Position numbers and translations under genes: made by a program
Shown: positions 1-42,273 of the stretch, one piece after another
How positions within the stretch are numbered: position 1 is the first letter of the stretch
How the letters are laid out: every line of letters begins with the position of its first letter
Notes under the pieces: generated by a model
The model's database searches: none
Seen by the model: only the letters and a program-made list of their open reading frames with translations
Told to the model about the DNA's origin: nothing
Origin: Actinomycetes bacterium
Lineage (GTDB): Bacteria > Actinomycetota > Aquicultoria > UBA3085 > Oleimmundimicrobiaceae
Length of the DNA: 42,273 nt
Direction of reading: 5' to 3'
NCBI GenBank assembly: GCA_030614255.1
Contig: JAUWKI010000010.1
Coordinates: 1 to 42,273, forward strand

Positions 1-120
1 ACACCTATAAACACAGTGGGCTTGTCTTCTGTTCTCCATAGTTCTTTATTATATCCCAACAAGAAGACTTAGGAGCCCGATACATCCCCGGACTTACGTC
101 CGCGGAATTTCTAGTGATAT
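1..120. other. Unassigned 5' edge with extended inverted repeat
   Basis: No protein is recognisable here. Bases 18-22 (GGGCT) can pair with 74-78 (AGCCC), and 24-30 (GTCTTCT) pairs perfectly with 62-68 (AGAAGAC), leaving a 31-base central bubble. A second small hairpin (CGGAC TTAC GTCCG) lies near 89-102. This rod-with-bubble shape is compatible with a small non-coding RNA cut by the window edge, on either strand, but I do not recognise a family. It could also be the remnant of an upstream gene. Confidence 0.3.
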
Positions 121-130
121 TAAAAAAAAA

Positions 131-147
131 TTGTACATTTTGCACAA
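131..147. promoter_or_regulatory. Imperfect palindrome, possible operator of the PucR-type gene
   Basis: TTGTACA-TTT-TGCACAA is an inverted repeat with one mismatch that overlaps the likely -35 region of the regulator gene starting at 213. Autoregulation through this site is an inference from position and symmetry only. Confidence 0.35.
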
Positions 148-166
148 ACAAAAAAAGGGGTATAAT
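140..166 (+). promoter_or_regulatory. Probable promoter of the PucR-type regulator gene
   Basis: A perfect -10 hexamer TATAAT (161-166) lies 15 bases after TTGCAC (140-145). The spacer is shorter than ideal. An AAGGAA ribosome site (197-202) then precedes the ATG at 213. Confidence 0.45.
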
Positions 167-212
167 TAAAAATCAAATCAATTTCTAAAATTTTGTAAGG
201 AATATAAACAAT

Positions 213-1085
213 ATGGAAAAACTCGATAAAGAAGAGCTAAGAGGCCAAAGAAAGAGCCACGAAGAAAGTTTGGCACACGATTTAATCATGGCACACGATG
301 AAACCGACCTTATCTCTTTGCAAATTCGAAGTCGCTTTCTGGATTTTGATCTCAGCAAACCCTTAACTGCAATTGTAATAGATTGGGCCCAACCGGAAGA
401 AGAACAGAATTTTCCACAAAATAAAGAGAAGCTATTGGAGCTACTCCATTCATTTTTCGAAGTATCGACTCATCTGGCTGCCATGGCCGGCTCCACAAAA
501 TCGATGATTTTAAAGACACTGCAGATGGCAGACGCCCCAATCATAGCTCTCAAAAAAAGGGGGCCTCTTCAAGAAAATCACCATATCGGAAACCTGTGTG
601 AACTGGGCCAGGCCTTACATCAATACATTTACGAAAAATTAAAACAAGATGTTGTGATAGGTTTGGGAAACTACTACGAAGGAAGTTTTTCAGCAAAGAA
701 ATCCTTCCGCGAAGCGACATTGGCGCTAGAACTCGGAAAGAATCTTGAGAGAGAGAAAAGAATTTTTCATATTACCAACTATTCTTTAATAAATCTATTC
801 TCAGCCATTCAAAGACCACAGAGAAAAGATTTTTTGTGGAGCACTTTAAAACCTTTGCAAAAGGAAGCTGGATTAATTAAAACGCTTGAGGTCTTTTTTG
901 AGGCAAATATGAACATGTCACTGGCTGCGGAAAAACTTTTTGCCCATAGAAACACGCTTATATATCGATTAAATAAAATCAAAAATTTAACGGGCCTCGA
1001 CCCTAAAAACTTCCATGATGCCACACGGCTCTATGTTGCCTTAAAACTCTACTATCTAGAAAAAGTACAAGCATTCATGGATTAG
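213..1085 (+). CDS. PucR/CdaR-family transcriptional regulator
   Basis: The 290-residue protein ends in the PucR-type helix-turn-helix (PF13556-like), roughly residues 225-285, recognisable by the run of residues MNMSLAAEKLFAHRNTLIYR followed by LNKIKNLTGLD. The middle (about 90-220) resembles the GGDEF-like segment of CdaR-type regulators; no clear sensor domain is seen at the N-terminus. Such proteins usually control uptake or catabolism of small metabolites, but the target here cannot be read from context: the neighbour is the convergent hyp operon. It is the only clear plus-strand protein gene. An AAGGAA site 10 bases upstream supports the ATG. Its stop codon overlaps the hypE stop by a few bases, so the two transcripts converge and must read into each other's ends. 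Confidence 0.85.
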   Translation: MEKLDKEELRGQRKSHEESLAHDLIMAHDETDLISLQIRSRFLDFDLSKPLTAIVIDWAQPEEEQNFPQNKEKLLELLHSFFEVSTHLAAMAGSTKSMILKTLQMADAPIIALKKRGPLQENHHIGNLCELGQALHQYIYEKLKQDVVIGLGNYYEGSFSAKKSFREATLALELGKNLEREKRIFHITNYSLINLFSAIQRPQRKDFLWSTLKPLQKEAGLIKTLEVFFEANMNMSLAAEKLFAHRNTLIYRLNKIKNLTGLDPKNFHDATRLYVALKLYYLEKVQAFMD

Positions 1086-2092
1086 CAGATACGAGGAAGT
1101 TGTTCACCTACAAGCACATCTATTATTCTTCTTGCACCAAGAAGAGTTTTTAATAATACTTTCCCCTTTGGAGACTCAACGATTTCACCAATAATTTGTG
1201 AATCTCTACCATATTTATTTTTTCTTATTGCCTCGAGTACTTTTTCAGTATCGGCGACATCAACCACGGCAATCAACTTGCCCTCGTTGGCAACATAGAG
1301 GGGATCAAACCCCAACATTTCGCACGCCCCTCCGACTCCTTCTTTCACCGGTATTTTTTCCTCTTCAATACAGATACTCACACCAGATTGCTTTGCAATT
1401 TCATTTAATATCGTTGCTAATCCGCCGCGCGTTGGGTCTCTTAAACACCTTATCTCTTTGCTTACCCGGAGCATGTCTTGAACAAGATGATTTAAGGGGG
1501 AACAATCGCTTTTTAAGCCAGTCTTAAATTCCAAACCTTCTCTCTGGCTCATTATGGCAATCCCATGATCACCAATTGTCCCAGAGAGAATTACTTTATC
1601 TCCCACTTTGGCATTCGAGCCAGATATATCTATGCCAGGTTCGATTAACCCTATGCCCGCTGTATTTATAAATATCTTATCCGCGCTCCCTTTCTCCACT
1701 ACCTTAGTGTCGCCCGTAACGATTTCGACACCTGCCTCCTCAGCAGCCTTTCTCATAGAGCCGGTAATTTTTTTTAAGTCATCAACGGGAAATCCTTCTT
1801 CTATCACAAAAGCAGCACTTATATACTTAGGAACCGCTCCACTCATGGAAATATCATTCACCGTCCCACAGATGGCCAACTTACCTATGTCTCCCCCATT
1901 AAAAAAAATCGGGTTAACCACATAAGAATCTGTAGTAAAGGCAACCTTTACGCCATTAAGATTTAAAGTTGCCATATCATCTAATTTTTCCAAGATGGGA
2001 TTTCTAAAATCTTTTAAGAAGATATTTTTTAATAAATCGCTGCTTAATTTTCCGCCACTTCCGTGGGCAAGAATTATCTTATCTTGATTCAT
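1082..2092 (-). CDS. hypE: Hydrogenase maturation protein HypE
   Basis: HypE dehydrates the thiocarboxamide placed on its C-terminal cysteine by HypF to a thiocyanate, the source of the CN ligands of the NiFe active site. The protein (336 residues from the chosen start) has the AIR-synthase-like N-terminal fold, with HGSGGKLS near the start, FTTDSYVV and the glycine-rich RDPTRGGLATILNE segment. It ends in the diagnostic PRIC, whose final cysteine carries the ligand. The ATG at 2092 is chosen because GGAGG lies 9 bases upstream; the GTG at 2098 is too close to that site. It is last of hypF-hypC-hypD-hypE but is separated from hypD by about 310 bases of repeat-rich DNA, so it may have its own promoter. 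Confidence 0.95.
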   Translation of the reverse strand: MNQDKIILAHGSGGKLSSDLLKNIFLKDFRNPILEKLDDMATLNLNGVKVAFTTDSYVVNPIFFNGGDIGKLAICGTVNDISMSGAVPKYISAAFVIEEGFPVDDLKKITGSMRKAAEEAGVEIVTGDTKVVEKGSADKIFINTAGIGLIEPGIDISGSNAKVGDKVILSGTIGDHGIAIMSQREGLEFKTGLKSDCSPLNHLVQDMLRVSKEIRCLRDPTRGGLATILNEIAKQSGVSICIEEEKIPVKEGVGGACEMLGFDPLYVANEGKLIAVVDVADTEKVLEAIRKNKYGRDSQIIGEIVESPKGKVLLKTLLGARRIIDVLVGEQLPRIC

Positions 2093-2098
2093 TTTCAC

Positions 2099-2405
2099 TT
2101 TCCTCCGCTAGTTTGTCAGTTGGTTTCTTGGTTTGCTTATTTTTCCAACCCCAAGCTCCCCGCTCTTTTAATTGAGTTGAATTAAAAACTAAAAAATAAA
2201 AATGAAAAACCATATAGAAAAATTTAAAATGGAACAAAATTCTTAAAAAGACTGTCTAAAAACTTTTTAATTCTAAAACATCGTTTTACATTCTTTCGTA
2301 AGACCAGTTACTGGCATTCTCCGTTTTTCATTTACTTATTTACTATCTGCCATTAGCCATACGCTATCTGCTATCTGCTATCTGCCATTAGCCATCTGCC
2401 ATAAG
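2099..2405. repeat. hypD-hypE spacer with degenerate tandem words
   Basis: The right part (about 2343-2422) is a chain of words such as CTATCTGC, CATTAGCC and CATCTGCCATAAGC. The same words recur at 25265-25340 and 42120-42160. The chain runs into the hypD reading frame, so the last residues of HypD (ADGV) are encoded by repeat. The left part is AT-rich with no open frame. A convincing terminator or promoter is not visible. Confidence 0.6.
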
Positions 2406-3503
2406 CTATACGCCATCTGCTACTTCCCCATACCTATAATAAGCCGCGCAGCTCCCTTCGGTCGAAACCATACAAGGCCCTACGGGGTTTTCTGGAGTAC
2501 ATGCTTTCCCAAAAAGTTTGCAGTCGCAAGGAAGCTTAACCCCACGCAAAATCTCCCCGCAGCTGCACCCCACCGGCTCTTTAGTGGGAGGAACATCCAC
2601 ATCAAATATTTTGCTTGCATCGAACCCTTCGAAATTGGTGCGAAGAGAAAGACCGCTTTCCGGAATCACTCCGATGCCCCTCCACTCCGCATCACACACT
2701 TCAAAAACCTTTTTCATTACTTCCTGGGCCTTTGTGTTTCCGAGGGAACTTACTCCTCGCTTATATCCTATCTCCACCTTTGCTTCTCCATTCTCCACTT
2801 GTTTTACCAACATGGATATAGACTGCAAAATATCAATCGGCTCAAAACCTGTTATCACACAAGGGATTTTGTAATCTTTTGCGATAAATTCATAGGGCTT
2901 ACTGCCGATAACCACACTCACATGACCGGGGCAAATAAAACCATCGAGTTTCACTTCGCCCAGACTTAAAAGTGCGGCCATCGCTGGAGGCACCAGCTTA
3001 TGAACACTATAGATAAAGTAATTCTCAATGTCCCGTTTCTGTGCTTCCAGAATCGAAAGCGCAATTGTTGGAGCCGTCGTCTCAAACCCAACGGCAAAAA
3101 AGACCACCTTTCTATCGGGATTATTTTTGGCAATCTTTAAAGCATCAAAGGTGGAGTAGACTACTCTTATATCGGCTCCATCTGCCTTTTTTTCCGCAAG
3201 ATTCGAATAAGAACCGGGCACTTTCATCATATCCCCAAAAGTTGTGAAGATAACATCTGACCTCTCGGCAATAGCTATAGCTTTATCTATATCTCTATTC
3301 GCCGTAACACAGACAGGGCAACCAGGTCCAGAAAGAAGAGAGACATGTTCAGGCAGAACTTGCCTAATTCCGCTCTTTGAAATGGATACGGTGTGCGTTC
3401 CACAAACCTCCATAAAATTAACTGGTTTTTTAGAAAACTCTTTTATTTCTTCTATTAATTTCTTGGCCACGGCTGGATTTCTATATTCGCTAATATATTT
3501 CAT
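2406..3503 (-). CDS. hypD: Hydrogenase maturation protein HypD
   Basis: HypD is the iron-sulfur scaffold on which, with HypC, the Fe(CN)2CO unit of NiFe hydrogenases is assembled. The family signature is complete: FMEVCGTHT near residues 35-43, LSGPGCPVCVT, the FGDMMKVPG motif, GFETTAPT, CPGHVSVVIG, and the C-terminal cysteine cluster (GCSCGEILRG, PCDCKLFG, CTPENPVGPCMVS). Length (365 residues) is normal. The ATG at 3503 is preferred over GTG at 3512; either way the start overlaps the end of hypC, indicating translational coupling. The last few residues come from an intergenic repeat that has merged with the 3' end. Confidence 0.95.
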   Translation of the reverse strand: MKYISEYRNPAVAKKLIEEIKEFSKKPVNFMEVCGTHTVSISKSGIRQVLPEHVSLLSGPGCPVCVTANRDIDKAIAIAERSDVIFTTFGDMMKVPGSYSNLAEKKADGADIRVVYSTFDALKIAKNNPDRKVVFFAVGFETTAPTIALSILEAQKRDIENYFIYSVHKLVPPAMAALLSLGEVKLDGFICPGHVSVVIGSKPYEFIAKDYKIPCVITGFEPIDILQSISMLVKQVENGEAKVEIGYKRGVSSLGNTKAQEVMKKVFEVCDAEWRGIGVIPESGLSLRTNFEGFDASKIFDVDVPPTKEPVGCSCGEILRGVKLPCDCKLFGKACTPENPVGPCMVSTEGSCAAYYRYGEVADGV

Positions 3504-3747
3504 CGTTCTCACTTAACTTCGCAATTTCGTCAAGTTCTTGTATCTCCTCAAAGAGCTTCATCATCTCTTTGGCTCCTTCTTCATCTATCTTGTTAATCGC
3601 GTAGCCGGCATGAACGAGAACATATTCACCAATTTTGACATCGGAAACCAGTTGAAGACCAACCTCTGTTTCAATACCTCCAATTTCCACATCAGCCATG
3701 TCTGAATCTTTTAGCCGGACAACTTTCCCTGGTACAGCTAGACACAT
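3490..3747 (-). CDS. hypC: Hydrogenase maturation chaperone HypC
   Basis: Small (85 residues) HypC/HybG/HupF chaperone. It begins MCLAVPGKVV; the N-terminal Cys2 exposed after Met removal binds the iron of the Fe(CN)2CO precursor and later the hydrogenase large subunit. The DVEIGG and GEYVLVHAGYAINKID blocks are typical. AGGAGG lies 9 bases before the ATG. It sits between hypF and hypD with an 11-base gap to hypF and an overlap with hypD, as in many hyp operons. Confidence 0.95.
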   Translation of the reverse strand: MCLAVPGKVVRLKDSDMADVEIGGIETEVGLQLVSDVKIGEYVLVHAGYAINKIDEEGAKEMMKLFEEIQELDEIAKLSENDEIY

Positions 3748-3758
3748 AAATAACCCTC

Positions 3759-6074
3759 CTAAACAGAAAAATTTGCAATGATCGCTTGACCCAAAGAGAT
3801 GCCACCGTCATTGCAAGGCACCTTTCTCTGAAAATATACTTCAAAGCTCTTATAGCGTAACTCTCGCATAAGTTTATTACTAAGCAATAAATTTTGGAAG
3901 ACCCCACCGCTCAAAGCCACCTTATCTATCCCTTCTTCTTCTCTCAGCTTGTTGCAAACAGCAATCACGAAAGCAGCGACGGTGTTGTGAAATTTTGCGG
4001 ATATTTCTGAATTTGATAGACCAATTTTTAAATCGTCAATCACTCCTTCAATAATAGGCTTAGTATCCACGATTAGCAAAGGTGACTGTGATTTTTCCGA
4101 ATCTTCTTCCAATTTAAAATCGTACTTCTCGTCAACATCTGCTTGCGCAACCATTTCCAGTTCTATGGCCGCTTGACCTTCATAATCGACTACATCACGT
4201 ATGCCCATAAGTGCAGAAACTGCATCAAAAAGGCGACCGCAGCTTGATGTCATGGGAGAGTTCAGACCTTTCTCGATTTGAATCCTGATATTTTTAAGCT
4301 CGATTTCATCTAGTCTCTTTAAAAAATCTATATCAAGTTCCTCGAATTCACTCTCAAAAAAGCTACATAGATATCCCAAGGCCATCCTGTAGGGCTTCTT
4401 TATGGCTCCCTCTCCACCCGGCATGGGCACATAGCGAAGATGGGCACATCTCTCAAAGCCCCTCCAGTCGGCAACCAAAAATTCTCCTCCCCAAATTGTC
4501 CCATCGGTACCATAACCCGTCCCGTCGAAAGAGACACCGATGACTTTATCCTCGATGCCATTTTCTACCATACAACTTACTATATGTGCATGGTGATGCT
4601 GAACCCCTACAAACTTTGTGTTTTCTAGAGATTTCGCAAATTTAGTCGAAAGATAATCGGGGTGAAGATCGTGGGCAATGATTTCCGGCTCAATTCTAAA
4701 CATCCTTTTATAAAGTGCCAGCGTCTCCTCAAAATGCTCGAGGGTATCTAAGTTTTCCATATCACCGATGTGTTGACTTACAAAAGCATATTTCTCTTTC
4801 GTCAAGCAGAATGTATTTTTCAACTCTGGTCCACAGGCAAGAATCGGTTTTGACTCAAAGGGCAAATATATCGGAAAAGGAGCATAGCCCCTGGCTCGCC
4901 TAATCATAGCTTCCTCTCCATTTAAAACTCTTACTACTGAATCATCATATCTAGAACATATATCCCTATCATGTAACACAAAATAATCAGCGATATTGCC
5001 CAGTCTGTGCATGGCCTCCTCGTTTTCAAAAGCAATAGGCTCCTCGCTCAAATTGCCGCTCGTCATGACCAAAACCATGTTCGACTCTCTCAAGAGTAGA
5101 CAATGAAGAGGGGTATAAGGAAGCATTACCCCAAGATAATCATTATTCGGAGCGACCGAATCGGAGATGGTTGGGTCGGAAAGTTTCTTTAAAAGAACTA
5201 TCGGCTTCTGAGGAGTCAAAAGTAATTTTTCTTCCTCCTCGCTAACTGAGCAATGTTTTTTGACCGCATCGATATCCGACACCATGACCGCCAGTGGCTT
5301 GCCATGACGCCTTTTTCTCTTCCTCAGTGTGGTGACCGCCTCATCATTTTCCGCATCGCAAGCGAGATGAAATCCACCCAAACCTTTGATGGCAACGATG
5401 TATCCTTCTCGAAGTAACTCTATTGTTTCCTTAATTGGGTCATCAGAATTAATTTTTTCACTACCAACTCCTAACTCCCGACTCCTCACTAGTGTGAGCT
5501 TGGGGCCGCAATCTGCACAAGCATTGGGTTGCGCGTGAAATCTGCGGCTGGCAGGGTTCTCGTACTCAGCTCTACAACACTCACACATCTTAAACTTCTT
5601 CATCGTGGTCTTTTCCCTGTCATAAGGAATGTCTTCGATTATGGTAAACCGAGGCCCACAGTTGGTGCAATTTATAAAGGGATAACGGTAACGCCTATCT
5701 TTTGGCTCAAACATCTCTTGCAAGCAATCGTCGCAGATACTTATATCGGGAGAGATTAATAGAAATTTCTCATCCTCTTCCAGGCTCGACTTGATAATAA
5801 AAGATTCATAGCCAACAAGAGGCAATAACTTATATTCAAGACTCTCTATACATGCAAGAGGAGGAGCTTTTGTTTTAATTGCCTCAATAAAATCGTCAAT
5901 ATTTGCCGAAGAGCCTTCAACTTCTACAACAACGCCTTTAGATGAGTTTAAGACCCATCCATTTAAGGAAAGATTGTGTGCAAGCTGGTAGATAAAAGGT
6001 CTGAAGCCAACGCCTTGAACAACGCCTTTGATAAGCAGTCTTGCTCTTTGGGTAGGTAAAACCATTCTGGCCAT
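3759..6074 (-). CDS. hypF: Carbamoyltransferase HypF
   Basis: HypF makes carbamoyl-adenylate from carbamoyl phosphate and transfers the carbamoyl group to HypE. All domains are visible in order: acylphosphatase (about 10-95, GVVQGVGFRPFIYQLA), two zinc-finger-like Cys4 units (CDDC...CTNC at about 115-135 and CECC...CADC at about 164-190), a YrdC/Sua5 domain (about 215-390, with KGLGGFHLACDA) and a Kae1-like domain with the metal-binding VGVQHHHAHIVSCM. Length 771 fits the family. No good ribosome site precedes ATG 6074; ATG 6065 is an alternative. The linker between the second zinc unit and YrdC carries RSRELGVGSEK, encoded by an ACTCCCGACTCC-type repeat also found in intergenic DNA. No hypA, hypB or hydrogenase subunits are in the window. 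Confidence 0.95.
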   Translation of the reverse strand: MARMVLPTQRARLLIKGVVQGVGFRPFIYQLAHNLSLNGWVLNSSKGVVVEVEGSSANIDDFIEAIKTKAPPLACIESLEYKLLPLVGYESFIIKSSLEEDEKFLLISPDISICDDCLQEMFEPKDRRYRYPFINCTNCGPRFTIIEDIPYDREKTTMKKFKMCECCRAEYENPASRRFHAQPNACADCGPKLTLVRSRELGVGSEKINSDDPIKETIELLREGYIVAIKGLGGFHLACDAENDEAVTTLRKRKRRHGKPLAVMVSDIDAVKKHCSVSEEEEKLLLTPQKPIVLLKKLSDPTISDSVAPNNDYLGVMLPYTPLHCLLLRESNMVLVMTSGNLSEEPIAFENEEAMHRLGNIADYFVLHDRDICSRYDDSVVRVLNGEEAMIRRARGYAPFPIYLPFESKPILACGPELKNTFCLTKEKYAFVSQHIGDMENLDTLEHFEETLALYKRMFRIEPEIIAHDLHPDYLSTKFAKSLENTKFVGVQHHHAHIVSCMVENGIEDKVIGVSFDGTGYGTDGTIWGGEFLVADWRGFERCAHLRYVPMPGGEGAIKKPYRMALGYLCSFFESEFEELDIDFLKRLDEIELKNIRIQIEKGLNSPMTSSCGRLFDAVSALMGIRDVVDYEGQAAIELEMVAQADVDEKYDFKLEEDSEKSQSPLLIVDTKPIIEGVIDDLKIGLSNSEISAKFHNTVAAFVIAVCNKLREEEGIDKVALSGGVFQNLLLSNKLMRELRYKSFEVYFQRKVPCNDGGISLGQAIIANFSV
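5463..5490. repeat. ACTCCCGACTCC-type repeat inside hypF
   Basis: Words CCAACTCCTAACTCCCGACT and TCCTCACT resemble intergenic repeats at 25170-25200, 31138-31170 and 42078-42095. Here they stay in frame and lengthen the variable linker between the zinc-finger and YrdC parts of HypF. Confidence 0.6.
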
Positions 6075-6174
6075 AATTGAAAATTTTAGCAGGTTCTCAT
6101 CGAAAAAACTACGAGGGACAAAAAATCAAACCCCAAACAACCTCTTTACCAAGATGTAACTATTTCTTTACAAT

Positions 6175-8433
6175 TTACCAATCGAACTTAGACGGTCTCC
6201 AGATGGTATATCTAACTCTTCTCAACCAGCTAATATGCTTTGGTATGCCCCTTCTTATCACGATAACAGAACTTTTTACTCTTTCAACAACCTCATCGGA
6301 TATCGAACCGAAAACGATACTTTTAAATACCCAGTCTCCAGAAGCGGATATTACCAAAAGATCAAATTTTTCCGTCTCACGAACTATTTCATCTACCAAT
6401 TTTAAACTCTTTCGAGCTGCTACATCGGCAAAAACACTACAGTTGCTGGCAAGTTTCTTTTGATATTCTTCAATGGTCTTAACTTCTTCCTTGTTGGCGC
6501 GGGGATTTATCACCCTAAAAAAAGTAATTTTAGCACCTAAAAATTCTGCGACGGTGTTGGCAACGGATACGGTAAACTCGGCATATGGTCCAATTGGTGT
6601 CGACACCAACATATTCTTTATCTTTTTTCCCCCTCCATCTTTAAATACAACAACATCACAGAAGGCATGCTGCATAATCCATCCCAACACGTTCTCTAAA
6701 GTTTCAATCTTTCCCAGCTCTTCAATATGTTCAGTGATTATTAAATTGCAACTCTCCTCTTTAATAACTTCCAAGATACGCCGCTTTGAGATATGGGTAG
6801 AAATCGCCTTCCCTTCGGCTCCTACTCCCATCTTTTGACAATGTCTCTCAACCTGAACTAGCATCTTATCAGCCCTTCTCGAACCACTCCCAAATACGGT
6901 TCTCAAGAAACGGAAGATTTTTGGAGGAGAAGGTTCCACCACTTTTACAGCCAATATCGTTCCCTTATTCCTTTTGGCGATTGAGCACGCTATGGAGATA
7001 AGGTTTTTGTTAAATTTTGAGCCTCTTAGAAGAAGTAAAACTTTATAACTTTCTCCATCCTTCTCATTTTCCAAGCCATCGGCAAAACCATTTGCTTTCC
7101 ACAGAGCCATCTTGGTCTTAATGGTTCTGGAAATATCCGAAGCCACGCTTTTGTTCTCGGTTCTATCCCTCCAAAGGTAGTACCAACCCAAACCACCCAC
7201 AAAGAATAAAACACAAACAATAGTCGGCATTAACCCCATCGCCGGCACTAAAGCCAAAGAGGAGAATAGCCCAAGAATTTGCACAAAAGGATAGCCGGGC
7301 GACCTAAATGAGGGTTTAAACCAGAGGGGTTTATTGTGCCTTATTAACATCACCGAAATATTGATTAGACCAAAGATTATCAGGTTAAAAGCACTTCCCA
7401 GCTTCACTAATCCCATAACATCAACGAAAATAACCAACAAAATCATTGCCCCTGCAGTTACTAAGATTGATTTATATGGTGTGTGAAATCTCTCGTGAAC
7501 TTCGCTTAACCACTCCGGCAGCAATCCATCCCTGCCCATTGCAAAAAGGTACCGTGGCGAACACAAAATAACGGCATTACCCGTCGAAATAGTTGCCAAA
7601 AGACCGGCAAAAACCAAAACCGCCATGCCGGTATTACCCATAAAAATCCTGGCTGCATCCACAACCGGTGTATCTGTCTTTGCAAAGAAACCGTGGGGAG
7701 CAACGCCCGCAACCACAAACATTATCAAAACATAAAGAACGATAATCAAAACCGTAGACAAAATGATGGCCTTAGGAATAGTCTCTCGGGGACTTTCTAT
7801 CTCCTCTGCGATTGCCAAAATTTTAATAAGCCCAACATAGGAAACAAAAACCAGACCAGCTACGGCAAATACTGAACCCCAACCATAGGGGATAAAGGGT
7901 TCATAGTAAGAAAAGTTAACCTCCGAAAGACCCCAACCAGTAAAAACAGATAGGATAATAAGTAAACTAGCCACTATTAAGACTTGAGCCATTCCGCTCT
8001 CTTTTGCCCCGAGGATATTTATGAAGGCTAGAAAGATAATTGCCACAACTGCTGTAATAGTTATTGAAACCGGAGCAAAAACCGCAAAATAATAGGCGAA
8101 GCCGACCACCGCAAAAGAGCCCTTCAAAACCAACCCCACCCAACTCCCCCAACCAGCTACAGAGCCAAGTGCCGGCCCCAAACTCCGATTGATAATGTGG
8201 TAACTCCCCCCGGCTTTGGGCATTCCAGATACAAGCTCACTTGCAGACAAAGCGGTGGTTAGAGCCACGAATCCCGCTATAGCAAAAGAAATTATCGCTC
8301 CGGAGCCTGCTTTTGCCATCGCAATCCCGGGAAGTACAAAAATGCCCGCTCCTATCATCGTTCCCATACTTACAGAAACGGCAGACAAAAAACTTACATT
8401 TCGTTTGAGCTTTTTCCCAATAGTATTCTTCAT
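6175..8433 (-). CDS. APC-family amino acid permease with two C-terminal UspA domains
   Basis: The N-terminal about 430 residues form an APC-superfamily transporter with about 12 hydrophobic segments; the first carries the family glycine motif SVSMGTMIGAGIFVLPGIA, and MPKAGGSYHIINRSLGP follows. The rest (about 445-590 and 600-730) reads as two universal-stress-protein domains, with strand-like starts YKVLLLL and KNMLVST and ends CDVVVFK and SSVIVIRRG. Permease-USP fusions are known in bacteria and archaea; the cytoplasmic USP parts are thought to regulate transport. Substrate cannot be told. A weak GGAG site lies about 13 bases before the ATG. It follows a possible terminator, so it is probably its own unit, and lies upstream of hypF by about 100 bases. 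Confidence 0.9.
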   Translation of the reverse strand: MKNTIGKKLKRNVSFLSAVSVSMGTMIGAGIFVLPGIAMAKAGSGAIISFAIAGFVALTTALSASELVSGMPKAGGSYHIINRSLGPALGSVAGWGSWVGLVLKGSFAVVGFAYYFAVFAPVSITITAVVAIIFLAFINILGAKESGMAQVLIVASLLIILSVFTGWGLSEVNFSYYEPFIPYGWGSVFAVAGLVFVSYVGLIKILAIAEEIESPRETIPKAIILSTVLIIVLYVLIMFVVAGVAPHGFFAKTDTPVVDAARIFMGNTGMAVLVFAGLLATISTGNAVILCSPRYLFAMGRDGLLPEWLSEVHERFHTPYKSILVTAGAMILLVIFVDVMGLVKLGSAFNLIIFGLINISVMLIRHNKPLWFKPSFRSPGYPFVQILGLFSSLALVPAMGLMPTIVCVLFFVGGLGWYYLWRDRTENKSVASDISRTIKTKMALWKANGFADGLENEKDGESYKVLLLLRGSKFNKNLISIACSIAKRNKGTILAVKVVEPSPPKIFRFLRTVFGSGSRRADKMLVQVERHCQKMGVGAEGKAISTHISKRRILEVIKEESCNLIITEHIEELGKIETLENVLGWIMQHAFCDVVVFKDGGGKKIKNMLVSTPIGPYAEFTVSVANTVAEFLGAKITFFRVINPRANKEEVKTIEEYQKKLASNCSVFADVAARKSLKLVDEIVRETEKFDLLVISASGDWVFKSIVFGSISDEVVERVKSSVIVIRRGIPKHISWLRRVRYTIWRPSKFDW

Positions 8434-8536
8434 AAGAACACATTAACTCCAACAATGCTTTTGGGTCCTTATTGATAAGCAATTAAGCTAATTAATATAT
8501 TTTAACAAAAGGGCTTACGTCAATAATAACAGCTCT

Positions 8537-8575
8537 AAAAAAAACAAGAAAACCAGAACAAAAACTTGCCCTGGT
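8537..8575 (-). terminator. Weak terminator candidate after the DUF89 gene
   Basis: On the minus strand ACCAG (8571-8575) and CTGGT (8552-8556) can pair around a long loop and are followed by a T-rich tract ending in eight T (8544-8537). The stem is only 5 bp, so this is tentative. It would separate the Fur-controlled gene group from the permease. Confidence 0.35.
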
Positions 8576-8639
8576 AAACTATTTTTAAGCGCTATATTTT
8601 ATGCCTATTTTAAAATTCCTGACCCGTTAATCCAAAGGA

Positions 8640-9491
8640 TTATCCTCTGGATAAAACCATATCGCCAACCTTGTGATTTATGTCCTCGGCAACCACGGGA
8701 CACTTTACCTTAAAGAGAAAGAAGATTGGCCCTTTTTCGTTCGATAGAGCTTCGAAATTACCCTGACCTTTGCTTATTATCATCTTGGCGCTTTTAAACC
8801 TATCGATAAAATCGGGTGAGCAAAGCTCAAGGACAGTGGCCGGAGCATCCGAACCGGTTGAAATCAACTCGGTTGCATTCTCATGAATTCCACACTCTTT
8901 GGCATCATCCATTGTAGCATCGTTTATGATGGGCGCACCCCGTACCGCGTAAACCACCCGCTTGCCCATGCTTTCAATAACCTCAACCAAAAGCCGGTCA
9001 AACACAACCTCCCCGGCATTATCACCCAGATAAAGTACTTCTTTCGCCTTTTCTAAAAAATCACAAAATTCAGAATAATCCAGCGTGGCAAATTCTTTAT
9101 GAAACGCCTCCTCGATTTCCTTCTCAACATCAAAAGAATTCCCAACCCCAAAATCTATGATGTTTCCCGCGATTGCCATCCTTATCGAGACAAGGAGGGG
9201 ATCGTCAGAGGCCAAAACGCTTTCTCTTAATTGAGGATAAAGCCCCAGAGCCATCTGATTATATTTACGTTTAACTTCTTTGTAAGGATCGGGATTTCCC
9301 GTCAAATCCCGAACTATCTTATGTACCCTCCGCGATATTGAAGGTGGCGGTTCATCAAGACAGATATCCGAAAACTCCTTGGCAACCTCCTGCAAAACAT
9401 CCTTGTGAACATTTTCGTCATCGGAAACCATCCTTGAAGCTTCCAGCGCCTGCCTAAAAAAACACGAAATACAATCCAAACAAGTCTTCAA
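8640..9491 (-). CDS. DUF89 / ARMT1-like protein (damage-control phosphatase family)
   Basis: The protein (283 residues) matches the prokaryotic DUF89 family (PF01937): N-terminal CLDCISCF cysteines, the metal-site segment YLGDNAGEVVFD (about 138-149), RGAPIINDATMDDAKECGI, and KGQGNFEAL near 240. Members are metal-dependent phosphatases proposed to remove damaged phosphometabolites; the true substrate of this one is unknown. Start is TTG at 9491 behind AAAGGGTGA. It is last in the group headed by fur, 31 bases after the radical SAM gene. Cysteine-rich N-termini are common in this subgroup. Confidence 0.85.
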   Translation of the reverse strand: MKTCLDCISCFFRQALEASRMVSDDENVHKDVLQEVAKEFSDICLDEPPPSISRRVHKIVRDLTGNPDPYKEVKRKYNQMALGLYPQLRESVLASDDPLLVSIRMAIAGNIIDFGVGNSFDVEKEIEEAFHKEFATLDYSEFCDFLEKAKEVLYLGDNAGEVVFDRLLVEVIESMGKRVVYAVRGAPIINDATMDDAKECGIHENATELISTGSDAPATVLELCSPDFIDRFKSAKMIISKGQGNFEALSNEKGPIFFLFKVKCPVVAEDINHKVGDMVLSRG

Positions 9492-9522
9492 TCAAATTCA
9501 CCCTTTTTAAAAAGATAGCTTT

Positions 9523-10452
9523 TCAACCTTTAGAATAATAATATATTTTCCCATTTTTAGTAATGCATTTTAACTTACCTTTTTTATTTAGTGTCTCGAT
9601 ATGCTTAATCAATTCCAGTCTATTAATTGCCAAAGCTCTTGAAATATCTTCAACCGTGCAAGGCCTTCTTTTAAGAAGATTTAAGACTTCCTCCTCTTTA
9701 ATATCTTTTTCAAGCGATTCCTTAAAAACATCTCCAAAATCGGCCACAATTTCGCAGTTGTTTCCGATAATTTTTCTCGCAACCTCTAGTTTCTCATGAT
9801 TAAGAGGGTAAACCTCTCTGCCACCCGGCGGTCTTGTAACCGTATTTAATTGAATTCTATTGGGCTTTATAATTTTTACGGCCTCTTTAATCTTTTCAAG
9901 CTCACCTTTGCTATCATTTATCCCTCGGCAGAGAAGAACCTCGAGCCAAACTTCACCCTTAAATTTTTTGGCAAAGGAGCTTAATCCCCCAATAATAGTC
10001 TCTATTTTCAAAGATGAGTGCGGCTCATTCACAGTTTCAAAAATCGAAGGCGTAACAGCATCTAAAGAGGGAAGAACAATATCGGCCTCCATTAAATCTT
10101 TTTGAACCTCCTCACAAAACAAGAGGGAACCGTTTGTAAGAACGGCCACAGGTAAGGGGGTTATTTTCTTAACCCCCTTTATCATCTCGCCCATTTGACT
10201 ATTTAATGTTGGCTCACCGCTCCCAGAAAAAGTAACATAATCTATTCGCCCACGAAACTCGGTTAAAAAAGCGCTCAGCTCATCTATAACATCCTCGGAA
10301 GAAACATACATTTTTCGTTCGACAGTCTTTAAAGTGGTTTTACCAAGCTGACAATAGATGCAGTCGTAACTGCACACTTTATAAGGGATTATGTCTACCC
10401 CGAGCGAGAACCCAAGTCTCCTGGAAGGAACGGGGCCGTAAATATACTTCAT
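9523..10452 (-). CDS. Radical SAM protein, COG0731-type, with C-terminal winged helix
   Basis: The cluster motif CSYDCIYC (CxxxCxxC, about residues 24-31) follows YGPVPSRRLGFSLGVDIIP, the signature of the COG0731 radical SAM group related to TYW1-type enzymes. TFSGSGEPTLNS is the glycine-rich SAM-binding segment. The last about 60 residues (LLKRRPCTVEDISRALAI...) look like a winged-helix domain. Reaction and substrate are unknown. I place the start at ATG 10452 (309 residues), which begins MKYIYGPVPS and has GAGGG upstream; a longer frame from TTG 10548 only adds non-homologous residues. The gene overlaps the 3' end of the NifX-like gene by 74 bases in another frame. Confidence 0.85.
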   Translation of the reverse strand: MKYIYGPVPSRRLGFSLGVDIIPYKVCSYDCIYCQLGKTTLKTVERKMYVSSEDVIDELSAFLTEFRGRIDYVTFSGSGEPTLNSQMGEMIKGVKKITPLPVAVLTNGSLLFCEEVQKDLMEADIVLPSLDAVTPSIFETVNEPHSSLKIETIIGGLSSFAKKFKGEVWLEVLLCRGINDSKGELEKIKEAVKIIKPNRIQLNTVTRPPGGREVYPLNHEKLEVARKIIGNNCEIVADFGDVFKESLEKDIKEEEVLNLLKRRPCTVEDISRALAINRLELIKHIETLNKKGKLKCITKNGKIYYYSKG

Positions 10453-10888
10453 AAAACCCTCTACGTCCTTTTCCGCCCCCACGACCCATGCCTCGGCCTC
10501 CTCCAAAAGGTCTTGCCGCCCTTTGGCCCATTCCAAAACCGGGTCCAACGGCTGCTTGAGATGCGGGCTTTAATTCTCCGGCTTTATGTTTTTCAACAGC
10601 CTCTTTGACCGTCCCCGTAGCCCCAATTATCACTTCAATCCCAGCAGCTTGAAGAGAAGAAAAAGCATTTGGTCCGCAGCTTCCCGTCAAAATCGTCTTT
10701 GCGCCCTTCTCCATCATAAGTTGAGCCGACTGAATGCCTACACCGCTTACACCCATAGCATTTGGATTTTCGATGGCTTCAAAATCCATCGTCTCGGTAT
10801 CAACAAAAGCAAAATACGAGCACCGGCCGAAACGCGGATCAATGGAAGAATTAATGTCTAGTCCCGTCGAACTTACCGCTATCTTCAA
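10379..10888 (-). CDS. NifX/NifB-type dinitrogenase cofactor family protein
   Basis: Residues 1-100 match the dinitrogenase iron-molybdenum cofactor domain (PF02579): MKIAVSSTG, IDPRFGRCSYF, and the AQLMMEKGAKTILTGSCGPN segment. Such stand-alone proteins bind iron-sulfur or metal clusters and often sit beside Mrp/NBP35 ATPases and DUF5320 genes. The tail (about 115-140) is Gly/Arg/Met rich (GFGMG, GGGRGMGRGGG), as in many members. The start is TTG at 10888, with GGGGGAG upstream. The final about 24 residues are read from the other frame of the radical SAM gene, so either the genes truly overlap or a frameshift removed an earlier stop. Confidence 0.85.
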   Translation of the reverse strand: MKIAVSSTGLDINSSIDPRFGRCSYFAFVDTETMDFEAIENPNAMGVSGVGIQSAQLMMEKGAKTILTGSCGPNAFSSLQAAGIEVIIGATGTVKEAVEKHKAGELKPASQAAVGPGFGMGQRAARPFGGGRGMGRGGGKGRRGFYEVYLRPRSFQETWVLARGRHNPL

Positions 10889-10912
10889 AAAAATCTCCCC
10901 CTTTCACTTAAG

Positions 10913-11137
10913 TTAAGTGAGCGGTCTCTTCTTTAAGTACGGACGAAAAAATCGAGATACTCTCTGCCCTAATCTTACAACGTCAATTACCATCTGAGCG
11001 GTCTCGACTACAACATCCGATTTGGAATAACCTTTCTTCGATTCAGCCACAAACCCAGGCTCCTCAACGTTGCTCTCTTTCGAGGTTGCATCTTCTCTCG
11101 CTTCTTCTTTTTCTCGACGACTCTCTATTGATCCCAC
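10913..11137 (-). CDS. Small protein of unknown function (74 residues)
   Basis: I do not recognise a family. The N-terminal half is highly charged and acidic (RREKEEAREDATSKE), and the C-terminal half could form a basic amphipathic helix (VVVETAQMVIDVVRLGQRVS followed by RFFRPYLKKR). The GTG at 11137 is chosen because a full 12-base Shine-Dalgarno match (AGGAGGTGATCC, complementary to the 16S rRNA 3' end) ends two bases before it, giving 8 bases after AGGAGG. A longer frame from 11203 lacks such a site. It lies between a DUF5320 gene and the NifX-like gene in the fur group and is probably co-transcribed. Membrane or nucleic-acid association of the basic helix is only a guess. Confidence 0.6.
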   Translation of the reverse strand: MGSIESRREKEEAREDATSKESNVEEPGFVAESKKGYSKSDVVVETAQMVIDVVRLGQRVSRFFRPYLKKRPLT

Positions 11138-11139
11138 AA

Positions 11140-11151
11140 GGATCACCTCCT
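11140..11151 (-). promoter_or_regulatory. Full-length Shine-Dalgarno sequence deciding the start of the 74-residue gene
   Basis: On the minus strand these bases read AGGAGGTGATCC, complementary to the whole anti-SD end of 16S rRNA. No other gene in the window has such a long match, which argues that the short gene is strongly translated. Confidence 0.75.
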
Positions 11152-11204
11152 CATCGAGAGCTAGGGGTCCATCGCCAACAAAGAACCCCCAGCAACAAAA
11201 CAAA

Positions 11205-11537
11205 TTACTCCTTCTTGTCGATCTCGCTTAGACGTTTTTCTATCAAATCTAAACGCTCTTTTAACAAACCCGCCTCTTCCTTAAGAAGATCTTTTTCTGT
11301 TCCCGGCTCTTGAGGAGCTGCTTCCGCTCCTTGACCCCAACTGGGACTATAACCAAAACGCGCCCAGCCTGGTTGGCCCGTTGCGTAATACATATTTCTA
11401 TATCCTCTGCCTCCCGGCGCAAAACCCACACGGGGTCTTCTTGGATAACCTGTTTCATAAGGCAGCGGGCAATATCCTCGTCCTCCACCTGTCATGGGTC
11501 CCTCGCCCCTTGGCCCTGTTCCATCAAATCCTGGCAT
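11205..11537 (-). CDS. DUF5320 family protein (larger paralogue)
   Basis: The 110-residue protein opens with the DUF5320 signature MPGFDGTGPRGEGPMTGGGR followed by GYC. The middle is rich in Gly, Tyr, Arg and Pro. The C-terminus (about 80-110, DLLKEEAGLLKERLDLIEKR) is a strongly predicted coiled coil. Family function is unknown; members commonly neighbour NifX-like proteins and P-loop NTPases of iron-sulfur metabolism. GAGGAGG precedes the ATG. It is a paralogue of the next gene upstream, with an added coiled coil, suggesting oligomerisation. Confidence 0.8.
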   Translation of the reverse strand: MPGFDGTGPRGEGPMTGGGRGYCPLPYETGYPRRPRVGFAPGGRGYRNMYYATGQPGWARFGYSPSWGQGAEAAPQEPGTEKDLLKEEAGLLKERLDLIEKRLSEIDKKE

Positions 11538-11560
11538 AAAAATCGCCTCCTCTAATTAAT

Positions 11561-11797
11561 TTAGAATCGTCCTCTTCCACCTCTGCGGCCAAAACCTCCG
11601 CCTCGGCGAAAACCGAGACCTAAACGGGGCCTTGCGTATAAATACGGTCTTGGTGCCCCAGACAACGAAGATGTCGGCCTAGCGGGATAAGCAACCCTTG
11701 AGGCAGCATAGTCTTCATACGGTAGTGCACAATAACCTCTTGCTCCACCCGTCATTGACCCTTCGCCTCTTGGTCCTGTTCCATCGAATCCAGGCAT
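11561..11797 (-). CDS. DUF5320 family protein (short paralogue)
   Basis: This 78-residue protein starts MPGFDGTGPRGEGSMTGGAR, almost identical to its downstream paralogue, and ends in a Gly/Arg-rich tail (RRGGGFGRRGGRGRF) instead of a coiled coil. Its ATG follows the fur stop codon directly, and its ribosome site AAGGAGGTGG lies inside the last fur codons, so the two genes are translationally coupled. Function is unknown; the RGG-like tail could bind nucleic acid, but this is inference. Confidence 0.8.
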   Translation of the reverse strand: MPGFDGTGPRGEGSMTGGARGYCALPYEDYAASRVAYPARPTSSLSGAPRPYLYARPRLGLGFRRGGGFGRRGGRGRF

Positions 11798-12247
11798 CTA
11801 TTCCACCTCCTTTTGGCAATTCTCACACAAACCATAAAAATCCAATTGATGAGAATCTATTTTAAAATAGTGTTTTTTGCTCAACTCAGCTTCTATCTTC
11901 TTGATAAGCTCCGTTTCTTCGTCCAAAAAGCTATCGTAATCAATCACTCGCCCACAGTTTTTGCACACTAAATGGTGGTGATGCTCCTCTTTTGATGCAA
12001 ATTCATATCTAGACCTGCCACCGCCAAAATCAAACTTGTTAACCAAGCCTATGCGCACAAAAAGATCAAGCGCCCTATAGACGGTTGCAATACCTATACC
12101 TGAATATAATTTTCGCACCTCAAAGAAGATATCGTCGGCTGTTAGGTGCCCTTGTTTTTTACTTAAAACATCCAAGATAGCGTCTCTTGGGCCGGTCATC
12201 CTATGACCACGGTCTTTAAAATTTCCTCTCCATCTAGGACCAGGCAT
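11798..12247 (-). CDS. fur: Fur-family metal-responsive repressor
   Basis: The 149-residue protein has the Fur winged helix (about 20-85; MTGPRDAILDVL, GIATVYRALDLFVRIGLV) and a metal-binding dimerisation domain with EEHHHHLVCKNCG and a C-terminal CENC pair, giving the structural CxxC...CxxC zinc site. AAAGGAG lies 6 bases before ATG 12247. The N-terminal extension PGPRWRGNFKDRGHR is longer than in E. coli Fur. A classical Fur box covers its own transcription start, so it probably represses itself and the genes behind it. Fur is favoured over PerR or Zur by the operator sequence; iron as effector is inferred. Confidence 0.9.
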   Translation of the reverse strand: MPGPRWRGNFKDRGHRMTGPRDAILDVLSKKQGHLTADDIFFEVRKLYSGIGIATVYRALDLFVRIGLVNKFDFGGGRSRYEFASKEEHHHHLVCKNCGRVIDYDSFLDEETELIKKIEAELSKKHYFKIDSHQLDFYGLCENCQKEVE

Positions 12248-12264
12248 CTCTCGTCTCCTTTATT

Positions 12265-12283
12265 GATAATGATTCTCATTATT
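12265..12283. promoter_or_regulatory. Fur box upstream of fur
   Basis: GATAATGATTCTCATTATT matches 16 of 19 positions of the classical consensus GATAATGATAATCATTATC. It lies directly after the -10 hexamer and covers the expected transcription start, a position suited to repression. Confidence 0.85.
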
Positions 12284-12312
12284 ATTAAAACAAAAGGAAA
12301 TTCTTTTGTCAA
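12284..12312 (-). promoter_or_regulatory. Sigma-70-type promoter of the fur gene group
   Basis: On the minus strand a perfect -35 TTGACA (12312-12307), a 17-base spacer and TTTAAT as -10 (12289-12284) are followed at once by the Fur box. Confidence 0.8.
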
Positions 12313-12572
12313 GTAAAGAGATTAAGAAGTTTTAGGGCATTACAAGGTTTAGATCAGCATTCGTGGAAAATAGCTCCGCGCAAAGTAAAAATATATATCT
12401 AGGATGTGGGGTTTAATCAAACAAACTTTCAAATTCCTTAAAAATTACCAACAACAGTTTCGTATAATATGCTCCGCTATTTGAAACTGTAGAAGTTGAT
12501 TAGGATAAATGCAGCGAGACACAAAGCTGATGCTATTGTAGTTAACTAATCTTTCAAACAATATTTCTCTTC

Positions 12573-13706
12573 TTATGCTTCCGGCGCCTCAGTAGGCACA
12601 TTTTCGTACCTGCACTGGGGTAAAGCCAAATTACATTCTCCAAACAAATAGCATGTTTTCTTGCAAATTGAGACGAGCATAAGCATTACAGGGACCTCAA
12701 TTAAAACGCCGACCACCGTTGCCAACGCTGCCCCTGAAGACAGTCCAAAAAGCATCGTTGCTGTCGCAATCGCCACCTCAAAATGATTTGAAGCACCAAT
12801 CATCGCAGAAGGAGCAGCATCATGATAGGAAAGCTTCATTAATCTCGCCAAAACAAAATACCCCAAGCTAAAAATGAACACTGTCTGAATTAAAAGGGGG
12901 ATAGCAATCCACAATATCGTCAGAGGATTTTCCATTATAATCTCCCCCTTAAACGAAAACAAAAGCACCAGTGTGGCAAGGAGCGCGACCATGCTAACAG
13001 GTGTAAGCCAGTGCAAAAATTTTGTGTTAAACCATTCCAAGCCTTTATGTTTGATAACCCACTTCCTTGAAAAGTAACCCGCGACCAGTGGCAGAGCCAC
13101 GTAGATGGTTACCGAGAACAGTATTGTTTGCCACGGTATGGGCATTGCGTTTACACCCAATAAAAAACTCCCCAAAGGGGCATAAAGCACAAGCATTGTT
13201 AGAGAATTTATAGCAACCATTATCAAAGTAAGTCCATCGTTACCCTTTGCCAAATAACTCCACATCAACACCATAGCTGTACAGGGAGCAATCCCCAGTA
13301 AGATTGCACCAGAGATGTAGCTTCGCCAAAGCTCGACTTCTTGCCCAGTCTTGATGATTTCTGTCCCAGGCAAAAGTCCTTTGAACAAGTGTCCCAAAAA
13401 AAATGAGGCAATAAAATACATGGTAAATGGCTTAATTGCCCAATTAATAAATAAAGTTAAGGCAACGGGCTTAGGGGTCTTTGTTACCTTTATCACTTCT
13501 GTAAAGTCTATCTTCACCATAATTGGATACATCATAAAAAATAGGCAGATGGCTATGGGAATAGATACTTGATATATGGACAGAGAATCTAATTTGAGTG
13601 CGACCCCAGGGATCATTTTTCCTAAAAAAATTCCTCCGCCCATACAAAGCAAAACCCAGAGCGTTAAGTACTTTTCAAAAATAGATAACTTCTTTTGTTC
13701 TCGCAT
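12573..13706 (-). CDS. acr3: Arsenite efflux permease, ACR3 family
   Basis: ACR3 exports As(OH)3 using the membrane potential or proton gradient. The protein (377 residues) has about ten hydrophobic segments and the family motifs: [16 protein letters not shown] early, [12 protein letters not shown] with the essential cysteine in TM4, and the conserved [16 protein letters not shown] near 315. Length fits. GGAGGAAAGG precedes the ATG. It is the last gene of the arsenic cluster, about 150 bases after arsM, with inverted repeats in between. It ends with a short Cys-containing tail (CNLALPQC). Confidence 0.95.
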
Positions 13707-13745
13707 TTTACCTTTCCTCCCTCAAACCAACATAACAGCAAACAA

Positions 13746-13793
13746 TGCACAATTTACAAAGTGCAGAGCATGGGGCGTCCATAAACACGCCCC
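13746..13793. repeat. Two adjacent inverted repeats between arsM and acr3
   Basis: TGCAC (13746-13750) pairs with GTGCA (13761-13765), and GGGGCGT (13772-13778) pairs perfectly with ACGCCCC (13787-13793) around an 8-base loop. There is no T-run on either side, so this is not a standard terminator; it could be an mRNA-stabilising or attenuating structure in front of acr3. Confidence 0.5.
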
Positions 13794-13857
13794 AAACAGC
13801 CATGTGCAGCGTTAGCCGAGATACAAAACGCTACGAAGTTGTTCTTGACCCGCTTCT

Positions 13858-14724
13858 CTAAGCTGTCTTGCCTGGTTTGACTGCACAAACTTTTGTACTT
13901 AAGACCGAACTCGCAACCTCTTTTATTTTTTCAAACGGTATTTTTAAACCCTCAACAATTGCTTTCGCGGTTGGATTATTGGCCATGCACTCGATAGGGA
14001 AAGGTGTCTCATCAATCACACTGATCTCCCGAAATCCTGCTGCTTTTATGGTATTTATGTATTCACCCTTCATTATTGCCCCAGAAAGACAGCCAATATA
14101 TGCCTCAATTGAATTCTTTATAAAATCGGGAAGCTCTTTTAATAAGACAACATCTGAGACCATAAACCTTCCGCCGGGTTTTAAAACTCTGAATACTTCT
14201 TTGAAAACTTTTCTTTTATTTAGGGAAAGATTGATAACACAGTTAGAGATGACCACATCAACAAAATTATCTGCAACGGGTAAACTCTCGATTTCTCCCA
14301 GCCTAAATTCCACATTTTTATAGTTGCCTTTTTTTGCATTCTCCCTCGCCCTTTCTATCATCTCCGGCGTCATATCCACACCGATTATTCTTCCTTCATT
14401 TCCAACACGGTTTGCGGCAAGAAAACAATCAAATCCCGCTCCTGACCCTAAATCAAGAACAATTTCCCCTTCTTTTAGAGAAGCAGTAGCAACAGGATTG
14501 CCGCAACCAAGTCCAAGATTTGCCCCCTTCGGCACCTTTTTAAGTTCTTCGTCTGTGTACCCCATTTTCTTGCCCATAGCTTCTTGGATAGTGTCCTCAG
14601 AGATCTCGGCAGAACTACAGCAAGAGTTAGTTGGGCCGCAGCAACAACTCCCTCGCTGGGCTATTTTGGCATATTCTTTTTTTACAACTTCCTTGATTTC
14701 TTCCTTTCTCATCCCACTCATCAC
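13858..14724 (-). CDS. arsM: Arsenite methyltransferase ArsM
   Basis: SAM-dependent enzyme that methylates As(III). The SAM site is VLDLGSGAGFDCFLAA (about 89-104), followed by GVDMTPEMIERA. Conserved cysteines expected for arsenic binding are present: one in ISNCVINLS and one in YIGCLSGA, plus the early GCGNP. The N-terminus is very Cys-rich (SCCCGPTNSCCSS, about 26-38), a common ArsM feature. At 288 residues it matches bacterial ArsM. The exact start is uncertain among GTG 14724, ATG 14721 and ATG 14712, with AAAGGTG upstream. It lies about 150 bases after ccdA, in the arsR-led cluster. Confidence 0.93.
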   Translation of the reverse strand: MMSGMRKEEIKEVVKKEYAKIAQRGSCCCGPTNSCCSSAEISEDTIQEAMGKKMGYTDEELKKVPKGANLGLGCGNPVATASLKEGEIVLDLGSGAGFDCFLAANRVGNEGRIIGVDMTPEMIERARENAKKGNYKNVEFRLGEIESLPVADNFVDVVISNCVINLSLNKRKVFKEVFRVLKPGGRFMVSDVVLLKELPDFIKNSIEAYIGCLSGAIMKGEYINTIKAAGFREISVIDETPFPIECMANNPTAKAIVEGLKIPFEKIKEVASSVLSTKVCAVKPGKTA

Positions 14725-14876
14725 CTTTTTAATATTTTTTATTTCATTACCTACTCGAGTAATTCCTTGTCACCCTAGTTCAAAGGTTAATCTTCTGAGA
14801 GAGTTAGCTGAGTGCGCCGTGATTTCCTGTCTGCCTGCAAGTATGGTAAACAACCTTTGTCTTGAAAAGACATAAA

Positions 14877-15593
14877 TTACAGAACTTTGTAGACTTGAGT
14901 CCAAATTAAATATATTCCTCCAAGAATAACTAAAGCTCCACATATCTTTTTAAGTATTACTGCTCCTTTAGATTTTTCATTCCAGTTTAAGTATTGTTGC
15001 ACCAGGCCAGTAAATGTTCCCGCTAAAACAATCACTGAACAATGACCTATGGCATAAAATAACATAAGAGATATTGCCAGCAAAAAATTTGTTGAAGCAA
15101 CCTTAAAAGTAACGGCAAGCATGGGCGCCATATAAGCAAAGGTGCAGGGGCCGATAGCGATTCCAAAGATGAGCCCAAGAATAAAAGCTGCCAGTGCTCC
15201 TTTTTTCTTAAAAGCAGGCTGACTTGATTGTCTAAGAAAAGGAAGATTAATAACCTCCAAAAGATGAAGGCCTATAATTAAGAAAATCACCGCCACAATA
15301 TAATTTCCATAAGAACCAATATCACCAAACATCCGTCCCATAAGTCCGGTGATAAGCCCGATGACAGCAATAGTTATTAAAATACCCAGTGAAAAAAGCA
15401 TTGCCAGCCAGAAAGATTTTTTTGTCGACATTCTACCCTGACCGTCAATAAAACCCACAATTAAAGGAATGCTTGCAAGATGGCAGGGGCTCAATAGAAT
15501 GCTTAAAACTCCCCAACCTAAAGACCCAATCAAAGCAATAATTGGACCTGATTGGAGTGAATAGGATAACCATTCAAATATCGTTCTTATCAC
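14877..15593 (-). CDS. CcdA-type transmembrane electron transporter
   Basis: Six hydrophobic segments in 238 residues and two conserved cysteine motifs, LSPCHLASIPL (about 35-45) and GPCTFAYMAP (about 148-157), identify the CcdA/DsbD-core family, which carries thiol reducing equivalents from cytoplasmic thioredoxin to outside acceptors. Start is GTG, overlapping the stop of the thioredoxin lipoprotein gene by one base (TAGTG) with AGGGGG upstream, so the two are coupled. The pairing suggests that CcdA reduces that lipoprotein. In an arsenic cluster its role may be extracytoplasmic thiol reduction; cytochrome c biogenesis is the alternative but no such genes are near. Confidence 0.9.
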   Translation of the reverse strand: MIRTIFEWLSYSLQSGPIIALIGSLGWGVLSILLSPCHLASIPLIVGFIDGQGRMSTKKSFWLAMLFSLGILITIAVIGLITGLMGRMFGDIGSYGNYIVAVIFLIIGLHLLEVINLPFLRQSSQPAFKKKGALAAFILGLIFGIAIGPCTFAYMAPMLAVTFKVASTNFLLAISLMLFYAIGHCSVIVLAGTFTGLVQQYLNWNEKSKGAVILKKICGALVILGGIYLIWTQVYKVL

Positions 15594-16084
15594 TATTCAA
15601 CCCCCTGCATTTTTAATACTTTAACCAAATCATCTTTAGGGAAATACCCTTCATGTCTGAAATATTCATTGCCGTCTTTATCAAGAAAAATCTGTGTTGG
15701 AATTACCTTTATATCGTATTTCTGGGCATAAGGACTTCCCTCATCAGTCCAAACATCATAAAAAACAACTTCTACTTGCTCCTTGTATTCATCTTCAATT
15801 TCTTCCATAATTGGCTGCATCATCTTGCAGGGAACACACTCGAGCGAACCAATTTCTATAAAAGTAACCTTAACTGTATCAACCCCTGTTTCTTTCTCAA
15901 AGGCTGACTGTTCTTCTGATTTATCAGTTTCGTTTCCTGTAACTTCGAAACTACTCTCTTTTATCCCCTCTTCGTTCCCCGCTTTCCCACAACCACAAAA
16001 CACAAAAAACATTCCCAAAAGAAGGAGAAGAAGGATTAGATAAATATATTCTCTCTTCTCTGAGTTTTTATTTATTTTCATCAT
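15593..16084 (-). CDS. Thioredoxin-fold lipoprotein (TlpA-like)
   Basis: After a short basic start there is one hydrophobic stretch (IYLILLLLLLGMFFVF) and a lipobox-like CGCG, so the mature protein is probably a lipid-anchored, outward-facing domain. The thioredoxin active site is ECVPCKMMQP (CxxC) and the cis-proline is in VIPTQIF. I place the start at ATG 16084 (163 residues) because GGAAGAGAAG precedes it; the longer frame from 16102 overlaps the upstream gene more. It overlaps the DGC gene upstream by 17 bases and ccdA downstream by one base: tight operon. Likely electron partner is CcdA. Confidence 0.88.
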   Translation of the reverse strand: MMKINKNSEKREYIYLILLLLLLGMFFVFCGCGKAGNEEGIKESSFEVTGNETDKSEEQSAFEKETGVDTVKVTFIEIGSLECVPCKMMQPIMEEIEDEYKEQVEVVFYDVWTDEGSPYAQKYDIKVIPTQIFLDKDGNEYFRHEGYFPKDDLVKVLKMQGVE

Positions 16085-16463
16085 CTTCTCTTCCACATTC
16101 AAACAACATTTTATCTCTAATTTTTTTACTCATCTCATTAACTATCTCATCGGTAAGAACTGTTTTTCCTTTTTCAAGCCCCATTTCAGTCAAGATATAT
16201 GATTTTGGAATCACTCCTGCATGCTCAAGGTTTTTTCTGGCGCAAGCATCGGAGCATCCATCTATAGCAATATTTTCGTCTGCGCCTATCGCCGATTTCA
16301 CAGGGCCAGAAAGATGCGCGCCTACAGCTGCAAGGCATTTCATTTTCCCAAATCCTTCTTTAGAAAGTACCCTTGCAACCCTATCGGATATTTCTCCCAC
16401 ATCGGAACAACCCGAACAAGCATAGATTAGTTTAACTCCTTCCGTACAACAGCAGTTGTTCAT
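16068..16463 (-). CDS. DGC-domain putative zinc-binding protein
   Basis: The 131-residue protein carries the DGC motif (AIDGCSDACAR, about 68-78) and an N-terminal CCC plus YACSGCSDVG, matching the DGC-domain family (PF08859) described only as putative metal-binding. Further Cys (MKCLAAVG) complete a set of about nine cysteines. The ATG at 16463 is supported by AGGGGTGGG four bases upstream; an upstream ATG at 16496 would overlap the preceding gene. Function is unknown. Its fixed place between two thioredoxin-like proteins in an arsR operon suggests binding or transfer of a thiophilic metalloid, which is inference. Confidence 0.8.
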   Translation of the reverse strand: MNNCCCTEGVKLIYACSGCSDVGEISDRVARVLSKEGFGKMKCLAAVGAHLSGPVKSAIGADENIAIDGCSDACARKNLEHAGVIPKSYILTEMGLEKGKTVLTDEIVNEMSKKIRDKMLFECGREDDENK

Positions 16464-16482
16464 TTTCCCACCCCTTTGTTTT

Positions 16483-16722
16483 TTAATTTGCCTCAATCCA
16501 TTTTTTAATTTCTTCCTTGCTTGGTATTTTACCTGCCACTTTTACCTCTCCTTCGATGACAAGAGCGGGGGTCACCATGGCACCATAGTCCATAATTTCA
16601 TCAATGTCCGTCACTTTAACTACTTTTGCTGAAACACCAAGCTCGCTAACAGCTTCTTCTGCTAATTTGGTCAGTTTTTTACATTTCGAGCATCCCATCC
16701 CTAAAATTTTAATCTCAAACAT
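16483..16722 (-). CDS. Small thioredoxin-like redox protein (CSKC)
   Basis: A 79-residue protein of the redox-active disulfide protein 2 family: FEIKILGMGCSKCKKL with a CxxC active site at about 10-13, MVTPALVIEGEVKVAGKIPS containing the cis-proline, and no signal sequence, so it acts in the cytoplasm. Perfect AGGAGG precedes ATG. It follows the permease by 23 bases. Members are often encoded next to DUF318 permeases, and may provide reducing power or regulate the permease. Confidence 0.9.
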   Translation of the reverse strand: MFEIKILGMGCSKCKKLTKLAEEAVSELGVSAKVVKVTDIDEIMDYGAMVTPALVIEGEVKVAGKIPSKEEIKKWIEAN

Positions 16723-16745
16723 ATAGAAAACACCTCCTTAATTTT

Positions 16746-17798
16746 TCATCCCATTATTGCCCCAAACAAGAGACCAGCAACCGTCGAAAAAACAACCACT
16801 AGCGAAACGAAAGTTAACATCTTTTTGGTGCCGATTATTCTTTGAATAGCCAACATTGAGGGAAGTGAAAGAGCCGGGCCGGCTAGAAGTAAAGTTAAAG
16901 CTGGCCCCCTTCCCATCCCCAAATTCAAAAGCGTTTTGATGATAGGAACTTCGGTTAGAGTAGCAAAATACATGAACACCCCGGAAATAGAGGCGATAAA
17001 GTTGCCCATGAAGGTATTCCCCCCGACAAATCTTCCTACCCAAGCAGGCGGAAGAAGCACCCCTATAACTCCTGCAAAGAAAACCCCTATAAGAAGAACG
17101 GGTACTATGAGCTTTATCAAGTTCCAAGTTTCTGAAAGCCACATATTAATTTCACTTCTCTCAAACCAGTAAAGAGACATATAAACAACAAAGAAGATTT
17201 CAGCAATAACAAAAGGCCACTTGATGAAGTTGGCAAATTTGGAAGTAGCAGTAAGAAGAATTAGCACCAGAGTTACGATAAAGACAAGCCGGCCTAAATC
17301 ATTCCCCTTTTCGTTATCCATAGCATTAAATATTGGCATTTCCTTATTCTTTTGATTTTCTTCTTTCCGATAAATAATGGCCATCATAAGACCTATTGCC
17401 ACCGCAAATAGGACAGCCAGGATTGCTCGAGCTAAGCCAAGTTCAGGACCAAGAAGGCGAGCTGTATAGATGATAGCAAGAATATTAATTGCGGGGCCTG
17501 AGTAAAGGAATGCGATTGCTGGTCCAAGACCAGCCCCTCGTTTATTAATTCCCGCGAAGAGGGGCAACACTGTGCAAGAACATACGGCAAGTATTGCACC
17601 TGAGACCGAGGCTATACTATATGAGAGAAACTTATTAGCATCAGGACCAAAATACTTCATCACAGAATCCTTGGAGATAAAATTAGCAATAGCTCCTGCG
17701 ATAAAAAAAGCGGGGATTAAACAAGTTAAGGTATGATGCCAGACATAATCAATCAATGCCTGCCAGCCACCCAAGAAAATAGATTGCCAGGTAATCAT
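16746..17798 (-). CDS. ArsP/DUF318-family permease
   Basis: The 350-residue protein with about eight to ten hydrophobic segments belongs to PF03773 (ArsP, SO_0444-type exporters). The conserved cysteine motif AVCSCTVLPLFAGI (about 55-68) and YSGPAINILAI are present, and MYFATLTEVPIIKTLLNLGM marks the second repeat. Some members export trivalent organoarsenicals; others are linked to Cu/Zn or have no known substrate. With arsM in the same cluster, efflux of methylated arsenicals is reasonable. I use ATG 17798, with GGGAGG upstream, one base after the arsR stop; the TTG at 17816 has no site. Confidence 0.88.
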   Translation of the reverse strand: MITWQSIFLGGWQALIDYVWHHTLTCLIPAFFIAGAIANFISKDSVMKYFGPDANKFLSYSIASVSGAILAVCSCTVLPLFAGINKRGAGLGPAIAFLYSGPAINILAIIYTARLLGPELGLARAILAVLFAVAIGLMMAIIYRKEENQKNKEMPIFNAMDNEKGNDLGRLVFIVTLVLILLTATSKFANFIKWPFVIAEIFFVVYMSLYWFERSEINMWLSETWNLIKLIVPVLLIGVFFAGVIGVLLPPAWVGRFVGGNTFMGNFIASISGVFMYFATLTEVPIIKTLLNLGMGRGPALTLLLAGPALSLPSMLAIQRIIGTKKMLTFVSLVVVFSTVAGLLFGAIMG

Positions 17799-17799
17799 T

Positions 17800-18111
17800 T
17801 TATCCTCCCAAAACAATTTCTCTATAGAGTTCGGTTAAATAAGAAATTTTTTCATCGTTTAACCGATAGTGGACCCATTTGCCTTCGCGCCTGGCAATTA
17901 CGAGCTCTGCTTCACGAAGGATCTTTAAATGGTGCGAAGTAAGATTTTGCGGGAGATTTAGCGTCTCGTGAATCTCACAAACACAACGTTCCCCATGTTT
18001 TAAAAGACACAAAATTTTCAATCGATTTTCATCGGAAATGATTTTCAAATACTCTGCCAGTTCCCCCAGCTTTTCCTTCTCAATTTTGCAATTAACTTGG
18101 GAATTTTCCAT
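17800..18111 (-). CDS. arsR: ArsR-family metalloregulatory repressor
   Basis: The 103-residue SmtB/ArsR winged-helix protein has the metalloid-binding GERCVCEIHE motif (CxC in helix alpha3, about 41-50), recognition segment QNLTSHHLKILREAEL, and wing KWVHYRLND. Cys8 may be a third thiol ligand. Binding of As(III) would release it from DNA. GAGGT precedes ATG. A perfect 13-bp inverted repeat overlapping its promoter is the probable operator. It heads the arsP-trx-DGC-tlp-ccdA operon. Confidence 0.93.
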   Translation of the reverse strand: MENSQVNCKIEKEKLGELAEYLKIISDENRLKILCLLKHGERCVCEIHETLNLPQNLTSHHLKILREAELVIARREGKWVHYRLNDEKISYLTELYREIVLGG

Positions 18112-18128
18112 AATACCTCATATCAATT

Positions 18129-18160
18129 AATATTATATCAATACCTATTGATATAATATT
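18129..18160. promoter_or_regulatory. ArsR operator, perfect 13-bp inverted repeat
   Basis: AATATTATATCAA (18129-18141) and TTGATATAATATT (18148-18160) are exact inverse complements around a 6-base spacer TACCTA. The ATCAA...TTGAT core fits ArsR-family sites. It covers the -10 element of the arsR promoter. A further half-site-like TATCAATT precedes it at 18121. Confidence 0.85.
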
Positions 18161-18181
18161 AAAATTTATTCCCCTAGTCAA
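18153..18181 (-). promoter_or_regulatory. Promoter of the arsR operon
   Basis: Minus-strand TTGACT (18181-18176), a 17-base spacer and TATTAT (18158-18153). The -10 falls inside the operator, so bound ArsR would block polymerase. Confidence 0.75.
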
Positions 18182-18260
18182 TATTTTTCTAAGGGAAATT
18201 TCAGAGTGGTGTGTCTAATGACAGGCAGTCAAAAATATATGTTCTGGGTTGAGGAAATGG

Positions 18261-18336
<76 letters not shown>

Positions 18337-18424
18337 AAACTAAATACCTGGCCACATAGCGACATAGTGACATGGAGCTATAAAAACTATGTTACCAAAT
18401 TACCATGTATCTACGTAACTAATG

Positions 18425-18503
18425 TGGCGGGAGCGACGGGATTTGAACCCGCGATCTCTGGCTTGACAGGCCAGTGTGTTAAACCTAGCTACACCACGCC
18501 CCC
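18425..18503 (-). tRNA. tRNA-Asp (GTC)
   Basis: Acceptor GGGGGCG pairs with CGCTCCC (one G-U), anticodon stem CTGGC/GCCAG around loop CTGTCAA, discriminator G as usual for Asp, encoded CCA. Confidence 0.94.
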
Positions 18504-18596
18504 AAAACTTCGGTTAATATTAAATAGTTGATAATTCATAAATAAAAACTCTTAAGTGCTTTTTTACCATAAACCACTAACTATAAACTGCCTTTT

Positions 18597-18671
18597 TGGT
18601 GGGCGATGCAGGATTTGAACCTGCGACCCCCTGCTTGTAAGGCAGGTGCTCTCCCGCTGAGCCAATCGCCC
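18597..18671 (-). tRNA. tRNA-Val (TAC)
   Basis: Acceptor GGGCGAT/ATCGCCC, anticodon stem CCTGC/GCAGG around loop CTTACAA, T-loop TTCAAAT, discriminator A and encoded CCA. Confidence 0.96.
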
Positions 18672-18781
18672 CATTAGTCTATAGTTTATTAGTTCACAGT
18701 CGAGAGTGAAAGCTTTTTTATTATTATAAAACTTTATTTTAATTTTACTATCGACTACCGACTCCGTACACCCGACTATTC

Positions 18782-18898
18782 AAATTGGTGCCCCACCAGG
18801 AGGAATGCCTGGCGTCACCCATTTCAATTCCCTAAATTGGTGCCCCACCAGGAGGAATGCCTGGCGTCACCCATTTCAATTCCCTAAATTGGTGCCCC
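18782..18898 (-). repeat. Two 52-bp tandem repeats mimicking the tRNA-Glu 3' end
   Basis: A 52-base unit occurs exactly at 18782-18833 and 18834-18885, and its first 13 bases recur at the 3' end of tRNA-Glu (18886-18898). Read on the minus strand each unit ends CCAGG-CATTCCT-CCTGG-TGGGGC-A-CCA: a 5-bp stem with a 7-base loop followed by an acceptor-like strand, discriminator and CCA, i.e. the shape of a tRNA 3' quarter. There is no matching 5' half. Origin by duplication at the tRNA trailer is likely. Confidence 0.8.
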
Positions 18899-18965
18899 CA
18901 GGGGAATTCGAATCCCCGCCGCAGCCTTGAAAGGGCTGTGTCCTAGGCCCCTAGACGATGGGGGC
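18890..18965 (-). tRNA. tRNA-Glu (TTC)
   Basis: Acceptor GCCCCCA/TGGGGGC, anticodon stem CAGCC/GGCTG around loop CTTTCAA, T-loop TTCGAAT, encoded CCA. Followed directly by the tandem tRNA-3'-like repeats. Confidence 0.96.
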
Positions 18966-19045
18966 ATACTTGATACCTAATTACATAGCAACATGGCAAC
19001 CTAGTTTTATATCACCACATCACAATATCCTTATATCACTAGAAA

Positions 19046-19121
19046 TGGTGAGCCGTGAAGGACTCGAACCTTCGACACCCGGATTAAAAGTCCGGTGCTC
19101 TACCAACTGAGCTAACGGCCC
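19046..19121 (-). tRNA. tRNA-Lys (TTT)
   Basis: Acceptor GGGCCGT/ACGGCTC with one G-U, anticodon stem CCGGA/TCCGG around loop CTTTTAA, T-loop TTCGAGT, encoded CCA. A broken copy lies immediately upstream. Confidence 0.96.
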
Positions 19122-19142
19122 AAAATTAACTATTTCAACAAC

Positions 19143-19243
19143 TTCGACACTACCATAAAACTGAGGTGCTCTATCCCTCGGTCTTCGACCTACGGGACCC
19201 CGGAGGCCTTGCCAGGCCGAGGGGCCAACTGAGCTAACGGCCC
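19143..19243 (-). pseudogene. Broken tRNA-Lys with a palindromic insertion in the D-loop
   Basis: The minus strand starts with GGGCCGTTAGCTCAGTTGG (19243-19225), identical to the 5' end of the intact tRNA-Lys. A 51-base insertion (19224-19174) follows, then TAGAGCACC (19173-19165) resumes at the right place. Beyond that only scattered identity remains (TTTTA, TGTCGAAG); the anticodon stem and T-arm are lost. The insert is bounded by CCCTCGG/CCGAGGG inverted repeats, with GGCC/GGCC inside. Not expected to yield a functional tRNA. Confidence 0.8.
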
Positions 19244-19488
19244 ATATAGTTATTAGTCATTAGTTATTAGTTATCAGCCAAAATCTTAAAACCTACAGCC
19301 AACAGCTAAAAATAAATGGGACAAGAATAAATCACCAAACCAAGTGGCACAACTCTGTACCAAGTACTTGAAAAACTACCAATATAAACCACTAACTATC
19401 AACAATTTTAATTTTACACAACAGACAGAAGGGTATCAATCAAAACTCAGGCTGTCAAGAATTTTTTGCAGTTAGAACGCTATTAAAA
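19244..19488. repeat. Spacer upstream of tRNAs, downstream of purH
   Basis: Starts with degenerate TAGTTATTAGTCATTAG-type words and CAGCCAACAGCT, members of the dispersed low-complexity family; the rest is AT-rich. No strong terminator for the purine operon and no obvious tRNA promoter are visible. Confidence 0.5.
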
Positions 19489-21042
19489 CTAGTGACGGAA
19501 ATGTCTTTTGCCAGTAAACACCATGGCAATTTTATGTTCATTACAAGCGGTGATAACTTCCTCGTCACGCATTGAGCCACCCGGCTGAATTATCGCTTTA
19601 ATTCCTGCCTTAGCCAGAGCATCTATCGAGTCCCTAAAGGGGAAGAAGGCATCGGAAGCCACTATGGCATCCTTACATGCTTTTGCGCCACCCGCTTTCT
19701 TTATGGCAAGTTCCGACGAGTCCACTCTGCTCATCTGACCAGCTCCAACGCCAACTGCCTGTAAATCTCTAACTACCAAAATGGCATTGGATTTTATGTG
19801 CTTAGCAACTCTCCAACTAAACAGCAAATCTTCCCATTCTTCTTCCGTGGGCTGAGTTTCTGTCACAACCTTCATATCTTTACGGTCATCCATGCTTGTA
19901 TCCGCATCCTGTAACAAAATTCCGCCATCCACCCGTTTGATATCTATTGCGGAAGTTAAACCTTCCCTTTCTTCCCCCATGTACATCAAGCGAATGTTCT
20001 TCTTCTGAGTAAGTATCTCCAGCGCTTCTTCCAAAAAGGCGGGAGCAATTACCGCTTCCACAAAGGTCGAAGCAATTTTTTCCGCAACCGTAACATCTAC
20101 CGTCCTATTCAAAGCAACAACACTGCCGAAGGCGGAGACAGGGTCAACCGCGTGAGCTTTCTCATACGCTATCGCGACATCATCACCAAGAGCCACTCCA
20201 CAGGGGTTGGTATGTTTTATAACCGCCGCCGCGGGCACAGTGAATTCGCGACAAAGCGACCACGCCGCATCTAAATCAAGAATGTTATTATAAGAAAGTT
20301 CTTTGCCGTGGAGCTTTTTAGCAAAGACCAAAGAATGTTTTGGAGGATTAATTTCTTTGTAATATGCCGCTCTTTGATGAGGATTCTCGCCATAACGTAA
20401 ATCTTGAATTTTTTCGAAGTTTAGATTTAATAGAGAAGGGAAATCTTCTTTACCGTAGAGATATTGGCTAATTATCGCATCGTATTCCGCCGTTAATCTA
20501 AAGACTTCCTTTGCCAGTTTTAATCTTGTGGCCCTCGATGTCCCTCCATCATCTTTCCTCATCTCGGAGATGACTTCATCGTAGCTTTCAGGGTTAACAA
20601 CAACCGCAACTCCTTCAAAATTCTTTGCGGCCGAGCGCAACATCGATGGTCCGCCTATATCTATCTGTTCAATGGCCTCAGCCATCGTTACACCCTTCTT
20701 TGCTATCGTTTCAGCAAAGGGGTAGAGATTTACCACCACCATGTCGATGGGTTTTATGCCATGCTCTTTAATCTGCTCCATATGCTCATTGCTGTCCCTT
20801 ATAGCCAATAGACCGCCGTGTATTGCAGGGTGGAGAGTCTTCACTCGACCATCAAGCATCTCTGGAAAATTGGTCACATCGGATATTCCTGTAACCTCTA
20901 TTCCAGCACTTTTTAAAGCTTTCGCGGTCCCACCGGTTGAAATTATCTCAACGTCAAAACTCTTTAAAACTTTTGCAAAATCTACAATACCTTCTTTATT
21001 GGAGACACTTATAAGTACTCTTTTTACCTTAACTTTATCCAT
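19489..21042 (-). CDS. purH: Bifunctional AICAR transformylase / IMP cyclohydrolase
   Basis: PurH performs the last two steps to IMP. The N-terminal MGS-like cyclohydrolase domain (about 1-200) shows [23 protein letters not shown] and [13 protein letters not shown]; the AICAR transformylase domain (about 200-517) shows [24 protein letters not shown] and the catalytic IKHTNPCG. Length 517 is normal. Its ATG overlaps the purN stop (TAATG) with AAGGGGAA upstream. Last gene of the purine operon. Confidence 0.97.
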
Positions 21043-21668
21043 TACAGTTCCCCTTTCTCCAATATCTTCACTCTTCTACCCTCTATCTTAAGTCTCCTTT
21101 CGGCAAAAAGCTTAATGGCCTCAGGGTAAATTCTATACTCAGCTTGATGAATTCGATTGTGAAGAGTTTCAACGGTGTCATTCTCTACAACAGGAACAGC
21201 TTCTTGGAATATTATAGGGCCCGTATCCAACCCCTCATCAACAAAATGCACCGTAACACCCGAAACTTTAACTCCATAATCCAATGCGTCTTTGACACTA
21301 TGTGTACCCGGGAAAGAAGGAAGAAGCGCTGGATGAATGTTCATTATCTTTCCTTCAAAGGCACGTACAAATTCTGGCCCCACCAATAGCATGTAGCCCG
21401 CCAAAATTACCAAATCAATCTCGTTTTCACGCAAAATGGAGATGAGTTCCCTATCATAATCCGTCCTCGATTTAAAACCACTTTTATTTACAAAAACTGC
21501 CTTTATGTTGTGTTTTCTTGCACGCTCCAAAGCATAGGCATCGGAGACATTACTTATGACAATAGTCACATCTGCAGGGACTTCACCCGACTCACACGCA
21601 TCGATAATCGCTTGAAGATTTGTCCCGCTACCTGAGACCAAAATGACCAACCTGGTTTTTCTAGACAT
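21042..21668 (-). CDS. purN: Phosphoribosylglycinamide formyltransferase
   Basis: PurN formylates GAR with 10-formyl-THF. Motifs: [11 protein letters not shown] near the start, [11 protein letters not shown], the catalytic [13 protein letters not shown] and [14 protein letters not shown] with the active-site Asp. I use ATG 21668 (208 residues; [13 protein letters not shown]), with AAAGGAGAA upstream, overlapping the purM stop by 8 bases. The longer frame to 21701 has no homology in its extra residues. Confidence 0.96.
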
Positions 21669-22701
21669 AAGCCACTTCTCCTTTGCCCAAAACAACTTCA
21701 CCTATTCTAAAAACCTTTTCTCTCTCTTTACTTAAAAATTCTATTAATGAAGAAGCTTCCTTAGGTGAGGTTATAATCACCATGCCCACACCCATATTGA
21801 AAGTCTTGAGCATCTCTTCTTCATCGATTTTCCCTATTTCTTGGATAAGTTCAAAAATGGGAGGAGTATCCCAGGAAGATAGGTTAATTTTTGCATCATA
21901 ATTTTCAGGTAAGATCCTCGGAACATTTTCGGTGATTCCGCCACCGGTGATATGAGCCATACCCTTTATCTCACATTGTTTTATGGCCTTCAAAACTGAG
22001 GAAACATAAATTTTGGTCGGTTTAAGAAGTTCTTCACCCAAGGTACAACCCAATTCAGTTAAATTTTTATTCAAGGAGTGATTTCCCTCTTCGAGAAAGA
22101 CTTTTCGCACCAACGAATAGCCATTGCTGTGAAGACCCGAGGATGCAAGGCCGAGGACTTTATCGCCCTCCCTAATCCCAGATCCATCAATAATTTCATT
22201 TCTATCAACAACGCCTACGCAAAATCCCGCTAAATCGTAATCTTCGGGAGCCATAACACCAGGATGCTCAGCCGTTTCTCCTCCCAAAAGAGCACAACCC
22301 GCCATCCTGCAGCCAGAAGCTATACCAGCAACAATTTGAGCAACCTTCTCTGGAATAAGTTTACCTATCGCAATATAATCCAAAAAGAAAAGTGGCTCCG
22401 CGCCGGAAACCAGAATATCGTCAACACACATAGCAACCAGGTCTATTCCGACAGTATCATGCTTATCAATCATTTGAGCAATTTTCAGCTTGGTTCCCAC
22501 GCCATCCGTACCGGAAACTAAAACGGGTTCTTTGTACGCGGCTTTATTAAAACCAAAAAGCCCACCGAATCCCCCTATCTCGGTGAGCACCTCAGAACGG
22601 AATGTGGATTTTACCTCTTCCTTCATGAGTTCAACTGCTTTTGCGCCTGCCCCAGTGTCCACACCGGCCTGCTTGTAGGTAATTTTTTTTGATTTTTCCA
22701 T
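21661..22701 (-). CDS. purM: Phosphoribosylformylglycinamidine cyclo-ligase (AIR synthetase)
   Basis: PurM closes the imidazole ring using ATP. Typical blocks: [62 protein letters not shown] and [15 protein letters not shown] 22701 gives 346 residues and lies 11 bases after the purF stop; TTG 22710 is the alternative. Structural relative of HypE elsewhere in this window. Confidence 0.97.
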
Positions 22702-22712
22702 ACCCCACAACC

Positions 22713-24170
22713 CTATTTGCTTTTTACTGGAATCTCCAGCATCTGCTTGCTCAATCTGTGCTCTTTGGGAATCTTAATTGGATAAACCCCGTCAAAACAA
22801 GCTGTACAAAACATCCCTCGTGGTTTTCCGGTGGAACCGACCAACCCTTCCAAACTCAAATACCCAAGACTATCGACACCAATAAAATCTCTAATTTCAT
22901 CCACGTTCATGCGAGAAGCAATTAACTCATCCTTTTTAGCCGTATCTATTCCATAAAAACACGGGCACTTAACAGGCGGCGAACTAATCCGCATATGTAT
23001 CTCTTTCGCACCCGCCTCTCTTAAAAGACTCACAATCTTTTTACTCGTGGTCCCCCTTACAATAGAATCATCTACCATAACAAGACGCTTGTTTTTTATG
23101 ACTTCCTTGAGAGGATTGAGCTTCATCCTGACACCAATTTGCCTGGTACTTTGAGCCGGCTGAATAAAAGTTCTGCCCACATAGCGGTTCTTTATCATCC
23201 CTTCTCCAAAAGGGATCCCCGAACTTTGGGCGTAACCTACTGCAGCCGATCTGCCCGAGTCCGGAACGGGTATTACCATGTCGGCCTCGGCCGGGCACTC
23301 CTTTGCCAACTTTCTCCCCATCTCATTGCGAGCATTATGAAGGAGCTTTTTGTAAAGCAAGCTATCGGGTCTTGCGAAATATACAAACTCGAAGATACAA
23401 AGAGAGGATTTGTCTGTAGAGACAACCCCTTCTGAGTGAAGTCCATCTTCGTCCACTATAACAATTTCCCCGGGTTCAATATCCCTTAAAAATTGGGCTC
23501 CGATAATATCAAAAGCACACGTCTCAGAAGCCATAACATAATTATCTCCAAGCTTACCTAAGGAAAGTGGCCTGACACCATACGAATCTCTAAAACCTAT
23601 AAGCTTATCTTCGGTGACAATTACCACAGAATAAGCGCCCTTAAGCAATTCCATAGTTTTTTCGATGCCTTTTTCTATGCTCTCTTTAGAAAAATTGGCA
23701 ATCAATCCGGCAATGATTTCGCTATCGCTGGTCGATCTGAACCTATTTCCATTTTGGGTAAGCATCTTCCGAAGTTCTGCCGAATTTACTAGGTTGCCAT
23801 TGTGAGCTAAGGCGAGGGTGCCATTGCGATATGTCTTGTGTATGGGTTGAGCGTTTTCCCAATGATTGGAACCTGTTGTCGAATACCTTGTGTGTCCTAT
23901 GGCAATTTTACCTGTGAGAGTAGATAAAATTTGTTCATTAAAAACCTGTGGGACCAGCCCCATGTCCTTAAAAACCAATACGTTGTTTTCATCAGAAACC
24001 GCAATTCCCGCGCTCTCTTGACCCCGATGTTGCAAAGCATATAAACCGAAGTAAGTGAGTCTGGCCACATCTTCTTTTGGCGCATAGATTCCAAAGACAC
24101 CACATGCTTCCTCAAAACGATCAGGCGCAAGACGGTTAAACTTAATCTCCTCGATACATTTTTTATCCAA
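22713..24170 (-). CDS. purF: Amidophosphoribosyltransferase
   Basis: PurF makes phosphoribosylamine from PRPP and glutamine, the committed step. A 22-residue propeptide precedes the nucleophile in [12 protein letters not shown] (Cys23), so it is the Bacillus type that is processed. Ntn glutaminase motifs [11 protein letters not shown] and GHTRYSTTG are followed by the PRPP loop [15 protein letters not shown]. The 4Fe-4S ligand cysteines are present: [22 protein letters not shown] and FCTACFDG, suggesting oxygen-sensitive stability. Start is TTG with GAGGTGA upstream. 485 residues, normal. Confidence 0.97.
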
Positions 24171-24196
24171 TTCTTCACCTCAAACTTCTACCCTTT

Positions 24197-25000
24197 TTAA
24201 GCGAGTAGAAAATTTTCTCGAGCATATTCAACGGCATTCTTAAATAACTTCAAACCCGAGCCATCCCCAGAGATATCTTTTCGCGTCCATCTTGGATGAT
24301 GAGTCATTCTAATAAAATCTTCCGGATGCGGCATCATTCCAAATATTCTGCCCGTCTCATCACAGATGCCAGCAATATTCTGAACGGAACCGTTTGGGTT
24401 GAACGGATAGCCCGCAAAATCACCTTCCGCATCAACATACTCTACAACAACCTGTTGGTTCGAGCATACCTTGTCTAAAACTCCCTCGTCCTTTACAACA
24501 AATTTACCTTCTCCATGACACACCGGCACGTAGAGAAGGTCATTAATTCCTTTGGTGAAAATACAATTAGAATCCGAATTAATTTTCAAATATACCCAAC
24601 GGTCTTCAAATTTACCCGAGTCATTAAAAGTAAGAGTTGCCAGCCGATTTTTATAATTACCATCAAATCCCGGAAGAAGCCCGAGCTTAGCCATTATCTG
24701 GAAACCATTACATACACCAAAAACCAACTTCCCGTCAGAGATAAATTCGAGCACTTGGTCAAGCACTTTATATTTTAGTTTATTTGCTAAAACTTTCCCA
24801 GAGGCAATATCGTCACCAAAAGAAAAACCACCGGGAAGCATCAAAATTTGATATTCTTTTAACGTCTTTCTTCGAGAAGCAAGGGTATTAATGTGTACCC
24901 TTTCAACATCAGCACCTGCTTTCTCAAAAGCGTATACCGCATCGTAATCTCTGTTTATTCCCGCCGCTAAAAGAACACATACTTTAGGTTTATTCACCAT
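24197..25000 (-). CDS. purQ: Phosphoribosylformylglycinamidine synthase, glutaminase subunit PurQ
   Basis: Class I amidotransferase subunit that feeds ammonia to PurL. Catalytic residues: Cys in FGVCNGFQIM and the His-Glu pair in GMMPHPEDF; the early MLPGGFSFGDDIASGK is the PurQ signature. At 267 residues it is longer than Bacillus PurQ (about 227) and resembles the longer form seen in some archaea and bacteria. ATG 25000 or the GTG next to it could start. Separated from the purS-purL fusion by a 336-base repeat-filled gap. Confidence 0.95.
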   Translation of the reverse strand: MVNKPKVCVLLAAGINRDYDAVYAFEKAGADVERVHINTLASRRKTLKEYQILMLPGGFSFGDDIASGKVLANKLKYKVLDQVLEFISDGKLVFGVCNGFQIMAKLGLLPGFDGNYKNRLATLTFNDSGKFEDRWVYLKINSDSNCIFTKGINDLLYVPVCHGEGKFVVKDEGVLDKVCSNQQVVVEYVDAEGDFAGYPFNPNGSVQNIAGICDETGRIFGMMPHPEDFIRMTHHPRWTRKDISGDGSGLKLFKNAVEYARENFLLA

Positions 25001-25336
25001 TCAGCTCCCAGTCGCCAGCCATTCAATGCAAAAGTTAAATTTGTCTTAATTGTTTTCCTGCCTGCCGCAGGCACGGTATTTTCTCTTTCAATTTAAAATT
25101 TCCAATTTACAATCTTCAATTTCCAATTTTTTCCTTTACCCTTTACCCGTTCCCCTATACCAATCAGTCGGGAGTCTCTTAGTGGGGAGTCGGTAGTTTA
25201 TCGACCAAATTACTGATTTTACTATACCCCCCCATTCTATATTCTATATTCTATACTCCATACTCTAGACTCCATCAGCTATCTGCCATCAGCCATTAGC
25301 CCCGCCAGCGGCGGGCAAGCATCTGCCAACAGCTAG
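25001..25336. repeat. purL-purQ spacer built of dispersed repeats
   Basis: Contains a GC-rich palindrome (TGCCTGCCGCAGGCA, about 25061-25075), CAATTTCCAATTT-type words, AGTCGGGAGT and GGGGAGTCGGTAGT, then ACTGATTTTACTATA and a run of TCTATATTCTATACTCCATA words, and CTATCTGCCATCAGCCATTA. The central 25170-25290 part aligns by eye with 42075-42150 after ychF. No gene found. Confidence 0.75.
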
Positions 25337-28300
25337 CTACCAACGAAGCGGTTTCTGCCAAGCTTCCTTTAAATCGTAAATATTGGCGTCTATAACAAAT
25401 TTTCCGTCTTTTCCGACAACTTTAAAATCATCATCCGCCCTTACCTTCCCAATCTCAGCAAAGATACTTCCTTTCATATGGTTTTCGAAAGCGACTTTTT
25501 TTTCAGGTGAAACGGTCACAATGAACCTGCTGTTTGATTCGGAAAATAAAACAGCATCATCCCTTAATGCCTCTTCAACCGGAACAAGCTTTAAGTCTAT
25601 ATCCATACCTAAGCCACCAGCAAAAGAACTCTCGGCTGCCGCGAGCCCAAACCCTCCCTCAGAACAGTCGTGGCAAGAGGAAACGATACCTTCCATAATT
25701 GCCCCATGCAATGAATTATAAAGTCTTCGCGCAACTTCAACATCCAGCGTGGGAACATAGCCGCCCGCAAGCCCCTTCGTCATCAGGTAGTGAGAGCCAC
25801 CAAGTTCCTTCCGGGTTATCCCTAGAATATATACCAAATCTCCCTCTTGCTTAACATCCATCGTAATGGCCTTCTCTGTGTCCTTAATCACGCCCATAGC
25901 CGAAATAAGCAAAGTTGGTGGAATCGAGATAGTCTTATCTCCCACCTGGTATTCATTATGAAAACTATCCTTACCTGATATAAAAGGCACTCCTAACCCA
26001 ACCGCAGCATAGTAACATCCTTGAGCGGCTCTTACCAACTGAGCCAATTTAAAGTCGCCGTCTGGATTATCATCAGACAAAATCGGATTTCCCCAACAGA
26101 AATTATCAAGAATTGCGATGTGCTCTGAATCTGCTCCGACGGCCACACAGTTTCTAATGGACTCATCTATAACCGAAGCAGCCATCCAATATGTATCAAT
26201 TTCGCCAAACTTTGGATTTATTCCATTAGAGATAACAACGCCTTCTTCTCTATCCGGTAAAGGTTTTATGACGGCCGCATCCGATGGACCATCATTCACT
26301 TTACCAACAAGCGGTTTGACCACACTTGACCCTTGAACCTCGTGATCATACTGACGAATTACCCATTCCTTGCTGCAAACATTAAGCGAGGAGAGAATCT
26401 TCTTAAGAGTCGGTGCCAGGTCATCGGGTTGAGAAAAATCCGGGAGAGCAAGCCCGGGTGGTTTCCAGGTCGCCTTGAGCTTTAACTGCAGTACTCCCTC
26501 ATGAACAAAATCAATATTAAGGTAAAGAACGGTTCTTCCTTTATATTTGACATGAATCTTTCCGCTGGGTTGAAATTCTCCGATTACAGTCGCTTCGACA
26601 TCCCATTTTTCACAAACTTCCATAAAGTCATCAATTTTATCGGGAGGGACAGCGAGCGTCATTCTCTCTTGCGACTCCGAGACCCAGAGTTCCCACGGGT
26701 CCAAACCAAGATATTTGGTTAGGGGCTTTTCCAAATCGACTACACACCCGCCACAAAACTCAGCCATCTCCCCGACTGAAGAAGATAATCCACCAGCTCC
26801 ATTATCAGTAATCGCATTAAATAGTCCTTTATCGCGGGTTTCAAGTAACGCATCCATCATCTTTTTTTGAACGATAGGCGCACCTATTTGAACGGCTGTG
26901 GGCGAGGTTGTCTCCTCCAGTTTGGTTGAGGAAAAAGTGGCACCGTGAATGCCGTCTTTCCCGATCCTTCCGCCAATCATAATAATTAAATCGTCGGGCT
27001 CAACCGTCTTTATATGACTTTCCCGACCCAAAATCTTCTTGGGCATCATGCCGCCGGTACCACAGTAGACAAGCGGATTATATACATAGGCCTCATCGAA
27101 AACGATTGCACCGTTTACCGTGGGTATTCCCATCTTATTTCCGCCATGTTCAACTCCCTTTCTTACTCCCTTAAAAATACGCTTTGGGTGCAAAACTTTA
27201 GAAGGTAATTCTTCATACGAAAAATCTGGTGGGCCAAAACAGAAGACATCCGTATTGAATATCAGGTTCGCTCCTAAACCGGTTCCCATGGGATCTCGAT
27301 TAACTCCAACAATACCTGTAAGAGCCCCTCCATAAGGGTCAAGAGCAGAAGGATGGTTGTGGGTCTCGACTTTAAAAACCAAGTTATAATCCTCATTAAA
27401 ACTTATAATCCCGGCATTGTCCTCGAAGACTGAGACCAACCAGTCTTTGTTTATATCTTCGGTTGCCCTCTTGATATAACTCTTAAAAAGACTGTCGATT
27501 TTTTCTTTCTTTCCGTCTTCCTCATAATCTATGAGGGCATTAAATATCTTGTGTTTGCAGTGTTCGGACCATGTCTGGGCAAGCATTTCCAGCTCAACAT
27601 CAGTTGGTTTGTCTCCGAGACCAACTCTTTTGCGTTCTTTTAAAATTTTTGAGTCCTTGAAGTAATCGCGAATTTGACGCATCTCTTCCAAGTTGAGTGA
27701 AAGAACTCCTTCCGTGCTTATTCTCATAAGCTCCTTGTCATCAACATCGAGGTTTACCTCGGCAACACGCGGCTCCCGGGAACCAGTGTCCATAAAATAC
27801 TTTTCATCTTCCCTTTTTCTCGCAAGCCAGCTTTGCTCATCCCAGATAGAGTAGTGTTCAATGATTGGATTAGCCAAAAGTCCGGTACATACGCGCTTGG
27901 CATCTTCATCACCAATTTGCCCATTTATTAAGTAGAGCCGTGAGGTGTGAACAGATTCACCCTCTTTAAGCTCCACGTTTAAGAGATCCTCTATCCCTTC
28001 GACAGCAGTTTTTCCAACGTTATCGGTTACACCTGGTTTGTAACCAACCTCGATAATCTTGGAGAAATTCTTAGCAATGGTCCTGCCACAAGAAGAGACT
28101 TGAATGATGGGGTCCGTTAAAAGCTCGATAGCAATCTTTTTGGCCTGCTCCTCATCTAACGCAGCTTTTATTGTGTAAACGTCGATTGTTCTTACCGAGT
28201 CTATATCTATCCTTAAATCTTCAACGATAGATTTTTTAACCGATTCCCCTAAAGAATCTATAACCCCGGGTTTAAAACCAACTTCTATTCGCCAAATCAT
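25337..28300 (-). CDS. purL: Phosphoribosylformylglycinamidine synthase: PurS-PurS-PurL fusion
   Basis: 987 residues, against about 740 for a stand-alone small PurL. The first about 155 residues hold two PurS-like repeats: residues 1-72 (IEVGFKPGVIDSLGESVKKS, ending LTDPIIQVSS) and 82-152 (IEVGYKPGVTDNVGKTAVEG, ending LANPIIEHYS). PurL follows with QTWSEHCKHK, ETHNHPSALDPYGGALTG, NGAIVFDEAY, DNGAGGLSSSVGEMA and SCHDCSEGGFGLA. With the separate purQ this completes FGAM synthase, so no free purS is needed. Its ATG follows the purC stop without a gap. Confidence 0.95.
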   Translation of the reverse strand: MIWRIEVGFKPGVIDSLGESVKKSIVEDLRIDIDSVRTIDVYTIKAALDEEQAKKIAIELLTDPIIQVSSCGRTIAKNFSKIIEVGYKPGVTDNVGKTAVEGIEDLLNVELKEGESVHTSRLYLINGQIGDEDAKRVCTGLLANPIIEHYSIWDEQSWLARKREDEKYFMDTGSREPRVAEVNLDVDDKELMRISTEGVLSLNLEEMRQIRDYFKDSKILKERKRVGLGDKPTDVELEMLAQTWSEHCKHKIFNALIDYEEDGKKEKIDSLFKSYIKRATEDINKDWLVSVFEDNAGIISFNEDYNLVFKVETHNHPSALDPYGGALTGIVGVNRDPMGTGLGANLIFNTDVFCFGPPDFSYEELPSKVLHPKRIFKGVRKGVEHGGNKMGIPTVNGAIVFDEAYVYNPLVYCGTGGMMPKKILGRESHIKTVEPDDLIIMIGGRIGKDGIHGATFSSTKLEETTSPTAVQIGAPIVQKKMMDALLETRDKGLFNAITDNGAGGLSSSVGEMAEFCGGCVVDLEKPLTKYLGLDPWELWVSESQERMTLAVPPDKIDDFMEVCEKWDVEATVIGEFQPSGKIHVKYKGRTVLYLNIDFVHEGVLQLKLKATWKPPGLALPDFSQPDDLAPTLKKILSSLNVCSKEWVIRQYDHEVQGSSVVKPLVGKVNDGPSDAAVIKPLPDREEGVVISNGINPKFGEIDTYWMAASVIDESIRNCVAVGADSEHIAILDNFCWGNPILSDDNPDGDFKLAQLVRAAQGCYYAAVGLGVPFISGKDSFHNEYQVGDKTISIPPTLLISAMGVIKDTEKAITMDVKQEGDLVYILGITRKELGGSHYLMTKGLAGGYVPTLDVEVARRLYNSLHGAIMEGIVSSCHDCSEGGFGLAAAESSFAGGLGMDIDLKLVPVEEALRDDAVLFSESNSRFIVTVSPEKKVAFENHMKGSIFAEIGKVRADDDFKVVGKDGKFVIDANIYDLKEAWQKPLRW

Positions 28301-29212
28301 TTATTTAATAAATTCCTTTCCCGTTATTCTTTCGTATGCTTCTATGTACTTTTTGCTTGTTTCCTCAATGACTTCTAGCGACAAATGGGGAGGCGGAGGT
28401 TCATGGTCCCAACCTATCTCATCTAGATAATCTCTTACGAACTGTTTATCAAAACTCTTCTGTGGCCACCCCGACTTATAATCATCAACCGTCCAGAACC
28501 GTGAGGAGTCAGGCGTAAACACCTCATCAATGATTATGGTTTTACCATGTAATTTTCCAAATTCAAACTTGGTATCAGCAATTATTATTCCTTTAGATTC
28601 AGCCTCGGCAGCAGCAAATTCATAGAGTTTGATACTTAAATCCCGAAGCTCTTCCGCAACATCAGCGCTAAGAATTTTAGCTGCTTTTTCAAACGAAATA
28701 TTTTCATCATGTCCGGATTCCGCCTTCGTGGCAGGAGTAAATATTGGTCTGGGGAGCTTGTCCGATTCCTTTAATCCCTTTGGAAGCTCGATTCCGCAAA
28801 TCGTGCCACTCTTCTTATACTCCTTCCAGCCCGAACCGGAAAGATAGCCTCTAACGACACACTCAACAGGATATACATCAGTTTTTTTAACAAGCATGCT
28901 TCTACCGTCGAGATAATTGATTTGGTCCTTCAGCTCGATTGGAAAATCATCGATGTTGACAGAGATAAGGTGGTTTTTGACAATATGCTCGGTCCGTCCG
29001 AACCAATAAAGAGAGAGAGCCGTTAAGACTTTTCCTTTATATGGAATATCATCAGGTAGGATAGAATCGTACGCAGATATTCTATCTGTCGCGACAATAA
29101 CCAATCTGTTGCCAAAATCGTATATGTCCCTAACTTTTCCTTGCTTGGTGGGCTTAAGCAGAGTAATTTCACACCTCGGACAAAAGATTATTAACTGATT
29201 GAATAGTATCAA
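28301..29212 (-). CDS. purC: SAICAR synthase
   Basis: PurC joins CAIR and aspartate. Motifs: KPTKQGKVRDIYDFG, VATDRISAYDSILPDDIPYKG (split over about 38-58), ECVVRGYLSGSGWKEYKKSG, and IIADTKFEFG; length (about 290-303) fits the yeast-like long form. The start is unclear: TTG 29212 has no ribosome site, while a good GAGG lies just inside the frame (about 29171-29176), six bases before an ATT codon at 29167 whose following residues (TLLKPTKQGKVRD) match the usual N-terminus. A rare start codon or a small local deletion are possible. Confidence 0.93.
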   Translation of the reverse strand: MILFNQLIIFCPRCEITLLKPTKQGKVRDIYDFGNRLVIVATDRISAYDSILPDDIPYKGKVLTALSLYWFGRTEHIVKNHLISVNIDDFPIELKDQINYLDGRSMLVKKTDVYPVECVVRGYLSGSGWKEYKKSGTICGIELPKGLKESDKLPRPIFTPATKAESGHDENISFEKAAKILSADVAEELRDLSIKLYEFAAAEAESKGIIIADTKFEFGKLHGKTIIIDEVFTPDSSRFWTVDDYKSGWPQKSFDKQFVRDYLDEIGWDHEPPPPHLSLEVIEETSKKYIEAYERITGKEFIK

Positions 29213-29267
29213 AAAACAGGGTCTGTGAAAAGGATAACAAATATTATCTAAGCTTTAATTTAAGCAC

Positions 29268-30569
29268 CTAATCATCTAAATCTTTGAGCCGCTTAAAAAT
29301 TTTATCGATATTTCTTAAGTAATACGAGTAATCAAATATTTTGACTAAATCTCCTTCAGTTAAAAACTTTTTGATTTCGCTATCAGAGAGCAAGGTTTCC
29401 TTGAAATCGACCCTATCTCGCCATGTCTTCATCGCGCATCGCTGCACTACTCTGTATGCATTCTCCCTTGACATCCCCTTTTCAATAAGGGTAAGTAAAA
29501 CTCTCTGAGAGAAGAAAAGCCCGCGAGTCTTCTCAAGGTTAGTCTTCATATTTTCGGGATAGACCTTGAGGTCTTGAATCACATGAATACATCTATGGAA
29601 CATATAATCAAGAAGGATAGTGCTATCCGGAATGATAATCCGTTCAGCCGAAGAATGAGAGATATCCCTTTCATGCCAAAGAGCCACATCTTCCAAAGCA
29701 GCTTGAGCATTTGAGCGCACGACTCTCGCCAGCCCACAGATACGTTCACATATAATTGGGTTTTTCTTATGTGGCATAGCCGACGACCCCTTCTGCCCCT
29801 TCATAAAAGGCTCCTCGGCCTCTAAAACTTCGGTTCTTTGCAGGTGCCTTATCTCAAGCGCAAACTTATCCAATGACGAAGCAACCACCGCAAGAGTGCA
29901 CATATACTCGGCGTGTCTGTCTCTTTGAAGAACCTGAGTTGAGACAGGAGCAAGTTTCAGACCCAATTTTTCACAGACGTAAGATTCTACAAAAGGATCA
30001 ATGTTTGCATAGGTGCCCACGGCACCCGATATTTTGCCATAGCTTATAATCTCTTTTGACCTCTCAAGACGCTCGATGTTTCGCTCCATCTCAAAAGCCC
30101 AAAGAGCAAATTTCAACCCAAAAACAATCGGCTCCGCATGGATACCATGAGAACGACCAATCATCATCGTGTCTTTAAATTCAAAAGCCCTCTTTTTCAA
30201 CACCGCTTTAAGATTTTTTGCGTCCTCAATCAAGAAATCGATGGCCTCTTTCATTAAGACGGAAAGTCCCGTATCCACAATATCTGATGAGGTCATACCG
30301 TAATGAATATATTTGGAGGCAGGCCCAACATATTCTGCAACATTCGTTAGAAATGCTATGACATCGTGGTGAACTTCTTCCTCTATCTCGTCGATTCGCT
30401 CAACATCGAATTGTGCCTTGTTCCTTATCTCCGCAACGGCCTCTTCTGGAGTAACACCCAGTTTAGCTTGTGCTTCGCAGGCAAGAACCTCTATATCGAG
30501 CCACTTCTGATACTTATTTTCTTGACTCCAAATGGATTTCATTCTCGGTAAAGTATATCTTTCAATCAC
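29268..30569 (-). CDS. purB: Adenylosuccinate lyase
   Basis: PurB cleaves SAICAR and adenylosuccinate, so it serves both IMP and AMP synthesis. The fumarase-superfamily signature is GQKGSSAMPHKKNPI (about 260-274) with catalytic His in GRSHGIHAEP and YGMTSSDIVDT. 433 residues, normal. Start is GTG with AAGGAGGAG upstream. Confidence 0.97.
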   Translation of the reverse strand: MIERYTLPRMKSIWSQENKYQKWLDIEVLACEAQAKLGVTPEEAVAEIRNKAQFDVERIDEIEEEVHHDVIAFLTNVAEYVGPASKYIHYGMTSSDIVDTGLSVLMKEAIDFLIEDAKNLKAVLKKRAFEFKDTMMIGRSHGIHAEPIVFGLKFALWAFEMERNIERLERSKEIISYGKISGAVGTYANIDPFVESYVCEKLGLKLAPVSTQVLQRDRHAEYMCTLAVVASSLDKFALEIRHLQRTEVLEAEEPFMKGQKGSSAMPHKKNPIICERICGLARVVRSNAQAALEDVALWHERDISHSSAERIIIPDSTILLDYMFHRCIHVIQDLKVYPENMKTNLEKTRGLFFSQRVLLTLIEKGMSRENAYRVVQRCAMKTWRDRVDFKETLLSDSEIKKFLTEGDLVKIFDYSYYLRNIDKIFKRLKDLDD

Positions 30570-30614
30570 TTAAGCTCCTCCTTAATTGACAACTTAATCT
30601 AATTCTAATTAAAT

Positions 30615-31073
30615 TCAACGCGCTGCCAGATTTTCCTTATATTTCTTAAGAGCTTCGCGAATCTTTGGATATTTAATGCTTAAAATCTGGGCTGCCAAAA
30701 TACCGGCATTTTTTGCTCCTCCTATGGCAACCGTTGCAACAGGAACACCGTTAGGCATCTGAACTATCGAAAGCAGAGCGTCCATCCCGCCAAAATCCTT
30801 AGAAGAAATCGGAACCCCTATCACCGGCAATATGGCATAAGAAGCAACCGCTCCAGCTAGATGTGCCGCTTTACCCGCTCCACAAATTATAACTTCTATA
30901 CCTTTTTCTTCAGCACCGGTAGCATACTCCTGAACCTTTTTTGGAGTACGGTGCGCAGACATCACACTTATTTCATTGGGTATCTCAAACTCATCGAGAA
31001 TTTCTTTGGCAGTTTTCATAACCGGCTCATCAGATTTGCTACCCATTAAAATCCCCACAAGTGGCTTCTCCAC
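30615..31073 (-). CDS. purE: N5-carboxyaminoimidazole ribonucleotide mutase
   Basis: PurE (152 residues) has the class I signatures [10 protein letters not shown] and [10 protein letters not shown] and [19 protein letters not shown]. The normally GAGGAAHLPG loop reads [10 protein letters not shown] here. Class I enzymes work with PurK, but no purK lies in the operon; it may be elsewhere or CO2 concentration may allow bypass. Start is GTG behind GGGGGG. Confidence 0.95.
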
Positions 31074-31116
31074 TCTATATTCCCCCCTTTGTTAGTTTAC
31101 AGTTATTAGTTGATAG

Positions 31117-32442
31117 TTAAAAACTGCCAAGAGAACTTACTCCCAACTCCCCACTACCGACTCCCGACTGGCTCTTGACCGCTCTCAAAGCAATATCTTT
31201 CCTGTAATACATACCCTCAAAACTAATCTTCCTAATTGCTTCATAAGCACGTTCACGAGCATCTTTAAAATCATTCCCAAGAGCGCTTACACTCAGAACT
31301 CTTCCTCCGGCAGTAGCTATCTTTTTACCATCCAGAACTGTACCAGCGTGAAATACAACAATATCTTCACTTAAGCCAACATCTTCTGTTCCCTTTATCT
31401 CAAATCCTTTTTCATATTTACCAGGATAACCATCGGAAGCTAAAACAACGGCTACACAACTCTTTGGTGACCACTTAAGTCCTTCGTGTTGCCCTAAACA
31501 TCCATCCGCAACAGCGAGCATAATTTCAGCTAAATCGCTCTCCAACCGTGGAAGAATCGCCTGGGTTTCGGGGTCTCCGAAACGACAGTTAAATTCGAGG
31601 ACTTTGAGCCCATCTTTTGTAAGAATTATTCCACCGTAGAGAACCCCACGATATTCGATACCCTCGTTTGCCAGTCCTTTAATTACTGGCTTAAGCACCT
31701 CATTAACTATCATATCGTATATATCTTTGGTTACAACCGGCACGGGTGAATAAGAGCCCATGCCCCCAGTGTTTGGACCTAAGTCGCCATCATAAATTCT
31801 CTTATAATCCTGGGCGGGAACCATGGGCAAAACAGTTTCTCCATCGGTGAACGCGAGGAGCGAGACTTCCTCTCCCTCCAGATACTCTTCGATTATTACC
31901 TTTTTACCTGCCGACCTAAATCTTTTACTCACAAAACAATCTTCGAGAGCTTCTTTGGCTTCCTCCCTATTTTCTGCAATAATTACGCCTTTCCCTGCCG
32001 CCAACCCATCAGCTTTAACCACCAAAGGAACCTCGTGGTTATTAACATAGTTTACCGCCTCTTTAAAATCGGTAAAAATCTCCGCGTATCCGGTAGGAAT
32101 TCCATATTTTTGCATGATATTTTTGGCAAAGCTCTTGCTGCCCTCCATCTGAGCCGCTTTCCCCCGTGGGCCAAAAATCCTTAAACGCCTCTTCTCAAAT
32201 AAATCAACGATGCCGGCAACAAGAGGAGCTTCTGGCCCAACTACGGTAAGACCGATACTTTCTCCTTCGGCGAAATCGGCAAGTGCTTCGATGTCATCAA
32301 CCGAAATATGTAAATTTTCTGCTATCTTTGCCGTCCCCCCATTTCCCGGGGCACAGTAAATTTTTTCAACGAGTGGGCTTTGACTTAACTTCCATGTCAA
32401 CGTATGCTCTCGACCACCACTTCCCACAACCAAGATCTTCAT
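31117..32442 (-). CDS. purD: Phosphoribosylamine-glycine ligase
   Basis: ATP-grasp enzyme joining phosphoribosylamine and glycine. Motifs: VGSGGREHTLTWKL at the N-terminus, APGNGGTAKIA, VVGPEAPLVAGI, GSKSFAKNIMQKYGIPT, VVKADGLAAGKGVIIA, YKRIYDGDLGPNTGGMG and EFNCRFGDPETQ. Domain ends near IALRAV; the last about 20 residues (SQSGVGSGELGVSSLGSF) are low-complexity and encoded by the ACTCCCGACTCC-type repeat, so the native stop seems to have been lost to repeat insertion. GGGGGA precedes ATG. Confidence 0.97.
   Translation of the reverse strand: MKILVVGSGGREHTLTWKLSQSPLVEKIYCAPGNGGTAKIAENLHISVDDIEALADFAEGESIGLTVVGPEAPLVAGIVDLFEKRRLRIFGPRGKAAQMEGSKSFAKNIMQKYGIPTGYAEIFTDFKEAVNYVNNHEVPLVVKADGLAAGKGVIIAENREEAKEALEDCFVSKRFRSAGKKVIIEEYLEGEEVSLLAFTDGETVLPMVPAQDYKRIYDGDLGPNTGGMGSYSPVPVVTKDIYDMIVNEVLKPVIKGLANEGIEYRGVLYGGIILTKDGLKVLEFNCRFGDPETQAILPRLESDLAEIMLAVADGCLGQHEGLKWSPKSCVAVVLASDGYPGKYEKGFEIKGTEDVGLSEDIVVFHAGTVLDGKKIATAGGRVLSVSALGNDFKDARERAYEAIRKISFEGMYYRKDIALRAVKSQSGVGSGELGVSSLGSF
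31138..31170. repeat. ACTCCCGACTCC-type repeat forming the purD 3' end
   Basis: TACTCCCAACTCCCC and ACTACCGACTCCCGACT lie inside the last purD codons and continue into the purD-purE gap as GTTAGTTTACAGTTATTAG-type words. Same family as in hypF, 25170-25200 and 42078-42095. Confidence 0.65.
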
Positions 32443-32498
32443 GTAATCCCCCAGAAAAAATCTTAACTTTTATCTTAATTTGCGATTAACTAAACTTG

Positions 32499-33791
<1,293 letters not shown>

Positions 33792-33817
33792 TTATTTTTT
33801 CCACAACTTCATAAATC

Positions 33818-35194
33818 TTACGTCTTTAATGCACTTAAAATTGCCCTGGCAGCAATTATTCCAGAGGCAGATGACTGCACCAGCCCCCTGGTTACCCCAG
33901 CTCCGTCACCAACCGCATAAAGATTTTTTACTCCCGCTTCAAGAGTGGGCCTAAGTTCCAATCTGGAAGAATAAAACTTTACTTCCACACCATATAGAAG
34001 CGTATTTTTTGAATTAATGCCAGGTGTTATTCTATCAAGAACTTCTATCATTTCAAGAATATCAGATATATATCTATAGGGAAGGACAAAACTCAAATCA
34101 CCAGGAATAGCATCCTTTAGGGTGGGCTCAACTGTGCTTTGGGCTATTCTCGACTTGGTTGAACGCCTACCTTTTTTAAGGTCTCCGAGCCTCTGAATCA
34201 AAATCCCTCCACCTAGTAAGTTTGCCAACCGAGCAATATACTTGCCGTAATCAATCGGCCTTCTAAATGGTTCCGTAAACGTGGTGCTAGCCAATAACGC
34301 AAAGTTCGTATTATTGGTCTTCTTGTTAGCATAACTTTGACCATTTACCGTCATGACATCGCCATATGTCTCTCTGGTTACTTCTCCATAAGGACAGACA
34401 CAAAACGTTCGCACCTTATCGTCGAAAGATTTGGAGTAATAGATAAATTTGGGCTCATAAAGAAACTTTGTTGCCGGCTCCATAACCGAGGCCAGCGTTT
34501 CAATCCTCAATCCTATATCAACAGCATTCATATGAAGTCTCAGACCCAACCGGCGCGCTTCGACGCTCAACCAATCTGAACCAACTCTTCCGGGAGCCAC
34601 TATAACATGATCACCTTTAATCTCTTGGCCATCGGTGGTCTGAACCCCAATTACTTTCCCTTTTTTAGTAAGAATCCTTGCAACTTCGGCTTTTGGACCC
34701 ACCTTTATCTCAACTTCTGAGTCTAGAAACTCTTTCATTGCTTTCATAACTTCCCGGGCCTTTTCCGTCCCCATATGTCTTATTTTGGCAGGAATAAGGA
34801 TAAGACCAGCCAGCTCAGCTTGACGATGTAGGTCATCGATTTTCTCTTTATTTAAACCATGCTCTTTCGCGTCGACACCAAATTCCCTATAGATGCCATC
34901 AACATAGTCTATTAATTTCTCTAAAACATCCTTTGACACATATTCTTCCAGCCATCCACCAATTTCCGTAGAGAGTGTCAGTTTCCCATCACTAAAAGCG
35001 CCAGCGCCGCCCCAACCCGAAGTAACAGCACTCTGAAAGTTCTCTTCTTTACTTTCAAGCTGTCTCGCGCGCTCATCAATGTCTTCACCCTTCTCTAAGA
35101 TAAGCACTTTCGAATTGTTCTTTTTTACCAATTCCAGAGCGGCAAATATACCAGCCGGTCCAGCCCCAACAATTATCACATCATATCTCGTCAT
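33818..35194 (-). CDS. FAD-dependent dehydrogenase, COG2509-type
   Basis: N-terminal Rossmann motif VIIVGAGPAGIFAALELV (about 6-23) with LILEKG, a SGWGGAGAFSDGKLTLS segment typical of COG2509, and a C-terminal FAD motif NLYAVGDGAGVTRGLVQSSA. 458 residues. The family is uncharacterised. GGGAGGG precedes the ATG. A terminator after dnaB lies immediately upstream, so this gene likely starts the transcription unit that continues into purA; any link to purine synthesis is speculative. Confidence 0.85.
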   Translation of the reverse strand: MTRYDVIIVGAGPAGIFAALELVKKNNSKVLILEKGEDIDERARQLESKEENFQSAVTSGWGGAGAFSDGKLTLSTEIGGWLEEYVSKDVLEKLIDYVDGIYREFGVDAKEHGLNKEKIDDLHRQAELAGLILIPAKIRHMGTEKAREVMKAMKEFLDSEVEIKVGPKAEVARILTKKGKVIGVQTTDGQEIKGDHVIVAPGRVGSDWLSVEARRLGLRLHMNAVDIGLRIETLASVMEPATKFLYEPKFIYYSKSFDDKVRTFCVCPYGEVTRETYGDVMTVNGQSYANKKTNNTNFALLASTTFTEPFRRPIDYGKYIARLANLLGGGILIQRLGDLKKGRRSTKSRIAQSTVEPTLKDAIPGDLSFVLPYRYISDILEMIEVLDRITPGINSKNTLLYGVEVKFYSSRLELRPTLEAGVKNLYAVGDGAGVTRGLVQSSASGIIAARAILSALKT

Positions 35195-35216
35195 CTATCC
35201 CTCCCGAGCCAACGGC

Positions 35217-35256
35217 AAAAAAATGACTCAAATGGAAAGCTGGCCTCCCATCTGAG
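35217..35256 (-). terminator. Rho-independent terminator after dnaB
   Basis: On the minus strand CTCAGATGG (35256-35248) pairs with CCATTTGAG (35235-35227), 9 bp with one G-U, extended by two pairs inward, then GTCA and seven T (35223-35217). Confidence 0.75.
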
Positions 35257-35349
35257 CACACCATTAACGGACATATCTACCTTTTCCTCGGTTATCTATC
35301 AGTAGACACTACACAAAACATCGCAAAAATTGGCAACTTAAAACTTAAT

Positions 35350-36714
35350 CTAAATATTTTTTGCTAAATTGGCAAACTTCGTATAGTGCTCCAAAAAGGC
35401 CAGTCGCAGCGTGCCGGTAGGTCCGTTCCGGTGTTTACCTATTATAATCTCAGCGATACCCTTCTCGTCGGATTCTTTATTATAATAGTCATCCCGATAA
35501 ATGAATATGACGAGATCGGCATCTTGCTCAATGGCACCAGACTCTCTTAAATCACTCAAAAGGGGGTGCTTATCCGTTCTCTGTTCAACTGCACGCGAAA
35601 GCTGCGACACCGCAATAACAGGAACTTCTAGCTCCCTCCCTAATATCTTAAGAGCTCGAGAAATCTCAGAAATCTCCTGCTGACGATTCTCAACTCTGCC
35701 TCGCCCCTGCATTAACTGCAGGTAATCTACGACTATAAGCCCCAGTTTGTGTTTAGCCATAAGTCGACGCGCTTTAGCACGAACCCCCATCATAGTTATA
35801 TTCGGAGTATCGTCTATGAAGATAGGTGCTTCAGCCAATCTCCCCACAGCGTTTGATAACTCACGCCAATCTTCCGTTTTTAAATTTCCCGTTCTTAAAT
35901 GCTGGGCATCAACCCGCGCTTCAGAGCACATTAATCGCTGTGTTAGTTGTTGGCGAGACATCTCTAAACTAAATATGGCAACGGGAATCTTTTCGTTTAC
36001 GGCAACATGCTGAGCTATCGATAGAACCAGCGAGGTCTTCCCCATACTGGGACGTGCCGCCACAACAATTAAATCTGAAGGATGAAAACCAGAAGTCTTC
36101 TCATCAAGCTCTATAAAACCGGTGGGTAAACCGGTAACGTTGGCGCCTTTTTCATAAAGTTTTTCAATCTGTTCAAAACTCTCCGTAAGTAAATCTTTTA
36201 TATGAATAAATTTCTCGGATATTCTCTTCTTCGAAACGGAAAAAATTAAACTCTCGGCCCTATCTATAAGTAACCCAATATCTTCAGAGCCCTCATAGCC
36301 CATACCCACAATCTCAGTAGCAGCACTGATGAGGGAGCGCAAAACCGCATTCTTTTCAACTATCCCAGCGTAATACTTTGCGTTTGCAGCCGTAGGAACT
36401 ACATTAATCAGGGTATGGATATATGACTTTCCCCCAACTTGATCCAATACACCTTTAGTCTTTAACTCATTTGCAACGGTTATCGGATCTGCCGGTTCTC
36501 CTTTAGTGTAAAGATCTAAAACGGCTTCAAAAATTTGCTGATGGGGCCCCCGATAAAAATCTGTAGGATTCACTTTCTCCACTATATCGGGGATTATTCC
36601 TTGTGAGATTAGCATAGAACCCAAAAGTGATTGCTCGGCCTCAAGGTTGTGAGGGGGAATTTTTTCTAAAAAATTCACTTCCGCGGCCTTCTTGATATTG
36701 GGTAAATTGGCCAT
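35350..36714 (-). CDS. dnaB: Replicative DNA helicase DnaB
   Basis: Hexameric 5'-3' fork helicase. The N-terminal domain begins PPHNLEAEQSLLGSML; Walker A is AARPSMGKTSLVLSIA (about 223-238), Walker B LIVVDYLQLM, and ISRALKILGRELEVPVIAVS is typical. No intein is present. 454 residues, normal. AAGGAG precedes the ATG. It follows rplI by 14 bases, as in many Gram-positive genomes. Confidence 0.97.
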   Translation of the reverse strand: MANLPNIKKAAEVNFLEKIPPHNLEAEQSLLGSMLISQGIIPDIVEKVNPTDFYRGPHQQIFEAVLDLYTKGEPADPITVANELKTKGVLDQVGGKSYIHTLINVVPTAANAKYYAGIVEKNAVLRSLISAATEIVGMGYEGSEDIGLLIDRAESLIFSVSKKRISEKFIHIKDLLTESFEQIEKLYEKGANVTGLPTGFIELDEKTSGFHPSDLIVVAARPSMGKTSLVLSIAQHVAVNEKIPVAIFSLEMSRQQLTQRLMCSEARVDAQHLRTGNLKTEDWRELSNAVGRLAEAPIFIDDTPNITMMGVRAKARRLMAKHKLGLIVVDYLQLMQGRGRVENRQQEISEISRALKILGRELEVPVIAVSQLSRAVEQRTDKHPLLSDLRESGAIEQDADLVIFIYRDDYYNKESDEKGIAEIIIGKHRNGPTGTLRLAFLEHYTKFANLAKNI

Positions 36715-36728
36715 ATTTACAAAGCTCC

Positions 36729-37175
36729 TTACAAGCTTACTACTTCAATGTTCATTTTTGCTTCAACTTCAGAATGCAGTTTTATATTAACAGAATATTT
36801 CCCCAGGGACTTAATATTTTCCCCCAAATCTATCTTCCTTTTATCAAGAGAAATATCAAATTCCTTTTTGATAGCTTCAGCTATGTCCTTGCTCGTTATT
36901 GAGCCATATAACTTGCCTTTTTCTCCGGTTTTAACCGATAATTTTATTGTCTTTTTGTTCAATTTATCCGCCAGCGCTTCGACTTCACTTTTCGCCTCAG
37001 CATCTTTCTCGGTCAACACCCTCTTTTTCTTCTCAAACATCTTGAGATTTGCGGATGTCGCATCAATAGCACTCCTCTTAGGAAATAAAAAATTCCGGGC
37101 ATAACCCGAACTCACATTGACAACATCTCCTTCTTTACCTAAAGAAGCAACATCTTTTGTTAAAATTACTTTCAT
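36729..37175 (-). CDS. rplI: Ribosomal protein bL9
   Basis: bL9, 148 residues: the N-terminal [20 protein letters not shown] and [15 protein letters not shown] signature, long helix and C-terminal domain with [24 protein letters not shown] precedes ATG. Gene order with dnaB is conserved. Confidence 0.97.
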
Positions 37176-37187
37176 ATCTTCCCTTTA

Positions 37188-38027
37188 TTATAGCTCTTTT
37201 GGTCTCTTAATATAGGATACCCCTATTTTCTCGGCATATTGAGATGTCATCTCTTCTATCCCAGCCAAATTATCCCAGAAAGTGAGCAATTCAACATCTA
37301 AATCTTTCTCAGAAAAACCCTTCTCTTTTTTCTTAACAATCTCAATAAGTTTTTCTTTAACACGATCCAAAAAAATCTGAGCACCATCCTTTTTTATCTC
37401 CGGTAAGATGACACCAAAATCACCAGCACTTAGACAAGCTATCTCATCCACAATCCTGGTCTGTTGCTTGAACATTTCACCTAAATCTTTCGCCAACTTT
37501 TTCTCGGCCTTCTTTGGCATTTTCAAATCTGCCAAATTAAACTTGAAAGTCACTACAGAGAAACCGCTCTCGTAACGTTTAGCACGGTCAATCTCTTGTT
37601 GAATTACGGTTATAAAATAGCGTGCCGTGTAAAGACCCGTTCCCGCATCGACAAGAACCTTTTCCTCTATATCCATAACTTGTTCCTTGAATTTCTCGAA
37701 TAAAAGACCTCCCACTATACCCATAAAACAGAAAAATAGAATCCTCAGAGAGATAGTTAAGGTAATAACTTGAGCCAACTGTGATTCAACTAAGAACATT
37801 AGCAAAAGAACGTATACGAGACCCGCACCCAGCGCGGCGATGAGTCCGCCTTTCTTCCCATAGTATATTGCCCCCACAATTATCGGAATAAATAAAATTT
37901 GAGCATAAGCCTCAACGGTTGCCCCTCTACAGTAAAGAATTAAAGAAGTTAGCCCCGCAATAACTACGCCTAACAAAAGAAAAAGCTGACTTACGCTGCG
38001 ATACCTTTTAAGTGGAGTCTCTATCAT
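37188..38027 (-). CDS. Membrane protein with degenerate GGDEF domain
   Basis: Residues 1-120 contain about four to five hydrophobic segments (SQLFLLLGVVIAGLTSLIL, AYAQILFIPIIVGAIYYG, GLIAALGAGLVYVLLLMF, ILFFCFMGIVGGLLFE). The rest is a GGDEF-type fold: LVDAGTGLYTARYF with the usual D.LTGLYN-like start and FSVVTFKFN strand, but the catalytic GGDEF loop reads SAGDF, so cyclase activity is doubtful. It occupies the place, between the yybS-like gene and rplI, where Bacillus encodes GdpP, but it lacks the DHH/DHHA1 phosphodiesterase part. GAGAGGTGAATT precedes ATG. Signal-sensing or nucleotide-binding role is inferred. Confidence 0.8.
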   Translation of the reverse strand: MIETPLKRYRSVSQLFLLLGVVIAGLTSLILYCRGATVEAYAQILFIPIIVGAIYYGKKGGLIAALGAGLVYVLLLMFLVESQLAQVITLTISLRILFFCFMGIVGGLLFEKFKEQVMDIEEKVLVDAGTGLYTARYFITVIQQEIDRAKRYESGFSVVTFKFNLADLKMPKKAEKKLAKDLGEMFKQQTRIVDEIACLSAGDFGVILPEIKKDGAQIFLDRVKEKLIEIVKKKEKGFSEKDLDVELLTFWDNLAGIEEMTSQYAEKIGVSYIKRPKEL

Positions 38028-38117
38028 AATTCACCTCTCGCTTCTTTTACATTATCAATATAATAAACTTATGGTCAATACTTTACTAGTTAATTATCGG
38101 CACAAAAAACTTCTTCC

Positions 38118-39086
38118 TTAACAAACTTCTTGTGACACTTTTCTATAGTTAAACCACGTATCAAAAAGTCCTAACCAGGTCAAGCCCTGAAACATAACCT
38201 GAATAAAGAGAGTTAGGAGAAAAAAAAGTATCTTAACCGGGAAAGAAAGTTTGTATTTTTCAAAGAAATAAAAAACTATTGCCAGGCCCTGGACAAAAAA
38301 TATAATTCCAAAAACAATGAGAAGATTCATCCCTACCATTGAGACAGTTTCCGAATAAACTCCAAACCACTTATGAAAGAGAATAGCGGCCAAACCGAAC
38401 AGGTACCCCCACGAAAAAAACCACGGTATCTGAAGCATCTTAAAATTCAAATTTTTTGGCAGTTTCAGCTTGAGCCGTTTTAAAACTTGATATGAAATAA
38501 AGCAGCAAACGGTGGAAACCCATCCGGAAAGTACAATAATGGATGCCGGGAGAACTTGCGAAAGACTTTCTGCTATTTGATTTAACAAATGCCGTTGCGT
38601 CGCAATTTCTTCTTCACTTAACCCATATCCCAAACCTAACTGCTCTTGCATCGCAATTGATTCTCTGAAGAGTTTTACTTGCTCAGAAAATAAATTTATC
38701 CCGCTAAGAAAATATGCAAGAACCGCTATCAAAACTATTGCTACCACAACTCCAACCAGCCCAGCCAATATAACTCCTGGAACCGGAGATTTTCTTCGGA
38801 TGGAAATCCCTTGGCTCAACCCCAAAAACAGGATGATTAAAAAAAGATAAATGGCGGAGAATGGCTCCATAAGTACAGCAACAAGGAAGCCTGCAGTAAC
38901 TGCAGTCAAAATGCCATATTTAAAACCATGGCGCACTGATACAATAACCGTTGGAACCGCGCAAAGCGGAATGGTTACAATAGAGAGAACGGGCAAAACC
39001 AGAGACAAAAGAGCAAATACTAGCGTTAAAGCGGAGAGCTTTCCCGCCTCCACAAGCGCTCGAGTATCTACCCTGTTCTCATCCAT
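38118..39086 (-). CDS. DUF2232 (YybS-like) membrane protein
   Basis: About eight hydrophobic segments in 322 residues, with the S-component-like N-terminus LTLVFALLSLVLPVLSIVTI and VIVSVRHGFKYGILTAV. Matches DUF2232 (PF09991) by architecture and by its position after rpsR and before rplI, as yybS in Bacillus. Function unknown; a transporter-substrate-binding role like that of ECF S-components has been suggested from fold. AGGAGG precedes ATG. Confidence 0.82.
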   Translation of the reverse strand: MDENRVDTRALVEAGKLSALTLVFALLSLVLPVLSIVTIPLCAVPTVIVSVRHGFKYGILTAVTAGFLVAVLMEPFSAIYLFLIILFLGLSQGISIRRKSPVPGVILAGLVGVVVAIVLIAVLAYFLSGINLFSEQVKLFRESIAMQEQLGLGYGLSEEEIATQRHLLNQIAESLSQVLPASIIVLSGWVSTVCCFISYQVLKRLKLKLPKNLNFKMLQIPWFFSWGYLFGLAAILFHKWFGVYSETVSMVGMNLLIVFGIIFFVQGLAIVFYFFEKYKLSFPVKILFFLLTLFIQVMFQGLTWLGLFDTWFNYRKVSQEVC

Positions 39087-39122
39087 ACTAAAAAGCCTCC
39101 TGCTAGAAAAAGTGTACGACTC

Positions 39123-39398
39123 TTACTTGACAGGGTATTTTAATAAAGCCATCTCTCTAGCCCTTTTAATAGCAGTAGCGAGTTTACTTTGATGTTGGAC
39201 ACAAGTACCTGTCACTCTCTTCGGCTTTATTTTACTCTTATCGTTCATAAACCTACGCAACAAATTTAAGTCTTTATAATCGATATAATCAATCTTCTCT
39301 TTGCAAAAAAAGCACACCTTTTTCGGGTGCCGTTTAATAAAATAGTTACTTCTTTCTTTCTTATCGTCTCTTTCTTTCTTATCACCGTAACGAGCCAA
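39123..39398 (-). CDS. rpsR: Ribosomal protein bS18, zinc-binding (C+) type
   Basis: 91 residues with the S18 core [20 protein letters not shown] and [24 protein letters not shown] and CVQH form a CxxC...CxxH set, expected to bind zinc, unlike cysteine-free paralogues. The N-terminus is a charged extension. Start is TTG with AGAGGTGA upstream. It pairs with bS6 in the 30S platform. Confidence 0.96.
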
Positions 39399-39413
39399 CT
39401 AAATCACCTCTAA

Positions 39414-39842
39414 TTAAAATGGAATGTCTTCATCTAAATTAACATCGGCCTTTTCGGTGCCGACATCGGATGTAAAATCAGGTTCAAAATTTTTATCTTT
39501 AGCTTGGGAGGATACTCTTCCAAGAAACTGTACATTCTCGGCAACTACTTCCACCGTTGACCTCTTCTGGCCCTCACTTGTCTCCCAGGCACGATATTGA
39601 AGTCTCCCATCGATAGCCACAGGAGTACCTTTCGTAATGTTTTGGGATACAAGCTCAGCAAGCTTTCCCCAGCAAACAATATTGAAAAAGTCTACATTAT
39701 CAACGCGCTCACCTTGCTTATTAGTCCATCGCCTATTTACCGCGATCCCAAAATTAGTAACTGTTGCCCCGCTTGGAGTACTTCTGAGCTCAGGATCTCT
39801 CGTTAAATTTCCAACTAAAATAACTCTATTGAGACTAGCCAC
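39414..39842 (-). CDS. ssb: Single-stranded DNA-binding protein
   Basis: OB-fold SSB, 142 residues: ASLNRVILVGNLTRDPELRS, NFGIAVNRRW, and DFFNIVCWGKLAE, ending in the acidic partner-binding tip DEDIPF. I choose GTG 39842, giving MASLNRVIL behind AGGAG at 8 bases; the upstream GTG 39851 overlaps that ribosome site. Placed between rpsF and rpsR as usual. Confidence 0.96.
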   Translation of the reverse strand: MASLNRVILVGNLTRDPELRSTPSGATVTNFGIAVNRRWTNKQGERVDNVDFFNIVCWGKLAELVSQNITKGTPVAIDGRLQYRAWETSEGQKRSTVEVVAENVQFLGRVSSQAKDKNFEPDFTSDVGTEKADVNLDEDIPF

Positions 39843-39869
39843 TTTTCTCACTCCTAATTTAATAAAAGA

Positions 39870-40232
39870 TTATCTTTGTCTTTGACTTAATTGTTTCTTT
39901 CGTTTCTCTCGTTTCTTTTCTTGCTCTCTCTTTCTTCGCCCAGGGAGAGCTAGTTTTTTTACAATCATAATCCGTAAAACCTGGTCGGTTATTCCTAGAA
40001 CCCTGTCAAGCTCGCTCACCGTTTTGCTTTCACCCTTAAAGGTTATAAGGTAGTAGTCCCCCTCATTATGTTTCTTGATGGGATAAGCCAACCTCTTTCT
40101 GCCCCATTTTTCAGATTTGTCTACCTTCCCGCCATTTTTTTCGATGAGCTTATTGGCCTTGGTAATAACTTCCTCAGTGGCCTCAGCATCGAGGGTGGAG
40201 TCAACTATAAGCATAAGTTCGTAGTCTTTCAA
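39870..40232 (-). CDS. rpsF: Ribosomal protein bS6
   Basis: bS6 with the usual start MKDYELMLIVDSTLDAEATE, GRKRLAYPIKKHNEGDYYLI and a C-terminal basic tail (KREQEKKREKRKKQ). The TTG at 40232 (120 residues) gives the canonical N-terminus and 8 bases after GGAGG; GTG 40241 lies inside the ribosome site. First gene of the rpsF-dnaB operon; its leader has a probable S6:S18 binding site. Confidence 0.95.
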   Translation of the reverse strand: MKDYELMLIVDSTLDAEATEEVITKANKLIEKNGGKVDKSEKWGRKRLAYPIKKHNEGDYYLITFKGESKTVSELDRVLGITDQVLRIMIVKKLALPGRRKREQEKKREKRKKQLSQRQR

Positions 40233-40248
40233 ACATTTCACCTCCTTC

Positions 40249-40281
40249 GGTCTAATCGGGCCCGCTGTTCTTCAGCGGACC
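40249..40281 (-). promoter_or_regulatory. S6:S18-type leader hairpin (autoregulatory)
   Basis: Minus-strand RNA: GGTC (40281-40278) and CGCTG pair with CAGCG and GACC (40252-40249), around loop AAGAA, with a one-sided bulge GGCCCGATTA that contains CCG. This matches the known design of the S6:S18 mRNA site (two stems, asymmetric CCG bulge). It ends just before GAAGGAGG, so binding would block rpsF translation. An alternative 9-bp pairing GGTCCGCTG/CAGCGGGCC competes. Confidence 0.6.
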
Positions 40282-40332
40282 AGAAGATGTTTCTGTTGCC
40301 AGTAGGCAGTTTATTGAATTTGAACGGAGCTT

Positions 40333-40361
40333 ATTATAACAGCCATGATGGAAGTGGGCAA
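40333..40361 (-). promoter_or_regulatory. Promoter of the rpsF operon
   Basis: Minus-strand TTGCCC (40361-40356), 17-base spacer, perfect TATAAT (40338-40333) with an upstream TG (TGTTATAAT), giving a leader of about 95 bases. Confidence 0.8.
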
Positions 40362-40440
40362 GCTATTAGCCACCAGCCGTCAGCTCCCAGCCATCAGGAA
40401 AATTATAAATAAAAGCTTTTTGTTAGTTTTGGTTTTTAAA

Positions 40441-40580
40441 TCTAGGTGGGTTGTTCGCAGGTGACCCTCCTTCGGCGGACAGGCATATGAGAGTGCCGAC
40501 CGTGCCGACCGCCCTGCCTACCGGCAGGCAGGGCAGGCAGGCGAACAATCGATGAGGCGGGGTTTCGACCGAAGCTGTCT
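40441..40580 (+). ncRNA. Structured RNA candidate A
   Basis: GGTGGG (40445-40450) pairs with CCCTCC (40465-40470) around a loop that starts TTGTTCGC; this loop pairs with GCGAACAA (40541-40548), with outer pairs to 40449-40550 as an alternative. After the hairpin comes GGCGGACAGGCATATGAG, shared with candidate B. The middle holds a 24-base palindrome (GCCCTGCCT...AGGCAGGGC). Orientation is chosen because one pair is G-U on the plus strand. It looks like a shortened relative of candidate B. Confidence 0.5.
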
Positions 40581-40830
40581 CTTGTTTTTAGTTTTTAAAA
40601 CCTCTGCGGGTTGGGTAGACAGCGACCCTCCAGAGGCGGGCAGGCATATGAGCACGCCGTATAGCGAAGGAAGTTTGAACATCTGCGACACCGTGCCTAC
40701 CGGCAGGCAGGAATTGTGTGCTCAAAGAGCAAATAGCAATTTCGCAATGAGAGAATCGACTGAGTAGGCGCGCGCCGTGCCTACCGCCGTGCCTGCCTGC
40801 CCTGCCTACCGGCAGGCAGGGCAGGCAGGC
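40511..40830. repeat. GC-rich palindromes CCTGCCTACCGGCAGG type
   Basis: Copies at about 40511-40540, 40692-40711 and 40776-40830, with relatives at 25058-25080 and 42221-42273. Core GCCTACCGGCAGGC is self-complementary and extended by GCAGGCAGG words. They stand out against AT-rich surroundings and resemble REP-like elements. Confidence 0.75.
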
Positions 40831-40855
40831 AATCCGGAGCTGTTACCCAACCCAT
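40601..40855 (+). ncRNA. Structured RNA candidate B
   Basis: CCTCTG-c-GGG (40601-40610) pairs with CCC-tc-CAGAGG (40626-40636); the loop TTGGGTAGACAGC pairs with GCTGTTACCCAA (40839-40850), a long pseudoknot with one bulge. Downstream: GGCGGGCAGGCATATGAG, then ACGCCGTATAGCGAAGGAAG, hairpin GCTC-AAA-GAGC (40720-40730). Two GC palindromes appear inserted (40692-40711 and 40776-40830). Size without inserts is about 200 bases. I cannot name the family; raiA-type RNA would be the first to test. Confidence 0.55.
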
Positions 40856-40951
40856 AAAAAAACAAATTATAAACAAGCAAATAACAAATAAACTGTTAAT
40901 CACTGACGATTTTTAGAGAGGAGAAAAAAACAAACTAGCAAACCTTTAAGT

Positions 40952-42043
40952 TTAAGCAGAAAACTTGAAGGTAATAACGTCTCCGTCTTGTATAACGTAT
41001 CCTTTGCCTTCGAGAAGAAGATGGCCCTGTTCACGGACAGCATGAAGTGAGCCGACTTTAATTAAATCCTCATAGTGAACAACTTCGGCTTTTATGAATC
41101 CGTGTTCCATATCGGTATGAATCTTGCCTGCCGCCTGGGGGGCTTTCGCGCCTTTCTTAATTGTCCATGCCCGGCACTCATTTGATTCAGTGGAAAAGAA
41201 GGTTATGAGCCCCAAAAGCTTATAGGAGGCGTGTACCAATTTATCCAAACCCAACTCTTTTAGCCCCATATCTTCCATAAATATTTGAGTTTCATCTTCA
41301 TTTAACTCGGCCAACTCGGATTCAAGTTTTGCAGAAATGATGATGGCCTCACTGCCATCTTTCTTGGCAAAATCTGCCACCTGCTTCGCCAAAGAACCGT
41401 CTTTTTCGATATCGACCTCGGAAATGTTTGCAATGTAAATAACGGGCTTTAAAGTAAGCAGACTGCTGTCGGAAGAGAGGAGCTGAACCTCCTCGGCGGA
41501 AAAATTCGCGCCCCGGGCAGGTAAGCCCTCTTCCAAAATATCTTTTGCTTTCTCTAAGATTTCTTTTTGGTGAAGATAAACTTTATCTCCCGCTTTAGCA
41601 TATCTATTAACCTTCCCTAATCTTTTTTCAATTACAGCCAAGTCGGCAAGGATAAGTTCCAAATTAACCGTTTCTATATCCGATAAAGGATTTATATTTC
41701 CTTCAACGTGAGACACGTTTTCATCTGAAAAACATCTAACAACATGGGCAATGGCATCAACTTCCCTGATGTATGAAAGAAACTGGTTCCCAAGACCCTC
41801 CCCACGGCTTGCCCCCTTAACTAAACCCGCTATATCTACAAATTTAATGTGAGCGGGAACAACATTTTTGCTCTCGACAATTTTGGCAATCTTGTATAAG
41901 CGCTCATCCCGAACCTCGGCAACACCCACATTTGAATCCACGGTTGTAAAGGGGTAATTTCCAATCTCAGCCCCCGCCTTAGTTGTGGCGTTAAAAAGAG
42001 TCGATTTTCCGGTATTAGGAAGACCCACGATACCTACCTGCAT
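40952..42043 (-). CDS. ychF: Ribosome-associated GTPase/ATPase YchF
   Basis: Obg-family P-loop protein that hydrolyses ATP rather than GTP in studied members. Motifs: [18 protein letters not shown] at the N-terminus (G1), [16 protein letters not shown] (G2), [20 protein letters not shown] (G3) and a C-terminal TGS domain with [20 protein letters not shown] and [12 protein letters not shown]. 363 residues, normal. The YchF-typical AxxE-type G4 is seen as [16 protein letters not shown] precedes ATG. Its place before rpsF matches Bacillus. Confidence 0.96.
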
Positions 42044-42273
42044 TTAACCTCCTGTTAGTCGACAGTTTCTTAGTCGGGAGTCGGGAGTTTGTTGGCCCGA
42101 TTGCTGATTTTACTATACTCCATACTCTATACTCTATCTGCCATCAGCCCATCAGTCAGTAGTCTGTTAGTCGAGAGTTAGTTCAAATTAAAATTTAAAA
42201 TATAAAAATGTAAAACTACTTGCCTGCCCTGCCTGCCCTGCCTGCCGGTAGGCACGGCGGTAGGCACGGTATA
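42044..42273. repeat. Repeat-filled DNA upstream of ychF
   Basis: GTTAGTCGACAGTT and AGTCGGGAGTCGGGAGT, then CCCGATTGCTGATTTTACTA, TACTCCATACTCTATACTC and CTATCTGCCATCAGCCCATC words, followed by AT-rich DNA and a GC palindrome (GCCTGCCGGTAGGC) at the edge. The 42075-42150 part matches 25170-25290. No gene or clear ychF promoter seen. Confidence 0.7.

Follow-up and report, generated by a model that had tools for sequence, protein, structure and literature searches.

What are the two related sequences that stand in tandem between the genes ychF and rpsF in an Actinomycetota MAG (genome G000; 1.44 Mb, 52 contigs), and which a sequence-only reading had proposed as candidate structured RNAs? The window, i.e., the whole stretch of DNA that was analysed, is contig C31 of this genome and comprises 42,273 nucleotides. 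Its long open reading frames lie nearly all on the minus strand. Both ychF (40952-42043, minus strand) and rpsF (39870-40241, minus strand) were identified with Pfam, and the placement of the two copies in this interval was borne out. The nearest relatives of YchF were found in two Actinomycetota MAGs (65-66%). The region upstream of rpsF (40242-40300) contains a GC hairpin region (GGGCCCGCTGTTCTTCAGCGGACC), which is a possible S6:S18 leader and has no Rfam match at gathering score. Elsewhere in the window a 52-bp unit is repeated 2.2 times with a 100% match between the genes for tRNA-Val and tRNA-Glu (18782-18898), within a cluster of five tRNA genes.

The downstream copy, copy B (40606-40855, plus strand), is an intact rod of type B; a "rod" is one long imperfect hairpin, which in this copy is about 155 nt long after removal of small palindromic inserts. 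It is preceded by a T-rich lead-in (CTCTTGTTTTTAGTTTTTAAAACCTCT, 40579-40605), and its terminal stem is formed by the left arm GCGGGTTGGGTAGACAGC (40606-40623) and the right arm GCTGTTACCCAACCCAT (40839-40855), which is followed by an A-tract. Three sites within the rod are occupied by inserts. The first (CCTCCAGAGGCGGGCAGGC, 40627-40645) and the second (CCGTGCCTACCGGCAGGCAGG, 40691-40711) are missing from the copies at L030, L109, L110 and L120, and the third is a compound GC palindrome (40775-40829). The apical loop and the right inner arm (AATTGTGTGCTC AAA GAGCAAATAGCAATTTCGC...GGCGCGCG, 40712-40774) correspond to the best conserved part of rod types B, C and D. The fold of copy B has a z value of -7.0, to which the GC inserts contribute. 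As for the GC palindrome (core CCTACCGGCAGG), it is a dispersed repeat of the genome in its own right. In the window it occurs at 40511-40542, 40691-40711, 40775-40829 and 42228-42270, and in the rods it has entered the same two loop positions time and again.

Copy A (40446-40578, plus strand) turned out to be a truncated rod of another type, type A, with a fold z value of only -1.5. It follows a T-rich/TTTTTAAA lead-in (40432-40445), and similar tracts stand before most rods in these related genomes. Its left arm extends from GTGGGTTGTTCG to CCGAAGCTGT, while the 3′ part (GAGTTCTGCAGG...GAGCAACCCAC) is absent. It carries a palindromic insert (CCTCCTTCGGCGGACAGG, 40466-40483), which many other copies lack (compare the GACATATGAG copies), and the dispersed GC palindrome at 40506-40541. 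Intact type-A copies were found at L136, L187, L217, L076 and other loci, and the missing arm GAGCAACCCAC is present in them. In the consensus fold of ten intact type-A copies the left arm is paired with this 3′ arm.

This comparison changes how the two copies relate to each other. The shared features on which their kinship had been based are indeed present in the sequence, i.e., the TTTTTAAA tract ahead of each copy, the GC palindromes as inserts, and the motif GGCGG-n2-AGGCATATGAG-n3-GCCG, which lies within a 36-nt repeat that is 81% identical (40463-40498 and 40624-40659). The hairpin loop of each copy had been claimed to pair with a distant 3′ segment. The complementarity was found in both (40451-40458 with 40541-40548 in A; 40611-40623 with 40840-40851 in B), but the two pairings are not equivalent, because copy A has lost its 3′ arm and its left arm therefore pairs with an internal segment, whereas the left arm of copy B pairs with the true 3′ arm. 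Copy A is thus a truncated copy of a different type and not, as had been suggested, a deletion derivative of copy B. The GGG-loop-CCC hairpin was also not retained as a conserved feature: its CCC is part of a palindromic insert of about 19 nt (CCTCCAGAGGCGGGCAGGC and variants; CCTCC...GGCGGGCAGG), which is lacking in many copies, and copies without it read GAC-ATATGAG directly. As a whole, the earlier observation was partly confirmed, and its interpretation was partly supported.

Relatives of each of the two copies are numerous, both within the genus and family of G000 and, less densely, elsewhere in its class of uncultured Actinomycetota. Further copies in the genome were sought with a pattern of the shared motifs and with a BLAST search. 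Many were obtained: there were 111 matches, although a considerable share of these covered nothing but the GC palindrome, and the rods amount to tens of copies and fragments in G000 and its relatives. Reading of about 60 loci led to the definition of at least seven types (A, B, C, D, E, G and H) with lengths of about 150-290 bp, type H being about 240-290 bp long. In types A-D and G the rod opens with a GTGG stem and closes with the complement of this stem; a T-rich tract usually precedes it and an A-tract usually follows. The terminal stem of types A-D comprises 11-18 bp. Types B, C and D have a common inner domain, while their outer stems differ and pair within each type. The rods form a superfamily of small, dispersed and apparently non-coding intergenic repeats. 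The intergenic regions of L086, L095 and L099 also contain nested REP-like palindromes of other kinds (GGGATGACC...GGTCATTTTTAGG and GAGATTGCCGCG...CGCAATGAC).

Eleven copies of types B, C and D, freed by hand of their GC palindromes, served as the seed of a covariance model termed R1; longer natural flanks were used, as default alignments misaligned the outer stems. R1 matched the inner part of copy B with 67.2 bits. It detected rods in 12 of the 36 genomes of the class, i.e., in 8 of 25 genera scattered across six families, and gave no match in G004, which belongs to the same family as G000. In total 397 genomes were searched, and none of the approximately 361 Actinomycetota genomes outside the class had a match. 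Plasmid and phage records contained no rod match either. A viral or plasmid origin was rejected: matches of short patterns in viral contigs were due to chance, and R1 scored in none of 98 contigs.

The rod consensus is a single long hairpin with conserved internal loops. In the seed of 11 copies of types B, C and D, 93.5% of the cells are paired and the covariation is 0.424, compared with 0.208 after shuffling. The main set comprised 34 distinct matches aligned to R1, with inserts kept and distant genomes included. In this set 91.0% of the cells are paired (73.0% after shuffling), 40 of 52 pairs have changed on both sides (26.4 after shuffling), and the covariation is 0.470, compared with 0.174 after shuffling and at most 0.083 when the alignment was slid. 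These values lean towards the fold, because the alignment had been fitted to R1; chance is nevertheless untenable as an explanation, given how large the effect is and what the slid controls gave. Between types the pairing on one strand is kept and the sequence is not. Compensatory change had been deduced from the differing loops of copies A and B; it is real as a property of the whole family and not of this pair.

The fold of one strand is favoured, as is indicated by an excess of G-U over A-C at mostly Watson-Crick pairs (118 versus 43 in the 34 copies; 42 versus 11 in type A) together with the higher stability of the plus-strand fold in 24 of the 34 copies. Mutation bias was rejected as the source of the G-U excess, since the effect expected from a C-to-T bias on the G-rich strand is the opposite one.

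The guess that the copies might be raiA-type RNAs failed. No match to raiA RNA (RF03072; gathering score of the Rfam covariance model 101.3 bits) was obtained up to E = 10 in 40241-40951, and a genuine raiA RNA is encoded elsewhere in the genome (L001:1501-1731, identical to G000:C33:11645-11875; 164.6 bits). Like raiA RNA, the rods are structured intergenic sequences of about 200 nt; unlike it, they do not match the family and are present in tens of copies, while raiA occurs once in G000. The 3′ end of the raiA RNA adjoins rod fragments in this genome, and the corresponding locus of G001 (L099) has the same arrangement. A search of the whole window with Rfam 15 retrieved only five tRNAs at gathering score, and at 12 loci with other copies only the raiA RNA beside a rod reached it. 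Scores of mir families were due to the GC palindrome only. Two further candidates were discarded. Integron attC sites have R boxes (RYYYAAC ... GTTRRRY) at the hairpin ends, and the rods end with GTGGGTTG...CAACCCAC and variants thereof. Intrinsic terminators consist of a GC hairpin and a T-run on the same strand, and the rod stem is followed by an A-tract on the plus strand, with no terminator-like site at the rods. That the sequences lie outside the known RNA families had been one of two options left by the sequence-only reading, and judged by Rfam the rod family is new; in the literature that was searched related kinds were found, and the family itself was not.

The rods have a pronounced orientation. 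Of the rods between tandem genes, 35 have two antisense neighbours and four have two neighbours in the sense orientation; these counts stem from a simple ORF caller, and some loci are orthologous, so that not all cases are independent. GC skew was determined over windows of up to 20 kb, and in 33 of 36 cases it is negative for the plus strand of the rod, which is then the C-rich one. Between convergent or divergent neighbours, where the local gene strand cannot decide, the orientation follows the GC skew in nine of ten cases. GC skew, which correlates with gene strand, is used here as a stand-in for the direction of replication; if it is a valid guide, the favoured rod strand would be the leading-strand template. 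Enzymes of the IS200/IS605 type use the lagging-strand template (PMC6006769). The favoured rod strand would be opposite to this model.

The copies behave like a mobile repeat, being nested, truncated, chimeric and dispersed. A type C rod is interrupted by a type A rod (L076), an A/B rod by type E (L098), and a type B rod by type A (L115); in L032, L091 and L093 arms of different types are joined. Over about 240 nt, the type H element of G006 (family f3) shares 93% identity with those of G012 and G024 (family f9); their flanks are unrelated, so that this type stands at unrelated loci. G006 harbors about a dozen long copies, and a shorter form, which lacks the apical part through an internal deletion, has multiplied to at least six copies in G006 and G021. 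The ends of type H are inverted, TGTA...TACA (TGTATTAATCGCAGACATTGGTTAC and GTTACCAATGTGCGTGAACATTACA; judged by eye). In several positions of the type H copies in L388-L405 short perfect palindromes, e.g., CCCCGACNNGTCGGGG and CCCGTACGGG, replace whole side helices, which look trimmed and capped.

Other observations speak against simple mobility. Downstream of ychF, G000 has copies A and B, G001 a type E rod and G003 an intact type A rod, and a convergent gene pair is accompanied by rods in four genomes of two families (G000, G001, G002 and G009). Rods of differing type at the same site across genera could have been retained for a function rather than being mobile. Type B copies are 88% similar within a genome and 88% similar between genomes, so that this type has had no recent burst. 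The shared sites and this similarity thus indicate either hot spots or that rods are kept there. The k-mers shared by the flanks are slightly longer than those shared with shuffled partners (6.58 versus 5.99), and there is no constant position for a target-site duplication. No autonomous parent or transposase was found near rods at the loci inspected, where Y1 transposases alone were looked for.

Taken together, the rods are probably non-autonomous mobile hairpin elements similar to MITEs and ERIC, which would spread through a folded single strand. They are likened to MITEs rather than classed as such, because neither a constant target duplication nor an autonomous parent was found. Bacterial MITEs are about 100-200 bp long and have long stem-loops; ERIC/IRU/RU-1, NEMIS/Correia, RUP, RPE and RU-2 are intergenic multi-copy elements of 100-200 bp with long stem-loops and terminal inverted repeats (PMC2229807). 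The rods share the copy number, the intergenic location, the long stem-loop, the length of about 100-200 bp (exceeded by type H with about 240-290 bp) and the terminal inverted repeats (the stem of types A-D, TGTA...TACA in type H). In contrast to these elements they form several types with differing terminal stems around a common inner domain, are nested, and have an orientation bound to GC skew; the two groups are likened by description, and no sequence relation was seen.

It is rather unlikely that the rods are a class-specific family of structured non-coding RNAs that are transcribed from the plus strand, act in trans, e.g., by protein binding, and gave rise to paralogues by duplication. 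The strong covariation and the conserved internal loops, the preference for one strand with G-U over A-C, and the retention at the same sites across genera would all suit such RNAs. Their 3′ ends would be formed at the bidirectional terminator of a convergent neighbour, and rods are often closely followed by a hairpin that has a T-run (L093 and L097; by eye). However, no promoter-like site was found on the plus strand near the copies of the window, many copies are broken, chimeric or nested, the distribution is patchy, with no rods in G004 although it belongs to the same family, and the loci of type H are unrelated to each other. A cis-acting 3′ element of the upstream gene, i.e., a transcription terminator, mRNA stabiliser or RNase site, is highly improbable. 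The rods usually lie within about 200 nt past the 3′ end of a gene and antisense to it, but the favoured fold is on the plus strand and not on the mRNA strand, the hairpin is followed on the favoured strand by an A-tract instead of a T-run, and rods in convergent or divergent settings still follow the GC skew.

Quite improbable, too, is that the rods are giant relatives of the "double foot" REPs (GT[AG]G...C[TC]AC), which a Y1 HuH transposase (TnpA-REP/RAYT) would mobilise at the fork, acting on single-stranded DNA. REPs are hairpins of 21-65 nt with a 5′ GTAG or GTGG, and the double foot has been described for subclass 2.4 (PMC6006769). Of 34 aligned rods, 24 have a GTGG or GTAG at the 5′ end, and in most of these the 3′ end has CCAC, CTAC or CCAT; like these REPs, rods can thus carry the foot at one end and its reverse complement at the other. 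Both kinds are intergenic hairpins to which a single-strand logic applies (PMC6006769, PMC3116915), the rod orientation tracks the inferred direction of replication, and Y1 transposases are encoded in G000-G003. On the other hand, the rods (150-290 nt) are three to ten times longer, the foot is not conserved across the class and is absent from more distant members (GGGG/CCCC, CTGC/GCAG), and the favoured strand is opposite to that of the REP/Y1 model. At the 15 Y1 loci inspected, neither a rod flanking the gene nor a GTRG...CYAC hairpin with at least nine paired bases was found. The Y1 transposase was rejected as the partner of the rods, as it is present in the genomes but not adjacent, and its presence does not track the rods.

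As MITE-like elements, the rods would insert between genes and into each other, recombine into chimeras, gain small palindromes in their loops, and decay. When a copy spreads, a trans-acting enzyme would recognise the folded single strand, and the intermediate would most likely be single-stranded DNA exposed at replication forks. The orientation bias would fit such an intermediate, yet it is opposite to the standard lagging-template model.

It is tempting to speculate, as a fairly long shot, that the rods are a bacterial counterpart of SINEs, in which a structured RNA or folded single strand drives the spread of its own gene, the types keep the fold by compensatory change, and nearly all copies have one orientation relative to the fork. 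Small hairpin repeats of bacteria are usually regarded as near-perfect palindromes or decayed MITEs. The rods are a superfamily absent from Rfam whose irregular fold has been maintained by many compensatory changes; this fold concerns one strand and has one orientation with respect to the inferred direction of replication. They thus offer a testable case of a folded single strand, be it DNA or RNA, as the spreading unit. They are also a warning for the discovery of non-coding RNAs: covariation as strong as this can stem from a mobile repeat and not just from a functional RNA gene.
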